Shown one piece after another: positions 1 to 64,000 of a stretch of 64,000 nt of DNA. The notes below the pieces were generated by a model, which saw nothing but the letters and a program-made list of their open reading frames with translations, ran no database searches and was not told the origin of the DNA. Position numbers and translations under genes: made by a program. This stretch comes from Sphingopyxis sp. Root154 (GTDB lineage: Bacteria > Pseudomonadota > Alphaproteobacteria > Sphingomonadales > Sphingomonadaceae): positions 722,618 through 786,617 of the forward strand of contig NZ_LMGI01000003.1 in NCBI RefSeq assembly GCF_001427105.1, read 5' to 3'. Numbering within the stretch: the first letter of the stretch is position 1; every line of letters begins with the position of its first letter.

Positions 1-354
1 GGCATCGTCCTCTACAACCCCGATCGCGAGAAGGTCCGCCTCGTCGCCGGCAAGGGCATCGAGGCTCGCGATGGCGACGGCCAGCCCCCGGTCGTGCAGG
101 ATGTGGATGTTGCCAGCATCGGCGGCTGGCGCAGCGGCCTGCTCGTCTACAACGGCACGCCCCTCGCCGTCGTAGCCGAGGATTTGAAGCGCACCGCCGG
201 AATGCAAGTCCGTATCGCGCCCGAAGCGAGCGACCTGTCGTTCCGCGGCGCATTGATCATCGACAAGAACCGGAACCGCACGATCGCCGATCTTGCCGCG
301 CTGTCGGGAACGAGGGCCGAGCGGCAAGGTGATGGCTGGATATTGACCCGCTGA
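1..354 (+). CDS. FecR-family anti-sigma regulator, C-terminal part
   Basis: The reading frame is open from base 1, so the N-terminus lies outside the window. The visible ~117 residues match the C-terminal half of FecR proteins: a Gly-Gly-Trp/Leu-X-Tyr segment, a PLA-X-V-X-E-X-L helix and a final strand before the stop. FecR proteins sit in the inner membrane and relay receptor occupancy to an ECF sigma factor. The gene stops two bases before the start of a TonB receptor that carries an STN signalling domain, which fits a sigma/FecR/receptor surface-signalling unit. The sigma gene would lie to the left. The assignment to FecR is good; the signal sensed is unknown. Confidence 0.8.
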   Translation, partial: GIVLYNPDREKVRLVAGKGIEARDGDGQPPVVQDVDVASIGGWRSGLLVYNGTPLAVVAEDLKRTAGMQVRIAPEASDLSFRGALIIDKNRNRTIADLAALSGTRAERQGDGWILTR

Positions 355-356
355 CC

Positions 357-2864
357 ATGCGCCCGCGCCTTTCCCTTGCCGCAGCAGCGATAGCGCTGTG
401 CCTGCCCGCGCAGGCGCAGGCGGCAGAGGAGCGCGCGTTCGACGTGCCCAAAGGCAGCCTGTCGACGGCGCTGCCCGTCATCAGCCGGCAGGCCGGGGTC
501 AGCATCAGCGTCGGCGACGCGAAACTGTGGCAGGGCCGCGTCAAACCGGTGCGCGGGCGGATGAGTGTCGAAGAGGCGATCCGGCGCCTGCTCGCGGGGT
601 CCGACGCGCGCGCCGTGCGGGTCAGCGCGACGAGCTGGCGTATCGAGCGCCGCCCTGCCGCCTTCCGCGCCGCACGCCCGGCACCGGCAACGCGACACAC
701 CCCCCAGCCAAGGGCACGCGAGCCTTCGCAAGATGCGGTCGCCGCGGCGCGGGACGAAATCATCGTCACCGCGTCGAAGACCGACCTGCCCCTTTCGCAC
801 TTCGCCGGCGTCGTCACCAAATTGGATGGCGGCGATTTGGCGTTTGGCGGTGAGCGCGGGATGGATTCGATTCTGTCGCGAACCGCCACCGTCTCCTCGA
901 CCCACCTGGGTTCGGGGCGCAACAAGCTGTTCATTCGCGGCATTGCCGATTCCAGCTTCACCGGCCCGACGCAATCGACCGTCGGCCAGTATCTCGGAGA
1001 CATCCGGCTCAGCTACAATGCGCCCGACCCGGATCTCCGCCTCTACGACATCGACAATGTCGAAATCCTCGAAGGGCCGCAGGGCACGCTTTATGGCGCC
1101 GGGTCGCTCGGCGGGATCATCCGTGTCATCCCGAAAGCCCCCGACCCGCGCGAAATGACGGTTCAGGCGATCGCCGGCCTCTCGATCACCCAGCACGGCG
1201 ACCCCGGCGGGGACATCGCCGCCATCGCCAATATCCCCGTCAGCGAGAACGGGCACGCGCTGCGCCTTGTCGGCTATATGCTCACCGACGGCGGCTATAT
1301 CGACAATCCGCTGCGCGGCCAGAACGACGTCAACCGCGTGCATGTCCGCGGCGGGCGCGGCACCTTCCGGTTCGAGGCGGGCGATGACTGGACGATCGAT
1401 CTGGGCGGCGTCTATCAGGCGATCACCTCCGATGACGCCCAATATGCCGACAAGAATGGCGCGCCGCTCACCCGCAACTCGATGGTCGAACAGAATGCGA
1501 CCGCGCGCTACGGCATGGGCACGGTCGTCGTGATGAAGGATTGGGACGATCTGCATTTCCAGTCGTCCAATGCCTATATCGATCACCGCCTGTTCGAACG
1601 CTTCGACGCCAGCCTGCCCGAAGCGCGGCAAGGAACCGACATGTCCAACGGAGGCGTATCCGCTCCGCCGTCGGTTGGAACAGTCGATGTCGAGCGCCTG
1701 TTCGCGCCAATCCAGGTCATTCCGCTGAACGATGTTCCACGCGTGCTCGACCAGCATAATGCGACACGCATGTTCGTCAGCGAAAACCGCTTGTCGCGCC
1801 CATATCGCGACGGCCTTGGCTGGGTTGTCGGCGCCAGCTTTATCGACAATCGCGCGCGGCAGGACCGCGAATATGGCTATGGCCCGCTGCGCGCAATCCT
1901 GCCCGGCGTGACGAACAAGATCACGGAATTCACCGGCTATGCCGAAGCAACCGTCGAAGTGATGCCCGACCTGATCGCGTCGGGCGGCGTCCGCCTGTCA
2001 CATGCGAAGCTCGGCGGCGCGGCCGAAGGCGTGTCCTTTGCCCTGGCACAGGCAAATCGTGCGACGACCGCTTCACGCAAAGAAACCGACCTGCTGCCGT
2101 CCTTCTCGCTGCTCGCGACGCCGCTCCACAATGTCCGGCTCTATGCGCGCTATCAGGAAGGTTTTCGCCCCGGCGGACTCGCGGTCGATGGCAATTTCGT
2201 GCGGCGTTTCCTCAACGACCAGGTCCGCACCTGGGAAGCGGGAATGCGTTTCGGCGACAAGGGGCAGAACCTGCTCGACGCCAGCATTTCGATTTCGCAC
2301 AGCCGCTGGCGCAACATTCAGGCCGACTTCATCGACAGCACGGGCTTCCCGACCACCGCCAATATCGGTGACGGCCGCATCACGAGCCTCTCGGGGGCGG
2401 TCGCCATGCGGCCGACCGCTGCGCTGACCTTCGAACTTGGCGCGGTCTACAACCATAGCCGGGTCGACGATCTCGCGCCGCAGATTCTGCCGGTGTTCGA
2501 CGCCGCACCGGGCCGTCTCGGACGCATCCCCAATGTCGCGAGCCACGCGGTACGCGGGTCGGTCAACTACGCGACCATGATCGGCGACGAGGATTTCCGC
2601 GTGAACGGCTGGGCCAATTATATCGGCCCGTCGCGGCTCGGAATCGGGCCGGTGCTCGGCGAAAGCCAGGGTGACTATATCGATACCGGGGTTGCGATGC
2701 GGGTGGGCAACGAACGTCGCGGCCTGTCGCTTACGCTCACAAATCTCTTCGATTCGCGTGGCAATCGCTTTTCGCTCGGAACACCGTTCCTTGAGGGGAA
2801 TGAGGGCTTCCTCACCCCGCTTCGCCCGCGCACGCTCCGGATCGCCGTCGACGTCGCCTATTAA
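357..2864 (+). CDS. TonB-dependent outer-membrane receptor with STN domain
   Basis: 835 aa. A signal peptide spans about residues 1-23. An STN domain (about 28-97) is the periplasmic part that contacts FecR-type proteins. A TonB-box-like DEIIVTASK lies at about 133-141, followed by the plug (about 145-265) and a 22-strand-type barrel. The chain ends in an aromatic residue (VAY), as usual for barrel proteins. The ATG follows the FecR stop by two bases, so the two are co-transcribed. Such receptors import ferric siderophores or other large ligands using TonB energy; the ligand cannot be read from the sequence. A short hairpin at 2902-2916 lies between this gene and the convergent acyl-CoA dehydrogenase. 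Confidence 0.9.
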   Translation: MRPRLSLAAAAIALCLPAQAQAAEERAFDVPKGSLSTALPVISRQAGVSISVGDAKLWQGRVKPVRGRMSVEEAIRRLLAGSDARAVRVSATSWRIERRPAAFRAARPAPATRHTPQPRAREPSQDAVAAARDEIIVTASKTDLPLSHFAGVVTKLDGGDLAFGGERGMDSILSRTATVSSTHLGSGRNKLFIRGIADSSFTGPTQSTVGQYLGDIRLSYNAPDPDLRLYDIDNVEILEGPQGTLYGAGSLGGIIRVIPKAPDPREMTVQAIAGLSITQHGDPGGDIAAIANIPVSENGHALRLVGYMLTDGGYIDNPLRGQNDVNRVHVRGGRGTFRFEAGDDWTIDLGGVYQAITSDDAQYADKNGAPLTRNSMVEQNATARYGMGTVVVMKDWDDLHFQSSNAYIDHRLFERFDASLPEARQGTDMSNGGVSAPPSVGTVDVERLFAPIQVIPLNDVPRVLDQHNATRMFVSENRLSRPYRDGLGWVVGASFIDNRARQDREYGYGPLRAILPGVTNKITEFTGYAEATVEVMPDLIASGGVRLSHAKLGGAAEGVSFALAQANRATTASRKETDLLPSFSLLATPLHNVRLYARYQEGFRPGGLAVDGNFVRRFLNDQVRTWEAGMRFGDKGQNLLDASISISHSRWRNIQADFIDSTGFPTTANIGDGRITSLSGAVAMRPTAALTFELGAVYNHSRVDDLAPQILPVFDAAPGRLGRIPNVASHAVRGSVNYATMIGDEDFRVNGWANYIGPSRLGIGPVLGESQGDYIDTGVAMRVGNERRGLSLTLTNLFDSRGNRFSLGTPFLEGNEGFLTPLRPRTLRIAVDVAY

Positions 2865-2914
2865 AGCGACGCCGACAATTCTCCCAAATCAATCGCCCCC
2901 CGACGGCGGAGCCG

Positions 2915-4054
2915 TCAGTCGTTAAGCGTGATCCGCTCATAGCGGTCCATATGATAATCGTGGCTACCAAACTGGCCCTCGATCATCGTCGCGCGCTTGA
3001 AATAATGGCCGATCGCCAGTTCCTGCGTGATGCCGATGCCGCCATGCGTCTGGATCGCATTCTGCCCGACGAAGTTGGCGCCGCGCGCAACCTTTGCCTT
3101 CGCGGCCGAGACCGCCGCCATGCGCTCGTTCGCGGGCAGGCCCAGCTTCAACGTCCCCATGATCGTCATCGAGCGCGCCTGTTCGACCTCCATGAACATG
3201 TCGACCATGCGGTGCTGCAGCACCTGGAATTTCGCGATCGGCACACCAAACTGCTTGCGTTGCTGGGTATATTCCAACGTGCCTTCATGCAGCTTCTGCA
3301 TCACGCCGGTCGCTTCGGCGCACACCGCAACGGTCGCCTCGTCGACGATCTGTTCGATCAGCGGCAGGCCGGTGCCTTCGCCGCCGAGCAGTGCATCGCC
3401 CGGGATCGCGACGTTCTCGAAATAGATTTCCGATGCGCGGCCGCCATCGACCGTCGGATAGTCACGGCGGACGATGCCCGGCAGGTTCGCGTCGATCAGG
3501 AACAGCGACACACCGTCGCGGTCGCGCGCATTGCCGCCGGTGCGCGCCGTGACAAGCAGATGCGTCGCCCAGGGTGCGGCATAGACAACCGATTTATGCC
3601 CGCTCAGCACATAGCCCGCGCCATCCTTCTTCGCGCTTGTGCGCAGGTTCGCAAGGTCGTAGCGGCCCTGCGGCTCCGCGTAGGCGAAGGCGATGATCGC
3701 ATTACCCGCGATGATCTCGGGGATCATCGCATCGGCCTGCGCGCCGCCGACAGCCTTGAGCGCACCGCCCGCGATGACGACGGTCGGAAGATAAGGTTCG
3801 ATCCCGATGACCTTGCCGAGTTCCTCCATCACGATCGCATTTTCGAGCGCGCCGCCGCCAAGGCCGCCATGCTCTTCTGCGAAAGGCGCGCCCAGCATGC
3901 CGAGATCCTGCGCGAGCGCGGTCCAGATCGCCGGATCGCGCCCGCTATCGCTATTGATGAACTTCTGGCGCGTTTCGAAATCATAGGTGTCGCCGAGGAA
4001 ACGGGCGAGCGTGTCGCGGATCATGTCCTGCGTTTCGGTGTAGGTGAAATCCAT
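2915..4054 (-). CDS. Acyl-CoA dehydrogenase, small-type partner
   Basis: 379 aa with the ACAD fold: N-terminal helical domain, central beta domain (FAYAEPQG near 135-145) and C-terminal helical domain with an HGGIGIT motif. ACADs oxidise acyl-CoA to enoyl-CoA with FAD, passing electrons to ETF. The C-terminus reads MIEGQFGSHDY in place of the usual YEGTxQIQ, so the catalytic base region is atypical. It lies 101 bases downstream of a second, larger ACAD on the same strand, a layout typical of two-gene ACADs (for example PimC/PimD or steroid-degrading heteromers). Substrate unknown. An inverted-repeat pair fills the gap between the two genes. Confidence 0.88.
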   Translation of the reverse strand: MDFTYTETQDMIRDTLARFLGDTYDFETRQKFINSDSGRDPAIWTALAQDLGMLGAPFAEEHGGLGGGALENAIVMEELGKVIGIEPYLPTVVIAGGALKAVGGAQADAMIPEIIAGNAIIAFAYAEPQGRYDLANLRTSAKKDGAGYVLSGHKSVVYAAPWATHLLVTARTGGNARDRDGVSLFLIDANLPGIVRRDYPTVDGGRASEIYFENVAIPGDALLGGEGTGLPLIEQIVDEATVAVCAEATGVMQKLHEGTLEYTQQRKQFGVPIAKFQVLQHRMVDMFMEVEQARSMTIMGTLKLGLPANERMAAVSAAKAKVARGANFVGQNAIQTHGGIGITQELAIGHYFKRATMIEGQFGSHDYHMDRYERITLND

Positions 4055-4065
4055 TTTTTATCCCC

Positions 4066-4148
4066 GTCGCCCCCGCGTAGGCGGGGGCCGCTGTAGGTTT
4101 ATGCTGCGGCGTCAGGTCGGTGGAGGCCCCCGCCTTCGCGGGGGCGAC
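4066..4148. repeat. Inverted pair of 24-bp palindromic repeats
   Basis: Two 24-base arms, 4066-4089 and 4125-4148, are reverse complements with one mismatch, separated by 35 bases. Each arm is itself nearly palindromic (CCCCCGC then GCGGGGG). This is the layout of REPIN-type elements (two REP units in opposite orientation). It sits between two co-directional ACAD genes and could form a large hairpin in their mRNA. Confidence 0.8.
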
Positions 4149-4155
4149 GCACTGC

Positions 4156-5349
4156 TCAGAGACCCAAAACCATCTTCGCGATGATGTTGCGCTGAATCTC
4201 GTTCGACCCGCCATAGATCGTCGTCTTGCGCATGTTGAAATAGGTCGGCGCGGCGCGATGGGCATAATCGGGCCCGATCGGATGCTCGTTATCTCCCTCG
4301 CCGAAGCCACGGAAATAGGGCGCGCCATAATGGCCGACGGCTTCGAGCGTCAGTTCGGTCAGCCGCTGCTGGATTTCGCTGCCCTTGATTTTGAGCAAGC
4401 TCGATTCCGGCCCCGGACCGCGATTTGCGTTGGGGCCGGCAAGGCTGCGCAACTCGGTGAATTCGAGCGCCGCCAGGTCAACTTCGAGCTCAGCCACCTT
4501 GCGCTTGAAGAAGGCGTTGGCGAGCAGCGGCTTGTCGCCGTCGAGTTCGGTTCGGGCGATCGCCTTCACCTTCTCGATCCCGCGCTTCGACGCCGCGACG
4601 CCGGCGATGCCGGTGCGTTCGTGCGCAAGCAGGAACTTGGCACAGGTCCAGCCCTTATTCTCATCGTAAACCCGCTGCGATTGCGGCACGCGAACATCTT
4701 CGAGCCACACTTCGTTGACTTCATGCTCGCCGCCCAATGTGATGATCGGGCGCACGGTGATGCCGGGCGATTTCATGTCGATCAGGAGGAAGCTGATGCC
4801 TTCCTGCTGCTTCGCTTCCTTGTCAGTCCGGACAAGGAAAAAGCCCCAGTCGGCATGCTGCGCGAGCGTCGTCCAGGTTTTTTGCCCGTTGACGATATAA
4901 TCGTCGCCATCGGCAACCGCGGTGGTGCGGAGCGAGGCAAGGTCCGAACCCGAACCGGGTTCCGAATAGCCCTGGCACCACCAATCCTCACCCGACAGAA
5001 TGCGCGGCAGGAAATGGGCTTTCTGCTCGGGGGTGCCAAAGGTGTAGATCACCGGGCCGACCATCGCGAGCCCGAAGGGCATCAGGCGAATGCAATCGGC
5101 GCGCGCGGTTTCCTCCGACCAGATGAAACGCTGCGTCGGCGTCCAGCCGGTGCCGCCATATTCGACCGGCCATGCGGGCGCGATCCAGCCCTTTTTGTAC
5201 AGGATCTTGTGCCAGGCGAGGAAATCCTCCTTGGACATCTCTTCGCCCTCATCCTGCTTATCGCGCAGGTCGGCGGGGTAATTTTCGGCGATGAAGTCGC
5301 GCACTTCCTGCTGGAAGGCGAGATCTTCGGGGCTGAATTCCATGTCCAT
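4156..5349 (-). CDS. Acyl-CoA dehydrogenase, large-type partner
   Basis: 397 aa from the ATG at 5349, which has GGGAG seven bases upstream; an in-frame TTG at 5370 is less likely. Features are an N-terminal helical domain, GYSEPGSGSDLA FAD/substrate motif (about 135) and a C-terminal IYGGSNEIQ motif. In canonical ACADs this last motif is YEGT with Glu as catalytic base; here the position is Gly, so the base lies elsewhere or in the partner. First gene of a two-ACAD operon, with a plausible promoter 22 bases upstream. Probably acts on an unusual acyl-CoA (branched, dicarboxylic or sterol side-chain). Confidence 0.9.
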   Translation of the reverse strand: MDMEFSPEDLAFQQEVRDFIAENYPADLRDKQDEGEEMSKEDFLAWHKILYKKGWIAPAWPVEYGGTGWTPTQRFIWSEETARADCIRLMPFGLAMVGPVIYTFGTPEQKAHFLPRILSGEDWWCQGYSEPGSGSDLASLRTTAVADGDDYIVNGQKTWTTLAQHADWGFFLVRTDKEAKQQEGISFLLIDMKSPGITVRPIITLGGEHEVNEVWLEDVRVPQSQRVYDENKGWTCAKFLLAHERTGIAGVAASKRGIEKVKAIARTELDGDKPLLANAFFKRKVAELEVDLAALEFTELRSLAGPNANRGPGPESSLLKIKGSEIQQRLTELTLEAVGHYGAPYFRGFGEGDNEHPIGPDYAHRAAPTYFNMRKTTIYGGSNEIQRNIIAKMVLGL

Positions 5350-5377
5350 CACGAATCTCCCATTGGGCAATGGCGCA

Positions 5378-5406
5378 CTTATACTGAGCGCTCACCTTTA
5401 CGTAAA
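5378..5406 (-). promoter_or_regulatory. Candidate promoter with palindromes upstream of ACAD pair
   Basis: On the minus strand TTTACG (5406-5401) and TATAAG (5383-5378) are spaced by 17 bases, giving a start about 22 bases before the ACAD ATG. The -35 box is inside a perfect 10-base palindrome TTTACGTAAA (5397-5406), and an 8-base palindrome GAGCGCTC (5386-5393) lies in the spacer, so a repressor site overlapping the promoter is likely. Regulator unknown. Confidence 0.4.
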
Positions 5407-5521
5407 CGGTAAGTTGTCGCTTGCAACCTTCCTTGCCCCAATGATTGCGCTTAACATCCCGGCTTGTCCAGCACGCGCAGCTGCCCTCCGGCAACACGGC
5501 TATCGAACGCGGAAGCTGGTT

Positions 5522-6445
5522 TTAACCGGGTCGGTGCGTGACGAGCACCACCGCGCCGTCGCTGGCATAAGGTCCGCGGACCTCCGCTATCGTCAGGGCA
5601 ACGTCGACGGCCGAACCGTCGCGCGTCACCATCTGCGATGCGATGCGTGCGGGGGCGCCCGACCGAAAGACCGATTCGAGCGCCTCGACAAAGGCCGGCC
5701 GCTGCCCGACCGCGAGCAGCGCCGAAAAGCGGACACGCCGGATCGCTGCAGCATCCACCCCGAGCAGGTCGGTCAGCATGGCGTTCGCCGCCTCGACCGT
5801 TTCGCGCACCGAGATGCGGGCGTGGCCGATGCCGCCATCGATCTCGACGGCGTCGAGCATTGCCTGCCGCATATCGCCGGCGGCAAAGCCATCGATCGCG
5901 TCGCTGACATCGCGCAGGACGATCGCGCCGCCGACCGGCAGGGGAACAAGGTCGACATGCAGCCATTGCCGCGGGCGGAGCATGCCGGGGAGGTCGCCCG
6001 AGAATCGCTCGCGATGGTCGAGCAGCCGATTGATGTGATGAAGGATCAGGCTGTCCCGGAGCCCCGGCACCGCCACCGTCAACGCCTCCCCGACCAGACC
6101 GGCGGCCGGGACCTCCAGCATATCCGACGCCGCGGGGTTGAGCGCGGCGACACGCCGTTGCCGGTCGATCAGGATCACGCCATCGCGAACCGATTCCACG
6201 AGAGCGGCAAGCGAGGATTGCAGGATGTCGGAAGCCGCCGCGACCTCCCGCGCAACGTCGCCGTCGAGACGGCGATAGTCGTCGAGCGAAATCAGCACAT
6301 GCGCATCCTTGCCGTGGTGCGTCACGACAACGGGCTTGCGCGCAGACTGTAGCCGCCAATTGGCGAAGCCGCGGATAAAATCGGCCGCCGAGACGCGCTG
6401 TGGTTCCTGTGCCGTTGCCACCATATCCCCCTGCAAGCCGGTCAT
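5522..6445 (-). CDS. Phd/YefM-like domain fused to two PAS-like domains
   Basis: Up to 307 aa; ATG starts at 6445 and 6424 both follow an AGGGGG run at very short spacing, so the start is uncertain. Residues about 18-60 resemble the Phd/YefM antitoxin fold: an amphipathic helix, then KPVVVTHHGKDAHVLISLDDYRRL-type strand-turn-strand-helix (the GK-x-AxVLIS and EEY/DDY hallmarks). Residues about 73-182 and 198-305 look like PAS domains (DGVILID and NPAASDMLEV in the first). There is no kinase, cyclase or GGDEF output, so the Phd part may be the output, binding DNA or a partner. No toxin gene is adjacent. Soluble cytoplasmic protein. The fusion is inferred from residue patterns only. Confidence 0.7.
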   Translation of the reverse strand: MTGLQGDMVATAQEPQRVSAADFIRGFANWRLQSARKPVVVTHHGKDAHVLISLDDYRRLDGDVAREVAAASDILQSSLAALVESVRDGVILIDRQRRVAALNPAASDMLEVPAAGLVGEALTVAVPGLRDSLILHHINRLLDHRERFSGDLPGMLRPRQWLHVDLVPLPVGGAIVLRDVSDAIDGFAAGDMRQAMLDAVEIDGGIGHARISVRETVEAANAMLTDLLGVDAAAIRRVRFSALLAVGQRPAFVEALESVFRSGAPARIASQMVTRDGSAVDVALTIAEVRGPYASDGAVVLVTHRPG

Positions 6446-6541
6446 CCCCCTGTTCTTATAACCCGGCGGCGGCCTGCATTCGATCTGGAAGGGATCAATC
6501 GGCGGGCTGTCGCGTCCGGAACGGTGCCATTGCGCGAGCGA

Positions 6542-8185
6542 TCAAACGAGCCGCGCTCTCCCGCAGCGCAGCGCGTTGACCCGTGTATCGGCCTGCCCGA
6601 CATGCACCCCGAGTAGCCCGGTAAGGTCGGACAAGACGGTGTCCAGTACGGGCGCAGCGAGCGCAACCGTCTCGCCGACCACTGTCGTCAGCGCCTTCAG
6701 ATTGAGGACAAGTCCGAGGACATTGACGTCGAGCTCCATCCGGTCCGAAAGCGATTTCGCGGCGCCCGCGACGAGGCCGGTGCTCGACACGGTCTTCACC
6801 TTGCCGTCGTCGATCTCGGCGCGCGAAAAGGCGACCGGCTTTTCATTGAGGTCCGACAGGATGAGTTCCGCCTCCGCATCGACGCTGACGAGCGGCAATT
6901 TGACGACGCGCGCCGGCCCCGGATCCAGCGGGCGCTTCATATCCTGAAAATCGCTGTCGGGCACCGTTCCGATCGCCACCATCGCGGGGGAGGTCACGAC
7001 GCCAAGCGACACCGCGGCTGTGCTGTTCGCGCGGCAATCGATGCCCGTGATCCGCGCAGACGCCGACCCGAGTTCGGCGAGCACTGGGATATGGACGCTG
7101 GCGAGCGGCGTCGCGACGCGCGTATCGATCTTCAGCCGCACCTGCGCGGTGCGGACAATGACATCATTGGTGTCGGTCACCGCGATCAATGGCGAGTCCA
7201 CCGGCGGCTCGCCGATCATCAGCGCGATATTGACCCCCGAGCCGCCGGGCAGGCTGCCCGCCAGCGACAGGTCGACCTGCCGGTTCGCGTTGCCGAGCAG
7301 CAGCATCGTGCGCAGCAGGCTGAGCGCGTTGACCTTCACCGGATTCGCCGCATCGACGCGGATGCTGGACGACCGCGGGCCAAGGTCGATCGCACGCGAC
7401 GGCAGCAGGGTGCGCGGCAGCGCGCGATCCGCGATATGCTCAAGCGCGGTCGCCGCCTGCCCGTCCGACGCATTGGCGAGCGCCGTCACGACCTGCGGCA
7501 ACGTCGCCTGCGCGTCGAGCGTCTGACCAAAGGTCAACACGTCGGCGTCGAGTTCGGCCCGCAGCGCGTCGGAGAAAGCCAGCAGATCGATATCGGTACT
7601 CGCGAGCGCATTATAGTCCATCACCGACAGGTTGACCTGGCTGCCGGTGAGGCTCGACAGCAGCGCATTGGGGAGGCCGCCGTTCAGCGCCGCGACGCGC
7701 GATCCGAGCGAAAAGGCCGCATAACCGCGTCGCGCCCCGGTTGCTGTCGCACGAATGATGCTGTCCTGCCGGCCCGTCAGAAAGCTGCCGAAGAACAGCG
7801 GACGATCGCGCGTCAACGTGATGCGCACCGCGTTCGGCGACGCGCCGCCGCCGGCAAAGCGCTGTTCAGCCTGGATCGACGGATCGGCGGTGTAGGTTCC
7901 GGGGTCGAGCACCGCGATACGAATGCCGCAATCGCAATTGGCTGCGATGATCCGCTCCGCCGCCGCCCGCTCCTCGCCGGGCCGCCCCGCCGCCGCCGCC
8001 GCCGCCGCCGCCATTGCCGCGGCATCTGCGATGCCCTGCAACTTACGGCGGTCGAGATAAAGCGAGCCGAGATCGACCGCGAACGCTGCCGCCCCGATCA
8101 GCATCGTCATGCCGAACGCCGTCGTGATGCTGATGCTGGCGCCGCGATGGCGGACAAGGCGGCGAAGCAGGGACAGGATCGTCAT
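6542..8185 (-). CDS. TadG-like pilus-assembly/secreted protein
   Basis: 547 aa from ATG 8185 (a TTG at 8191 would overlap the upstream stop as TTGA). One N-terminal membrane helix at about residues 15-38 is followed by LYLDRRKLQGIADAAA, the conserved TadG-type segment, and then a long extracytoplasmic region rich in Ala, Val and Asp without recognised catalytic motifs. TadG proteins are pseudopilin-like parts of Flp/Tad pilus systems. It directly follows a TadE-type gene on the same strand, so the two form an operon, but no TadA/B/C or CpaF motor genes are in the window. The job may be in a Tad apparatus encoded elsewhere. Confidence 0.75.
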   Translation of the reverse strand: MTILSLLRRLVRHRGASISITTAFGMTMLIGAAAFAVDLGSLYLDRRKLQGIADAAAMAAAAAAAAGRPGEERAAAERIIAANCDCGIRIAVLDPGTYTADPSIQAEQRFAGGGASPNAVRITLTRDRPLFFGSFLTGRQDSIIRATATGARRGYAAFSLGSRVAALNGGLPNALLSSLTGSQVNLSVMDYNALASTDIDLLAFSDALRAELDADVLTFGQTLDAQATLPQVVTALANASDGQAATALEHIADRALPRTLLPSRAIDLGPRSSSIRVDAANPVKVNALSLLRTMLLLGNANRQVDLSLAGSLPGGSGVNIALMIGEPPVDSPLIAVTDTNDVIVRTAQVRLKIDTRVATPLASVHIPVLAELGSASARITGIDCRANSTAAVSLGVVTSPAMVAIGTVPDSDFQDMKRPLDPGPARVVKLPLVSVDAEAELILSDLNEKPVAFSRAEIDDGKVKTVSSTGLVAGAAKSLSDRMELDVNVLGLVLNLKALTTVVGETVALAAPVLDTVLSDLTGLLGVHVGQADTRVNALRCGRARLV

Positions 8186-8187
8186 GT

Positions 8188-8631
8188 TCAATCCACCGGC
8201 AATTCAAACGTCGCTCGGGCACGGATGACGTTGCCCGGTGACGGAACGAAGCTTGATCGCAGGAAACTGTCCTCAGGCGCGGTGAAAGTTACCGCGACGG
8301 TGATCGCCTCGGTCGTTTCGGACACGGCGACACTGTGCGCGCCGTCGACCGCCTGCAGGCTCCGACCGACGGCGCGCGACGCGACCGCGCTGCGATCGGC
8401 CGCGTCGAGACCGACGATCGACGCGCGGGCGCCGTCGTTTGCCGCCTGCTGAACGCTATGCGCGAGCATGAAATACTGACCGTAGACCAATACCCCCATC
8501 AGCAACGCGAGGAGCAGCGGCAGCACCAGCGCCATTTCGACGATGGCGGCGCCACGCTCCCCGCGCGCCAGGGTAAGACCCGTCAGGGCAATTTTGCGGA
8601 CGCGCCGCGGAAGTCGGATGGAACCTGCCAT
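8188..8631 (-). CDS. TadE-family pilus-assembly protein
   Basis: 147 aa. A basic N-terminus is followed by RGERGAAIVEMALVLPLLL at about 23-41, the TadE hallmark (a Gly-x-x-x-hydrophobic-E prepilin-like motif entering a membrane helix). The remainder is a small periplasmic domain. TadE is a minor pseudopilin processed by the TadV peptidase. No clear ribosome binding site precedes the ATG at 8631. The stop lies within a few bases of the TadG-like start, so the pair is translationally coupled. Partner machinery is not in the window. Confidence 0.8.
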   Translation of the reverse strand: MAGSIRLPRRVRKIALTGLTLARGERGAAIVEMALVLPLLLALLMGVLVYGQYFMLAHSVQQAANDGARASIVGLDAADRSAVASRAVGRSLQAVDGAHSVAVSETTEAITVAVTFTAPEDSFLRSSFVPSPGNVIRARATFELPVD

Positions 8632-8660
8632 GCCGGCAGAATGGCCGCCCGCAAATGAAA

Positions 8661-8686
8661 GCGGCGTCGAGAGAGCCCGACGCCGC
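8661..8686 (-). terminator. Hairpin, probable terminator of yghU
   Basis: A perfect 9-bp stem (8661-8669 with 8678-8686) with an 8-base loop. On the minus strand it follows the yghU stop by 115 bases and is trailed by TTTCATTT; on the plus strand it is trailed by TTTT. It separates yghU from tadE. Confidence 0.45.
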
Positions 8687-8801
8687 TTTTGCGTATTTTG
8701 CAGGATTTTTTCGCGCCTGAACCGGTCTGATTTGGTGGCGCGCCGCCTCTTGTTGAAGAACCGCTAATTTCGGCGCGGCCGCTTCTAACGGATAATGTGA
8801 A

Positions 8802-9677
8802 TTATTCGGCGTCCTCCAACTTGTCCTGCGTGCGCAATTCGAAGTCCGACGCGTCGTGCCGCTCGCGCAGCTGGCTCGCCGGATCGCCCGTCACGCGGTT
8901 GACCATCCGCCCGCGCTTCACCGCCGGGCGCGTCGCGATCTGGTCGGTCCAGCGCTGGACATTCTTATAGTCATCGACCTGCAGGAATTCGCCGGCGTCA
9001 TAAACGAGACCTTTGGCGAGCGCGCCATACCAGGGCCAGATCGCCATGTCGGCGATCGTATAATCGGCACCCGCAATATATTCGCTTTCCGCAAGGCGGC
9101 GATCGAGCACGTCCATCTGGCGCTTCACTTCCATCGCATAGCGGTTTATCGGATATTCCTGCTTCGTCGGCGCATAGGCGTAGAAATGGCCAAAGCCACC
9201 ACCGAGGAACGGCGCGCTACCCATCTGCCACATCAGCCAGGACAGCACCTCGGCACGCTTCGCGGTTTCGGTTGGCAGGAAGGCGCCGAATTTCTCGGCG
9301 AGATGGATCAGGATCGCGCCCGATTCGAAAACACGGATCGGCTCGGCCCCGCTGCGATCGACTAGCACGGGGATCTTGCTGTTCGGATTGGCCGCGACAT
9401 AGCCACTCGAAAACTGGTCGCCTTCGCCGATATTAATCAGCCACGCGTCATATTCGGCGCCACCATGCCCCGCCGCGAGCAGTTCCTCGAGCATCACGGT
9501 GACCTTCACCCCATTAGGCGTCCCAAGCGAATAGAGCTGCAAGGGGTGCTTGCCGATCGGCAGCTCCTTGTCATGCGTCGGTCCCGCGATGGGCCGGTTG
9601 ATATTGGCGAAACGCCCGCCGCTTTCCTTGTCCCAAGTCCAGATTTTCGGCGGCACATATTCGCTATTGTCGGTCAT
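8802..9677 (-). CDS. yghU: Glutathione S-transferase / disulfide-bond oxidoreductase YghU
   Basis: 291 aa, closely resembling E. coli YghU over its full length: the N-terminal WTWDKESGG, the thioredoxin-like domain with LYSLGTPNG, the NPNSKIPVL cis-Pro region and RVFESGAILIHLAEKFG, then the all-helical domain with APFLGGGFGHFY and a C-terminal ERHDASDFE. YghU binds two glutathiones and reduces organic hydroperoxides and disulfides. The ATG has AGGAG six bases upstream. TATAAA on the minus strand (9703-9698) is a possible -10 box. Cytoplasmic, stand-alone gene. Confidence 0.92.
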   Translation of the reverse strand: MTDNSEYVPPKIWTWDKESGGRFANINRPIAGPTHDKELPIGKHPLQLYSLGTPNGVKVTVMLEELLAAGHGGAEYDAWLINIGEGDQFSSGYVAANPNSKIPVLVDRSGAEPIRVFESGAILIHLAEKFGAFLPTETAKRAEVLSWLMWQMGSAPFLGGGFGHFYAYAPTKQEYPINRYAMEVKRQMDVLDRRLAESEYIAGADYTIADMAIWPWYGALAKGLVYDAGEFLQVDDYKNVQRWTDQIATRPAVKRGRMVNRVTGDPASQLRERHDASDFELRTQDKLEDAE

Positions 9678-9751
9678 GGAGAACTCCTGGGCTGATTTTT
9701 ATACTGACCGGTAACTTAAGTAGCGATTGCCGGTTGTCCACCCTCCCCGGC

Positions 9752-10930
9752 TCAAATAATCTTTGCCGCCCGCAAAGCCGAAATGGCTTCGCCGTCATAA
9801 CCGAGCTCGGCGAGGATCGCGTCGCTATGCTCGCCGACTTGCGGTGCGCGTTGCGGATCAACCTTGTCCCTGTCGGACAAGCGGATCGGCGTGCGGATGA
9901 CCGGCACGGCGCCAGCGGCGCCCGGATAGTCGACCGGCTCGACCAGCCCCATCGCCCTTACCTGCGGCTGCGCCAGCGCTTCACCCACCTGCAACACCGG
10001 CGCCGCGGGCACCCGTCCGGCGGCCAGTTCAGCGATCGCGTCTTCGTTCGTCCGTTCGATGCACCAGCGCTGCATGATCGCGCTCAGTTCCTCGCCATTG
10101 TCGCCGCGCAAAATGTCGCTGGCATACAGCGGATCGTCCACCAATTCGGGCCGTCCGACCAGTTCGCACCAGCGCGCGAAGATGGGCGCGCCGACAATCT
10201 GGGTGAGTATCCAGCCATCGCGCGTACGGAACACATCGGTCGGCCCCGAGCTGAAAGCGCGGTTGCCGATCGGCTGGCGATCGATGCCGTTCAGCGCATG
10301 GTCGATCGTCAGCGCGTTCGACATCGCGAGCGCGGTGCCCAGCAGCGACCCCGAAACGCACTGCCCCTTCCCCGTCGTCTCGCGCTCGCGCAGCGCAAGC
10401 ATGACGCCAAACGCGCAATGGAGCGCGGTTCCGAAATCGACATAATTGACCTGCGCGCGATAGGGCTGGTCAGCTGTGCCTGTAAGGTGCACCGTTCCCG
10501 ACATCGCCTGCCCCACCGCGTCGAACCCGACGCGGCTCGCGAGCGGCCCTTCGCTACCGAATGCCGATGCGGTCGCGAGAATGATGCGCGGGTTGATCGC
10601 AGCGAGACTGTCGTAATCGAGCCTCAGCTTGACCAGCGCATCGTGCGGCAGGTTGGCTATCACGACATCGGCGGTTTCGACCAACCGGCGAACGATCTCG
10701 CGCCCCTCGGGGCTACCGGGCTTCAGCGTCAGGCAGCGTTTGGCGCGGTTCATCTGCATGAACATCGCGCCCGACCCATCCGCGGCGACCGGCACGGTAT
10801 ATCGATCGTCATTGCCCCCCGGCGCCTCGATGCGGATGACGTCAGCGCCATAATCGGCGAGCAACGCCGCGCAATAGGGACCGGCAATATAGCGGCCGAA
10901 ATCCAGTACCTTGATTCCCTGCAACGGCAC
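9752..10930 (-). CDS. Class III CoA-transferase (CaiB/BaiF family)
   Basis: 392 aa from GTG 10930, preceded by GGGAG at eight bases; a TTG at 10945 is also in frame. The N-terminal LDFGRYIAGPYCAALLADYGADVIR contains the family Asp/Gly-rich nucleotide loop; the catalytic Asp of the family aligns with VDFGTALHCAFG. These enzymes move CoA between carboxylic acids and typically prepare a substrate for beta-oxidation or racemisation. It lies next to yghU on the same strand (74 bases apart) and close to an ACAD pair, which suits acyl-CoA catabolism. Substrates unknown. Confidence 0.87.
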   Translation of the reverse strand: MPLQGIKVLDFGRYIAGPYCAALLADYGADVIRIEAPGGNDDRYTVPVAADGSGAMFMQMNRAKRCLTLKPGSPEGREIVRRLVETADVVIANLPHDALVKLRLDYDSLAAINPRIILATASAFGSEGPLASRVGFDAVGQAMSGTVHLTGTADQPYRAQVNYVDFGTALHCAFGVMLALRERETTGKGQCVSGSLLGTALAMSNALTIDHALNGIDRQPIGNRAFSSGPTDVFRTRDGWILTQIVGAPIFARWCELVGRPELVDDPLYASDILRGDNGEELSAIMQRWCIERTNEDAIAELAAGRVPAAPVLQVGEALAQPQVRAMGLVEPVDYPGAAGAVPVIRTPIRLSDRDKVDPQRAPQVGEHSDAILAELGYDGEAISALRAAKII

Positions 10931-11071
10931 GCATCGCTCTCCCAATCCCGTTCTTTCAACCGGGCTAGCAGCCGCTTGTCGACCCTGCCAGTGCCTTCAT
11001 CGAAAGCTGCCGCTTGCATGTTCGCGGGCGAACCATATGGTCGGCACATAATTTCAAACAGGGATAATTTC

Positions 11072-14000
11072 ATGGCGCGCTTCGCTCTCGCCCTTGCGGC
11101 GACTTTGGCTTGTTCAACCTCGGTCTGGGCGCAGAGTGCGCCCGCTTCTCCTCCGGCCGCCGACACGAAACCCGACAAGTGGGACGTCAACGCCCCGCCG
11201 GGCCTCGCGACGCGGAAGGTCCAACTCGCGGTCGACGAGGGCAGCTGGATGAATGTCGACGTCGCGCCCGACGGCCGGACGATCGCGTTCGACCTGCTCG
11301 GCGACATCTATACGATGCCGATCGAGGGCGGCACGCCGACGCGTATCGCGGAAGGGCTCGCTTATGAACATCAGCCGCGTTTCTCGCCCGACGGCAAGCG
11401 TATCGCCTTTGTCTCCGACCGCGCGGGCGGCGATAATATCTGGCTGATGAACCGCGACGGCAGCGACAAGAAGCAGATCTCGAAGGAAGATTTCCGCCTG
11501 CTCAACCAGCCGAGCTGGAGCCCCGACGGGCAGTTCATCGTTGCCAAGAAGCATTTCACGACGGGCCGCTCGCTCGGCACCGGCGAGGTGTGGCTATACC
11601 ATGTCTCGGGCGGCGCGGGCGTGCCGCTGGTCAAGAAGCCGAACGAGCGCCACCAGAAGGAGCTCGGCGAGCCGATCTTCGCCGCCGACGGCAAGAGCGT
11701 CTTTTACACGCGCAACGTCACCCCGGGGCCGATCTTCGAATATGCGCAGGACAGCAACACCGACCTCTTCCACATCGAACGCTACAGCCTCGAGGATGGC
11801 GAGGTCAGCACCGCGGCTTCGGGTCCCGGCGGCGCGGTCCGCCCGACGCCCTCGCCCGACGGCAACCGCCTCGCCTTCGTGCGCCGCGAGGGGACGCAGT
11901 CGAAACTCTATGTGAAGGACCTCGCCTCGGGCGCCGAGAAAAAGGTCTATGACGCGCTCGATCAGGATATGCAGGAAACCTGGGCGGTCACCGGCGTCTA
12001 TCCGAACATGGCGTGGACCCCCGACAGCCGCTACATCCTCTTCTGGGCCGGCGGCAAGCTGCGCCGCGTGAGCGGTGCCGGCGGCGACGCGCGTATCATC
12101 CCGTTCAGCGTCAACGACGATCGCACGATCGTCGATGCGACGCACCCGGCAGTCGAAGTTGCCCCCGACAGCTTCGCGACCAAGATGCCGCGCTGGGCCG
12201 AGGTGTCGCCTGACGGCCGCAGCGTCGTCTTCGAAACGCTCGGCAAGCTATGGGTCAAGCCCGCGACCGGGGGCAGCGCACGGCGGCTGACCGCGGCCAA
12301 GGACGACGCGATGGAGCTCTGGCCGAACTGGTCGCGCGACGGCAAGTCGCTCGTCTTCGTGCGCTGGACCGACGGCGGGATGGGCGAAATCCATGTCGTC
12401 GGCGCCGGCGGCGGCGCCTCGCGCAAGCTGACTGCCACCCCCGGCCATTATGCCGAACCGCGCTTCTCGCCCGACGGCAAGACGATCGTGTTCGAACGGC
12501 GCGGTAGCGGGGGTCTCACCTCGGCGCGCTGGAGCGAGGATCCCGGCGTCTATCGCATCGCCGCAAGCGGCGGCACCGCCGAGCGGATCGCAGCCGACGG
12601 CGCCAAGCCGCAGTTCGCTTCAACCAGCGACCGCGTCTTCATGGTCACCGCGAGCGACGGCAAGAGCCAGCTCGTCAGCACCGACCTCCACGGCCAGGAC
12701 AAGCGCGTCCACGCCAATGGCGAACTGGTCAGCGACTATGAAATCTCGCCCGACGGCCGCACGTTGGCATTCCGGCAGAACTACGACGCCTATGTCACCC
12801 CGCTGATGCCCGGCGGACAGGACGTCTCGCTCGGCACCAAGAGCGGCGCGCTCCCCGTCACGCGGGTCAGCGGCAGCGGCGCAGAATATATGCACTGGTC
12901 CGACGGCGGCCGCCGCCTGCACTGGAGCCGCGGCGCCACCTTGTTCAGCGCCGATCTCGCGAGCCTCTTCACCAATGCCCCCGCCGACGATAAAGCGCCC
13001 AAGTTCACCCCGCCGACCGACGGCGTATCGCTGTCGATGACGCAGGCGGCGTCGAAGCATAAGGGCGTTGTCGTTGTCACCGGCGCGAAGATCGTGACGA
13101 TGGCCGACAAGGACGGCGGCGTGATCGAGAATGGCACGATCGTCATCGACGGCGACCGTATCACCGCCGTCGGCCCGGCGGGCGCGATCACCGTGCCCAC
13201 GGGCGCAGTGACCGTCGATGCGGCCGGCAAGACGATCGTTCCCGGCTTCGTCGACGCGCATGCGCACGGCTCGCACGGCGACGACGAACTGGTGCCCCAA
13301 CAGAATTGGTCGGAGATCGTCAACCTCGCGATGGGCACCACGACGAGCCACAATCCCTCGTCGCGCGCATCGGAAATCTTCGTTTCGTCTGAAATGCAGC
13401 GCGCCGGGCTGATCCTCGCGCCGCGCATCTTCTCGACCGGCGAGGTGATCTATGGCGCCAAGGCGGCGGGCGTTTATGCCGAGATCAATGGTTATGACGA
13501 CGCGCTCGCCCACGTTCGCCGCCTGAAGGCGCAAGGTGCGCATAGCGTCAAAAACTACAACCAGCCGCGCCGCGACCAGCGACAGATGGTCGTGAAGGCG
13601 GCGCAGGTCGAGGGCATGACGGTCGTGCCTGAGGGCGGCTCGCTGTTTACACAGGACGTCTCGCTGATCCAGGACGGCAATTCGACCGTCGAGCACAATG
13701 TCCCGCTCCACATTTTCTACAAGGATCTGGTGCAGCTGTGGGGACAGACGCAGGTCGATTACACCCCGACGCTCGTCGTGACCTATGGCGGACCCGCAGG
13801 CGATCCCTATTGGCGCGCACATACCAATGTGTGGGAGCACCCGATCCTGTCGCGCCATGCACCGCCGACCGAGCTCGCCGCGAACAACAAGCGCCGCGTG
13901 ATCGCGCCCGAAAGCGATTATGTCGACGATGATTCGGCACGCGAGGCGGGCAAGATCGCCGCAGCGGGGCGCATGGTCTCGATCGGCGCGCACGGCCAGC

Positions 14001-14314
14001 AATCGGGTCTCGGCGCGCATTGGGAAATCTGGTCGTTCGTTCGCGGCGGGTGGAGCAATATCGACGCCCTTCGCGCCGCGACGATCATGCCTGCAACGTC
14101 ATTGGGCTACGCAAAGGATGTCGGATCGCTCGAGGCCGGGAAGCTCGCCGACCTCTTGATACTCGACGCCGATCCGACGCAGGACATCCGCAACACCGAC
14201 AAAATCCACCGCGTGATGCTCGGCGGGCGCCTCTACGATCCGCTGACGATGAACGAGGCCGAGACGGGAACGCGCAAGCGTCAGCCCTATTGGTGGGAAG
14301 CCGACAAGCCCTGA
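11072..14314 (+). CDS. Secreted TolB-like beta-propeller/amidohydrolase fusion
   Basis: 1080 aa from ATG 11072, behind AGGGAT. A signal peptide ends near residue 21 (VWAQS). Residues about 60-640 hold repeated SPDGK/IAF blades of a TolB/DPP-like propeller; residues about 670-1060 form an amidohydrolase barrel with the VDAHAHGSHG metal motif, a Lys in SVKNYNQP, VEHNVP and GAHGQ further on, and a late GYAKDVGSLEAGKLADLLILD strand. Such proteins are periplasmic hydrolases; some relatives act on peptides or cyclic amides. The open frame extends further upstream but only through sequence antisense to the CoA-transferase, so that part is discarded. Divergent from the CoA-transferase. Substrate unknown. 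Confidence 0.88.
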   Translation: MARFALALAATLACSTSVWAQSAPASPPAADTKPDKWDVNAPPGLATRKVQLAVDEGSWMNVDVAPDGRTIAFDLLGDIYTMPIEGGTPTRIAEGLAYEHQPRFSPDGKRIAFVSDRAGGDNIWLMNRDGSDKKQISKEDFRLLNQPSWSPDGQFIVAKKHFTTGRSLGTGEVWLYHVSGGAGVPLVKKPNERHQKELGEPIFAADGKSVFYTRNVTPGPIFEYAQDSNTDLFHIERYSLEDGEVSTAASGPGGAVRPTPSPDGNRLAFVRREGTQSKLYVKDLASGAEKKVYDALDQDMQETWAVTGVYPNMAWTPDSRYILFWAGGKLRRVSGAGGDARIIPFSVNDDRTIVDATHPAVEVAPDSFATKMPRWAEVSPDGRSVVFETLGKLWVKPATGGSARRLTAAKDDAMELWPNWSRDGKSLVFVRWTDGGMGEIHVVGAGGGASRKLTATPGHYAEPRFSPDGKTIVFERRGSGGLTSARWSEDPGVYRIAASGGTAERIAADGAKPQFASTSDRVFMVTASDGKSQLVSTDLHGQDKRVHANGELVSDYEISPDGRTLAFRQNYDAYVTPLMPGGQDVSLGTKSGALPVTRVSGSGAEYMHWSDGGRRLHWSRGATLFSADLASLFTNAPADDKAPKFTPPTDGVSLSMTQAASKHKGVVVVTGAKIVTMADKDGGVIENGTIVIDGDRITAVGPAGAITVPTGAVTVDAAGKTIVPGFVDAHAHGSHGDDELVPQQNWSEIVNLAMGTTTSHNPSSRASEIFVSSEMQRAGLILAPRIFSTGEVIYGAKAAGVYAEINGYDDALAHVRRLKAQGAHSVKNYNQPRRDQRQMVVKAAQVEGMTVVPEGGSLFTQDVSLIQDGNSTVEHNVPLHIFYKDLVQLWGQTQVDYTPTLVVTYGGPAGDPYWRAHTNVWEHPILSRHAPPTELAANNKRRVIAPESDYVDDDSAREAGKIAAAGRMVSIGAHGQQSGLGAHWEIWSFVRGGWSNIDALRAATIMPATSLGYAKDVGSLEAGKLADLLILDADPTQDIRNTDKIHRVMLGGRLYDPLTMNEAETGTRKRQPYWWEADKP

Positions 14315-14405
14315 GTTATCCCATCACCCTGCGGCGGGCCGTAATTTTGTGACGAGAGGGTTGCAAGACGTTCGGACCGCCGCTAGGGGCGTCTCCTCTC
14401 AGCGA

Positions 14406-14495
14406 GGAGAGTTGGCTGAGTGGTCGAAAGCGTCGCACTCGAAATGCGAAGTGCCGGCAACGGTACCGAGGGTTCGAATCCCTCACTCTCCTCCA
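14406..14495 (+). tRNA. tRNA-Ser (anticodon CGA)
   Basis: 90 bases with encoded CCA. The acceptor GGAGAGT pairs with ACTCTCC; the anticodon stem TCGCA/TGCGA encloses CTCGAAA, giving anticodon CGA (codon UCG). A long variable arm is present, as expected for serine, and the T arm GAGGG-TTCGAAT-CCCTC is regular. The discriminator base is T rather than the usual G73. A short T-run follows the CCA. Confidence 0.95.
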
Positions 14496-14523
14496 TTTTT
14501 CTACAATTCGACCACAGCAAGCC

Positions 14524-14544
14524 GCCCCGGCGCACAACCGGGGC
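14524..14544. terminator. GC hairpin between tRNA-Ser and the Yip1-family gene
   Basis: A perfect 7-bp stem GCCCCGG (14524-14530) with CCGGGGC (14538-14544). There is no T-run on either side, so termination would be weak or Rho-dependent. Confidence 0.3.
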
Positions 14545-14559
14545 AGCTCGCGGGGGCCG

Positions 14560-15183
14560 TTACCTGACGGTAACGAGCGACGGCGCGGCGAGCGTCGCGA
14601 CGACTGCGCCGACGATCAGGAACAACACGATATAAACGATGACCACGACCACCGTGTAGCCGAGCGCCTTGTCTTCTGGCGCCTTCATCAGCACCGGCAG
14701 GCCGAGATACAGCAGATAGAGCCCGTAGAGCGCGAACAAGAGGCCGATCACGGCGAGCGCGGGCAATATCCCGAAAATACCGCCGACCCAGCCGGCGGTC
14801 GCCGAATAGGCCGCGACCTTCAGCGCCTGGACCTGATTCTTCTGGCCGCCGAAGTTCGTCGCGAGGCCGTCGATGACCAGCGCGAGGATGAAGATCGTCG
14901 CCAGCGAGAGACCGTAAGAGACGATCGCCGACACCAGCGCGCCCACTAGCGGCGGATGATAGGTCACGCCGAGCATGGTGAAACCGAAAACCTGCCCGCC
15001 GATGAACCCGGCGAGCGGGCCGATCGCCGCCAGTACCAGCACATAGGGCACATAGATGGATTGCGTTGTCGCCGGCTCGGCCGCGATGATCGGCCATGTC
15101 TCTTTGGGCTTGAGAAGGATGTCCTTCGCGCGCTGGATGATGCCCGAAGCCGGGCCGGAGATATTGGGTGGTACGTCCGTCAT
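14560..15183 (-). CDS. Yip1-family integral membrane protein
   Basis: 207 aa from ATG 15183, which has AGGGGAG seven bases upstream; the open frame continues further but without a site. A short cytoplasmic N-terminus (RAKDILLKPKETWPIIAAEP, the family signature near 20-40) precedes five to six membrane helices. The family is widespread in alphaproteobacteria and not functionally characterised. Convergent with tRNA-Ser and divergent from hspQ. Confidence 0.75.
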   Translation of the reverse strand: MTDVPPNISGPASGIIQRAKDILLKPKETWPIIAAEPATTQSIYVPYVLVLAAIGPLAGFIGGQVFGFTMLGVTYHPPLVGALVSAIVSYGLSLATIFILALVIDGLATNFGGQKNQVQALKVAAYSATAGWVGGIFGILPALAVIGLLFALYGLYLLYLGLPVLMKAPEDKALGYTVVVVIVYIVLFLIVGAVVATLAAPSLVTVR

Positions 15184-15328
15184 AATGCGTCTCCCCTGAT
15201 CGTGCGGCCCACAACCCGAATGGGATATGCAAAAGCCAGAAGAGCACTTTAGCCCGCATCGCCAATGCATCTGTAACGCTGATCACAGTCCGATTCGGCA
15301 AACCACAGCCGAATTGGAATGTAACGGA

Positions 15329-15356
15329 CTTGAAACGTGCGTAAACTGCCATAGAT
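15329..15356 (+). promoter_or_regulatory. Candidate sigma-32 (RpoH) promoter of hspQ
   Basis: CTTGAAA (15329-15335) and CCATAGAT (15349-15356) are spaced by 13 bases and resemble the heat-shock sigma consensus. The expected start point falls at or within a few bases of the hspQ ATG (15364), and no Shine-Dalgarno sequence is visible, suggesting a leaderless or nearly leaderless transcript. Confidence 0.4.
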
Positions 15357-15363
15357 TGACCCT

Positions 15364-15738
15364 ATGACGCCCGAATCCACTTCCGAACTTCCCGCCACCG
15401 TTACTGCACCGCTTATCGGCCGCGCGCGTTTCGCGCCGGGCGATATCGTGCGCCACCGGATGTTCGACTTCCGCGGCGTCGTATTCGACATCGACCCGGT
15501 CTTTGCGAACAGCGACGAATGGTATGAAGCGATCCCTGAGGATATCCGCCCGGCGAAGGAGCAGCCCTATTACCATCTGCTCGCCGAAAACGGCGATTCG
15601 TCGTACATCGCCTATGTCAGCCAGCAGAATCTGGTCGCCGATGGCGACAGCGGACCGATCGACCATCCGCAAATCGACGCGATGTTCGAGGGTCTGGAAC
15701 GCGGCCGCTACCGCGTCCGCGCCATCCATCGCCACTAA
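15364..15738 (+). CDS. hspQ: Heat shock protein HspQ
   Basis: 124 aa. The core from about residue 20 (RFAPGDIVRHRMFDFRGVV) through EWYEAIPEDIRP, QPYYHLLAEN and YVSQQNLV matches HspQ/YccV, a small protein that in enterobacteria binds hemimethylated DNA and acts as a Lon specificity factor. The 18-residue N-terminal extension is low in complexity. Heat-shock control is suggested by the promoter just upstream. Convergent with the ABC permease; the stops are six bases apart. Confidence 0.9.
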   Translation: MTPESTSELPATVTAPLIGRARFAPGDIVRHRMFDFRGVVFDIDPVFANSDEWYEAIPEDIRPAKEQPYYHLLAENGDSSYIAYVSQQNLVADGDSGPIDHPQIDAMFEGLERGRYRVRAIHRH

Positions 15739-15744
15739 AAGCAA

Positions 15745-16617
15745 TCAGGCTTTTAGCTTCCATCCCGAAGCGAGCAGGCGGTAAGTCAGCAGGCCCAGTC
15801 CGATATTGACCCCGACCAGCACGAGCGCCGCGGTGACCACCGGGTTTGCAATCGTCGAATCGACCGTGCCGATGAAGCCGTAGCGGAAACCCATGATCGC
15901 ATAATAGACCGGGTTGCCGTGCGCGATCGTCTGGAACCACGGCGCGAGCTTGTCGACCGAGTAGAAGGTTCCCGACAACAGTGCGAGCGGAGTCACCACG
16001 AAATTGGTCACCGCGGCGGCATGATCGAACTTCTCGGCCCAGACCGAGGTGATCAGGCCAAGGAAACCGAGCATCGACGCGCCGAGCACGCCGAAGACCG
16101 CGACCGCCCACAGATGGTCGGGCACGACATGCACACCGGGCCACAGCAGCATCGCGAGCCACAGCGCCAGGCCAACGAGGATCGAGCGCGTGATCGCAGC
16201 ACCGACCAACGCGATGATCAATTCACCGACCGCGAGCGGCGGCATCAGATAATCGACGATGGTCCCCTGGATCTTGCCGACGAGCAGCGAAAAGCTCGAA
16301 TTGGCGAAGCTGTTCTGCAGCATCGCCATCATGATCAGGCCGGGCGCGATGAAATCGGCGAAGGGAACGCCGATGACCGTCCGCCCCGCGCCGCCCAGCG
16401 CGACGGTAAAAATGACGAGGAACAGGAGCGTGGTAATCGCGGGAGCCCAGATTGTTTGCAGCTGGACCTTGAAAAACCGCCGCACCTCCTTGACATATAG
16501 CGCGTGCATGCCGGGCACGTTCAGCGTTCGAATATGGGGAACGCCGGGTTCGGCAAAACTTGGAGTCGCGGCGGAATTTGTCGAGTCGGGGCGCGAAATT
16601 TGGGGCTGGTCGTTCAT
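15745..16617 (-). CDS. ABC-2 type transporter permease
   Basis: 290 aa from ATG 16617; the frame is open further upstream but overlaps gcrA, which is real. A long cytoplasmic N-terminus is followed by six membrane segments of the ABC-2 type (WAPAITTLLFLVIFTVALG, a central SFSLLVGKIQGTIVDYLMPPL signature and FVVTPLALLSGTFYSVDKLP-like C-terminal half). The signature is that of YadH/NodJ-type exporters. No ATPase gene is adjacent, so the nucleotide-binding subunit must be elsewhere. Substrate unknown. Confidence 0.87.
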   Translation of the reverse strand: MNDQPQISRPDSTNSAATPSFAEPGVPHIRTLNVPGMHALYVKEVRRFFKVQLQTIWAPAITTLLFLVIFTVALGGAGRTVIGVPFADFIAPGLIMMAMLQNSFANSSFSLLVGKIQGTIVDYLMPPLAVGELIIALVGAAITRSILVGLALWLAMLLWPGVHVVPDHLWAVAVFGVLGASMLGFLGLITSVWAEKFDHAAAVTNFVVTPLALLSGTFYSVDKLAPWFQTIAHGNPVYYAIMGFRYGFIGTVDSTIANPVVTAALVLVGVNIGLGLLTYRLLASGWKLKA

Positions 16618-16741
16618 GGCGTTCTCGCCTATCGCCTCCCCGATCTTACCGCAAGCTGGGCAACGACTGAATGCCGGTCCCGAAAGGATCGACAACGCGG
16701 ATCGCCTGACCGCCCGCAGCGTGAATGATGAGGAATAGATT

Positions 16742-17434
16742 ATGTCATGGACCGACGAGCGCATCGAAAGCCTGCGCACCATGTGGGAAAAAGGGCTGAC
16801 CGCCAGCCAGATCGCTGACGAACTCGGCGGCGTGAGCCGCAATGCGGTGATCGGCAAGGCGCATCGCCTCGGCCTCAAATCGCGCCCCTCGCCCGTCAAG
16901 GCGACGGAGAAGGCGAAGCCGGTCAAGGCGGCAGCGCCCGCCACGCCGAAACCCGCCGCCTCCGTTTCCGCGCCGCGTGCGGCCGCGCCGGTGGCGCCGC
17001 GCCCGGTGGCCCCTGCCCCGAAACCCGATGCCAAGCCGGTCGTCGACACGCCGAACGCTGACGGCGGATTGGGTGATCCGACGCCTAAAGCCGATGCGCC
17101 GCGCATCGTCTCGATCGGTCCGGGCGGGTTTATTCGCCAGGGACCCGGCGATCAGCAGGCGCCGATTCCGCCCGCGCCGCCGCGCCGCCTGGTGCCCGCC
17201 AAGCCCAGCCCCGAGATCGCCGACAAGACGACTTTGCTCGACCTCAACGACCGCATCTGCCGCTGGCCGATGGGGCATCCGGGCGAGCCCGATTTCCATT
17301 TCTGCGGCGAAGCGGTGAACCCCGGTTTCCCCTATTGCGTCGAACATTGCGGCCGCGCCTATCAGGCGCAGCTGCCGCGCGGCACGCGCCGCCCGCCCCC
17401 GCCCCCGCCGTTCGGTGGTCCCCGGGTTCGTTAA
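16742..17434 (+). CDS. gcrA: GcrA-family cell-cycle regulator
   Basis: 230 aa. Residues 1-47 form the DNA-binding helix-turn-helix (WTDERIESLRTMW then GVSRNAVIGKAHRLGL). A Pro/Ala/Lys linker of about 120 residues follows, then a Cys-rich C-terminal segment (CRWPMGHP, FHFCGE, YCVEHC) that in Caulobacter contacts sigma-70 region 2. GcrA activates promoters carrying CcrM-methylated GANTC sites and controls S-phase genes. The linker is long and Pro-rich, ending with a run of prolines. The next gene starts inside its last 20 bases. Confidence 0.93.
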   Translation: MSWTDERIESLRTMWEKGLTASQIADELGGVSRNAVIGKAHRLGLKSRPSPVKATEKAKPVKAAAPATPKPAASVSAPRAAAPVAPRPVAPAPKPDAKPVVDTPNADGGLGDPTPKADAPRIVSIGPGGFIRQGPGDQQAPIPPAPPRRLVPAKPSPEIADKTTLLDLNDRICRWPMGHPGEPDFHFCGEAVNPGFPYCVEHCGRAYQAQLPRGTRRPPPPPPFGGPRVR

Positions 17435-17843
17435 GACGCGCCCGGTGAGGCCGTTCAGCCAGGATTTCCAGTTCGCGCGTGCGCTCGGCCTGCAAATGGT
17501 CGAGCGCGGCGACGGGCGCTGCACGATGGCGATCGACATCGAACGCGAACGTCACTTCAACCCGAACGGCGTGGCGCACGGCGGCGTTGCCTATTCGCTC
17601 GCTGACACCGCAATGGGCGGCGCGCTGATGAGCATGCTCGAAGACGGGCTGGTCTGTGCGACGCTGGAGATCAAATTCAACTATCATGTCGGCGTGCGCG
17701 AAGGCCGGCTGACGTGCGAGGCCACCGTCCTTCACCAGGGCAAACGGATCGCCAATATCGACGCGCGCCTTTATCAGGACGTCCGCCTCGTCAGCAGCGC
17801 GAACGGCAATTTCGCGATTTTCGCGGCGCCATCGGCCCGATAG
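17415..17843 (+). CDS. PaaI-type hotdog thioesterase
   Basis: 142 aa if it starts at GTG 17415, which lies within gcrA; GTG 17445, ten codons later and past the gcrA stop, is equally possible. The hotdog fold is clear: NPNGVAHGGVAYSLADTAMG carries the catalytic HGG and the Asp/Glu helix, and LEIKFNYHVGVREG the following strands. The family hydrolyses acyl- or aryl-CoA thioesters (PaaI acts in phenylacetate breakdown). Coupled to gcrA by overlap, but the relation looks positional rather than functional. Substrate unknown. Confidence 0.85.
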   Translation: MVPGFVKTRPVRPFSQDFQFARALGLQMVERGDGRCTMAIDIERERHFNPNGVAHGGVAYSLADTAMGGALMSMLEDGLVCATLEIKFNYHVGVREGRLTCEATVLHQGKRIANIDARLYQDVRLVSSANGNFAIFAAPSAR

Positions 17844-17848
17844 GCGAA

Positions 17849-17876
17849 AGGCGCCGGGTCTTTCGACCCGACGCCT
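17849..17876 (-). terminator. Hairpin between thioesterase and outer-membrane protein genes
   Basis: An 11-bp stem with one mismatch (AGGCGCCGGGTC against GACCCGACGCCT) and a TTTC loop. It lies between two converging genes and probably terminates the outer-membrane gene from the right. Confidence 0.45.
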
Positions 17877-17897
17877 CCCGTTCCCGCTCCCAAGAGG

Positions 17898-18731
17898 TCA
17901 GAAGCGGTAACTGATGCTCCCGCGGACACTGTGCGTCCGGAAGTGCGAGCCGCTGCGCTGGATGTCGGTGCCGCCACCGTTCAATAGGAATGGATTGGTC
18001 GGCGGCGCAGTGCCTGGCCCGACGTTCACTCGGTAGTCATTGTCCTTCACGTCGGAATAGAGATACTCCAGCCCGACCGCGATCTTGTTGGTAAGCATCA
18101 GCTCGGCGCCGCCGCCGGCGGCGTAACCCCAAGCATGCGTCTTGCCATTGTCGGCAAAGCTGTTCACGGTGTTCGAGGTCACGAACTTGTTGTCGAGGCG
18201 CGCGTAAGCCGGGCCGCCGGTGACATAGAAGAGCGCGCCGCCGCCGGGCGTGTAGCCGGCGCGGACGCGCAAGCTGCCCTGATAATCGGCCTCGCGGCTC
18301 ATCGTATAGCTCGCGGGCGTGGTCGAAAAGCCGCTCACACTGTCACGCGCGACGCTGCGACCGCCTTCCAGAAGCGCGCCGACGACGAAGTTGCCCATGC
18401 GCTGATCAAGGCCGATGCGGCCGAAGAATTCGGGGCCATCCTTGTCGTTGCGGCAACCGAGGTTCGCGGTGCCCGTCGCCGCGCCGTTGCAGAATCCCGG
18501 CGAAAAGGCGTTTGTGCCGCCCGACGTGGTCACCTGGTCGCCATAGACGCCATCGCGGTTGGTATCGAAGACAAGCGTTTCACCGCGGTCGCTGCCCTGA
18601 AGCGTGCCGCCGCCGCCGATGCTGATATAGGGTCCGTTGAAATCCTGCGAGGTGTCGCGGCCTTCCTGTGCCACTGCGGGCATGGCGATCGCGGTGCCCG
18701 CAAGGGCGGCGAGGAGAGAGAGGTTTTTCAT
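17898..18731 (-). CDS. Outer-membrane beta-barrel protein
   Basis: 277 aa. A signal peptide ends near residue 21 (MPAVAQ). Alternating hydrophobic strands with loops rich in Gly, Asn and Asp follow; blocks such as GRIGLDQRMGNFVVGALLEGG, VRAGYTPGGGALFYVTGGPAYA and ELMLTNKIAVGLEYLYSDVKD match the OmpA-like/Opa-type 8-strand barrel family. The C-terminus SISYRF ends in Phe, the BAM recognition signal. GTGGAG lies seven bases before the ATG. Structural outer-membrane protein or small porin; no specific function can be assigned. Confidence 0.85.
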   Translation of the reverse strand: MKNLSLLAALAGTAIAMPAVAQEGRDTSQDFNGPYISIGGGGTLQGSDRGETLVFDTNRDGVYGDQVTTSGGTNAFSPGFCNGAATGTANLGCRNDKDGPEFFGRIGLDQRMGNFVVGALLEGGRSVARDSVSGFSTTPASYTMSREADYQGSLRVRAGYTPGGGALFYVTGGPAYARLDNKFVTSNTVNSFADNGKTHAWGYAAGGGAELMLTNKIAVGLEYLYSDVKDNDYRVNVGPGTAPPTNPFLLNGGGTDIQRSGSHFRTHSVRGSISYRF

Positions 18732-18889
18732 TTTTTACTCCACTTTTTGAATGACTTTGCAGTCGGCACCCAAACCCTTCGCATTCGACCAAGGTTCCGC
18801 CCTGTCCCGAAAAACGGATGAACCGAGCCGCGCGCAGCCGCCGAAAAGCGCCCTTGCCAGCGGCCTTTCCCGCCCCCTATAGCTGGGCC

Positions 18890-20869
18890 ATGAGTCACGA
18901 TTTGTTCGACGCCGCGAACCCCGCCACCGACAGCTATAACGCTTCGCAGATCGAGGTGCTGGAAGGGCTCGAACCCGTCCGCCGACGTCCCGGCATGTAT
19001 ATCGGCGGCACCGACGAGCGCGCGCTCCACCACCTCGCCGCCGAAGTCATCGACAACAGCATGGACGAAGCGGTCGCGGGTCATGCGACGCGGATCGAGA
19101 TCGAACTCGACGTCGGGAACCGGCTGACCGTCGTGGACAATGGCCGCGGCATGCCGGTCGATCCGCATCCGAAATTCCCGGGCAAATCGGCGCTCGAGGT
19201 CATCATGACCATGCTCCACTCGGGCGGCAAGTTCGAGGGCAAGGCTTATGCGACTTCGGGCGGCCTCCACGGCGTCGGGGTCAGCGTCGTCAACGCGCTG
19301 TCGGTCGAAACCGAAATCGAAGTGGCGCGAAGCAAGCAACTGTATCGCCAGCGCTTCTCGCGCGGAACCCCGCTCGGCGGGCTCGATGAACTCGGGCCGA
19401 CGCCTAACCGGCGCGGGACGAGCGTGAGCTTCGTTCCCGACCCCGAGATTTTCGGCGACCATGGGCGGTTCAAGCCGCAGCGCCTCTATCGCATGGCACG
19501 TTCGAAAGCCTATTTGTTCGCCGGCGTCGAAATCCGTTGGAAATGTGCGCCCGAGCTGATCGGCGACGACACCCCCGCCGAGGCGGTGTTTCAATTCCCC
19601 GGCGGCCTTGCCGATCACCTCAAGGAACAGATCGGCACGCGCGAATGCGCGACCGCCGAGCCTTTCGTCGGGCGTCAGGATTTCCCGGGCGATCAGGGCC
19701 GCGCCGAATGGGCGATCGCTTGGCCGCTCTGGTCCGACGGATCGTATAGCTGGTATTGTAACACGATCCCGACCCCCGCGGGCGGCACGCACGAAGCCGG
19801 GCTGCGCTCGGCGCTGACTAAGGGTTTGCGCGCTTTTGGCGAGCTGATCGGCCAGAAGAAATCCGCGCAGATCACCGCCGAGGACGTCTTCAACGGCGGC
19901 GAGATGATGCTCTCGGTCTTCATCCGCGACCCGCAGTTTCAGAGCCAGACCAAGGACCGGCTGTCGAGCCCCGAAGCCGCGCGCTTCACCGAAAATGCCG
20001 TGCGCGACCATTTCGACCATTTCCTGTCGGACAATATGGACCGCGGCCGCGCGCTCCTCGGTCTCGTTCTCGATCGAATGGACGAGCGACTGAAACGCAA
20101 GGCCGAGCGTGAAGTCAAACGCAAGACCGCAACCAGCGGCCGCAAGCTGCGCCTGCCGGGCAAGCTCACGGACTGTGCGAACGACGGCCCCGAAGGCACG
20201 GAATTATTTATCGTCGAAGGCGACAGCGCGGGCGGCAGCGCCAAGCAGGCGCGCGACCGCAAGACGCAGGCGATCCTGCCGATCCGCGGCAAGATCCTGA
20301 ATGTCGCAAGCGCCAGCAATGACAAGATCCGCGCCAATCAGGAAATCGCCGACCTCGCGCTCGCGCTCGGTTGCGGGATGCGGAAGGATTGCGACGCCGA
20401 CCGGCTGCGTTACGAAAAGATCGTCATCATGACCGATGCCGATGTAGACGGCGCGCATATCGCGACGTTGCTCATGACCTTCTTTTTCCAGGAAATGCCC
20501 GACATCGTGCGCCGCGGCCACGTCTATCTGGCGCAGCCGCCGCTCTATCGCATCACCTCGGGCAACACCTCGGTCTATGCGCGCGACGATGCGCATCGCG
20601 CCGAGATCGAGGCGACCCAGTTCAAGGGCAAGAAGGTCGATGTCGGCCGTTTCAAGGGGCTCGGCGAGATGAACCCCAACCAATTGAAAGAAACGACGAT
20701 GGACCCCACGACGCGCTCGATGCTGCGCGTCACCTTGCCGCAGGAATATGAGGAGCGGCACTTGGTCAAGGATCTGGTCGACCGGTTGATGGGCAAGCAT
20801 CCCGAGCACCGTTTCCAGTTCATCCAGGCCAATGCCGCGACGCTCGACGAGGCCGCCATCGACGCCTGA
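18890..20869 (+). CDS. parE: DNA topoisomerase IV subunit B
   Basis: 659 aa from ATG 18890 (MSHDLF); an upstream in-frame ATG would add 24 unsupported residues. GHKL ATPase motifs: EVIDNSMDEA, DNGRGMP and GGLHGVGVSVVNALS. The transducer domain follows, then the TOPRIM domain with EGDSAGGSAKQARDR and DADVDGAHI metal ligands. The length and the GGTDERALHHL motif mark ParE rather than GyrB, which is about 150 residues longer. With ParC (not in the window) it decatenates replicated chromosomes. Stands alone. Confidence 0.95.
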   Translation: MSHDLFDAANPATDSYNASQIEVLEGLEPVRRRPGMYIGGTDERALHHLAAEVIDNSMDEAVAGHATRIEIELDVGNRLTVVDNGRGMPVDPHPKFPGKSALEVIMTMLHSGGKFEGKAYATSGGLHGVGVSVVNALSVETEIEVARSKQLYRQRFSRGTPLGGLDELGPTPNRRGTSVSFVPDPEIFGDHGRFKPQRLYRMARSKAYLFAGVEIRWKCAPELIGDDTPAEAVFQFPGGLADHLKEQIGTRECATAEPFVGRQDFPGDQGRAEWAIAWPLWSDGSYSWYCNTIPTPAGGTHEAGLRSALTKGLRAFGELIGQKKSAQITAEDVFNGGEMMLSVFIRDPQFQSQTKDRLSSPEAARFTENAVRDHFDHFLSDNMDRGRALLGLVLDRMDERLKRKAEREVKRKTATSGRKLRLPGKLTDCANDGPEGTELFIVEGDSAGGSAKQARDRKTQAILPIRGKILNVASASNDKIRANQEIADLALALGCGMRKDCDADRLRYEKIVIMTDADVDGAHIATLLMTFFFQEMPDIVRRGHVYLAQPPLYRITSGNTSVYARDDAHRAEIEATQFKGKKVDVGRFKGLGEMNPNQLKETTMDPTTRSMLRVTLPQEYEERHLVKDLVDRLMGKHPEHRFQFIQANAATLDEAAIDA

Positions 20870-20950
20870 CGAAAAAATCGCCCCTCCCTGTCAGAAAGCC
20901 CGACCGCGGCCGACTAATAACCAGACGACGATAGTTGCTGGAGATTTCGG

Positions 20951-21475
20951 GTGACCGAAGCCGAACAGGATCAGGCATTTTCCGACGCGATCGCACGCTT
21001 TGGCGGCGCGATCGCCCGCATGGCGCGCGGCTATGAGGCCGATGCTGACCTTCGCCGCGACCTTGAGCAGGATATCCAGGCCGCGCTGTGGCAAAGCCTT
21101 GCTCGCTTCGACGGGCGCTGCGCACTCAGCACATGGGTGTGGCGCGTCGCGCACAACCGCGCGACCTCGCACATCATCGCGCGGCGGCGCCATACCCGGC
21201 GCCACTGGTCAAACATCGAAGATATCGATCTTGTCGCGGACGACCCGACGCCGTTCGAGCGCGCGACGAGCGATCAGGCGATGGCGCTGATCCTGTCGAT
21301 CATCGACCGGCTCGACCCGCCCGACCGGCAGATATTGCTGCTCTATCTCGAAGGGATCTCGGCCGCCGAAACCGGCGAGATTACCGGCGCCTCGCCCGAG
21401 GTCGTCGCAACCAAGATCCACCGTTTCAAGACCATGCTGACGCGCCGCTTTGCCCGGACGGGAGACGCATCATGA
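20951..21475 (+). CDS. ECF-type RNA polymerase sigma factor
   Basis: 174 aa starting at GTG 20951. Region 2 (DLEQDIQAALWQSLARFDGRCALSTWVWRVAHN) and region 4 (LDPPDRQILLLYLEGISAAETGEITG, then KIHRFKTMLTRRF) are clear and there is no region 3, so it is group IV. The stop overlaps the next start as ATGA. It heads a three-gene operon with a four-TM protein and a secreted serine hydrolase, so the trigger is probably envelope stress. No canonical zinc-binding anti-sigma gene follows; the four-TM protein is the likely regulator. Confidence 0.9.
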   Translation: MTEAEQDQAFSDAIARFGGAIARMARGYEADADLRRDLEQDIQAALWQSLARFDGRCALSTWVWRVAHNRATSHIIARRRHTRRHWSNIEDIDLVADDPTPFERATSDQAMALILSIIDRLDPPDRQILLLYLEGISAAETGEITGASPEVVATKIHRFKTMLTRRFARTGDAS

Positions 21476-22041
21476 CCAGCCCGAATGACGACAGCCTGCA
21501 CAGCCTGTGGCGGCAGGATAGCGATGCCCTGGCACCGCTGCCGCTCGCCGAGGTCAAGTCGCGCGCCGCAGCCTTCGACCGCGCGATCGGCAAGCGCAGC
21601 CGCCGCGAATATATCGCGACGGCCTTCGTCACCGTCATCTTCGGCGTCTACGCGCTGATCCTGCCCGACATGCTGCTCAAGATCGGCAGCCTGCTCGTGA
21701 TCATCGGAAGCTTCGTCATGGTGTGGCAGCTGTCGCGCCGCACCTCGCAGCCCGATCCCGGCGCCGAGGCGGCCGACGTGCGTGCCTATTACCGCGCGCG
21801 GCTGGTCACCGAGGAGCATATGCTGGCGCGCGTCGGCCTCTGGTATATCGGCCCGCTGATCCCCGGTCTTGCCGTGTTCATGGCCGGCCTCGGAAGCCAA
21901 TTCGGCAGCGCGCTCGGCTTCGCGGCCTTCGCGGCCATTCCCGCTCTCGTGATCTTGGGCATCTGGTTGCTCAACCGCCGCGCCGCCGCCATGCTCCGCG
22001 AACAGATCGCCCGGCTCGACGCCGCAACGGAAGGAGAGTGA
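21472..22041 (+). CDS. Four-TM protein coupled to the ECF sigma factor
   Basis: 189 aa. The start overlaps the sigma stop by ATGA. A cytoplasmic N-terminus of about 40 residues (DDSLHSLWRQ, EVKSRAAAFDRAIGKRSRREY) precedes TM1-2 (about 45-83), a short loop (DVRAYYRARLVTEEHML), TM3-4 (about 120-168) and a charged C-terminal helix. The position and cytoplasmic N-terminal tail fit a membrane anti-sigma or sigma-associated regulator, but no known anti-sigma motif (HxxxCxxC) is present. Function inferred from context only. Confidence 0.75.
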   Translation: MTSPNDDSLHSLWRQDSDALAPLPLAEVKSRAAAFDRAIGKRSRREYIATAFVTVIFGVYALILPDMLLKIGSLLVIIGSFVMVWQLSRRTSQPDPGAEAADVRAYYRARLVTEEHMLARVGLWYIGPLIPGLAVFMAGLGSQFGSALGFAAFAAIPALVILGIWLLNRRAAAMLREQIARLDAATEGE

Positions 22042-22043
22042 AA

Positions 22044-23360
22044 ATGATCCGCTTGCTCGCATCTGCCGCGATCGCGGCGACCATCGCGCTCGGCACGCCG
22101 TCGGCGACGCTCGCGCTCCAGCCGCCCGCATCGGCGCCTGCGGCCGGCAGCGAATTCGACAAACGCGCGGCGCAGCTAGTAGACCTGCTGGACGGCAAGA
22201 TCGCCTTCGCCGGCTATTTCGACCCATCCTTTCAGAAGGCCGTGCCCGAGGCGCAGTTCAAGACGTTCATCACCGGCCTGATCGCGCAATATGGCCGGCC
22301 GGTTGCCGTCGACAAGGCCACGCCGACCGGCGGCCGTTCGGGAACCGTCCTGCTACGCCTCGAAAGGGGCGTTGCAACCGTGGTGCTGGACGTCGGCGCA
22401 GCGGCCGATGCGCGTGTGACGGGACTGCGCGTGACTGGCGTTGCCGTGGCGAACGACAGCTTCGACAAGGTCGCAGCCGAAATCGCCGCGCTGCCCGGGC
22501 AAACGGGTTTCCTCGTTGCCGAACTGGGCGATGCCGGCATCCACCCCCTCGCCTCCGCGCACCCCGACCGGCAGTTCGCGGTCGGATCGACGATCAAGCT
22601 CTATATCCTCGACGAGCTTGCGGCGCAGGTCGCCGCCGGCAAGCGTAAATGGTCCGATGTCGTCCCGCTGTCGCATTTCAGCTTCTCGTCGGCGGGGACG
22701 GCGAACTGGCCCGCCGACACGCCGGTGACGCTGCAGACGCTCGCCAACTGGATGATCTCGGTCAGCGACAATGGCGCGACCGACACGTTGATCCACTTGC
22801 TCGGCCGCGCGCCGATCGAGGCGCGGATGAAGGGCGCGGGACACAGCGATCCGTCGCGCAACATCCCGCTGCTCACGACGGTCGAAGCCTTTGCTTTCAA
22901 GGGAAATAATTTCAATGATTTACGACCCATCTTTATTAAAGGCGACGATGCCGCGCAGCGCAAGCTGATCGAGAGAAACCAGAACCGCCTGACCCTTGCC
23001 AATGTCGACGGGATCAGTTTCACCGACGGCCCGCGTTTCATCGACAGCCTCGAATGGTTCGCCAGCCCGAACGATATTGCGCGGCTGATGGTCGATTTGC
23101 GCGCGCGCCAGTCGAAAACCCTGCTCGCCGCGATGGCTATCAACAATGGGGTCGGTCCAGTCGCCGCGGCCGACTGGAAATATCTCGGCTACAAAGGCGG
23201 ATCGGAAAATGGCGTTTTGTCGATGAGTCTGCTCGGCCAGCGTAATTCGGACAGCAAATGGTTCGTCGTCACCGCGAGCTGGAACAACCCCGATGCCAAT
23301 GTTGCGACCGAGCCATTTACCGGACTAGTTACACGCCTGCTTGCCCTCGCGGCAAAATGA
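22044..23360 (+). CDS. Secreted class A beta-lactamase-like serine hydrolase
   Basis: 438 aa; AAGGAG eight bases before the ATG. A signal peptide ends near residue 25-30. Residues about 35-135 resemble an NTF2/DUF3887-like domain; the rest is a penicillin-binding fold with STIK (Ser nucleophile and Lys), SDN and KGG motifs in order. I see no E-x-x-L-N omega-loop motif, so true beta-lactam hydrolysis is doubtful; a peptidase or esterase role at the cell wall is as likely. Third gene of the ECF operon, two bases after its neighbour. Confidence 0.85.
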   Translation: MIRLLASAAIAATIALGTPSATLALQPPASAPAAGSEFDKRAAQLVDLLDGKIAFAGYFDPSFQKAVPEAQFKTFITGLIAQYGRPVAVDKATPTGGRSGTVLLRLERGVATVVLDVGAAADARVTGLRVTGVAVANDSFDKVAAEIAALPGQTGFLVAELGDAGIHPLASAHPDRQFAVGSTIKLYILDELAAQVAAGKRKWSDVVPLSHFSFSSAGTANWPADTPVTLQTLANWMISVSDNGATDTLIHLLGRAPIEARMKGAGHSDPSRNIPLLTTVEAFAFKGNNFNDLRPIFIKGDDAAQRKLIERNQNRLTLANVDGISFTDGPRFIDSLEWFASPNDIARLMVDLRARQSKTLLAAMAINNGVGPVAAADWKYLGYKGGSENGVLSMSLLGQRNSDSKWFVVTASWNNPDANVATEPFTGLVTRLLALAAK

Positions 23361-23366
23361 ACGCGA

Positions 23367-23846
23367 TCAGGCCATAAAACCGGCGCCACGGTGACGCAGT
23401 CCGTTGCCCGCGTGCAGCGTCAGGGCCAAACAGCCCGCGAGCAGGACGGCGTCCTTGAACAGAAACTGCGCGGTCGATCCCATGAAGGGGAAACCATAGC
23501 CCTCCTCCCACAACGGTACGCCGAAGCTGAAGCTGAGCGTGACAAGGAAGGTGGCCATGCCCATCAGGCCGCCGAGCAGCCCGGCACGATGCGACCATGC
23601 CCCGAGCGCGATCAACGCTCCCGTCGCCAACTCTATCGTGCCGATGACATTGCTCGTCCCCTGAATGCCGATCAGCGGGTACATCCAGGAAAACAGCGGA
23701 TAGTGCATGGCGATGCCCGCCACGCCTTCGGCTTCATAGGCGGCAAATTTGGCTACGCCGAAAAGGACGAAGATGAACAACAATGACCAGCGGAGCGCGC
23801 CGATCGCGAATGTTTCAGGCGGCAGTTTGTCCAGAACTTTGAGCAT
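23367..23846 (-). CDS. DUF417/YkgB-family membrane protein
   Basis: 159 aa with four membrane helices. Hallmarks are LRWSLLFIFVLFGVAKF, an HYPLFSWMYPLIGIQ loop and GIELATG-like TIELATG. E. coli members include YkgB/RclC, induced by reactive chlorine, whose mechanism is unknown. It lies 57 bases downstream of a LysR gene on the same strand, which may control it. Convergent with the serine hydrolase gene. Confidence 0.8.
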   Translation of the reverse strand: MLKVLDKLPPETFAIGALRWSLLFIFVLFGVAKFAAYEAEGVAGIAMHYPLFSWMYPLIGIQGTSNVIGTIELATGALIALGAWSHRAGLLGGLMGMATFLVTLSFSFGVPLWEEGYGFPFMGSTAQFLFKDAVLLAGCLALTLHAGNGLRHRGAGFMA

Positions 23847-23903
23847 GAATGACCCCGAATGATCGTTTCGGGATTATTCGCGCATTGTCACGACATGGTT
23901 ACA

Positions 23904-24698
23904 TCAGGGGGCCGTCAGCGCCGCAACCAGCGCCTTGACCTTCGCCTGCCGCCATTGCGGGGTGGGGGCAACGAGCCAATAGCCGCGCTTCACCGCAACC
24001 GTCTCACCCACCTGCCGGACACGTCCCGTCGCGATATCGGCCTCGGCGAGCATTGCAGGAACATTCGCCTGCCCGAGACCGTTGGCAGCCGCGTCGATCG
24101 CCAGCCCGGCATCGCCGAGCCGCAGCGCGGGTTCGCCGTCGGCCACGGGGCAGCCGGGCCACGCAATGCGCGTGTCGCTGTTACTGCCCGGACCCGAAAC
24201 GGTGACCATCAGCGCGTCGGCGAGCGCCACACCTTCATGCTCGCCCGCCCCGTCGGTCCAGAAGATCGCGAGATCGAGGTTCGCCTCGGTAAAGTCGATG
24301 CCGCTGTCGGCAGAGACCAGCGTGAAGCGCACATCGGGCGCCTGCTGGCTATAGCGTGCCAGGCGCGGCGCGAGCCATTTCGCTGTGAGGTCGCGCGGTG
24401 CGGCAATCGTCAGCGATTGCGACGATTGCCCGGCCTGCATCGCGCGCACCGACTCTTCGAACTGCAGGAAGCCCTGCCGCAGCGCGTCAAGCCCGGCATC
24501 GGCCTCACCCGTAAGCTCAAGCCCCTTGGGCGTGCGGCGGAACAGCACGACGCCGAGCATATCCTCTAGCGCGCGAATCTGCTGGCCGACCGCGGCGGGC
24601 GTCACTGCCAGCTCGTCGGCGGCGCGCGTGAAACTCAGGTGCCGCGCAGCGGCGTCGAACACGCGCAGGGCGTTCAGGGGCAGGTGCGTGCGCTTCAT
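23904..24698 (-). CDS. LysR-family transcriptional regulator (GcvA-like)
   Basis: 264 aa. An N-terminal winged helix-turn-helix (LPLNALRVFDAAARHLSFTRAA, then LAVTPAAVGQQIRALED) matches the GcvA subgroup; residues about 90-264 are the periplasmic-binding-type effector domain. The ATG overlaps the apaG stop (ATGA), so it is the last gene of a metZ-apaG-lysR run. The target is unknown; the downstream DUF417 gene is a candidate. Confidence 0.87.
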   Translation of the reverse strand: MKRTHLPLNALRVFDAAARHLSFTRAADELAVTPAAVGQQIRALEDMLGVVLFRRTPKGLELTGEADAGLDALRQGFLQFEESVRAMQAGQSSQSLTIAAPRDLTAKWLAPRLARYSQQAPDVRFTLVSADSGIDFTEANLDLAIFWTDGAGEHEGVALADALMVTVSGPGSNSDTRIAWPGCPVADGEPALRLGDAGLAIDAAANGLGQANVPAMLAEADIATGRVRQVGETVAVKRGYWLVAPTPQWRQAKVKALVAALTAP

Positions 24699-25105
24699 GA
24701 CGCGGTCGCAGGCGCCACGAGCGGAAAATGCGGGATTGCGACGAGCAATTGCGATCCGTCGCCGAGTTCCATCGCATAACTCCCCACCATCGACCCCTCG
24801 GGGGTCGGCAGCGGGCAGCCCGAGACATAGTCGTACGCGCCGCCGGGCACGATCAACGGCTGCTCACCGACGACGCCTTCGCCCTCGACTTCGCTGATCT
24901 GACCGCGCCCGTCGCTGATCCGCCAATGGCGACTGATCAACTGCACCGCGCCCTCGCCATGATTCTCGACACGCACATGATAGGCCCAGAACCAGCGGCC
25001 CAGCGCCGGATGCGATTGTTCGGGCAAATAGCTGACCGCCACGCGCACGGTGATCGACCCGGTGGTCGCCGCGAAGGGGAAGAAGGAGTCGATCATCGTG
25101 CTCAT
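24695..25105 (-). CDS. apaG: ApaG protein
   Basis: 136 aa from ATG 25105 (or ATG 25096). The ApaG/FN3-like beta-sandwich is plain: VRVAVSYLPEQSHP, WAYHVRVENHGEGAVQLISRHW, GVVGEQPLIVPGGAYDYVSGCPLPTPEGSM-like and a C-terminal VAIPHFPLV. ApaG is linked to divalent-cation handling and diadenosine tetraphosphate levels, mechanism unclear. It lies 15 bases after metZ and overlaps the LysR gene. Confidence 0.92.
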   Translation of the reverse strand: MSTMIDSFFPFAATTGSITVRVAVSYLPEQSHPALGRWFWAYHVRVENHGEGAVQLISRHWRISDGRGQISEVEGEGVVGEQPLIVPGGAYDYVSGCPLPTPEGSMVGSYAMELGDGSQLLVAIPHFPLVAPATAS

Positions 25106-25119
25106 GGCGTCAGCGTCGC

Positions 25120-26328
25120 TCAAAGCCCGACCTTGGTCAATGCCTGGTCCAGATCGGCGATCACGTCGCGCGGATCTTCGAGCCCGATATTGATGCGCAG
25201 CATACCCTCGACGACGCCCATATCGACGCGCGCTTCTTCGCTCACGCCATAATGCGTCGTCGACCAAGGGTGGCAGCAGAGGCTGCGCGAATCGCCGATA
25301 TTGTTGCTGATATCGACGAGTTCGAGCGCGTTGAGGAACGCCATCGCCTGCTCGCGGCCGCCGTCGAGCACGAAGGAGAAGATCGGGCCGCACGCGCTCG
25401 ATTGGCTCATCGCCAGATTGTGCTGCGGATGGCTCGCGAGCCCCGGGTGGAGCATCCGCGCCACGCGGCCCTCGATCGCCTTGCCGACCGCGAGCGCATT
25501 TTCCGACTGGCGCCGCGCGCGCAGGTCGAGCGTCTCGAGCCCCTTCAGCACCACCCACGCGTTGAACGGCGACAGGTTCGGTCCCGTGTTGCGCTGGAAG
25601 GGCAGCAGTACGTCATTGATGAATTTCTCAGTCCCGCACACCGCGCCCGCGAGCACACGCCCCTGCCCCTCCATCAGCTTCGTCGCAGAATAAGCGACGA
25701 CGTCGGCGCCGAAATCCATCGGACGCTGGAGCACCGCGGTCGCAAAGGCATTGTCGACCACGGTCGTGATACCATGCGCTTTCGCGAGGCCGCACACATG
25801 CTTCATGTCGACGATGTCCATCGTCGGGTTTGCGGGGGTTTCAAAGAAGAAGACCTTGGTGTTCGGCTTGATCGCCTTTTCCCACGCGTCATTGTCGCGG
25901 CCATCGACGACGGTCGTCTCGATGCCGAAGCGCGGGCAGAGATGGTCGACGAGCCAGCGGCACGACCCGAAGGCCGCCTTCGCCGCGACGATATGGTCGC
26001 CCGCCGAAAGCTGGCAGAGCAAGGCTGTCGTCATCGCCGCCATACCGGTCGCCTGGACGCGGCATGCCTCCGAGCCCTCCATCAGCGCGATCCGCTCCTC
26101 GAGCATCGCGACGGTCGGGTTCTGCAGCCGCGAATAGGTCATGCCCTGCTCTTCGCCGGCAAAGCGCGCGGCGACTTCCTCGGCATTGTCATAGGTATAG
26201 CCCGAGGTCAGGAAGAGCGCTTCCGACGTTTCGCCATGCTCGCTGCGCCAGGTCCCGCCGCGCACCGCCTGCGTCGCGGGGTGCCAGTTTCTCGTCTTGC
26301 TGCGGTCGAAACCCGTCGTTTTTTTCAT
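25120..26328 (-). CDS. metZ: O-succinylhomoserine sulfhydrylase
   Basis: 402 aa from ATG 26328. A Cys/Met-metabolism PLP enzyme: YSRLQNPT near the N-terminus, ETPANPTMDIVD for PLP-aspartate, and the PLP-lysine in AYSATKLMEGQGR. MetZ makes homocysteine from O-succinylhomoserine and sulfide in methionine synthesis; cystathionine gamma-synthase is the main alternative and is hard to exclude. The start follows the leuB stop by five bases, so leuB-metZ-apaG-lysR form one leftward unit. Confidence 0.88.
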   Translation of the reverse strand: MKKTTGFDRSKTRNWHPATQAVRGGTWRSEHGETSEALFLTSGYTYDNAEEVAARFAGEEQGMTYSRLQNPTVAMLEERIALMEGSEACRVQATGMAAMTTALLCQLSAGDHIVAAKAAFGSCRWLVDHLCPRFGIETTVVDGRDNDAWEKAIKPNTKVFFFETPANPTMDIVDMKHVCGLAKAHGITTVVDNAFATAVLQRPMDFGADVVAYSATKLMEGQGRVLAGAVCGTEKFINDVLLPFQRNTGPNLSPFNAWVVLKGLETLDLRARRQSENALAVGKAIEGRVARMLHPGLASHPQHNLAMSQSSACGPIFSFVLDGGREQAMAFLNALELVDISNNIGDSRSLCCHPWSTTHYGVSEEARVDMGVVEGMLRINIGLEDPRDVIADLDQALTKVGL

Positions 26329-26333
26329 CTCAT

Positions 26334-27380
26334 CTATCCGTTCAAAGCCGAAACAACCGCATCGCCCAATGCCGCCGTTCCCATATTGCCCCCCAGATCC
26401 GCGCCGCGGCACCCGTCCGCCAACACTTTCGCGACCGCCGCCTCGATCCGCGCCGCGCTCGCCTCGTCACCGCCCGAATGGCGCAGCAGCATCGCGAGCG
26501 ACAGGATCATCGCCAGCGGGTTGGCAACGCCCTTGCCCGCGATGTCGGGCGCGCTGCCGTGGATCGGCTCGTACAATCCCAGCTTGCCTTCGCTCAGCGA
26601 CGCTGAGGCGAGCAGCCCGATCGAGCCGACACACATCGAAGCCTGATCGGACAGGATGTCGCCGAACAGATTTCCGGTGACGACGACATCGAACTGGCCG
26701 GGATTGCGCACCAGCTGCATCGCGGCATTGTCGACATACATATGGCTGAGCGTCACGTCGGGATAGTCCGCAGCGACCTCGATCACCACGTCGCGCCACA
26801 GCTGCGAGGTTTCGAGCACATTCGCCTTGTCGACCGAGCAGAGCCGTTTCTGCCGGCCTTGCGCGGCGCGGAAAGCGACATGCGCGATGCGCCGCACTTC
26901 GCTCTCGCTGTATGACATGATGTCATAGCCTTCGCGCTCGCCGCTCGCCGTCGTGCGCGTGCCTTTCTCGCCAAAATAGACATCTCCGTTGAGCTCGCGG
27001 ACGATCAGCAGGTCGATCGCCGATGCGACTTCGGGACGCAGCGCCGAGCTATCCTCCAGCCCAGCGAACAGCTTGGCGGGGCGCAGGTTGGCGAACAGGC
27101 CGAGTTCGGCGCGCAGGCCGAGGATCGCCTGCTCGGGGCGCAAATGGCGCTCGACATTGTCGAAGCGCGGATCGCCGACGGCGCCAAACAGGAGTGCATC
27201 GGCGGCTTTCGCCTTCGCCAGCGTTTCGGGGGGCAGCGGGTGGCCTGTGGCTTCATACGCCGCCCCGCCGACGAGCGCGCGGTCGAGCGTCACCGGCAAT
27301 GCGAGCGCGGTCAGGACCTTCTCGGCCTCCACCATGATTTCCGGACCGATACCATCGCCAGCCAACAGCAGGATTTTCAA
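26334..27380 (-). CDS. leuB: 3-isopropylmalate dehydrogenase
   Basis: 348 aa. The start appears to be TTG 27380 with AAGGG upstream, since the protein begins at the conserved [12 protein letters not shown]. Other motifs: [13 protein letters not shown]-like, [13 protein letters not shown] (substrate Arg), [13 protein letters not shown], and the metal Asp residues in [18 protein letters not shown]. LeuB oxidises and decarboxylates 3-isopropylmalate in leucine synthesis. It heads the leuB-metZ run. Confidence 0.94.
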
Positions 27381-27428
27381 CGTCTCGCCCTTTCGTGTCT
27401 CGCCAGCCGCTTAGACAGCGGCGGAGGA

Positions 27429-28166
27429 TCACGCAACCGCCCTGCCCAGCCTGGAGACCAATCTTTCCCTTACGGTCAGCAAGTCGCGGTTGCGCCCGTC
27501 GAGGACGTCGCGGTCGAGGAAGTGGCCGGTGATCATCAGGCCGTCGAGGATATCGCCCAGTGACGGACTGGCGTCCTGCCCGCGCAGGAAGGGTGGCAGG
27601 CGAAACAGACGCTCCTCATAACCCGCCGCCGCGCCGACACTCACCGCGCCGCCCGATTTTGGGCTGATAAAAGCGAGATTCTCGCCAGAGCCCGTTACGA
27701 CGCATTCATCGAGGTTCAGTCCGAAACCCAATTCGGCGAGCAGCAGCAACTCGTAGCGCGCCAGCGCCGCGGCCCATTGCCGCGCCGAAGAGGCCACGCC
27801 GATCGCGTCCAGAACGGCCGACAGGGCAGAGTAAAGCGCCGGATAGGGCTGGCTTTCGGGTAAGGTTGCCGCCGTCAGGCTCGTCGCCCAATCGATCGCC
27901 GCCGACGCCAACGGCTCGGCGAGCAGCGGCGCACGGCTTTCCAGCAACTCCACGGTTGCACCGCCAAGCTGTTCCTCGGTACGCGCGCGCAGCTCGAGCG
28001 CGATCAGGTTGCCGGGCATCAGAATCGGTCGCAGCCGCCGCGAGCGTCCGCCGCGCACATAACCCGCGATCAGACCCGCTTCCTCGGTCAACGCGCGCAG
28101 AATCGCGCCATGCTCGCCATGCGCACGGACCGCGCAGACGATGGCATCGGCGGTCAGGCTGGCCAA
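27429..28166 (-). CDS. recO: DNA repair protein RecO
   Basis: About 245 aa; the best start is TTG 28166, overlapping the upstream thioesterase end by 13 bases, but the start is uncertain. The N-terminal OB fold ([33 protein letters not shown]) and the C-terminal helical part ([29 protein letters not shown]) match RecO. It loads RecA onto SSB-coated DNA with RecR. The zinc Cys residues of some RecO proteins are reduced here. Confidence 0.88.
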
Positions 28167-28546
28167 AGCACCATCTGCGTCTGCGTCACCAGCGCGACGT
28201 CGGCGCCATCTTCGGTGCGGATGTGCGTCTGCCACACCGACAGCCGTTTGCCGACCTTCACCGGGGTCGCTTCGCCGATGAGCACCGATCCGACCGGCCC
28301 GGCGCCGAGGAAATTGGTCTTGCTCTCGATCGTCGTCGTACCGTTCGCGCCCTCGGGCAGCGTCAGGAAGGCGCCGACCGCACCAAGGCAGTCGGCAAAG
28401 GCCATGATCGCGCCGCCGTGGACGATCCCGCCCGTCGTGCAGATTTCAGCGCGCACGGCGAGCTTGCCCGCGACGCGCTCCTTGTTGCCTTCATGGATCG
28501 TTACCCCAAGCGTTCCCGCGAGCGGCATGGCGGCTGCAAAATCCAT
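28154..28546 (-). CDS. PaaI-family hotdog thioesterase
   Basis: 130 aa from ATG 28546, with GAGGGG seven bases upstream. The hotdog motif [21 protein letters not shown] contains the catalytic HGG and acidic helix, followed by [16 protein letters not shown]. It hydrolyses an acyl- or aryl-CoA of unknown type; 1,4-dihydroxy-2-naphthoyl-CoA-type hydrolases are close in form. Between uvrC and recO, with short gaps or overlaps, so co-transcribed with DNA repair genes by position only. Confidence 0.87.
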
Positions 28547-28556
28547 AATATTCCCC

Positions 28557-30491
28557 TCAACGTCCCGAATGATAGAAATCATGCACCGCCTGCGCGACCG
28601 CCGCGCTCACCCCCGGCGCCTTCTGCAAATCCTCAAGGCTCGCACCGCGCACCGCGCGCGCGGTGCCGAAGTGCATCAGCAACGCTTTCTTGCGCGACGG
28701 TCCGATCCCCGGCACCTCGTCGAGCGGCGATGCTCCCATCGCCTTCGATCGCTTCGCCCGGTGTGCGCCGATCGCGAAGCGGTGCGCTTCGTCGCGCAGC
28801 CGCTGGATATAGAAGAGCACCGCATTATTCGGCGGCAGCGTGAATTCGCGCCCGTCGGGATGGTAGAAAGTCTCGCGCCCGGCATTGCGGTCAGGCCCCT
28901 TGGCCACCCCGACAAAGGTCAGATCGTCGATCCCCAGTTCGGCAAAGACCGCGGCAACCGCCGACACCTGCCCCTTGCCGCCGTCGATCAGCACCAGATC
29001 CGGCCATTCGCCCTTCGTCCGCTCGGGATCCTCCTCGATCGCACGCGCGAAACGGCGCTCGAACACCTCGCGCATCATCGCGAAATCATCGCCCGGCATC
29101 GTCTCGGCGCGCTTGATGTTGAACTTGCGATACGCGCCCTTGATCCAGCCCTCCGGCCCCGCAACGACCATCGCGCCCAGCGCATTGGTGCCCTGAATAT
29201 GGCTATTGTCGTAGATCTCGATCCGCCGCGGCGGGTTTTCAAGGTCAAACAATTCGGCGAGTTCGCGCCCCAGCTTCGCTTGGCTGCTGCTTTCGGCGAG
29301 CCGCCGGTCGAGTTCCTCGCCCGCGTTACGCACCGCCTGTTCGAGCAACCGCCGCCGGTTGCCGCGCTGCGGCACGCTGATCTCGATCTTGCGCTCGGCA
29401 ACTTCGCCCAGCGCTTCGGCCAGCAGGTCGCATTCGGCGGGCTCGCGGTCGACGAGAATCGTCTTCGGCGGCGGCACACCCTCGTAAAATTGCATCAGGA
29501 AGCTCGCCATCACTTCCTCTTCGGGCACCCCCGAGACGTGCGCGGGAAAGAAGCTGCGATGCCCCCAATTCTGCCCGCCGCGGATAAAGAAGCCCGCGAT
29601 GCACAGCTGCCCGCCCTTCGCCGCGAGCGCAAATACGTCGGCGTCGCCCAGCCCGTCGGCGTGGACCGACTGGCTGCCCTGAATGAAGGTCAGCGATTTC
29701 AGGCGGTCGCGGATCACCGCCGCCTGTTCGAAATCCATCGCTTCGGCTGACCGCGTCATCGCATCGCCCAGCCGTTTCTGGACCGCAGTCGAGCGCCCCT
29801 CGAGGAAGTCCTGCGCGTCGCTCACCAGCCCGGCATAATCCTCCTTTGAGATGCGATCGACGCATGGCGCGCTGCACCGCTTGATCTGGTAGAGCAGGCA
29901 CGGGCGCGAGCGGTTCGCAAAGAAGCTGTCGGTGCAGCTCCTGAGCAGAAAGGTTTTCTGCAGCGCGTTGAGCGTCTGGTGGACCGAGCCGGCACTTGCG
30001 AACGGCCCGTAGTAGCGCCCCTTCGCACGCCGCGCGCCGCGATGCTTTTGCACGCGCGGGAAATCATGATCCATGCGCAGCAGGATGAAGGGAAAGCTTT
30101 TGTCGTCGCGGAGCAGCACATTGTACGGCGGGCGGTAGCGCTTGATGAGCTGCGCCTCGAGCAGCAGCGCCTCGGCCTCGCTCGTCGTCGTGACGATCTC
30201 CATCGCACGCGTCTGCGACACCATACGCTGCAGCCGCTGCGGCAGCCGCGCGACCTGCGTATAATTGGCGACGCGGTTCTTGAGCGCGCGCGCCTTGCCG
30301 ACGTACAGCACGTCGCCGCGCGCATCGAGCATCCGGTACACCCCGGGACGCGTCGGCAATTTGCGCACCACGCTGCGGATCGCCTCGGCACCGCGTTCGA
30401 GGTCGGGCTGGTCGCCCTCCCCGTCGCCGCCGCGCATCACATAGGTCGCTTTTTCTTCGTTGAATCGGTCGGGAGCGTTCGGGCGAGCCAT
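28557..30491 (-). CDS. uvrC: Excinuclease ABC subunit C
   Basis: 644 aa. GIY-YIG nuclease domain at about 45-125 (GVYRMLDARGDVLYVGKA), the Cys cluster near 195-210, UVR motif (AAVIRDRLKSL), RNase H-like nuclease with EIYDNSHIQGTNALGAMVV and DLVLIDGGKGQ, and a C-terminal helix-hairpin-helix (EVPGIGPSRKKALL). It makes the two incisions in nucleotide excision repair with UvrA and UvrB. Divergent from an SDR gene. Confidence 0.96.
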   Translation of the reverse strand: MARPNAPDRFNEEKATYVMRGGDGEGDQPDLERGAEAIRSVVRKLPTRPGVYRMLDARGDVLYVGKARALKNRVANYTQVARLPQRLQRMVSQTRAMEIVTTTSEAEALLLEAQLIKRYRPPYNVLLRDDKSFPFILLRMDHDFPRVQKHRGARRAKGRYYGPFASAGSVHQTLNALQKTFLLRSCTDSFFANRSRPCLLYQIKRCSAPCVDRISKEDYAGLVSDAQDFLEGRSTAVQKRLGDAMTRSAEAMDFEQAAVIRDRLKSLTFIQGSQSVHADGLGDADVFALAAKGGQLCIAGFFIRGGQNWGHRSFFPAHVSGVPEEEVMASFLMQFYEGVPPPKTILVDREPAECDLLAEALGEVAERKIEISVPQRGNRRRLLEQAVRNAGEELDRRLAESSSQAKLGRELAELFDLENPPRRIEIYDNSHIQGTNALGAMVVAGPEGWIKGAYRKFNIKRAETMPGDDFAMMREVFERRFARAIEEDPERTKGEWPDLVLIDGGKGQVSAVAAVFAELGIDDLTFVGVAKGPDRNAGRETFYHPDGREFTLPPNNAVLFYIQRLRDEAHRFAIGAHRAKRSKAMGASPLDEVPGIGPSRKKALLMHFGTARAVRGASLEDLQKAPGVSAAVAQAVHDFYHSGR

Positions 30492-30559
30492 GATTTTGCA
30501 TGTAGGCGATGGCGGTGCGACCCGCCATAGTGTGCGAAGTAAAACATAGGAGGGGTCTT

Positions 30560-31279
30560 ATGGAACTTCGTGGAAAGCTCGCGCTGGTGACCGGCGGCAG
30601 CGACGGCATCGGGCGCGAGATTGCGCTGCAACTGCAGGGCACCGGCGCAAACGTCATCGTGACGGGGCGATCAGCCGAGAAGTTACACGCCATGGCGGCG
30701 CTCGGTTTCGGGACGATCGCGGGAGATCTGTCGACCCCGACGGGCGTCGATGCCGTCGTGAGCGGGGTGGCGGGCAAGCCGCTTGCGCTGCTCGTCAACA
30801 ATGCCGGGGTAGGCAGCGAATATGAGCTCGACGATGCCGCGACGTTAGAGAATGCGGCGCAATGCATCCGCACCAACCTCGACGCGCCGATCATGCTGTG
30901 TACGCGGCTGCTGCCGGTACTGCGCGCACAGCCCGAAGCGGCAATCGTCAACCTCACCTCGGGCCTCGCGATCGCGCCGCGCGCGGGCGGCTCGATCTAT
31001 TGCGCGACCAAGGCGGGGCTGCGCAGCTATACGCAGGCGATCCGGCATCTGTTGAAAGACAGCAATGTCCGCGTGATCGAAGCGCTGCCGCCCGTCGTCG
31101 AGACAAACATGACCGCGGGCCGCGGAGGCAAGAAGATGAGCGCGCACGACTGCGCCGCCGAGATCGTCCGCGGCATCCGTACCGGCAAGAGCGAGATCAA
31201 CGCCGGGATGGTGAAGATGTTGCAGTTCGTCCACAGTGTCTCGCCCGCGCTCGCGCGGCGGATCATGATCAAATTTTGA
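30560..31279 (+). CDS. Short-chain dehydrogenase/reductase (DltE-like)
   Basis: 239 aa from ATG 30560, with AGGAGGGG eight bases upstream. Classical SDR: TGGSDGIG nucleotide loop, NNAGVGS, Ser near NLTSGLA and YCATK catalytic Tyr/Lys. NADP-type Arg is present (TGRSAEK). The C-terminal part resembles DltE-type oxidoreductases. Substrate unknown. Ten bases before a glutathione transferase gene, so probably in one operon with it. Confidence 0.87.
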   Translation: MELRGKLALVTGGSDGIGREIALQLQGTGANVIVTGRSAEKLHAMAALGFGTIAGDLSTPTGVDAVVSGVAGKPLALLVNNAGVGSEYELDDAATLENAAQCIRTNLDAPIMLCTRLLPVLRAQPEAAIVNLTSGLAIAPRAGGSIYCATKAGLRSYTQAIRHLLKDSNVRVIEALPPVVETNMTAGRGGKKMSAHDCAAEIVRGIRTGKSEINAGMVKMLQFVHSVSPALARRIMIKF

Positions 31280-31289
31280 GGTAGCCGGC

Positions 31290-31943
31290 ATGATCACCCT
31301 CTATGGCGAAGGCCGCGGCTTCCGTGTTGCCTGGCTGCTCGAAGAAATGGGGCGCCCTTATCGTGTACGGCCGGTCGATCTGCTCGACGGTGTCGAACAG
31401 GACACTGAATTCCTGGCGATAAATCCCGCTGGTTTCATTCCTGCGATCGTCGACGGCGATACGGTGATGGTCGAATCGATCGCCATCATGGAATATCTGC
31501 TCGCGCGTTACGGACCGGGCGCGCTTGCACCGAGGCCGGACGACGCGGCGTTCGCGACCTACCAGCAGTTTCTTCATATGGGCGAGGCGGGCCTCGCGGG
31601 CCCGATCAACGCCATCGTCGCGACGCACATCCTCGCCCCCGAAGCCGAACGGGAAAACTGGACCACCGACTGGGCACTCGGCGTCTTCAAGAGCCGTCTC
31701 GGGCTCGTAAGCCGCCAGCTTGCGCGTACACCCCATATCGCGAGCGACGATTTTTCCGCAGCCGACATTTCGGTGACCTACGCGCTCCAATTCGCCCAGC
31801 GCACGATCGGCTTCACCTTCGGCGCGACCGAACTGGACTATATCGAACGAACCACCGCGCGCGCGGGATATCAGCGCGCAATGGACAATTTTCCCGCGAC
31901 AAAGGCGTGGGTCGCGGGGTTGGCCGGATCAACCGCAACCTAG
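31290..31943 (+). CDS. Glutathione S-transferase family protein
   Basis: 217 aa; GAGGT seven bases before the ATG. The thioredoxin-like N-terminal domain has YGEGRGFRVAWLLEEMGRPY, NPAGFIPAIVDGD (cis-Pro) and VESIAIMEYLLARYG; the helical domain follows. Likely a detoxification or isomerisation enzyme using glutathione. Coupled to the upstream SDR gene; such pairs occur in aromatic or quinone degradation, but no ring-cleaving gene is near. Confidence 0.88.
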   Translation: MITLYGEGRGFRVAWLLEEMGRPYRVRPVDLLDGVEQDTEFLAINPAGFIPAIVDGDTVMVESIAIMEYLLARYGPGALAPRPDDAAFATYQQFLHMGEAGLAGPINAIVATHILAPEAERENWTTDWALGVFKSRLGLVSRQLARTPHIASDDFSAADISVTYALQFAQRTIGFTFGATELDYIERTTARAGYQRAMDNFPATKAWVAGLAGSTAT

Positions 31944-31946
31944 CAT

Positions 31947-32027
31947 CGTCATCCCGGACCTGACCCGGGATCCCGCTTCTTTCCGCCAAATCGCGAAGCG
32001 GGACCCCGGATCAGGTCCGACGTGACG
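31947..32027. repeat. Inverted pair of 33-bp repeats
   Basis: Arms 31947-31979 and 31995-32027 are reverse complements at 28 of 33 positions around a 15-base loop. The motif CCCGGACCTGA/TCAGGTCCG is common between genes in sphingomonads. It lies between the GST gene and the terminator of the ATP synthase operon, so it may also end the SDR-GST transcript. Confidence 0.75.
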
Positions 32028-32058
32028 AAAGAGAAGATATTGGCACGCCCCTCGAAGC

Positions 32059-32084
32059 AAAACGCCCGCGGAAATCCGCGGGCG
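32059..32084 (-). terminator. Terminator of the F0 ATP synthase operon
   Basis: A perfect 9-bp GC stem (32063-32071 with 32076-32084) and a 4-base loop, followed on the minus strand by GTTTTG-type T-run (32062-32059), 27 bases past the atpF stop. Confidence 0.75.
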
Positions 32085-32110
32085 CTCTGTTTTCGGCGAT
32101 GTCGAAAGGC

Positions 32111-32656
32111 TCAGCCCTTGGCGACGCCCGCGATAGCCTGATCGACCAGAGCCTTGTCGGCCGCGGCATCATGCTTGTCGGCGATCAGCTTCGCTGCCGC
32201 TTCGGTCGCGGCCTTCGCGGCCGCAGCGCGGACTTCGGCAAGCGCCCCGGCTTCAGCCGCGGCGATACGGTCTTCGGCCATCTGTTTGCGGCGGCCGATC
32301 AACGCGGTTGCGTCGGCCTTGGCCTTGGCGACCAGCGCTTCAGCCTCGGCATCGGCGCGGGCGCGCATTTCGTCAGCTTCCTTCGCGGCGTCGGCGAGCT
32401 TCGCCTCATATTCTGCCTTCAGCGATTCGGCGTCGAGGCGCAGCGCTTCGGCTTCCTTGAGCTGCTTCGAAATCTCGGCAATCTTGTTGTCGAGCATGCC
32501 CGCGACCATCGCCGGCACCTTCTTCCACAGCAGGATAGCGATGAAGATCGCCATCGCGATCGAGACCCAGACGGTCGCGTCGATGAAACCGAACGACGCC
32601 GGTTCGACGTGCACTTCACCCGCGGCTTCGGACAAGATGGTCAGAACATTAGCCAT
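32111..32656 (-). CDS. atpF: F0F1 ATP synthase subunit b
   Basis: 181 aa. One N-terminal membrane helix (about 27-46, VWVSIAMAIFIAILLWKKVP) and a long charged coiled coil rich in Ala, Glu and Lys. With b' it forms the peripheral stalk that holds F1 to F0. The ATG lies eight bases inside the end of the b' gene, typical of coupled translation. Last gene of the operon. Confidence 0.92.
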   Translation of the reverse strand: MANVLTILSEAAGEVHVEPASFGFIDATVWVSIAMAIFIAILLWKKVPAMVAGMLDNKIAEISKQLKEAEALRLDAESLKAEYEAKLADAAKEADEMRARADAEAEALVAKAKADATALIGRRKQMAEDRIAAAEAGALAEVRAAAAKAATEAAAKLIADKHDAAADKALVDQAIAGVAKG

Positions 32657-33146
32657 GGAGCACCGCCTTCACCGCTGCCTTGGCGTCCGCCGCGGCGACC
32701 TTCACGCCCGACAGCTTGGCGACGAGATCGCCCGCTGCTTCGGCCGCGACCGATTCGATTTCGGCCATCGCCGAAGTGCGCGCCGCATTGACGTCAGCTT
32801 CGGCCGCCGACAGCTTGTCGGAGAGTTCGGCGTCGACCTTTGCCAGGCGCTTTTCAGCGTCTTTCGCGGCCTTGTCCTTGGCGTCCGTCACCGCCTTTTG
32901 CGCGGCGGCGCGGCTTGCGTCGCTCTGCTGGCGGTAGCTTTCTTCGAGGTTGTCGGCGGCGGCATGCGCGGCTTTCGCCGCGGCGAGGTCGTCCGCCACC
33001 TTGCGGTCGCGCGCGTCCACAGTCGCCTCAATCTTCGGCAGCATGCCGCGGCCGATGACGAAAAAGACGAAGCCGAAGGTCAGCAGCACCCAGAAAATCT
33101 GCGATGCGGCGTACCAGCTTTCAGCGAATTGGCTGATTTGAGGCAT
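32649..33146 (-). CDS. atpF2: F0F1 ATP synthase subunit b'
   Basis: 165 aa. Membrane helix at about 12-33 (ASQIFWVLLTFGFVFFVIGR), then LPKIEATVDARDRKVADDL, the b' family signature, and a coiled coil. The b' subunit is an extra stalk subunit found in alphaproteobacteria, cyanobacteria and chloroplasts. Between atpE and atpF. Confidence 0.92.
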   Translation of the reverse strand: MPQISQFAESWYAASQIFWVLLTFGFVFFVIGRGMLPKIEATVDARDRKVADDLAAAKAAHAAADNLEESYRQQSDASRAAAQKAVTDAKDKAAKDAEKRLAKVDAELSDKLSAAEADVNAARTSAMAEIESVAAEAAGDLVAKLSGVKVAAADAKAAVKAVLHG

Positions 33147-33217
33147 GGATTTACTCGACCGACAAAAGAAAAGCAGTCGCGGGGCCGGCCCTTAGAGAGC
33201 CAGCCCCGCAGACGAAA

Positions 33218-33448
33218 TCAGGCTGCCTTGAGGTACAGCAGGATTGCGATCAGGAACGACAGCAGGCCGAGAAGTTCGGCGGCCGCGAAGCCGATGAACA
33301 GGCGGCCCTGCTGGCCGTCGGCAGCAGCCGGGTTACGCAGCGCGCTTTCGAGGAAGCTACCGAAGACGTTGCCCACACCGATGGCGGCCATACCGGCACC
33401 GATAGCGGCCAGACCGGCGCCGATGAGCGAAGCAGCTTGAACGTCCAT
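33218..33448 (-). CDS. atpE: F0F1 ATP synthase subunit c
   Basis: 76 aa, two membrane helices joined by a polar loop. The first helix has the [17 protein letters not shown] packing repeat, and the second carries the ion-binding Glu at about 58 in [11 protein letters not shown]. The surroundings lack the Na+-ligand residues of sodium c-rings, so it is a proton ring. Second-to-third position in the order I-B-E-b'-b. Confidence 0.95.
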
Positions 33449-33490
33449 TTTATACTCCTTGGGAAAAACGTTGATTATACAGTTGAAATA

Positions 33491-34270
33491 TCAGTGCAGA
33501 TTGACCGCATCGTTCAGATAGAGCGACGTGAGCAGCGCGAACACATAAGCCTGGATACCCGCGACCAGCAGCTCGAGGCCGCTGATGCCGACCATCAGCG
33601 CCATGCTGGGGATGCCGACGCCGAGGCCGACAGCCGGACCGGCGGCGATCCCGTCGATGATGAACGAGGCGAACACCTTCATCAGCACGTGGCCCGCGGT
33701 CATCGCGACGAACAGTCGCAGCGCGAGGCTGAACGGGCGGACGAGGAACGACACCAGCTCGATCACCGGGATCAGCCACAGCAGCCACCAGGGCGTGCCG
33801 TGCGGGACGAAAAGCGAGAAGAAATGCAGGCCGTGGCGCCAGAAACCGACAATCAGGACGATCGAGAAGCTCAGGATCGCGAGGAAACCGGTGATCGTGA
33901 AGTGGCTCGTCACGGTGAAGGGGTGCACGCCGAACAGGCCGAGCGGCATCAGGCCGATCACGTTCAACATCAGGATGAACATGAACAGCGAGAAGACATA
34001 GGGCGTATATTTGCGGCCTTCAGGGCCGATATTCGCGTTCATCATGCTCGAGATAAAGCCGGTGAAGCCTTCGACCGCGACCTGCCAGCGACCGGGAACG
34101 AGCTGACGCTTCATCCCGCCGATCATGAAGACCCACAGCAACAGGCCGGCGATCAGCATCCACATCGCGCTGGTCGTAAAGGCAACCTCATGATTGCCGA
34201 CATGGAACATGTCGAACATCTTCTGCACCTCGAACTGGTGCATCGGGTCCACTTTACCTTGATCCGCCAC
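33491..34270 (-). CDS. atpB: F0F1 ATP synthase subunit a
   Basis: 259 aa. The start is GTG 34270 with GCGAGG at suitable spacing. It begins HQFEVQKMF, a conserved N-terminus, has five to six membrane helices, and carries the essential stator Arg in SLALRLFVAMTAGH. Together with the c-ring it forms the proton path. Confidence 0.94.
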   Translation of the reverse strand: MADQGKVDPMHQFEVQKMFDMFHVGNHEVAFTTSAMWMLIAGLLLWVFMIGGMKRQLVPGRWQVAVEGFTGFISSMMNANIGPEGRKYTPYVFSLFMFILMLNVIGLMPLGLFGVHPFTVTSHFTITGFLAILSFSIVLIVGFWRHGLHFFSLFVPHGTPWWLLWLIPVIELVSFLVRPFSLALRLFVAMTAGHVLMKVFASFIIDGIAAGPAVGLGVGIPSMALMVGISGLELLVAGIQAYVFALLTSLYLNDAVNLH

Positions 34271-34303
34271 GCGATACCTCGCCTAAATCCCAGTAATCCA
34301 GCT

Positions 34304-34633
34304 TCAATCCGGCTTTGAAGGCCGGATATTCGCTATTCGAAATATGCTTCTGAAGGCGACGACTATTCCGAGGAACAGCACCACCAACAGGCCCCAGGGT
34401 GCGGTGCCGGCAAAATGATCGATCGTCCAACCGACCAAGGCGCCGCCACCGATACCGCCCAGCAGTTCGGCCAGAACGCGGTTACCGAGCTTGTAATTCG
34501 CATCGGTCTCCGGTCCGGCGTTCACTGCGGTCCGTTTCGCTTCTGCGGCTTCGGCCCGGTCCAATCGCTCTTCGAGCGAGACCAGGCGCGAATCCTCCGA
34601 AGCTGGTTCCGGATCGCTGCCATTCCCCGTCAT
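34304..34633 (-). CDS. atpI: ATP synthase protein I (AtpI)
   Basis: 109 aa from ATG 34633; ATG 34642 is in frame but touches the AGGAGG site, which is well placed for 34633. A charged N-terminus with SLEERLDRAEAAEAKR helix is followed by two membrane helices (LAELLGGIGGGALVGWTIDHF and WGLLVVLFLGIVVAFRSIF). AtpI assists c-ring assembly or Mg2+ supply. First gene of the F0 operon. Confidence 0.87.
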   Translation of the reverse strand: MTGNGSDPEPASEDSRLVSLEERLDRAEAAEAKRTAVNAGPETDANYKLGNRVLAELLGGIGGGALVGWTIDHFAGTAPWGLLVVLFLGIVVAFRSIFRIANIRPSKPD

Positions 34634-34682
34634 TTGCGCCATCCTCCTGAAACAGAGCCGATATCCATCGATTCCGCCTGCG

Positions 34683-34704
34683 AAAAAAGGCCCGAAAATT
34701 CGGG
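34683..34704 (-). promoter_or_regulatory. Terminator-like hairpin in the atp leader (possible attenuator)
   Basis: On the minus strand CCCGA-AATT-style stem (34704-34691) is followed after two bases by a run of six T (34688-34683). It sits between the candidate promoter and atpI, so it could stop part of the transcription before the operon. Confidence 0.4.
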
Positions 34705-34723
34705 GGACCCCTAAGGCGCGGTC

Positions 34724-34752
34724 CGTTTAGGAACGACACCCGATTAAGTCAA
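34724..34752 (-). promoter_or_regulatory. Candidate promoter of the F0 operon
   Basis: TTGACT (34752-34747) and TAAACG (34729-34724) on the minus strand with a 17-base spacer, in the 230-base gap between ydbL and atpI. The -35 box is good, the -10 box weak. Confidence 0.38.
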
Positions 34753-34795
34753 TGCTTGTGCGCAGGTGCACAAAATTGACGCCGCCGAGGCGCGC

Positions 34796-34827
34796 AAAAA
34801 TGCCGCCGCGTTTAGGGGCGCGGCGGC
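34796..34827 (-). terminator. Terminator of the ydbH-ynbE-ydbL operon
   Basis: A perfect 9-bp stem (34802-34810 with 34819-34827) and 8-base loop, followed on the minus strand by ATTTTT (34801-34796). It lies 40 bases after the ydbL stop. Confidence 0.78.
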
Positions 34828-34866
34828 ATCTGAGGGCCCGCAGCCCCCGTTGTGCAGCTTAATCTT

Positions 34867-35283
34867 TTAAGGGCAGCGTGCGTCGCGCTCGGGCGGGCTA
34901 CCGTCGCGCGTTTTCCAGGCGCCACTCGGCGTCTGATACTTCTCGCCTGCCTTGGTCTGCGCGATCAGGTTGCAGCCGCTGGTGAAAGCAAACTGCTCGA
35001 CCGTGCTGCCGGTCGACTGCGCGCTTGCGGTATAAGCCGCCTTGCGCTTGATATTGAGATCCTGCACCAGCGCGCGGATCGCCGGGGTCGGCGTCGTCGC
35101 AAAGCCCAGATAGCCGTCAGGCTGCTCGCCGACCTGTCCCGCTGCACGCGCGGCGGCATAGGCCGGATCGCGCTGCGCCATTGCCGACGGCACCGCGAGT
35201 GCAACCGCAGCAGTCGCCGCGATCGCGGCCAACGCCAGTCCGGTCGGTTTCCACATCGTCTTCGTCATCTTGGTCTTCCCCAT
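34867..35283 (-). CDS. ydbL: YdbL family (DUF1318) periplasmic protein
   Basis: 138 aa. Signal peptide to about residue 36 (AMAQRD). The mature part has GQVGEQPDGYLGF, IRALVQDLNIKRKAAYTASA and a C-terminal TPSGAWK, the DUF1318 hallmarks. In E. coli YdbL modulates the YdbH-YnbE inner-to-outer membrane bridge. Its start overlaps the ynbE stop (TGATG). Last gene of the operon. Confidence 0.85.
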   Translation of the reverse strand: MGKTKMTKTMWKPTGLALAAIAATAAVALAVPSAMAQRDPAYAAARAAGQVGEQPDGYLGFATTPTPAIRALVQDLNIKRKAAYTASAQSTGSTVEQFAFTSGCNLIAQTKAGEKYQTPSGAWKTRDGSPPERDARCP

Positions 35284-35498
35284 CAGAATATCTCGCTATT
35301 CTGCTCAATGAGCTTCTTGGCATCGCCATCCAGCCTGTACACCACTTCCTGACGGATGTTGATGTTCAGGTTGATCTCGATCGGCTTGTCGGGCGTTTCG
35401 ATCTGGACGCAGCCCGCCAGGGCCGACGCACCTATCATCACCGCAACATACCTACCGCCTATGGCCAGCCTCCTAGCTCCAGTCTTGGTCGTCTTCAT
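35283..35498 (-). CDS. ynbE: YnbE-like outer-membrane lipoprotein
   Basis: 71 aa. Lipobox LAGC at about 27-30, then PDKPIEINLNINIRQEVVYR and a short acidic C-terminal helix (LIEQNSEIF), strikingly like E. coli YnbE (PITINMNVKIEHE-type strand). YnbE forms the outer-membrane end that stacks by beta-strand on YdbH. It overlaps ydbH (ATGA) and ydbL, keeping the E. coli gene order. Confidence 0.85.
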   Translation of the reverse strand: MKTTKTGARRLAIGGRYVAVMIGASALAGCVQIETPDKPIEINLNINIRQEVVYRLDGDAKKLIEQNSEIF

Positions 35499-38400
35499 TG
35501 CACGGGCTCGCTTTCTGGGGGCTGAACGGGGACGATTGTTGCTTTTTTCGCGTCTTCCTGCGCGCGGATCAGCGCCGGAAGATTCTGTTCAATTAGCAGC
35601 GACGGATCATAAAAGCCCTTGGCCGAAGTCAGCAACTGGCGGAACGGCGCCCGGATCTTCACATTGAAGACGAGCGGCAGTTTTGCGACCTGGTTGGTCA
35701 GGAAATTGCGCGTCGCGCCTTCGCCCTGCCCTACGCCGCCAAAACGGATATCGGTCACCATTTCGCCATCGAGGTCCCCGTTCAGGATGATCGTCAGATC
35801 GTCATATTTGAGGCTGCGTAACGCGCCAAAGGCAAAATTGGCGATGACACCCAGATTGCGGTTCGACAATTCGCCAACATAGGCAAGCGTGCCGCCGCCG
35901 GCGCGCGAATCGATGCGGCCGCCCACGATCCGCCCGCCCATCCCGTCGAATTCGACCGGCAATGTCCCGTCGAACACGCCCGTCGCGTTGATATTCTCGA
36001 AGCCGAAGCTTTGCAGGAACACTGCGGCATCGACCCCGACGATGTCGAACGAGAGCCGCCGCGCCTTCTCCGTGCCGAAATCGAGCGTCGTCGGATGCAG
36101 CAGCAACTGCCCGCCGGCAAAAGGCCAGCTCCCGCCCTCGACCCGCACACGATTGTCGCCGAGCAACCGATATTCGATCTCGCCGTCGACCACCGGGATG
36201 CCCGGGTTGATCTCCTTGATCTTCGCGATCTGGCCCGGCGCCGATTTGAGGCCGATCAGATCGTCGAAGCTTATCGTCGTTGTTAGCCCCGTCACCGGGC
36301 CGAAGGCCGCGGCGAGGCTGGCGTCGGAGGTCGCAAAGGTGCCGCGGCTCGTGACGCCGTCGGCGGTCCATTCGATCCGCCCGTCGCCGACCACGGAACC
36401 CTGGACATTGGCGACGACGCCGAGCGCGAGACTGGTAAGCTGGTCGGGTTGGAAGGCTTCGCTGAAGCGCAGTTCTTTAACAGAAAGGTCCGCCGAACCG
36501 CTGCTGTCGGCTAGCCGGTGCCGGATCAGCGTGTCGAGGATTTTCGTTCCTGTCTTCTGTTCGTTGAAACCCGCTTTTGCCTCGATGACCCCATTTGCAA
36601 AGCTCAGGCTGGCCCGGTTGCTGACCAGCGGAAAGAAGCGCGGATCGGGTGCCGCATCGGTGAGCAACACACCACCGTCGAGCGTCAGCGCCCCCTTCGC
36701 GAAGCGCCATTGCCCCGCAATCTCGCTCATGTTGAGCGGCACCGCGCCGATCTTGCCGCTCGCACCGCGCAGATCGCCCACCATTCCCTGCGGTGCCCTG
36801 CGCCCGGTCAGGCTTTCGGCGGCGAAGCGCGTTATGCTTTCCCCCTCGCCCAGCCGGATATCGGCGCGCGCCAGCGACCAGCGCATCGCGGACAGGTCGA
36901 TATTCGCCGGCCCGCTTTTCAGGCTGAATGGCGAACTGCCGCTCGTCCCGCGCAGCGCGATGCCGGGAATGCGAATATCGCCGCGCAGCCCGTCGGGACC
37001 GGCACTGAGTAGCGGCGCGCCGGGCCGGCTGCACAGGTCGATCGCGCTGCGGCCGAGCCGGAAACCGCTGATCTCGATCCGATCGGCCGCGACGCGGCTG
37101 CACCCGCCGTCGAACGCGAGTGCACCCGTCGGAGCGAGAAAGCCATTCAGCGGCAACGTCAACCGCTCGACGCGCCCGTCCGCGAGCGGACCCGACAACG
37201 TCGCCGCCGTTGCGAAGCGCAGCAACCCGCCCGCACCGCCCGAAAAACGCACGGGCGTCAGCGCCAGCCGCGCGCCTTCGGCGTCAAAGGGATCGAGGCT
37301 GGCGAGGCCGGTCACTCTCCCCTCGGCGCTGCGATCGAGGCGCAGCGTTCCCGAGGGCAGGTCGCCACCGGCGATGCTCCAGCGCCCCGTCGCGATCACC
37401 GCGGGTTCGTCGGCGCCATAGAGATAGCCGATGCGGCTGTCGGTGCTTCCGGTGAAATGCGCGCCGCTCGCACTCGTCAGTTCGGGCGCGATCAGGTCGA
37501 CGCGCGCCGTTGGCCCCTCACCCGCGAGCGCGAAGCCCGCGCTGCCGCTCGCATCGGCCAGCACGCGGCTCAGGGCGCCGACAGCCTTCGCTGCCAGCGG
37601 TCCGACCGGCGTGCCCGCCAGCCCGCGCGTACTTTCGGCGAGCGAGCGGCGCAAATCGGCGCTGCCGCTAGCGCGAGCAAAACTGATCCGCCCGTCGAAC
37701 TTCGGCGCCGCGCTGCCGACGCTGCCCTTGGCTTCGAGGTTCACCGTCTCGGCCGCAAAATCGGCGCCGCGAAGGTGCGCCATGTCGGCTTCGACGTCGA
37801 ACTTCGTCAGCACCGCGGTGCCGTCGAAGCGAGCGACCACGCCCATCCGGTCGGCCGCGACGGGTCCCGCGACAAGCCGCGCGATGCTCGCGTCGGCCTT
37901 GCCCTTCCAGCTTTGCAGATCTTCGGAGAGCGAAAGGTCGAGCGCGATTTGCGGGGACGCGGCGGTAACGCTGCCGTCTGCGCAGCGCAGCGAACCACCA
38001 CGCAAGGGACCGACGAGCTGCGGCCGGACGTCGCGGACGAGAACCGTGCCGTAGAAACTGATATCGTCGCCGCTGCACCCCGCCGCCGCAATGCGCGGCG
38101 CGACGAGTGCGAGCTTGCCCGTGAAGTCGCGGCGCAGATTGCCGCCACCGTGCAGCGCCGCACCAATATTGCCCCACGGTGTTTCGACGCGTGCCCGCGC
38201 ATCACGCAACGCAACCGACAGGTCGGGCAAGGCGAACGGATCCTTGCTCGTCGGATCGCGGAATTTGTCGAGCGAGCCGAACGACAGGCGGCCGTCGACG
38301 AAGCGGCCATAGAGACGAACGCCCTCGGCATTGATCCCCGAAACATAAGGGCCGCGCCAGCCATAGCCGAGCAGCACCTCGACGCGCTTCGCGGTCAGAT

Positions 38401-38653
38401 CGGGATGCTTCGGATCGCCGATCACGATGTTGGATAATTGCTCGCTACGAAAACCGATCCGGTCGATCGTATAGCGGGCGGGCACGTCGCGGCTGTCGAG
38501 CTGGTCGCGGATGAATTCATCGGCGATCGGCTCGCGCGCGATCCAGACCCCCGCGACGAGAATGATCACCGCGCCCGCGGTCAGCCACCGCTTCTTGAAC
38601 AGCAGCGTCCGGTATTTAAAGTGCGGCTTCGTAGCCTCTGCCGCGTCAGTCAT
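35495..38653 (-). CDS. ydbH: YdbH-family AsmA-like intermembrane lipid transport protein
   Basis: 1052 aa. One N-terminal membrane helix (about 24-39), then a very long beta-rich periplasmic region with alternating hydrophobic strands, ending in the YdbH-type C-terminal domain (about 900-1020: DGTLPVEFDGMGGRIVGGRI, GGTLAYVGELSNRN, YDDLTIILNGDLDGEMVT). E. coli YdbH acts with TamB and YhdP to carry phospholipid to the outer membrane. First gene of ydbH-ynbE-ydbL, same order as in E. coli. Longer than the E. coli protein by about 170 residues. Confidence 0.87.
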   Translation of the reverse strand: MTDAAEATKPHFKYRTLLFKKRWLTAGAVIILVAGVWIAREPIADEFIRDQLDSRDVPARYTIDRIGFRSEQLSNIVIGDPKHPDLTAKRVEVLLGYGWRGPYVSGINAEGVRLYGRFVDGRLSFGSLDKFRDPTSKDPFALPDLSVALRDARARVETPWGNIGAALHGGGNLRRDFTGKLALVAPRIAAAGCSGDDISFYGTVLVRDVRPQLVGPLRGGSLRCADGSVTAASPQIALDLSLSEDLQSWKGKADASIARLVAGPVAADRMGVVARFDGTAVLTKFDVEADMAHLRGADFAAETVNLEAKGSVGSAAPKFDGRISFARASGSADLRRSLAESTRGLAGTPVGPLAAKAVGALSRVLADASGSAGFALAGEGPTARVDLIAPELTSASGAHFTGSTDSRIGYLYGADEPAVIATGRWSIAGGDLPSGTLRLDRSAEGRVTGLASLDPFDAEGARLALTPVRFSGGAGGLLRFATAATLSGPLADGRVERLTLPLNGFLAPTGALAFDGGCSRVAADRIEISGFRLGRSAIDLCSRPGAPLLSAGPDGLRGDIRIPGIALRGTSGSSPFSLKSGPANIDLSAMRWSLARADIRLGEGESITRFAAESLTGRRAPQGMVGDLRGASGKIGAVPLNMSEIAGQWRFAKGALTLDGGVLLTDAAPDPRFFPLVSNRASLSFANGVIEAKAGFNEQKTGTKILDTLIRHRLADSSGSADLSVKELRFSEAFQPDQLTSLALGVVANVQGSVVGDGRIEWTADGVTSRGTFATSDASLAAAFGPVTGLTTTISFDDLIGLKSAPGQIAKIKEINPGIPVVDGEIEYRLLGDNRVRVEGGSWPFAGGQLLLHPTTLDFGTEKARRLSFDIVGVDAAVFLQSFGFENINATGVFDGTLPVEFDGMGGRIVGGRIDSRAGGGTLAYVGELSNRNLGVIANFAFGALRSLKYDDLTIILNGDLDGEMVTDIRFGGVGQGEGATRNFLTNQVAKLPLVFNVKIRAPFRQLLTSAKGFYDPSLLIEQNLPALIRAQEDAKKATIVPVQPPESEPVQ

Positions 38654-38822
38654 GGAATATGGCCGATGACGTCATGGCGGCAAAATCTCGTCCCTCGACC
38701 CGAGCCCTGTTCAGGGCACAAACGCCGGAAATCCCGTTTCGATGCAGGAAATTGATCCGGTTCGCCATCTTCCTTTCCCTATGACCGTTGAGTGCGCCTC
38801 ACAAGGCGGTTATTGCCGCGCC

Positions 38823-39500
38823 ATGGGGGATACGCCGGACCATCTTGGGCATCGCGCGCGGTTGCGGGCTCGCCTGCTCGACGACGCCGAAGGCCTCGCC
38901 GATTACGAGCTGATCGAATATCTGCTCACGCTCGCAATCCCGCGCCGCGACACCAAGCCACTCGCGAAAGCGCTGCTCCGCGAATTCGGTTCGCTGGCAC
39001 AGCTTGTCAGCGCCGATCCCGAATCGCTGCGCCGCGTCGACGGGCTCGGCGATACCGGTATTGCGGCAATAAAGATCGTCCAGGCCGCGAGCCTGCGCCT
39101 GCTCAAGGGCGAATTTCGCGACAAGCCGCTACTCTCGAGCTGGGACGCGCTGCTCGACTGGTTGCGCGCCGATATGGGGCCGATCGACGTCGAGCGCGTC
39201 CGCGTCCTTTATCTCAATTCGCGCAACATGCTGATCCGCGACGAACTCGCGAGCGAGGGTTCGATCGACCAGTCGGCGATCTATGTCCGCGAGGTGATCA
39301 AGCGCGCGCTCGAACTCGGCGCTTCGGCGATCATCCTCGTCCATAATCACCCGAGCGGCAGCCCCGAGCCGAGCCGGCAAGATATCGCAATCACCAAGGA
39401 TGTCGCGAGCGCCGCCGCGAAGCTCGGAATCGCGCTCCACGATCATATCATCATCGGCGGGTCCGATTATCGAAGCTTTCGCGCGATGGGGCTGCTCTAG
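38823..39500 (+). CDS. radC: RadC-family JAB-domain protein
   Basis: 225 aa from ATG 38823. N-terminal helix-hairpin-helix region (LRRVDGLGDTGIAAIKIV) and a C-terminal JAB/MPN domain with the complete metal signature in HNHPSGSPEPSRQD. Historically called a DNA repair protein, though its real role is unclear. ATGs at 38742 and 38781 are in frame but the conserved part begins HRARLRARLL. A GC hairpin (39610-39617 with 39639-39646) follows. Divergent from ydbH. Confidence 0.9.
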   Translation: MGDTPDHLGHRARLRARLLDDAEGLADYELIEYLLTLAIPRRDTKPLAKALLREFGSLAQLVSADPESLRRVDGLGDTGIAAIKIVQAASLRLLKGEFRDKPLLSSWDALLDWLRADMGPIDVERVRVLYLNSRNMLIRDELASEGSIDQSAIYVREVIKRALELGASAIILVHNHPSGSPEPSRQDIAITKDVASAAAKLGIALHDHIIIGGSDYRSFRAMGLL

Positions 39501-39709
39501 CGCACCATTTGACTTCCGCCGCGCGCGGCCACATCATCATGGCCATGCAGATTCGACGCGGCCTTCTCCGCTTCCGCCATCATGGGGGGCAACTTCTCGC
39601 GGGCATTTAGCCCCGGGTTCCGGCGCGATCGCCCCGAGCCCGGGGCACCTTCCGTCCAGATATTGCCGCGCGTGGCCCGATGCTGCGCGCCAGCCGGAAA
39701 GTCCGCGCC

Positions 39710-40117
39710 ATGACCAAGAAAAAAAGCGGGGCCGCGATGCCTCATATCCGCATGATCGATAGCGAAGCCGACGCGCTCACCGAACTGACGCTGCAGCAGC
39801 AGCGGGATTCGGTCCGCTTCTATGAATTGTTGCTCGGCGAGATCGATCGCGCCGCGATCTGCGAACGCACCGATATCCCGCCCGACGTCGTGACGATGGG
39901 CTCCAGCGTCACCTTCATCGATGAAAAGAGCCGCGCCGAACGCACCGTGCGCCTCGTATATCCCGCCGAAGCAGACATATCGGCCGGGCGGATGTCGATT
40001 CTTACCCCGATCGGGGCGGGCCTGATCGGCCTCAGCGTCGGCCAGTCGATCAACTGGCCCGATCGCGGTGGCATCGAACACCGGTTGACGATCGTCGCGG
40101 TCGAGCAACCCGTTTAG
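39710..40117 (+). CDS. rnk: Rnk-like GreA/GreB C-terminal domain protein
   Basis: 135 aa from ATG 39710. A short N-terminal helix is followed by a GreA/GreB-type FKBP-like domain: VTMGSSVTFIDEKS, RTVRLVYPAEADISAGRMSILTPIGAGLIGLSVGQSI. Rnk lacks the Gre coiled coil and interacts with RNA polymerase, and was first named a regulator of nucleoside diphosphate kinase. The 209 bases upstream hold hairpin-rich sequence but no supported gene. Confidence 0.87.
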   Translation: MTKKKSGAAMPHIRMIDSEADALTELTLQQQRDSVRFYELLLGEIDRAAICERTDIPPDVVTMGSSVTFIDEKSRAERTVRLVYPAEADISAGRMSILTPIGAGLIGLSVGQSINWPDRGGIEHRLTIVAVEQPV

Positions 40118-40130
40118 CTCCAAACAGCGA

Positions 40131-40160
40131 TGCAGCCGCCGGATCGCTCCGACGGCTGCA
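40131..40160. terminator. Hairpin between rnk and the EF-hand gene
   Basis: An 8-bp stem TGCAGCCG with CGGCTGCA and an inner CGGA/TCCG stem, between two converging genes. No T-run. Confidence 0.4.
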
Positions 40161-40179
40161 CCACCCCGCGGGACGCCGT

Positions 40180-40647
40180 TTAGGCGCCGCGCGACAGGAA
40201 ACCGGTCAATTCGGTCTTGTTAACCGCGCCCGACTTGTCACCATCAGCCGATGCGAAAGCCTGACCAATCCAGGTCTTCACCTCGGCCGATTCGACGTCG
40301 GCACTCGGGTCGGTCGCTGCACGCAGCTTCTTCATCCACGAGCCGAACTCGGCTTCGTTCAGGTCGCCATTCTTGTCCCCGTCATAGGTAGGGAATTCCT
40401 GCTCGACGATCTGCGCGATCTGGGTCGGCGTTGCCGCCCCACCCGAAGGTGCAGGCTGGCTCGAAGCCGGCGGGGTCGACGCATCCGGTGCCGGGGCGGG
40501 CTCGGCCGGAGGCGTCGACGCGTCGGGAGCCGGAGCCGGTTCGCTGGCGGCCGGCGGGGTGGTCGGATCCGACGCCGGGGCAGTCGTCTGCGCCAAGGCC
40601 GGGAAACTCACGGCAGCAGCGCCGATCAAAAGCATCTGTTTCAACAT
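40180..40647 (-). CDS. Secreted EF-hand protein with Pro/Ala-rich linker
   Basis: 155 aa. Signal peptide to about residue 20 (PALAQ). A low-complexity stretch of repeated PAPDASTPPA units (about 24-70) leads to two EF-hands: DGDKNGDLNEAE (about 88-99) and DGDKSGAVNKTE (about 134-145), both with the Asp ligands and the closing Glu. Calcium-binding periplasmic protein of unknown role. Its signal-peptide DNA is repeated in the upstream paralogue. Confidence 0.85.
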   Translation of the reverse strand: MLKQMLLIGAAAVSFPALAQTTAPASDPTTPPAASEPAPAPDASTPPAEPAPAPDASTPPASSQPAPSGGAATPTQIAQIVEQEFPTYDGDKNGDLNEAEFGSWMKKLRAATDPSADVESAEVKTWIGQAFASADGDKSGAVNKTELTGFLSRGA

Positions 40648-40669
40648 GGTCTATCTCCTGTGTGCGGGA

Positions 40670-40963
40670 TTATTCGGGTTCCGATTCGGGCTTTTCTTCG
40701 GAATCCGGAGCGGGCTGGTCAGCCGGAGGGGTGGGCTCAGCCGCAGGGGGCGTATCGCTTGGGGTCGCATCCTCGGTCGGCGCCGTTCCATCCGTCGGCT
40801 TCGTTTCGTCCGTCGGCTTGCTATCGGGCGCGGGGGCCGTGGTGTCGGTCGGCGCGGGCTGCGACTGCGTCGTGGGGGCCGGCTCTTCGGCAGGGGCAGT
40901 CGTCTGGGCCAAAGCGGGGAAACTGACAGCCGCCGCACCGATCAAAAGCACTTGTTTCAACAC
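40670..40963 (-). CDS. Secreted Pro/Thr-rich paralogue lacking EF-hands
   Basis: 97 aa from GTG 40963 with AGGAG eight bases upstream. The first 25 residues (LLIGAAAVSFPALAQTTAPA) are nearly identical to the downstream gene. The rest is only Pro, Thr, Glu, Asp and Ala and ends without any calcium loop. It looks like a duplicate that kept the export signal and linker but not the binding domain. Whether it is functional is unknown; its own start and ribosome site are intact. Confidence 0.75.
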   Translation of the reverse strand: MLKQVLLIGAAAVSFPALAQTTAPAEEPAPTTQSQPAPTDTTAPAPDSKPTDETKPTDGTAPTEDATPSDTPPAAEPTPPADQPAPDSEEKPESEPE

Positions 40964-41162
40964 ATTTATTCTCCTGTAACGGCGACTTCGATGGTCACTG
41001 CGACCCGTCGCCTTTCTGATGGGGCATGGGAGCAACCCATCGTCTTTCCGCAAAGTTGCGCGCCCTCGGCATTTGGCGAAACGCCCCGTCCCTGCTACGG
41101 GGCGCCCCATCGTGGTTCCGCGTGGATTCCGCGACAAGGCGCCCGAAAAGGAAGGAAAAACA

Positions 41163-42479
<1,317 letters not shown>

Positions 42480-42547
42480 CCCCGGACTGGAATCGCGCGG
42501 CAATCTGTCATAGGGTCGGCACCAGACCGACAGAGGAGCAAGACGAA

Positions 42548-42892
42548 GTGGGCATCCTGCGAACGATCATCTGGGTCTTGCTGACCGCCGTCCTCGTCAT
42601 TTTCGCGATGGCCAACTGGATTCCGGTCACCGTCACGATCTGGCCGGGGCAGGTGCTCGACACCAAATTGCCCGTGTTGATCCTCACAGCCTTCCTGATC
42701 GGCAGCGTGCCGATGTGGATCGCGCTGCGCACGACGCGCTGGTCGATGAAGCGCCGCCTCGACGCCAGCGAGCGGCAGGCGGCCGATTTGCGCGCGCTCG
42801 CCAACCGCCCCGTCGAGGTCACACCCGCCGCGGCGCCGGTCAACGACATCCCGCCCGCCCCCTCCGATCTTTTCTCCACGGACAAGCCATGA
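42548..42892 (+). CDS. LapA/DUF1049-family membrane protein
   Basis: 114 aa starting at GTG 42548 (GAGGAG upstream). Two membrane helices (about 6-24 and 42-60) followed by a basic stretch, a short coiled coil (RRLDASERQAADLRALAN) and a Pro-rich tail. The pattern is that of LapA (DUF1049), which in E. coli pairs with LapB in lipopolysaccharide control. It overlaps pyrF by ATGA, as in many alphaproteobacteria. LapB is not here. Confidence 0.78.
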   Translation: MGILRTIIWVLLTAVLVIFAMANWIPVTVTIWPGQVLDTKLPVLILTAFLIGSVPMWIALRTTRWSMKRRLDASERQAADLRALANRPVEVTPAAAPVNDIPPAPSDLFSTDKP

Positions 42893-43563
42893 CTTCACCG
42901 CTTTATCTCGCCATCGACACCACGCACCTCGATGCCGCGCTGACGCTGGCGCAAAAGGTGCGGCGTCACGTCGGCGGGCTGAAGCTCGGTCTCGAATTCT
43001 TCTGCGCCAACGGGCACCACGGCGTGCATGAAATGGCGAAGCTCGGCCTGCCGATCTTTCTTGACCTCAAGCTCCACGACATTCCCAACACCGTCGCCAA
43101 GGCGATCCAGGCGCTGCGCTCGCTCGAACCGGCAATCATCACCGTCCACGCCGCGGGCGGACGCGCAATGCTCGAAGAGGCGAAGGCATCCGCGGGCACG
43201 AACACCAAGGTCGTCGCGGTCACCGTGCTGACCAGCCTCGACGCGCCCGATCTGGAAGACATCGGCGTCGGCGGCAACCCCCACGATCAAGTCGTCCGCC
43301 TGGCGGCGCTCGCCCGCGAAGCCGGCCTCGACGGTATCGTCTGTTCGGGACAGGAAGTGAAAGCGGCGCGCAAGGCGTGGCCCGGCGGCTTTTACGTCGT
43401 CCCCGGCGTTCGCCCCGCGAACGGCAAGATCGGCGACCAGAAGCGCGTCGTTACCCCGGCGCAGGCGATGGCCGACGGCGCCTCGATCCTCGTCGTTGGC
43501 CGCCCGATCAGCCAGTCGGCGGACCCCGACCTCGCCGCGCGCGAAATTGAAGCGACGCTGTAA
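42889..43563 (+). CDS. pyrF: Orotidine 5'-phosphate decarboxylase
   Basis: 224 aa. The catalytic DLKLHDIPNTV tetrad region is complete, as are KLGLEFF, TVHAAGG, the VVPGVRP phosphate loop and VVGRPI near the end. It makes UMP from OMP. Coupled to the preceding lapA-like gene by ATGA. Confidence 0.95.
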   Translation: MTSPLYLAIDTTHLDAALTLAQKVRRHVGGLKLGLEFFCANGHHGVHEMAKLGLPIFLDLKLHDIPNTVAKAIQALRSLEPAIITVHAAGGRAMLEEAKASAGTNTKVVAVTVLTSLDAPDLEDIGVGGNPHDQVVRLAALAREAGLDGIVCSGQEVKAARKAWPGGFYVVPGVRPANGKIGDQKRVVTPAQAMADGASILVVGRPISQSADPDLAAREIEATL

Positions 43564-43578
43564 GCCCCATTCCCATTC

Positions 43579-43660
43579 CCGTTCGTGTCGAGCGAAGTCG
43601 AGACACCCATCGGAGCAGCGCAAGATCGAGAGACATCTCGACTTCGCTCGATGCGAACGG
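43579..43660. repeat. Inverted pair of 25-bp repeats
   Basis: Arms 43579-43603 and 43636-43660 are reverse complements at 23 of 25 positions, separated by 32 bases. The core GTCGAGCGAAGTCGAGA is a common intergenic motif in sphingomonads. It lies between pyrF and trpF, upstream of the trp run. Confidence 0.78.
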
Positions 43661-43678
43661 ACAAATTAGAGTCTGACC

Positions 43679-44311
43679 ATGCCCCCACTCGTCAAAATCT
43701 GCGGCCTCAAGACAATCGAAGAGGTCGATGCCGCCATCCGCCACGGCGCGACGCACATCGGCCTCAATCATTATGAGCCGAGCCCGCGCTATGTCGACCT
43801 CAAGACCGCGGCCGAGCTACGCAAACGTGCAGGCACGGGCAACGTGAAGGTCGCGTTGCTGTTGGTCAATGCCTCGCAGCAGCTTACCGGCGACGCGCTC
43901 GGCATGGTCCGCCCCGACATCATCCAGTTCCACGGCAGCGAGACTCCCGAATGGCTGGGTGTCGTGAAGCGGCTGACCCCGGCGGAGATCTGGAAGGCCG
44001 TCGGTCTGAAGGACGCCGAAACGCTCGTGCGGATGCAAAAATATCACGGCGTTGCCGACCGCATCCTGTTCGATGCTCCCGCCGCCGCGATGCCCGGCGG
44101 CACCGGCACGCGCTTCGACTGGTCGCTGCTCAAAAACCATCGCCACAGCATCGACTGGGGGATCGCCGGGGGGCTTACCCCCGAGAATGTCGCGCAGGCC
44201 ATCGCAGAAACCGGCGCGCCGCTCGTCGATGTCTCCTCGGGCGTCGAAAGCGCACCGGGCGTCAAGGATGTGGACAAGATCGCCGCTTTCCTTAAAGCCG
44301 CCGGTCGATGA
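43679..44311 (+). CDS. trpF: Phosphoribosylanthranilate isomerase
   Basis: 210 aa. Catalytic Cys in KICGLKT near the N-terminus, the catalytic Asp in [15 protein letters not shown] phosphate loop and GGLTPENV. The usual GFVF-type strand before the SPRYV motif reads [12 protein letters not shown]. It isomerises phosphoribosylanthranilate in tryptophan synthesis. Overlaps trpB by ATGA. Confidence 0.94.
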
Positions 44312-45519
44312 CCGACTTACCCAACAGCCTCCGCACCGGACCCGACGAACGCGGCCATTTCGGCCAGTTCGGCGGCCGCTATGTCGCCGAAACGCTGATG
44401 CCGCTGATCCTCGACCTCGAGCGCCACTATCGCGCCGCGCAGGCCGATCCGGCGTTCAAGGCCGAGTTCGACTATCTGCTCAAACATTATGTCGGCCGCC
44501 CCAGCCCGCTGTGGTTCGCCGAGCGGCTGACCGAGCATCTCGGCGGCGCGAAGATTTACCTCAAGCGCGAGGATCTCAACCACACCGGCGCGCACAAGAT
44601 CAACAATTGCATCGGCCAGATCCTGCTCGCCAAACGCATGGGCAAGACGAAGATCATCGCCGAAACCGGCGCCGGCCAGCACGGCGTTGCGACCGCGACC
44701 GTCGCCGCGCTGTTCGGCCTGCCCTGCACGATCTTCATGGGCGCGGTCGACGTCGCGCGGCAACAGCCCAATGTGTTCCGCATGAAGCTGCTCGGCGCCG
44801 AAGTCGTCGCGGTCGAATCGGGCGCCAAGACGCTGAAGGACGCGATGAACGAGGCGCTGCGCCACTGGGTCGCGAACGTTCACGACACTTTTTACATCAT
44901 CGGAACCGTTGCGGGCCCGCACCCCTATCCCGAGCTCGTCCGCGATTTCCAGTCGGTGATCGGCGACGAAGCGCGCGAACAGATACTCGAAGCTGAGGGC
45001 CGCCTCCCCGACATGCTGATCGCCCCTGTCGGCGGCGGATCGAACGCGATCGGCCTGTTTCATCCCTTCCTCGATGACGCCGATGTCGAGATCGTCGGCG
45101 TCGAAGCCGCGGGCGAGGGTCTCGACGGCAAGCACGCCGCCAGCCTCGCAGGCGGCCGCCCCGGCATCCTCCACGGCAACAAGACCTATCTGTTGCAGGA
45201 CGAAGACGGCCAGATAACCGAGGCGCACAGCATCTCGGCCGGCCTCGACTATCCGGGCATCGGCCCCGAGCATAGCTGGCTCCACGAAATCGGCCGCGTG
45301 CGCTACGAACCCGTCACCGACGCTGAAGCCCTCGCGAGCTTCCAGAAGCTTACCAAGCTCGAAGGTATCATCCCCGCGCTCGAAAGCGCGCACGCGATCG
45401 CCGCCGCCGAACGCATCGCGCCGACGCTGGGCCCGGACAAGATCATCATCGTCAACTGCTCGGGCCGCGGCGACAAGGATATCTTCACGGTGGCGGATGC
45501 GTTGGGGGTTGAGCTGTGA
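44308..45519 (+). CDS. trpB: Tryptophan synthase beta chain
   Basis: 403 aa. PLP-lysine in [17 protein letters not shown], the GGGSNAIG phosphate loop and an intact catalytic Glu in AETGAG. It condenses indole with serine. Start overlaps trpF (ATGA) and end overlaps the small membrane gene (GTGA), so translation is coupled throughout. Confidence 0.96.
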
Positions 45520-45710
45520 AGCAATCGAACCTGGTCCGGATTGTCACCGATTTCTGTCTGTTTCTGGTCATATTGTCGTTTGCCGATCTCCTGTTTCGTC
45601 ATGGCCTGAATTTCGGCGCATGGAATCTCGCTTCGGCGAGGTTGGCCTATAATGCGAGCATCGCTGCCGTTTTCGCGATTGTCTTTTATCTGAGGGGCTC
45701 TTCTCGATGA
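45516..45710 (+). CDS. Small two-TM protein between trpB and trpA
   Basis: 64 aa with GTG start. It overlaps the trpB stop (GTGA) and the trpA start (ATGA), so it is translated in series with both. Two hydrophobic segments lie at about 8-27 ([18 protein letters not shown]) and 43-60, with a short polar loop. I do not recognise a family. TrpA and TrpB work as one complex and are usually adjacent, so this insertion is unusual. A chance frame is unlikely given two exact overlaps and no internal stops. Confidence 0.7.
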
Positions 45711-46494
45711 CCCGCTTCACCGCCGCCTTCGGCAAGCCGCGCACCGCGCTCGTCGCCTTCATCACCGCGGGTGACGGCGACACCGCTGCGAACCTCGACG
45801 CGCTCGTCGCGGGCGGGGCCGATGTAATCGAACTCGGCATGCCCTTCACCGACCCGATGGCCGATGGTCCCGCAATCCAGGCGGCGAACCTGCGCAGCCT
45901 CGCCAAAGGCACGACGACCGCCGACATCTTCGCGATCGCTACCCTCTTCCGCGCGCGCCATCCCGACACCCCGCTCGTCCTTATGGGTTATGCCAACCCG
46001 ATGACAATCCGCGGCGACGACTGGTTCGCTGCCGAGTGCGCCAAGGCCGGCGTCGACGGCGTCATCTGCGTCGACATCCCTGCGGAGGAAGACCCCGAAC
46101 TTGGCCCCGCGCTCCGCGCCGCGGGCCTCGACCTCATCCGCCTAGCCACTCCCACCACCGACACCGCCCGTCTTCCCGCTGTGCTCAGCGGCGCGGGTGG
46201 CTTTCTCTATTATGTCTCGGTCGCAGGCATCACGGGCCAGCAACAAGCCGCGCAGGCGAGTATCGACGAAGCCGTCGTGCGCTTGAAGGCCGCGACCGAC
46301 CTCCCTGTCGCAGTCGGCTTCGGCGTTCGCACCCCCGAACAGGCCGCCCAGATCGCACGCGTCGCCGACGGCGTCGTCGTCGGATCGGCCTTCATCGACA
46401 TCATTGCCGAGCATGGCGACGCCGCCGCGCCTTATGTCGAGACCTTCACCCGTTCGCTCGTCGATGCTATCCACGGCGCAAAGGAGATCGCCGC

Positions 46495-46498
<4 letters not shown>
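45707..46498 (+). CDS. trpA: Tryptophan synthase alpha chain
   Basis: 263 aa. Catalytic Glu and Asp in [18 protein letters not shown], loop LVLMGYANP, and [10 protein letters not shown] for phosphate binding. It cleaves indole glycerol phosphate to indole, which passes to TrpB. Overlaps accD by ATGA. Confidence 0.96.
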
Positions 46499-47346
<848 letters not shown>

Positions 47347-47351
47347 GCATT

Positions 47352-47486
47352 CCCCTCCCTGCAAGGGAGGGGTCAGGAGTGGGTCTCGGCGATCGGGGCT
47401 CGATGCCCCGAACGACGAATATGATCCGACGTTGCCGCGCGGCTCCGCCGCGCACCCACCCCCAGCCCCTCCCTTGCAGGGAGGGG
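47352..47486. repeat. Inverted pair of 33-bp repeats carrying the folC ribosome site
   Basis: Arms 47352-47384 and 47454-47486 are reverse complements at about 28-29 of 33 positions. Each arm starts or ends in a near-palindrome CCCCTCCC/GGGAGGGG. Between them are two smaller hairpins (around 47391-47409 and 47432-47453). The right arm continues into GGAGGA, the Shine-Dalgarno sequence of folC. Confidence 0.78.
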
Positions 47487-47494
47487 AGGAAAAA

Positions 47495-48811
47495 ATGCCC
47501 GACCACGCCCATAGCTCCGATCCTGCCGTCCAGACCCAGCTCGATCGCCTCGCAGCGCTGTCGCCGGGCCGCGACATCCTCGGCCTCGAACGCATCGCCG
47601 AGTTGTGCGCACGCCTCGGCAACCCGCAGCTTCAGCTGCCGCGCACCTTCCATGTCGCGGGCACCAACGGCAAGGGATCGACCTGCGCCTACCTCCGCGC
47701 GATCCTCGAAGCGCAGGGACGCAAGGTCCACAGCTACACCAGCCCGCATCTCGTCCGCTTCAACGAACGCATCCGCCTCGCCGGAAGGCTGATCGACGAC
47801 GAGCTGCTCGCCGCCTTGCTCGAAGAAGTGCTCGACGAGGCCGCGGACCTGCAAGCAAGCTTTTTTGAAGTCACCACCGCCGCTGCGTTCCTTGCCTTCG
47901 CGCGCATTCCCGCCGACGATTGCATCATCGAGGTGGGGCTTGGCGGGCGGCTCGACGCCACCAACATCATTCCGCCGCCCGCGGTCTGTGGTATCGCCTC
48001 GCTCGGCATCGACCATGAAGCGTTCCTGCTGGCCGCCGAAGCCGGAACGCCCGACGATCCGGCGATGCGCATCGCGTGGGAAAAAGCCGGGATCATCAAA
48101 CCCGACACGCCCGTGGCAACGTTCAACTATCCGCCCGGCGTACGCGACACGATCGCCGCCAAGGTCGCCTCTGTCGGCGCGACGCTATTTCCCGAAGGAA
48201 ATGGCTGGACCATAGAGGCCCAGGGCGACAGCTTTCGCTGGACGTCGAAACTGGGTTCGGTCGCAGAACCGATGCGTCCGCGCATGGCCGGGTCGCACCA
48301 GATGCGCAACGCCGGCCTCGCCATCGCGATGCTGCGTCTCGCCCCCGGCCCGCAGCCAACCGACGAAGCGATTGCGCGCGGCGTCGCGAGCGCCTTCTGG
48401 CCGGGCCGTATGCAACGCCTCGGCACCGGTCCCCTCGCCGCGCTGTTGCCCGACGGAACCGAAATCTGGCTCGACGGCGCGCATAATGTCGACGCGGGGC
48501 TCGCGCTTGCGCGCCAGTTCGCGGACGAACCGCGGCGCGTCCATCTGATCACCGGGATGCTTTCGAACAAGGATCCGGCAGCTATCATCGCGCCATTAGC
48601 CGACCGCCTCGCCAGCCTGACGGCCGTCCCCGTCCCGGGGCACGAGCATCATGGCGCCGACTCGTTCGGCCCGGAGGCGAAAGCCGCTGCATCGGTCGTC
48701 GATGCGATGCGCCGCCTGGATGTCGATCCGACGCGCGAAATCGTCCTGATCGCCGGCTCGCTCTACCTCGCGGGCGAAGTGCTCAGCGCGAACCTGCAGT
48801 TTCCGGACTGA
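47495..48811 (+). CDS. folC: Bifunctional folylpolyglutamate/dihydrofolate synthase
   Basis: 438 aa from ATG 47495, whose GGGGAGGA site comes from the right arm of the repeat; the upstream in-frame part lies in the repeat and is dropped. P-loop GTNGKGST, YTSPHLVRFNERI, EVGLGGRLDATN and a C-terminal LDGAHN. Adds glutamate to folates. Its last 29 bases overlap the convergent ampG gene. Confidence 0.94.
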   Translation: MPDHAHSSDPAVQTQLDRLAALSPGRDILGLERIAELCARLGNPQLQLPRTFHVAGTNGKGSTCAYLRAILEAQGRKVHSYTSPHLVRFNERIRLAGRLIDDELLAALLEEVLDEAADLQASFFEVTTAAAFLAFARIPADDCIIEVGLGGRLDATNIIPPPAVCGIASLGIDHEAFLLAAEAGTPDDPAMRIAWEKAGIIKPDTPVATFNYPPGVRDTIAAKVASVGATLFPEGNGWTIEAQGDSFRWTSKLGSVAEPMRPRMAGSHQMRNAGLAIAMLRLAPGPQPTDEAIARGVASAFWPGRMQRLGTGPLAALLPDGTEIWLDGAHNVDAGLALARQFADEPRRVHLITGMLSNKDPAAIIAPLADRLASLTAVPVPGHEHHGADSFGPEAKAAASVVDAMRRLDVDPTREIVLIAGSLYLAGEVLSANLQFPD

Positions 48812-50495
48812 CGGCCTGAGGCGACGCCTCGGGTATCTCGATTTCGCCCGCTGTACCGATCGAGCGATCGACCAGCCCCGAGCGCATCATCCACCAGAAG
48901 ATCAGGATGCCGGGAATCGCCAACGCGGTCGTCAGCAGATAGAAATCGACATAGCCGAACTGTTCGATCAGCTTGCCCGCGCTGGTCCCGGTGAGAAACC
49001 GCCCGAGAATACTTGCGGCGGCCGAGAAAAGCGCAAAGTGAGTCGCGGTAAAACGCAGATCGGCAAGCGCCGACAGATAGGCGACAACGCAGACGCCGCC
49101 GATCCCGCTGGCAAAATTCTCGAACCCGATCGCGCCGGCCATGCCCCAATTGCTGTGTCCGGCGGCGGCAAGGCCCGCAAAGCTGAAATTGGAAATCGCC
49201 ATCAGGACAAGGCTGAGCAGCACCGACCGTTTCATACCGAGCCGCGCATAGACGATACCCCCGACGAACACTCCCGCGAGCAGCGCCCAGAACCCCAGGC
49301 CGACATCGTAAAAGGCGATTTCGTCGTTGGTGTAGCCGAGATCCTCGAACAATAGCCGGAAGGTCAGGTTGGCGAGCGTGTCGCCGATCTTGTGCAACAG
49401 CAGGAAGAACAGGATCAGGATCGCCCCCTCGCGCGAGAAAAATTCCGCCAACGGCCCGACGGCGCCCTTGTCGGCTGCCTGCCCTTCGCGCGACTTGGTC
49501 GGCAAGGCGACCAGCGCCCCGATGACGAGCCCGCCCACGGCAAGGACCACCCAAAGGAGCGTCGACCCGACATAGGCAGCGATCGTCCCCCAATCCGCCG
49601 CCAGCACGGCGACCAGCGCCAGCGCCGGGAGCGCGATGATCCAGTTGACGTGCCCGCTCCATCCGATGTCACGGGCGCGCCGGGCACTGAGGTCGAACAG
49701 CGGAAACAAATACCCGACAAGGACCATCAGCGTCAGAATGTCGACGCCCAGCCACTGGTCGATCTGCCGTGCGATCAGAAATGCCACCGGGAAGCTGCCG
49801 ATGAAGAGCGCATAATGCGCACGCGACAGGAAGGCCGGCCAATGGCGCTCGATCTTGCGTTCGGGCTCGCCCATCACCAACCCGGTGATAATCGCCGGGA
49901 GAACCAGCGCGGCGCATACCATATAGGCAACGCCCCAACCGGCGCGTTCGGCGACAACGAGCGCCAAGGCGCCCGCCAGTGCCGCACCGATGCGCCAGCC
50001 ATATTGCGACATGCCCGAACCCGTGCCCAGTTGTTCAGGCGCAAGCAGCTCGATTCGATACGCGTCGATCACGATGTCATAGGTCGCGCCGGCGAGCCCT
50101 ACCGCAATCGCCGCGAGCGCGACGACCGCCAGCGAAGCCTCCGGATCGAGATTGCCCAGCACCGACACAGCGACAAAAACAAGCGCGCCGACAAGGATCA
50201 GCCACGATCGCCGCTGGCCGATCCGCCCGAGGACCGGGATACGGAACCGATCGATCGCGGGTGCCCACGCCCATTTCAGATTATAGGCGAGAAAGGTCAG
50301 CGCAAAGGCGGTGACGGACGACTTCTCGATCCCATCCTGTGCAAGGCGCGTCGTCAGCGTCGCGCCGATCATCGCGAACGGGAAACCCGACGATATGCCG
50401 AGGAACAGCGCAGCCAGGGGCGCGGGCTCCAGATAGGGTCGCAGACTGTCGCGCCACCCCTTCGGTGCCGGCATCGCCGCATCTGTCGCCATCAT
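48783..50495 (-). CDS. ampG: AmpG-type MFS muropeptide permease
   Basis: 570 aa with about 12-14 membrane helices. The N-terminal half has LEPAPLAALFLGISSGFPFAMIGATLT-like and KWAWAPAIDRFRIPVLGRIGQRRSW, characteristic of AmpG. AmpG imports anhydromuropeptides for peptidoglycan recycling; in many bacteria this also sets AmpC induction. The start may be ATG 50495 or 50492. Converges with folC with a 29-base overlap. Confidence 0.88.
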   Translation of the reverse strand: MMATDAAMPAPKGWRDSLRPYLEPAPLAALFLGISSGFPFAMIGATLTTRLAQDGIEKSSVTAFALTFLAYNLKWAWAPAIDRFRIPVLGRIGQRRSWLILVGALVFVAVSVLGNLDPEASLAVVALAAIAVGLAGATYDIVIDAYRIELLAPEQLGTGSGMSQYGWRIGAALAGALALVVAERAGWGVAYMVCAALVLPAIITGLVMGEPERKIERHWPAFLSRAHYALFIGSFPVAFLIARQIDQWLGVDILTLMVLVGYLFPLFDLSARRARDIGWSGHVNWIIALPALALVAVLAADWGTIAAYVGSTLLWVVLAVGGLVIGALVALPTKSREGQAADKGAVGPLAEFFSREGAILILFFLLLHKIGDTLANLTFRLLFEDLGYTNDEIAFYDVGLGFWALLAGVFVGGIVYARLGMKRSVLLSLVLMAISNFSFAGLAAAGHSNWGMAGAIGFENFASGIGGVCVVAYLSALADLRFTATHFALFSAAASILGRFLTGTSAGKLIEQFGYVDFYLLTTALAIPGILIFWWMMRSGLVDRSIGTAGEIEIPEASPQAVSPETAGSR

Positions 50496-50513
50496 ATTCC
50501 CCCCTTTTGGACC

Positions 50514-50537
50514 TGTGACGGGCCGCGGCCGGTCACA
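50514..50537. promoter_or_regulatory. 24-bp near-perfect palindrome upstream of ampG
   Basis: TGTGAC at the left and GTCACA at the right enclose a GC palindrome; 22 of 24 positions are symmetric. It sits 19 bases before the ampG ATG, either as an operator or a leader hairpin. The spacing is too long for a CRP site. Confidence 0.45.
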
Positions 50538-50617
50538 TCTTGGCCTAAAGCGTTGGAGACAAATTGGAAGCGGCTAATTGGTTGCCGATCCGCCGTGCGC
50601 GGTCGGTCCGTCGCATC

Positions 50618-51055
50618 TCACGCCGCCTCGGGACGCCAGAAGGTGGTGAGGCCGCTGACCTTTCGCGGCGCCTGATTCTTGCACGTCATCGTTTCGACCG
50701 CGCGGAGCGCCGCGACGAGCGCCGAGGCACTGTGCGGCTTGCCAAGGCAAGCGACCGCAATGTCGGCGCCGTCCTCGGGGCACTGGCCGGTCACCAGCAG
50801 CACTGCAATGCCGCGATCTCGCGCCAGACGCGCGACTTCGCGCCCCGTCATATGCCCGGCAAGGCCAAGGTCCAGAACGACGGCATCGATCGGCTCGGCG
50901 GCCATGATCGCCACCGCCGCCTCGCCCGAATCGACCGTTGCGACGATGTCATACCCGCTGAGTTTCAGCGTGTGCTCGTTGTCGAATGCGGTCAGCGGAT
51001 CATCCTCGATGATTAGCAACCGCTTGATGCAGGAAGGGCGGTGGGCGAAGAGCAT
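50618..51055 (-). CDS. Stand-alone response regulator receiver protein
   Basis: 145 aa from ATG 51055 (AGGGAG six bases upstream). Receiver fold: acidic pair in LLIIEDDPL, phospho-acceptor Asp in DAVVLDLGLAG, Thr in LLVTGQ and the closing Lys in CLGKPHS. No output domain follows, so it acts by protein contact, like CheY- or DivK-type regulators. No histidine kinase is adjacent. Divergent from a pseudouridine synthase gene. Confidence 0.88.
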   Translation of the reverse strand: MLFAHRPSCIKRLLIIEDDPLTAFDNEHTLKLSGYDIVATVDSGEAAVAIMAAEPIDAVVLDLGLAGHMTGREVARLARDRGIAVLLVTGQCPEDGADIAVACLGKPHSASALVAALRAVETMTCKNQAPRKVSGLTTFWRPEAA

Positions 51056-51210
51056 GATGACTCCCTTTAACATCGCCATGACTCGCTCCGCGCCGTCCTG
51101 CAAGATTGCTTCTGCTTGCCATCGACGAAGCGAGTCTTTTCCGGCTATGAGCGTGATCACAACGCAACACTATTTTCCTTGAAAACGACAAGAAAGCCGC
51201 ATCCGTTCCG

Positions 51211-52071
51211 ATGACGACACGCCGTCCACCCCGCTCCGCGCCCCGCTCGGCGTCGAAAGCCCCTGACGATCGCGAGGTCCCTAAGGGCCGCCGTGCCGCA
51301 CGCGGCGCTGCAACCGCGCTCAAAACCAAACCCGCCGAGGCCGAGCGCGAGGACGGACCGCAGCGCATCGCCAAGCTGCTCGCGCGCGCCGGCGTCGGCT
51401 CGCGCCGCGATGTCGAACGCATGGTCGAGGAGGGGCGCATCGCGCTGAACGGCCAGGTCATCGTCCACCCCGCGCCGCTGCTCACCTCGCTCGAAGGATT
51501 GACCGTCGACGGCAATCCCGTCGCCAAGCCCGTCTCGACGCGCCTGTATCGCTTCAACAAGCCCGCGGGCTGCATCACCGCGGCGCGCGATCCCAAGGGG
51601 CGCAAGACGATCTACGACCTGCTGCCCAAGGACCTTCCGCGCCTGATGCCCGTCGGCCGTCTCGACTATAACACCGAAGGGCTTTTGCTCCTCACCAACG
51701 ACGGCGAGTTCAAGCGCCAGCTCGAACTGCCCGCAAGCGGCGTCGAGCGCACCTATCGCGCGCGCGCCTTTGGCGACATCAGCCAGGCGCAGCTCGAGGA
51801 GCTCGCGATGGGAATCGAGATCGACGGCGTCCGTTACGGCAAGATCGACGCCAATCTCGAACGCCGCACCGGCCGCAACCAGTGGGTCGAAATGACGCTG
51901 ACCGAAGGCAAGAACCGTGAAGTCCGCAAAGTGCTCGAACATTTCGGGCTTCAGGTCAGCCGACTGATCCGCACGCGTTACGGCGCGTTCGAACTCGGCG
52001 GCATGCCGCTCGGCGCGGTCGATGTCGTGCCGCGCGACGAATTGTTCAAATTCCGGCGGCACCTCGGCTGA
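51211..52071 (+). CDS. rluB: RluB/RsuA-family pseudouridine synthase
   Basis: 286 aa. A basic N-terminal tail of 48 residues, S4 RNA-binding domain (RIAKLLARAGVGSRRDVERMV) and the catalytic domain with the essential Asp in GRLDYNTEGLLLLTND. Targets 23S rRNA in RluB; the related RsuA acts on 16S rRNA, so the substrate is inferred. The stop overlaps the rsmD start (TGATG). Confidence 0.88.
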   Translation: MTTRRPPRSAPRSASKAPDDREVPKGRRAARGAATALKTKPAEAEREDGPQRIAKLLARAGVGSRRDVERMVEEGRIALNGQVIVHPAPLLTSLEGLTVDGNPVAKPVSTRLYRFNKPAGCITAARDPKGRKTIYDLLPKDLPRLMPVGRLDYNTEGLLLLTNDGEFKRQLELPASGVERTYRARAFGDISQAQLEELAMGIEIDGVRYGKIDANLERRTGRNQWVEMTLTEGKNREVRKVLEHFGLQVSRLIRTRYGAFELGGMPLGAVDVVPRDELFKFRRHLG

Positions 52072-52613
52072 TGCGCGTGATTTCCGGTGAATGGCGTGGC
52101 CGCAAGCTGCTCGCGCCCAAGAATGACGCGACGCGCCCGACCGCCGACCGCACACGCGAAACGCTCTTTTCGATGCTGACGAGCCGCGTCGGCAGTTTCG
52201 AGGGGCTGGTCGTCGCCGACCTCTTTGCAGGATCGGGCGCGCTCGGCATTGAGGCGCTGTCGCGCGGCGCCGAACAATGCCTGTTCGCCGAGCAGGATCG
52301 CGACGCGCTGGACGTGCTGCGCAAGAATCTGGGCGCTCTGGAAGCGACCGCACGCGCCGACATCCGCGCCGGCTCGGTGATGAGCCTCGGCCCCGCCAAG
52401 CGCGCCTACGATCTGTTGATGATCGATGCGCCTTACGACACCGGGGCGGGCAGCGTCGCGCTCGACAAGCTCAACCGCCTCGGCTGGATTGGCCCCGACA
52501 GCTGGATCTCGATCGAAACTGCGCACAATGAAACCCTTGATGTCGCAGGCTTTGCCATCGACGCCGAACGCAAGGTCGGCAAGGCAAGATTGACGTTGCT
52601 GACACCCCTTTGA
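52071..52613 (+). CDS. rsmD: 16S rRNA (guanine966-N2)-methyltransferase
   Basis: 180 aa. Rossmann MTase with VVADLFAGSGALGIEALSRGA (SAM loop), acid after AEQDRDAL, and TRPTADRTRE near the N-terminus. The catalytic DPPY motif reads DAPY (residues 119-122), an Ala in place of the second position. Methylates G966 of 16S rRNA. Overlaps rluB by TGATG, a common pairing. Confidence 0.9.
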   Translation: MRVISGEWRGRKLLAPKNDATRPTADRTRETLFSMLTSRVGSFEGLVVADLFAGSGALGIEALSRGAEQCLFAEQDRDALDVLRKNLGALEATARADIRAGSVMSLGPAKRAYDLLMIDAPYDTGAGSVALDKLNRLGWIGPDSWISIETAHNETLDVAGFAIDAERKVGKARLTLLTPL

Positions 52614-52669
52614 CATTGATCGCAAGAAACGGGACGTCATCGCCGGGCGCCTGAACTTAGGGCATTCCC

Positions 52670-53614
52670 ATGATGCAACCGATACGATTCCGGATGGGCG
52701 CCAGCGAATGGGGCATCCTCATCCTTCTCTCGATCCTGTGGGGCGGCTCGTTTTTCTTCCTTGAGGTCGCGCTCGGTGAATTGCCACCGCTGACGCTTGT
52801 CCTGTGCCGCGTCGGCCTGTCGGCCCTGCTCATGGTCGCATTCATGGCGATCACGCGAAGGACGATGTCGAAGCACCGGGGGCTGTGGCCGGCGCTATTT
52901 CTGCTCGCCGCCCTCAACAATGCGATCCCCTTCTCGCTCTTCGCTTATGCCCAGACGCACATCGCCAGCGGCCTCGCGTCGATCCTCAATGCGACCACGC
53001 CGCTCTGGGGCGTCATCGTCGCCCATTTCCTGACCGCCGACGAAAAGGCGACTCCGGCGAAACTTGCCGGCGTATCGATCGGCATCCTCGGCGTCGCAAT
53101 CATGATCGGCGGCGACCTGTGGACCCGGCTGGACGGCGACTTGACGGCGCAGCTTGCCTGTCTCGTGGCGACCTTCTCCTACGCGCTGGCGGGGGTCTAC
53201 GGACGCCGGTTCCGCACATGGGGTGTAGGCCCGCTGGAGGTCGCAACGGGCCAATTGATCGCCGCGACGGTTCTGATCCTGCCGCTCGCGCTGCTGATCG
53301 AAACACCCTGGCACCTCCCCTTCCCGGGAACGCAGACATTGTTGGCACTGGCCGGGCTCGCGCTATTGTCGACGACGGTCGCCTACTTCCTCTACTTCAG
53401 CCTGATCCAGCGCGCGGGCGCAACCAATGCGCTGCTCGTCACCCTGCTCATCCCGGCCACCGCCATATTGCTCGGAACCCTCGTGCTCGGCGAGGTTCTG
53501 CGTCCGCGCCACTGGGCGGGCATGGCGTTCATCGCCGCGGGGCTCGCCGCGATCGACGGGCGGCTTTTCGACCGCTTTCGCCGTAGGCCGGTGGGTCCGG
53601 CGCAAACCGGATAA
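52670..53614 (+). CDS. EamA/DMT-family transporter
   Basis: 314 aa with ten membrane helices in two EamA repeats; the first has ILLSILWGGSFFFLEVAL and the second GVSIGILGVAIM and AYFLYFSLIQRAGATNA. The family exports amino acids or other metabolites. Start at ATG 52670 or the next codon. Substrate unknown. Converges with the MHS transporter gene; stops are six bases apart. Confidence 0.88.
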   Translation: MMQPIRFRMGASEWGILILLSILWGGSFFFLEVALGELPPLTLVLCRVGLSALLMVAFMAITRRTMSKHRGLWPALFLLAALNNAIPFSLFAYAQTHIASGLASILNATTPLWGVIVAHFLTADEKATPAKLAGVSIGILGVAIMIGGDLWTRLDGDLTAQLACLVATFSYALAGVYGRRFRTWGVGPLEVATGQLIAATVLILPLALLIETPWHLPFPGTQTLLALAGLALLSTTVAYFLYFSLIQRAGATNALLVTLLIPATAILLGTLVLGEVLRPRHWAGMAFIAAGLAAIDGRLFDRFRRRPVGPAQTG

Positions 53615-53619
53615 GAAGT

Positions 53620-54885
53620 TCAGCCGGGCCTCCGCCGTACCATAGCCAGACCCGCCCAGCTCAGCACCCCGGCAAGCGCCAGATACAGCCCGACCACCGC
53701 GGTCCCGCCCCGGTCGGCTAGCGCCTGCGCGATGATCGGCGCCATCGCGCCGCCCAAGATCCCGCCCGCATTGAAAGCGACTGACGCGCCCGTATAGCGG
53801 ACTTGCACCGGGAACAGGCCGGTCAGCCAGCTACCGAGAGGGCCATAGACAAGCCCCATGACGAATAATGCCACGGCGAGGCCGAGGAAGATGAGAAACC
53901 AGTTTCCCGACGCCAGCGACGGCCCGAACACGAATCCGACAAGCACCGTCGCGCCACATCCCCAGGTCAGCACGCGCTGTGCGCTCGACGCATCGCTGAC
54001 ATACCCTGCAAAGATGATCCCCGCCGCCATGAACAGGATCGCGCCGAGCTGGATCAGCAGAAACTGCTCCTTCGGATATCCAAGTGCCGTTGTGCCGTGC
54101 CCGAGCGCGAAGCTGGTCGCGAGATAGAAGATCGCGAAACAGGCAACGACCGCGAAGGTTCCCGCGAGCGTCGCAACCAGATGATGCCGGAACAGATCGC
54201 CAAGCGGCACCGCCACCGGCGCGCCCGTCTCGAGCGCCTCGGCAAAGTCCGGCGTCTCGCCGATCTTCAGCCGCACCCACAGCCCCAGGCCGACAAGCAC
54301 CGCCGAGAGCAGGAACGGAATACGCCAGCCCCAAGCCGCGAAATCGGCGTCGCTGAGGCCAAGGCCCAGCAGCAAGAACAGCCCGTTCGCGGCTATGAAT
54401 CCGACTGGAGCACCAAGCTGCGGGAACATGCCAAAGCGCGATTCCCATCCCGACGGCGCATTCTCTACCGCAAGCAGGGCCGCCCCGCCCCACTCGCCGC
54501 CGAGTCCGAACCCCTGCCCGAAGCGCAGGATGCAGAGCAGCAACGGCGCAACCCACCCGACCATCGCATAGGTCGGCAGAAAGGCGATCAGCAGCGTCGA
54601 GGCGCCCATCAGCATCAGCGAAGCGACAAGCGTCGACTTGCGTCCGATCCGGTCGCCATAATGACCGAAGACGATCGCCCCGATCGGTCGTGCGAAGAAA
54701 GCGAGGCCGAAGGTCATGAAGCTGTACATCAGCTGCGCCGATGCCGACTCGGCAGGAAAGAAAAGCGGCCCGAAGACGAGCGCCGCCGCGGTGCCGTAAA
54801 TATAGAAATCATAGAATTCGACCGCCGTGCCAACGAGGCTCGCGGTCAAGATGCGGCGATGCGCGCGATAGGGTGCCAGATCCAA
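53620..54885 (-). CDS. MFS transporter of the metabolite:H+ symporter (MHS) family
   Basis: 421 aa, about 12 membrane helices. N-terminal GTAVEFYDFYIYGTAAAL, GHYGDRIGRKSTL (MFS motif A) and GFGLGGEWGGAALLAVENAP mark the MHS family (ProP, ShiA, KgtP). Likely imports an organic acid or osmolyte with a proton. The start is probably TTG 54885, with AAAGG upstream. The next 70 bases upstream contain a single palindromic repeat unit. Confidence 0.88.
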   Translation of the reverse strand: MDLAPYRAHRRILTASLVGTAVEFYDFYIYGTAAALVFGPLFFPAESASAQLMYSFMTFGLAFFARPIGAIVFGHYGDRIGRKSTLVASLMLMGASTLLIAFLPTYAMVGWVAPLLLCILRFGQGFGLGGEWGGAALLAVENAPSGWESRFGMFPQLGAPVGFIAANGLFLLLGLGLSDADFAAWGWRIPFLLSAVLVGLGLWVRLKIGETPDFAEALETGAPVAVPLGDLFRHHLVATLAGTFAVVACFAIFYLATSFALGHGTTALGYPKEQFLLIQLGAILFMAAGIIFAGYVSDASSAQRVLTWGCGATVLVGFVFGPSLASGNWFLIFLGLAVALFVMGLVYGPLGSWLTGLFPVQVRYTGASVAFNAGGILGGAMAPIIAQALADRGGTAVVGLYLALAGVLSWAGLAMVRRRPG

Positions 54886-54957
54886 GGTGAACGCCTTTCG
54901 ATACCGGCGCCGCTTTGAACGCGTTCCCGGGTCCGGCGCAAGCCGGAATGCACCCGC

Positions 54958-55524
54958 TTAGCGCCCTCTCACCGGAAGCTGTGCCCGAAGCCGTTGCAGT
55001 TCCTGCCCCGACAGGGGCCGGAGCCCCGCGACGGGTTTGCCCTCGCGAAGCCGTTTGCGGTCCTTTTCCGACGGTTCGACCCGGCGCACGCGCACCGGGG
55101 CGTGGCCCTGTGCCTTGATACCGAGCTCTTCGGCAGCGCCGCGCGAGAGATCGATAATCCGCCCCAGCGCAAATGGGCCGCGATCATTGACGCGCACGAT
55201 GATGCGGCGGCCGGTATCTAGAGCGGTCACCTCGACATAGGTCGGCAACGGCAGCGTGGTATGTGCCGCGGTTATCCAGCCCGAACGGAATTGTTCGCCA
55301 TTGGCGGTGCGGTTGCCGGATTCGCTCCCGTACCAGCTTGCATAGCCGACCGCGTCATAGGCCGGGGCCGCGGCGGGTACATAGGTCGTGCCGCGGATCG
55401 AATAGGCTGGCCCGATCCGGACCGGGGCGTCGGCTACCGGCCGGAAATTGCCGCCGGCACAGGCCGAGAGTATCGAAATCGCCGCGGTGGCACTCGCCAG
55501 CCGGATTGTGTGATATGCGTGCAT
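54958..55524 (-). CDS. rlpA: RlpA-like septal ring lipoprotein
   Basis: 188 aa. Lipobox LSAC near residues 19-22. The double-psi beta-barrel has GYASWYGSESGNRTANGEQF, VEVTALDTGRRIIVRVNDRGPF and IIDLSRGAAEELG. RlpA cleaves denuded glycan strands at the septum in Pseudomonas. The SPOR domain of longer RlpA proteins is missing here. Outer-membrane lipoprotein. Confidence 0.9.
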   Translation of the reverse strand: MHAYHTIRLASATAAISILSACAGGNFRPVADAPVRIGPAYSIRGTTYVPAAAPAYDAVGYASWYGSESGNRTANGEQFRSGWITAAHTTLPLPTYVEVTALDTGRRIIVRVNDRGPFALGRIIDLSRGAAEELGIKAQGHAPVRVRRVEPSEKDRKRLREGKPVAGLRPLSGQELQRLRAQLPVRGR

Positions 55525-55594
55525 CGCCCGACCGTAGATGCAGAGAATGTCGAGATAAAGACCCGACCTTCGCTAAAGGACGCTCGTTCGGATA

Positions 55595-56374
55595 TTACCC
55601 CCGTCGTTCCAGCATCGGTGTCTCGTCGCGGCGCAGCGTCAGGACCTCGACGCCGCTGCCCGTCACCGCGACCGTATGTTCGAATTGCGCGGAGAGCTTC
55701 CGGTCGTTGGTCACGACGGTCCATCCGTCGCTCGTCGTCGTGACCTTGCGGGTGCCCTGGTTCACCATCGGCTCGATGGTAAAAACCATGCCCTCGCGCA
55801 GCTTCAGGCCCGTTCCCGGCCGTCCGTAATTCAGCACTTGCGGCTCCTCGTGCATCTCGCGGCCGATGCCGTGCCCGCAATATTCGCGCACGACCGAATA
55901 GCCGTTCTTTTTGGCATGCCGCTCGATCGCGAAGCCGACGTCCCCCAGATGCGCCCCGGGCCGCACCTGACCGATGCCCTTCCACATGGCCTCCTGCGCG
56001 ACGCGCGCCAGCCGCCTTGCTGCCGGCGGAACATCGCCCACCAGATAGGTCTTGCTCGAATCGGCGATGAAGCCGTTCTTTTCGAGCGTGATGTCGAGGT
56101 TGATGATGTCGCCGTCGCCGATGATCTCGTGCGGATCGGGCACCCCGTGACAGACGACATGGTTGATCGAGCAGTTCAGGACATATTTGAAGCCATACTG
56201 CCCCTTGCTTGCCGGGCGCGCGGCAAGGTCGACGCTGATGAAGCGATCGACAAGGTCATTGACCTGCATCGTCGACATGCCGGTCAGATCCAGCCCGTCC
56301 AGCATTTCGAAAACCGACGCCAGCAACTTGCCCGATACGCGCATCAGCGCCAGTTCGTCCGGGGTCTTGACCAT
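55595..56374 (-). CDS. map: Type I methionine aminopeptidase
   Basis: 259 aa from ATG 56374. All five metal ligands are present: two Asp in NLDITLEKNGFIADSSKT, His in GHGIGREMH, Glu in FTIEPMV and Glu in QFEHTV. Removes the initiator methionine. Its start lies one base after the stop of a ParD-like gene, so the two are co-translated. Confidence 0.95.
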   Translation of the reverse strand: MVKTPDELALMRVSGKLLASVFEMLDGLDLTGMSTMQVNDLVDRFISVDLAARPASKGQYGFKYVLNCSINHVVCHGVPDPHEIIGDGDIINLDITLEKNGFIADSSKTYLVGDVPPAARRLARVAQEAMWKGIGQVRPGAHLGDVGFAIERHAKKNGYSVVREYCGHGIGREMHEEPQVLNYGRPGTGLKLREGMVFTIEPMVNQGTRKVTTTSDGWTVVTNDRKLSAQFEHTVAVTGSGVEVLTLRRDETPMLERRG

Positions 56375-56375
56375 G

Positions 56376-56582
56376 TCAGGCGGCCGCCACATCCACGAGG
56401 CGCACCTGCGCCGCAACCAATTGCGACTGTACGATATCGTTGAAAGACAGGGTCGGATTGGCTTCGGCCAGCATGCCGATCTTCATCCAGAATTCGGCCT
56501 GCGCATTGATCGACCGGCACATCACCGTGCTGGCCCGCCGCGCTTCCTCATGCAGGTCGTCGTCGATTTTCACAATGCCCAT
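56376..56582 (-). CDS. ParD-like antitoxin-family protein, coupled to map
   Basis: 68 aa. The N-terminus MGIVKIDDDLHEEARRASTV begins with a short strand and a helix as in ribbon-helix-helix proteins, then CRSINAQAEFWMKIGML, which matches the ParD-like family (PF11903-type). No ParE toxin is present; the partner is map, one base away. An AT-rich palindrome 24 bases upstream is a likely autoregulatory operator. Possible roles are a repressor of its own operon or a modulator of Map. Confidence 0.8.
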   Translation of the reverse strand: MGIVKIDDDLHEEARRASTVMCRSINAQAEFWMKIGMLAEANPTLSFNDIVQSQLVAAQVRLVDVAAA

Positions 56583-56605
56583 GGCTTCTCTTCCGGTTGA
56601 TCGAT

Positions 56606-56629
56606 ATACGAATCATATATGGTTCGTAT
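56606..56629. promoter_or_regulatory. Palindromic operator upstream of the ParD-like gene
   Basis: ATACGAA (56606-56612) and TTCGTAT (56623-56629) flank an AT-rich centre; 22 of 24 positions are symmetric. It is the most AT-rich stretch nearby and lies between the ParD-like/map start and the divergent DUF2520 gene, so one protein could control both. Confidence 0.6.
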
Positions 56630-56713
56630 GCACGTAGGTCAATCGGAAGCGTGACCAGGAGGCCCGCTCGCCATGCGTTGGCGAAACCGCCGCCGACACG
56701 TTACAGCGCTGAC

Positions 56714-57598
56714 ATGGACAATCCCTCATCCCGTCGGTTCGGCATCATCGGCGCGGGCCGCGTCGCGCAGGCGCTCGCCATCGCGTTCTCAGCACATTCA
56801 GCCGCCCCGCCGCTGCTCTGGAGCCGCTCCCCCGGACCGGCGCGCGCTGCCGCGGCGCGGATCGGCTGTGCCGACGTCGCCGCGGGCGCCGGTCACGTTA
56901 TGGCCGCGTGCGACATCATCGCTATCGCGGTGTCGGACGACGCCTTGGCGGAGATTGCCTCTGACATTGGACAGATGCTGCCGACGGACCGCACTCCCTT
57001 CGTCTTCCACGTCAGCGGGCGCAGCGGCGCCGCGATTCTCGAACCGGTCCGCATAGCGGGCGGACTGACGGCTGCGGTGCATCCTGCGATGACCTTTACC
57101 GGACACCCCGAAAGCGAGGCCCGGCGCATGGCCGGGGCACGGTTCGCGATCACCGGCTCGACGCCCGAAGCCACCGGTCAGGCGAAACATATTGTCGACC
57201 TGTTGAACGGCGTCGCCGTCGAAATCGCCGAGGAACGGCGCGCGCTCTATCACGCGGCGTTGTGCCATGCGTCCAACCATCTGGTGACGCTGATCGCCGG
57301 TGCATCGGACGCGCTGGCCGATGCCGGGGTCGACGATCCGGCGGCGCTGCTCGCTCCGCTTGTCCGGGCAGCGCTGGAAAACAGTCTCGATCAGGGTTTT
57401 GCAGGTTTATCGGGACCGTTGCTACGCGGCGATGACCGGACGATAAGCAACCATATCGACGCGCTCGCCGCATATTCGCCAAAGCTTTTGCCCGCCTATC
57501 GCGCAATGGCCCTCGCCACGATGGACGAGCTGAGGCGCACCGGGACGGGCGTTTCCTCCCGCCTCACCGCACTGGACAGCCTGCTCGCTGTTCCCTAA
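56714..57598 (+). CDS. Rossmann-like DUF2520 protein
   Basis: 294 aa from ATG 56714. N-terminal NAD(P)-binding fold (FGIIGAGRVAQALAIAF) with a VSDDALAEIA-type segment, and a C-terminal all-helical DUF2520 domain (ALYHAALCHASNHLVTL). The arrangement resembles F420/NADP oxidoreductases and ketopantoate reductase-like enzymes; no reaction is known. An upstream open frame is unsupported. Divergent from the ParD-like/map pair. Confidence 0.82.
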   Translation: MDNPSSRRFGIIGAGRVAQALAIAFSAHSAAPPLLWSRSPGPARAAAARIGCADVAAGAGHVMAACDIIAIAVSDDALAEIASDIGQMLPTDRTPFVFHVSGRSGAAILEPVRIAGGLTAAVHPAMTFTGHPESEARRMAGARFAITGSTPEATGQAKHIVDLLNGVAVEIAEERRALYHAALCHASNHLVTLIAGASDALADAGVDDPAALLAPLVRAALENSLDQGFAGLSGPLLRGDDRTISNHIDALAAYSPKLLPAYRAMALATMDELRRTGTGVSSRLTALDSLLAVP

Positions 57599-57608
57599 TC
57601 GTTCGCGC

Positions 57609-59921
57609 GTGAACGACACCCCTGCCTCCCTGCCCGACCTGCCCACGCCCGACCCGTCGGACCCGCCCTATCTCCAGGGCCTCAACGGCCCGCAGCGCCA
57701 GGCGGTGTTGACCACCGAAGGCCCGGTCCTGATGCTCGCAGGCGCGGGGACCGGAAAGACCGCCGCGCTGACCGCGCGCCTCGCGCACATCATGGCGACG
57801 CGCCGGGCGTGGCCGTCCGAAATCCTCGCGGTGACCTTCACCAACAAGGCGGCGCGCGAAATGCGCGAGCGCATCGGGCGGATGATCGGCGACGCGGTCG
57901 AAGGCATGCCCTGGCTCGGCACCTTCCACAGCATCGCTGCCAAGATGCTGCGTCGTCACGCCGAGCTTGTCGGGCTGCAGAGCAATTTCACCATCCTCGA
58001 CACCGACGACCAGCTACGCGTTCTCAAGCAGCTGATCCAGGCCGAAGGGCTCGACGAGAAGCGCTGGCCCGCGCGCCAGCTCGCCGGGCTGATCGACAAA
58101 TGGAAGAACCGCGGACTCGTTCCTGCCGATCTCGACGCCGCCGACAAGGAATCCTACGCCGACGGCAAGGGCCAGCATTTCTATGCGCTGTATCAGGCCC
58201 GGCTAAAGACGCTGAACGCCTGCGATTTCGGCGACCTGTTGCTCCACATGCTGGTGATCCTGAAGACCCACCGCGACGTGCTCGCGCAATATCAGGACCG
58301 CTTCAAATATATCCTCGTCGATGAATATCAGGACACCAACGCCAGCCAGTATCTGTGGCTTAGACTGCTTGCGCAGCAACGGAAGAACATCTGCTGTGTC
58401 GGCGACGACGACCAGTCGATCTATTCGTGGCGCGGCGCCGAGGTGGCGAACATCCTGCGCTTCGAAAAGGATTTCCCCGGCGCGACCGTGATCCGCCTCG
58501 AACAAAATTACCGCTCGACGCCGCAGATACTCGCCGCCGCATCGGCGCTGATCGCGCAGAATTCGGGTCGCCTCGGCAAGACGCTGTGGACCGACCTCGA
58601 ACCCGGCGACAAGCTCCGCGTCGTCGGCGTGTGGGACGGGCCCGAGGAGGCACGGCGGATTGGCGAGGAACTGGAGACGCTCCAGCGCCGCCGCGTCTCG
58701 CTCGACCGCGCGGCGATTCTCGTGCGCGCACAGTTCCAGACACGCGAGTTCGAGGACCGCTTTATCGCGATCGGCATGCCGTACCGCATCGTCGGCGGCT
58801 TCCGCTTCTACGAACGCGCCGAAATCCGCGACGCGCTCGCCTATCTCCGTCTCGTCCAGTCGAGCGCCGACGATCTCGCGTTCGAACGGATCATCAACAC
58901 ACCGAAGCGCGGGCTCGGCGACAAGGCGCTCGCACGCATCCACCAGTTCGCACGCCACGAGCGGGCGCCGCTTCTCCATGCCGCGTCGCGTATCACCGAA
59001 ACCGACGAGCTGACACCGCAGGCGCGCCGCCAGCTCGCAAACTTCATCGCCCAGATGCGTAATTGGCAGGCAAAGGCCAACGAGCTGTCACACCCCGAAC
59101 TGACGCAACTGATCCTCGACGAATCGGGTTACACCGCGATGCTTCAGGCCGACCGCAGCGTCGAAGCCGCAGGACGGCTTGAGAACCTCTCCGAACTCGT
59201 CCGCGCGATGGAAGAATATGAATCGCTTGAGGCGTTCCTCGAACATGTAAGCCTCGTCATGGACCGCGACAACAACGACACTACCGAAACGGTTACGATC
59301 ATGACGATCCACGCCGCCAAGGGGCTAGAATTCGACCATGTCTTCCTGGCTGGCTGGGAGGATGGCGTCTTCCCGTCGCAACGGTCGATGGACGAAGGCG
59401 GGACACAAAGCCTCGAAGAAGAGCGCCGCCTCGCCTATGTAGCGATCACGCGGGCACGCGAGCGCGCGAGCATTTATCACGCCGCCAACCGGCGCATCTA
59501 TGGCCAGTGGGTCAGCAGCATCCCCAGCCGCTTCATCGCCGAAATCCCGCCCGAACATGTCGACAGCGAAAACAGCTTCGGCGGCGGCCAGAGCCTGTGG
59601 CGCGCTAACTGGTCGGCGCAGGGCGACCCCTTCGCACATGTCGCCGAACGTCAACCCGCGCGCACGATGACGCGCGGCCCCGCGTGGCAGCGCGCAGTCG
59701 CTTCATCATCGACCGTCACGCGCGCGTCTGCGCCCAGTGAAAAGGGACCCGCCGCCTCGATCGGCGCCAAGGCTCGCTCGGATCTCGCGATCGGGATGCG
59801 CGTCTTCCACGAGAAATTCGGCTATGGCGACATCACCGACATTGACGGCAACAAGCTCGAGGTCGAGTTCGAACACGCGGGCACCAAGAGGGTATTGGAT
59901 AGCTTTATCACGCTCGCCTGA
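57609..59921 (+). CDS. uvrD: UvrD/PcrA-type ATP-dependent DNA helicase
   Basis: 770 aa starting at GTG 57609. Superfamily 1 motifs: Walker A GAGTGKTA, FTNKAAREMRERI (Ia), DEYQDTN (II), GDDDQSIYSWRGA (III), RLEQNYRS (IV), MTIHAAKGLEF (V) and VAITRAR (VI). The C-terminal GMRVFHEKFGYGDITDIDGNKLEV is the UvrD/PcrA Tudor-like RNA polymerase-binding tail. Works in excision and mismatch repair. Ten bases after the DUF2520 gene. Confidence 0.95.
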   Translation: MNDTPASLPDLPTPDPSDPPYLQGLNGPQRQAVLTTEGPVLMLAGAGTGKTAALTARLAHIMATRRAWPSEILAVTFTNKAAREMRERIGRMIGDAVEGMPWLGTFHSIAAKMLRRHAELVGLQSNFTILDTDDQLRVLKQLIQAEGLDEKRWPARQLAGLIDKWKNRGLVPADLDAADKESYADGKGQHFYALYQARLKTLNACDFGDLLLHMLVILKTHRDVLAQYQDRFKYILVDEYQDTNASQYLWLRLLAQQRKNICCVGDDDQSIYSWRGAEVANILRFEKDFPGATVIRLEQNYRSTPQILAAASALIAQNSGRLGKTLWTDLEPGDKLRVVGVWDGPEEARRIGEELETLQRRRVSLDRAAILVRAQFQTREFEDRFIAIGMPYRIVGGFRFYERAEIRDALAYLRLVQSSADDLAFERIINTPKRGLGDKALARIHQFARHERAPLLHAASRITETDELTPQARRQLANFIAQMRNWQAKANELSHPELTQLILDESGYTAMLQADRSVEAAGRLENLSELVRAMEEYESLEAFLEHVSLVMDRDNNDTTETVTIMTIHAAKGLEFDHVFLAGWEDGVFPSQRSMDEGGTQSLEEERRLAYVAITRARERASIYHAANRRIYGQWVSSIPSRFIAEIPPEHVDSENSFGGGQSLWRANWSAQGDPFAHVAERQPARTMTRGPAWQRAVASSSTVTRASAPSEKGPAASIGAKARSDLAIGMRVFHEKFGYGDITDIDGNKLEVEFEHAGTKRVLDSFITLA

Positions 59922-59945
59922 AATCGATTGTCGACTCTTTCAATT

Positions 59946-59962
59946 ATGATATGTCATATCAT
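59946..59962. promoter_or_regulatory. 17-bp perfect palindrome upstream of the DUF4349 gene
   Basis: ATGATATG and CATATCAT around a central T, 33 bases before the ATG of the DUF4349 lipoprotein. AT-rich in a GC-rich setting, so probably a repressor site. No candidate regulator gene is adjacent. Confidence 0.5.
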
Positions 59963-59994
59963 GCGATCATGAGTCGCGTGTTGGGAGAGACTTC

Positions 59995-60936
59995 ATGAAA
60001 ACCAAGCTCTTAGCGGGCGCGATGGCGCTCGCCCTGATCGGCTGTTCGGAAAAAAACTCGGAATCCCGGAGAGAAGCCCCCGCTTACGACATGGCCCCGA
60101 TCGATGCCTCCGAAACGGTGCCGGCCCAGTCCATTCCCGCGCCCGTGGCCGCTCCCCCGGGCGCGATGCGCAGTCCCAATATCGGCGTCTCGGCGGCGCC
60201 CGGCGTCGCGTTCAACTATTCCTACGCCTTCCGTCTCGATGACAATCGCATCGCAAAGGTGCAGGAGGATCATGCCGCCGCATGCGAAGCACTTGGCATC
60301 AACCGCTGCCGCATCGCCGGGATGACGTATCGCCTGGTGCGCGAAAATGAGGTTGAAGCCCAACTCCTCTTCAAGCTCGATCCTGCGATAGCCCGCAAAT
60401 TCGGCCGCGATGCCCTCGCAAGCGTCGAAAAGGCGGAAGGTGTGCTCGCGGCGACGCGGATCAGCGGGGAGGACGTCGGGACACAGATCAGCGACTCGCA
60501 GCGCCGCAGCGCCGACCTCAATGCCGAGATCGCGCGTCTCGAAACGCGGCTGAAACAGGGTGGTCTCGGCGATCGCGAGCGCGCCGAATTGCAGCAGCAG
60601 ATCGCCGGAATGCGCCGCCAACTCGACGGCGAACGCGACACGCGCCGGACCGACGAGGCCATGCTCGCCACGACGCCGATGCAATTCGATTACGTCGGCA
60701 CCGGCGGACTGCCCGGCATCGGCTATGGCAACCCGTTCAGCGACGCGTTGAACATGCTCGTCCACAGCGGCAGCGTGATGCTGTCCTTCATCCTTGTCGT
60801 TGGGGCCGCCGTCCTGCCGTGGGCGCTGTTCTTCGCGCTTCTGCTGATGATCTGGCGGACCCCGCCCATGCTCGTCGCCCGGAAATGGCTCCGCGGCGCA
60901 ACCCGGCCGCCCGAAGCTTCCCTTACGGCAGCCTGA
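59995..60936 (+). CDS. DUF4349 lipoprotein
   Basis: 313 aa. Lipobox LIGC near residues 14-17, Pro-rich linker, DUF4349 domain (YSYAFRLDDNRIAKVQEDHAAAC then YRLVRENEVEAQLLFKLDP and a coiled coil at about 160-215), and a C-terminal membrane helix at about 258-290. The family is found in many bacteria as an envelope lipoprotein without known function. GGGAGAG precedes the ATG. The upstream palindrome suggests tight control. Confidence 0.8.
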   Translation: MKTKLLAGAMALALIGCSEKNSESRREAPAYDMAPIDASETVPAQSIPAPVAAPPGAMRSPNIGVSAAPGVAFNYSYAFRLDDNRIAKVQEDHAAACEALGINRCRIAGMTYRLVRENEVEAQLLFKLDPAIARKFGRDALASVEKAEGVLAATRISGEDVGTQISDSQRRSADLNAEIARLETRLKQGGLGDRERAELQQQIAGMRRQLDGERDTRRTDEAMLATTPMQFDYVGTGGLPGIGYGNPFSDALNMLVHSGSVMLSFILVVGAAVLPWALFFALLLMIWRTPPMLVARKWLRGATRPPEASLTAA

Positions 60937-60976
60937 GGCACGCGGGGCGTCGCTTGCAAAGGTCCGATGCTGCGTT

Positions 60977-62038
60977 ATGGCAAGAGCCATGACGCAGCAG
61001 ACGACATGGCTGGACCGGGCACGCGACGCCCATCGCCGCGGCGATATTGCGGCGGAAACCGCGGCGCTCGACGATGCGATCCGCGCCGACCGCGGGAATA
61101 TCGGCGCGCTGCTTGCCATGGCCGAACTCAAGCGCCGCCTCACCGACGGTCGCGCGGCCGGCAGTTTCTATCGCCTGGCACTCGGCGCCGCAGCACAAGC
61201 CCGGAGCGTCCCCCCTGCCCTTCATCCCGGCCTCCAGCGCGCTGAACAATTCCTCGCCGAAACCGACCGCGCCTTTGCCGAGCACCTGCTCGGCCAATTG
61301 CGCAGCGCAGGGATCAACGCCGGCACAGCAACGCCGCGCGTCGCCGAGGCCCTTCGAATGATGGCGGGCGAACAGCCGCTCTATTTGCAACAGCCCAGCA
61401 TGTTTTACTTTCCCGGCCTCGCGCAGCGGCCCTTTTTCGACCGTGCCGATTTCGATTGGGTTCCCGCAGTCGAAGCCGCGACGGATGCGATCCGTGCCGA
61501 ACTGCTGGCCATGATCGGCAATTCGTCCGATCGCTTCGGCCCGTATGTGACCGCCAGCCCCGACCGACCGCCGCCCAATAATCCGCTGCTCGACAAGCCC
61601 GATTGGGGCGCTGCGTGGCTGTGGAAGGACGGGAAGGTCGCCGACGGGATGGACGGAATCTGCCCCGCCACCCTCGCCGCGCTCGAATTGGCGCCGCAGC
61701 CGGTAATCCCGGGCCGCGCACCGATCGCGCTCTTCTCACGCCTCACGCCCGGCACGCATATCCAGCCGCATCACGGCCTGCTCAACACGCGCCTTATCTG
61801 CCATCTGCCGCTGATCGTTCCCGATGGCTGCGGCATCCGCGTCGGTGCCGAAACGCGAGGGTGGCGCGAGGGCGAGATGCTGATGTTCGACGACAGCTTC
61901 GAACATGAAGCGTGGAACCGCGGCACCAGCGACCGCACGATCCTGCTGTTCGAAATCTGGCGCCCCGACATCGACGCCGACGAACGCGCGCAACTCACAC
62001 GGATTTTCTCGGCGATCAACACTTACGCCGAACAATAA
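60977..62038 (+). CDS. Aspartyl/asparaginyl beta-hydroxylase family protein
   Basis: 353 aa; starts at ATG 60977 or ATG 60989. An N-terminal TPR-like helical part (AELKRRLTDGRAAGSFYRLAL) precedes the double-stranded beta-helix with HIQPHHGLLNTRLICHLPL, the Fe(II)/2-oxoglutarate site (one His here, a second in EHEAWN) and GWREGEMLMFDDSFEHE. Relatives include Asp/Asn hydroxylases and LpxO (lipid A hydroxylase). No transmembrane helix is seen, which is unlike LpxO. Substrate unknown. Confidence 0.82.
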   Translation: MARAMTQQTTWLDRARDAHRRGDIAAETAALDDAIRADRGNIGALLAMAELKRRLTDGRAAGSFYRLALGAAAQARSVPPALHPGLQRAEQFLAETDRAFAEHLLGQLRSAGINAGTATPRVAEALRMMAGEQPLYLQQPSMFYFPGLAQRPFFDRADFDWVPAVEAATDAIRAELLAMIGNSSDRFGPYVTASPDRPPPNNPLLDKPDWGAAWLWKDGKVADGMDGICPATLAALELAPQPVIPGRAPIALFSRLTPGTHIQPHHGLLNTRLICHLPLIVPDGCGIRVGAETRGWREGEMLMFDDSFEHEAWNRGTSDRTILLFEIWRPDIDADERAQLTRIFSAINTYAEQ

Positions 62039-62057
62039 ATCAAGGGACAGGAAGATA

Positions 62058-63221
62058 ATGAGCAACCCGGGAATGGACGCCGAAATTTATGACGCCTTCA
62101 TCGAACAGCTGCAGCGCTACGTCCGCGAGCGCCTGATCCCCGCGGAAGACCAGCTCGAAGAACTCGGCCGCGTCCCTGACGATATCCTAACGGAAATGCG
62201 CGACATGGGCCTGTTCGGGGTCACGATGCCCGAGGAATATGGCGGCGCGGGAATGAACGTCAGCCAATATGTCGGCTTTATCCGCGAGATCGCTTACGCC
62301 TCCCCCGCCTATCGCTCGATCATCTCGATCAACATCGGCATGGTGTGCAAATCGCTCGTTGGCTTCGGCACTGCGCAGCAGAAGGAACATTGGCTGCCCA
62401 AACTCGCGGCCGGCGAAATCGCGGCCTTCGGCCTCACCGAACCCGATAGCGGATCGGACAGCGCCGCGATGAAGACCCGCGCGGTGCGCGACGGCAACGG
62501 CTATGTTCTCAACGGCACCAAGCGCTACATCACCAACGCCCCCTTCGCCGACGTCATCCTCGTCATGGCCCGCACTAATGCCGAGGCGCTGCCGAAGAAC
62601 GCCCATGTCAGCGCCTTCATGGTTCCGCGCGATGCGCCGGGCGTGTCGATCGGCAAGCCCGACGGCAAGATGGGCCAGGCGGGGTCGCAGATCGCCGACG
62701 TCATCCTCGAGGATGTCCATGTTGACGGCGACGCGCTGCTCGGCGGCGAGGAAGGCATCGGCTTCCGTGCGGCAATGCAAAGCCTCGACAACGGCCGCCT
62801 GTCGGTCGCCGCAGCCAGCGTCGGTTATGCAAAGCGCATGCTCGACGCCGGCCTCAAATATGCGATGGAGCGCAAGGCATTTGGCGAGCGGATCGCCAAT
62901 TTCCAGCTGATTCAGGCGATGCTCGCCGACAGCAAGGCCGAAATCTACGCCGCCGAATGCATGCTCGCCGACGCCTGCGCGCGCGCCGACCGTGGCGAAA
63001 AGATACTCGTCGAAGCAGCGGCGACAAAGATGTTCGCCAGCGAAATGTGCGGACGCGTCGCCGACCGCGTCGTCCAGATCCACGGCGGCGCAGGCTATCT
63101 CAAGGAATATCTGGCCGAACGCTTCTATCGCGACTGCCGAATTTATCGCATTTATGAAGGGACGACGCAGATCCAGCAGCTCGTCATCGCGAAGAACATG
63201 ATCCGCGATTTTGCGGGTTGA
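62058..63221 (+). CDS. Acyl-CoA dehydrogenase
   Basis: 387 aa from ATG 62058 (AGGAAG upstream). Typical four-helix/beta/four-helix ACAD with FGLTEPDSGSDSAAM, RYITNAPFADV, IHGGAGYLKEY and the catalytic Glu in RIYEGTTQIQQL. Unlike the pair at the left end, this one keeps the usual catalytic motif. Most similar to short/branched-chain and glutaryl-type ACADs; substrate unknown. Twenty bases after the hydroxylase gene. Confidence 0.9.
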   Translation: MSNPGMDAEIYDAFIEQLQRYVRERLIPAEDQLEELGRVPDDILTEMRDMGLFGVTMPEEYGGAGMNVSQYVGFIREIAYASPAYRSIISINIGMVCKSLVGFGTAQQKEHWLPKLAAGEIAAFGLTEPDSGSDSAAMKTRAVRDGNGYVLNGTKRYITNAPFADVILVMARTNAEALPKNAHVSAFMVPRDAPGVSIGKPDGKMGQAGSQIADVILEDVHVDGDALLGGEEGIGFRAAMQSLDNGRLSVAAASVGYAKRMLDAGLKYAMERKAFGERIANFQLIQAMLADSKAEIYAAECMLADACARADRGEKILVEAAATKMFASEMCGRVADRVVQIHGGAGYLKEYLAERFYRDCRIYRIYEGTTQIQQLVIAKNMIRDFAG

Positions 63222-63238
63222 TGTGTTGGAAGGGTCGC

Positions 63239-63314
63239 TGGTGGAGCCGAGGGGAATCGAACCCCTGACCTCTGCAGTGCGATTGCAGCGCTCTCCCATC
63301 TGAGCTACGGCCCC
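63239..63314 (-). tRNA. tRNA-Ala (anticodon CGC)
   Basis: 76 bases with encoded CCA, read on the minus strand. The acceptor GGGGCCG pairs with CGGCTCC (with one G-T pair), the D arm and T arm (AGGGG-TTCGATT-CCCCT) are regular, and the anticodon loop ATCGCAC gives CGC (codon GCG). A73 discriminator fits Ala. The acceptor lacks a G3-U70 in the second position seen from this strand, but the third pair is G-T. Confidence 0.93.
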
Positions 63315-63411
63315 GCGACGGGCAGGGTCTTAACGACGCTGATTGGCGGTGGCAACGGCTTTTCTGACGATTGCCGCCGTCACCGGAAAAATTGGGAATG
63401 GGGGGATTCCG

Positions 63412-64000
63412 ATGGCCAAGGCATGGCATTTGACCAGTCGTCCGCAGGGGCTGCCGACGATCGATAATTTCGCGTTGCGCGAGGTGCCCGACGCGCCGCT
63501 CCAAAAGGACCAGCTTCGTATCCGCAATCTCTGGCTGTCGGTCGATCCGTACATGCGCGGGCGGATGAACGACGCCAAAAGCTATGCCGCCAGCTTCCAG
63601 ATCGACCAGCCGATGACCGGCGGAGCGATCGGCGAGGTCATCGAAAGCACGATGGAAGGCTTTTCGCCGGGCGACCTGATCCTCCACATGGGCGGTTGGC
63701 GCGACGGCGGCGTCATCGGCCTCGACATGATGCCGAACAAGCTGCCTGCAGACATGCTGGCTGCGGGCCTGACCCCGCAAACCTTTCTGCACAATATGGG
63801 TCTGACCGGCGGAACTGCATGGATCGGCTTGCTCCGTGTCGCGGCGGCCAGGCCTGGAGATACGATATTCGTCTCGGCCGCCGCGGGTGCGGTCGGTTCG
63901 GCGGTCGTGCAGATCGCCAAGGCGCGCGAAATGACGGTGATCGGCTCTGCCGGCGGCCCGGACAAATGCGCTTGGGCCCTCGATCTCGGTGCAGACGCGG
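63412..64000 (+). CDS. NADP-dependent medium-chain oxidoreductase, N-terminal part
   Basis: Starts at ATG 63412 and runs past the end of the window; about 196 residues visible. MDR superfamily with a start like LTSRPQGLPT, RNLWLSVDPYMRGRM and the nucleotide loop VSAAAGAVGSAVVQIAK. Matches the YncB/curcumin reductase and leukotriene B4 12-hydroxydehydrogenase group, which reduces alpha,beta-enones. No catalytic zinc ligands. Function is by family only. Confidence 0.88.
   Translation, partial: MAKAWHLTSRPQGLPTIDNFALREVPDAPLQKDQLRIRNLWLSVDPYMRGRMNDAKSYAASFQIDQPMTGGAIGEVIESTMEGFSPGDLILHMGGWRDGGVIGLDMMPNKLPADMLAAGLTPQTFLHNMGLTGGTAWIGLLRVAAARPGDTIFVSAAAGAVGSAVVQIAKAREMTVIGSAGGPDKCAWALDLGADA

Follow-up and report, generated by a model that had tools for sequence, protein, structure and literature searches.

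A putative one-component regulator with a Phd/YefM-type head and two PAS domains, linked to surface-attachment genes in Sphingopyxis and other Sphingomonadaceae

Our analysis of a 64,000-nt stretch of Sphingopyxis sp. Root154 DNA (the window) suggests that a minus-strand gene at 5522–6421 encodes a one-component PAS transcription regulator with an antitoxin-type DNA-binding head, a reading that we consider likely from comparison of sequences. The protein carries an N-terminal Phd/YefM-type domain followed by two PAS domains; its head is conserved, its gene co-occurs with a tadE/tadG-like pair, and the promoters of that pair contain a motif that is associated with the presence of the regulator gene. 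The regulator probably switches surface-attachment genes (pilus-like genes and adhesins) on or off. The idea of an unusual one-component regulator had been put forward in an earlier note made from the letters of this DNA; it gains support from the strict co-occurrence with surface genes and from the shared promoter motif, with DNA binding as a prediction.

Read from its probable start, GTG 6421 (or ATG 6424), the regulator has 299 aa, and the residue numbers R17, F19, H35 and G37 used below refer to this form. The earlier note had drawn the gene as a minus-strand ORF at 5522–6445; the gene and its strand stand, but the start at ATG 6445 is probably not the one used, because a GGGGG box, read as a ribosome-binding box, lies just upstream of GTG 6421 and homologues begin at the same point; in the comparison of homologues, the reading frame upstream of GTG 6421 varies between species. 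The Phd/YefM-like domain occupies residues 8–54 (6260–6400, minus strand), as supported by PF02604, TIGR01552, an hhalign comparison with a canonical antitoxin, and conservation; it is followed on the same strand by a first PAS domain at residues 75–174 (5900–6199; PF08448) and a second at residues 208–284 (5570–5800; PF13426). Two PAS-like domains had been called from residue patterns, and profile searches recovered both: PAS_4 (Pfam) matches residues 83–182 of the ATG 6445 ORF at E 1.6e-11, and PAS_9 (Pfam) matches residues 216–292 of that ORF at E 8.2e-6 and 26.5 bits, just below its cut-off of 27, the second domain being confident in the AlphaFold model. In 27 family members, each scanned alone, PAS_4 was found at E ≤ 0.01 in 26 and PF02604 in 15.

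The Phd/YefM call on the N-terminal region, likewise made by eye, is backed by three kinds of profile comparison: PF02604 matches residues 36–62 of the ATG 6445 ORF at 29.8 bits (E 5.2e-7), exactly at its cut-off of 29.8, and scores 29.9 bits when the protein is read from the GTG, the match spanning only residues 28–54 of the head in 299-aa numbering; TIGR01552 (phd_fam, NCBIfam) exceeds its cut-off (21.7 vs. 20.8 bits); and a profile of 26 family N-termini aligned by hhalign over 50 columns, with probability 98.2 and pair E 4.7e-14, with a canonical Phd/YefM antitoxin (81 aa; 36.7 bits on PF02604) encoded elsewhere in the same genome. The same head profile aligned with E. coli YefM over 28 columns at probability 78. 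The canonical 81-aa antitoxin gene lies at 1495–1740 of locus L001 (G000:C2), and an apparent PIN toxin frame can be seen by eye after it.

Within Sphingopyxis, no part of the regulator is as conserved as the head: across 30 aligned sequences, 28 of 44 positions are invariant at 9–52, vs. 45 of 247 from position 53 onward. R17, F19 and G37 are invariant in all 26 heads compared across genera. A paper on YefM (PMC4803016) reports that this antitoxin binds DNA at sites with a TGTACA core through basic residues of its N-terminal domain, of which R10 and R31 are essential; in our alignment YefM R31 falls on H35 of the regulator, and YefM R10 lies one position off the invariant R17 rather than in the same column. 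The AlphaFold model gives the head the order strand-helix-helix-strand-strand-helix (E-H-H-E-E-H) at poor confidence (pLDDT block means 43–77), and the PAS domains are far more confident. Searches of the PDB returned RelB, YefM and Phd only at E 0.025–0.94 with the family profile, and weak matches only, mainly PAS proteins, with the single protein; a defence library searched with the regulator gave no match. Pizza propellers, the top PDB matches of the profile, were discarded as repeats of a short VYVTDHG string. That PF02604 only just reaches its cut-off could be taken to mean that the protein is a degenerate sensor, i.e. a PAS dimer with a non-functional antitoxin remnant; we find this hardly credible, as a remnant would not be expected to be the best-kept part of the protein in Sphingopyxis and to be recognisable across many genera.

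Proteins of this build constitute a Sphingomonadaceae family of about 300 aa. A single-protein search matched 27 of 60 genomes (own genome included), all of them in the genus (27 of 36) and none among the 24 genomes from elsewhere in the order; the family profile matched 66 of 396 genomes, 8 of them only outside the head; and a head-only profile matched 55 of 396 genomes of the order, some of them through short antitoxin frames. The nine loci obtained from a contig search are Sphingopyxis or Sphingomonadaceae records. Outside Sphingopyxis, 26 of the 27 loci read encode Phd-PAS-PAS proteins of about 300 aa, distributed over many genera of Sphingomonadaceae; the frame matched at L089 is not a Phd-PAS protein, and that locus was left out of the 26. 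Two or three paralogues per genome occur in G073, G214 and G252, and within Sphingopyxis in G019 and G425.

In the window, a TadG-like partner gene (6542–8191, minus strand; 549 aa; PF13400 and PF09977) lies upstream of the regulator on the same strand, and overlaps by 4 bases with tadE (8188–8631, minus strand; 147 aa; PF07811). The pair carries the TadE and TadG-like domains known from Flp/Tad pilus loci; the immediate neighbours are GST and acyl-CoA dehydrogenase genes; more TadE/Tad matches are found on contig C2 of the same genome. In 80 genomes of the genus Sphingopyxis, the TadG-like gene occurs in 58 and the full-length regulator in 58, and the two sets are identical; with two truncated copies counted (G034 and G010), the regulator is present in 60. 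In G034 (L106/L028) and G010 (L029), the start of tadE runs in frame into the last PAS domain and an open frame of about 190 aa is left; the fusion is the scar of one deletion, in which the remainder of tadE was lost along with tadG, the head and the first PAS domain. Among 377 genomes of the order outside Sphingopyxis, 29 have a TadG-like gene, 43 the regulator and 23 both (odds ratio 63; all these co-occurrence figures ignore kinship and are inflated by genome relatedness). At most three TadG candidates and six regulator candidates were scored per genome, so absences of either can be misses. The TadG count leaves out seven weak matches (E 1e-48 to 1e-68); the regulator count excludes headless matches (G046, G165, G188, G202, G218, G235, G292 and G298) and includes G228, whose match begins at 31, and G372, which has an internal stop.

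The linkage extends to gene order. Outside Sphingopyxis, the tadE/tadG pair adjoins the regulator in 11 of the 26 loci, downstream on the same strand in 6, divergent in 4 and convergent in 1 (a 98-aa frame in the cluster-1 row L084 is not counted as TadG); given that the 42 genomes searched contain 2 to 10 TadE matches each, chance would not be expected to place the two side by side so often. At three loci (L074, L077 and L078) the regulator is divergent from a YadA-type trimeric autotransporter gene, and at one (L086) from an RTX-repeat gene. At seven of the 26 loci the regulator lies behind two genes, which in L079 are dnaG and rpoD, and L070, L083, L084 and L081 have other neighbours. Several Sphingomonas-like genomes have the regulator behind yqeY-dnaG-rpoD. 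At L081 (G351, 1–15501), it sits among gyrB, gcrA, ABC-transporter, aminotransferase and carbamoyltransferase genes, and a neighbourhood of this type holds a tadE/tadG pair in G365, G252 and G337; L081 may be a former tad-regulator site that has lost its tad genes.

A candidate operator, TGCAAAATACGCAAA, lies on the minus strand at 8688–8702, 56 bp upstream of the tadE ATG; it rests on a footprint, on recurrence in other genera and on an exact match in the own genome. It is the window's copy of a conserved 15-bp block, YGYAAAATACGCAAA-like, in an alignment of 17 Sphingopyxis tadE promoters (17 of 20 loci; L102, L104 and L108, in which no TadE was located, were left out). The motif matrix was built from 12 distinct Sphingopyxis sites, with dinucleotide shuffles of each promoter as the null. 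In other genera with the regulator adjacent, all 11 tadE promoters reach at least 11.5 bits and 9 of the 11 are at p < 0.05, vs. 5 at 11 bits or more and 9 at p < 0.05 among 142 control regions that lie upstream of other genes in these loci; the latter proportion (9/142) indicates that the shuffle null is roughly calibrated. A hand-picked motif, TTACGNAA, had occurred at 0.85 per kb vs. 0.32 in the remaining intergenic DNA; the footprint matrix took its place.

The motif strings in tadE promoters of other genera combine a spaced repeat with a dyad: CGNAA repeated at 9-bp spacing is present in 6 of 11 other-genera tadE promoters, 1 of 142 controls and 4 of 17 Sphingopyxis promoters; the dyad CGNAA-N-TTNCG is present in 5 of 11, 1 of 142 and 3 of 17, respectively; and a looser repeat, YGYAA-N4-YGNAA, is present in 13 of 17 Sphingopyxis promoters and 4 of 142 controls. 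TGTACA, the core of the YefM operator, was not among the palindromic hexamers and octamers enriched upstream of the regulator in the examined loci. The second exact own-genome match to the motif (G000:C1:770900-770914, L130) is beside what looks by eye like a yqeY-like gene. Between the candidate operator and tadE, the minus strand carries a strong hairpin followed by TTTCATTT (8661–8686), which may terminate transcription of the GST gene or act as an attenuator; the stretch 8632–8690, hairpin included, folds at z −5.0 vs. shuffles, and at L099 a hairpin-like inverted repeat is kept at the same place with different bases.

Presence of the motif follows that of the regulator gene. In non-redundant loci with the regulator adjacent, 8 of 9 tadE promoters have the motif at p < 0.05 (combined p 9e-10), vs. 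only 3 of 11 where the regulator is elsewhere in the genome (combined p 4e-4) and 0 of 6 in genomes without it (combined p 0.51); the non-redundant set drops L075 and L092 (kin of L073 and L091) and L129 (kin of L094; p 0.002). In a first set of five genomes with the regulator elsewhere, the tadE promoter motif was at p < 0.05 in 3; the tadE promoter of L117 has p 0.44–0.47. Upstream of the regulator itself, p values are 0.003, 0.017, 0.04 and 0.056 at the four tad-divergent loci, where the stretch is also the tadE promoter, 0.013 and 0.02 at two of three YadA loci, 0.017 at the RTX locus, 0.007 at L072 and 0.027 at L079; 19 of 27 rows (the 0.056 included, and the last row being the second copy in Sphingopyxis G019) have p > 0.05, and among rpoD-linked loci the motif is found in 1 of 7.

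These data bear on whether the motif might instead be the site of a general regulator (e.g. of iron or the cell cycle) or an effect of base composition, with the tadE/tadG linkage due to shared inheritance only. In the own genome, the motif pattern with one mismatch has 19 matches, many within genes, vs. 9 for the reversed pattern, which speaks for this alternative; and because the five high-scoring control rows include three (from two regions, in L072 and L077) beside genes that look PepSY-type by eye, a Fur-like box was considered, such boxes being expected beside genes for PepSY-type membrane proteins. The 9-bp-spaced CGNAA repeat, more than half of the tadE promoters against a single control, argues against a Fur-like box; the control regions score high far more rarely than the tadE promoters, all of which do; and the motif fails in all six tadE promoters scored from genomes that lack the regulator gene. 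We hold a general regulator or a composition effect to be decidedly unlikely.

The motif was also sought at genes outside the training set. Thirteen YadA genes away from the regulator were tested, of which four share N-terminal homology with the regulator-adjacent YadA genes; the motif is present in the promoters of three of these four (p 0.003, 0.007 and 0.007; genes 47–54% identical to that of G280) and missing in the fourth, G277b, which is the second YadA copy of G277 (39% identical; p 0.87, and 0.85–0.89 when repeated), as it is at the regulator-adjacent YadA gene of G277 (p 0.58). Only one of the nine other distant YadA genes has it (p 0.013). The own-genome pattern search further revealed a double-PilZ gene that is preceded by a triple 9-bp array. 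In Sphingopyxis, the motif reaches p < 0.05 in the promoter of this gene in 14 of the 20 genomes that carry the regulator vs. 3 of the 11 that lack it (score difference p 0.003; Fisher 0.028), a comparison that was suggested by the own genome and counts it among the 20. Six regulator-bearing genomes fall short of the threshold: L162 at p 0.066, and L171, L172, L174, L175 and L178, whose promoters look alike, at 0.12–0.21. Two of the three regulator-less genomes that keep the PilZ site are the deletion-scar genomes. The PilZ search covered 40 genomes, of which 10 were unscored (three without a match and seven with matches that were not fetched).

The statement that no toxin gene is nearby agrees with our scans: the neighbours scanned in the window encode the TadG-like protein, TadE, a GST, two acyl-CoA dehydrogenases and a TonB receptor, and four ORFs (89–353 aa) overlapping the regulator gene and a 79-aa ORF past its 3′ end have no Pfam match, in a scan that left out shorter ORFs there and a 430-aa ORF opposite an acyl-CoA dehydrogenase gene. 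None of 24 neighbour proteins scanned from other loci matched a toxin family of toxin-antitoxin systems. The protein could nevertheless be an orphan antitoxin or an adaptor whose Phd head contacts a protein partner, be it an unlinked toxin or a second regulator; the PAS domains would then gate the contact, and the motif would be read by some other transcription factor of the same surface genes. So extremely conserved a head fits contact with protein as well as with DNA, and YefM is reported to neutralise its toxin with a segment C-terminal to its DNA-binding domain (PMC4803016). However, it is this toxin-binding part of YefM that is replaced by PAS domains; with no toxin found near the regulator and the motif tied to the presence of the regulator gene, we judge the orphan-antitoxin or adaptor account unlikely, and favour a head that contacts DNA.

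The regulator differs in several respects from the known systems that it resembles. With Phd/YefM antitoxins (PF02604, TIGR01552; E. coli YefM, phage P1 Phd) it shares, by profile, the N-terminal domain; but it has 299 aa, with two PAS domains where antitoxins have a toxin-binding tail, stands beside no toxin gene that we could find, has a candidate site CGYAAATTNCGYAAA rather than TGTACA, and would act on other genes rather than on a toxin-antitoxin operon. MqsA of E. coli is described as an antitoxin whose regulation reaches other genes too, one of its sites lying upstream of the biofilm-formation gene csgD (PMC4803016). The likeness lies in this regulatory role of an antitoxin on other genes. 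MqsA, however, is still paired with its toxin, contains an HTH and lacks a sensor domain.

A Foldseek search with the AlphaFold model gave PpsR (4hh2) as best match (E 5.4e-14), then LOV-PAS, DosP and bHLH-PAS proteins, all of which we take to be PAS matches; at TM-scores of 0.28–0.39, the likeness to PpsR is one of PAS domains only. TIGR02040, the PpsR family model, matches 9 of 27 family members, and is absent from the matches of the window protein at E ≤ 0.01. The resemblance to the photosystem repressor PpsR/CrtJ consists in several PAS domains within a DNA-binding regulator; the DNA-binding HTH of PpsR is located at the C-terminus, whereas the regulator here has an N-terminal antitoxin-type head and no HTH family among the Pfam and NCBIfam matches of the window protein. 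The title of 4hh2 reads “without the HTH motif”. For ligand or redox sensing, which the earlier note had suggested, the sole pointer is the similarity of the PAS part to PpsR, and this likeness, by TIGR02040 and by Foldseek, may direct attention to a redox, light or haem signal. Eukaryotic bHLH-PAS factors (HIF, ARNT, AHR), many of which are among the Foldseek matches, have the same layout as the regulator, an N-terminal DNA-binding head and then two PAS domains; the analogy is one of layout only, since the heads are unrelated and common descent is not claimed.

We propose that the toxin-free Phd/YefM-type domain would dimerise and bind a motif near CGYAAATTNCGYAAA in the promoters of surface genes, with the tadE-tadG-like pair, a YadA-type adhesin family, an RTX protein and, in Sphingopyxis, the double-PilZ gene as putative targets; and that the two PAS domains, in place of the toxin-binding tail of the antitoxin, would sense a small molecule, redox state or light and relay that signal to the DNA-binding head. 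On balance, we incline slightly towards the broader view that a Phd/YefM domain was recruited as the head of a PAS-PAS protein, and spread in Sphingomonadaceae as a switch for a surface-attachment regulon made up of these genes, the TadE/TadG pair being an orphan one, that acts via 9-bp-phased CGNAA-like repeats. Sensors joined to DNA-binding domains are an already known kind of protein; among the literature matches listed (titles and abstract starts, with few subscription papers and no bioRxiv), we recognised no report of such a protein or regulon.

In conclusion, our reading, if true, would represent a new design for gene switches in bacteria: an antitoxin domain that has parted from its toxin and now reads DNA on behalf of a sensory regulator. 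The decision of sphingomonads to build surface structures, which is poorly studied, would thereby gain a candidate operator, targets and loss-of-gene controls, and the TadE/TadG-like pair would gain a regulator together with a testable signal input.
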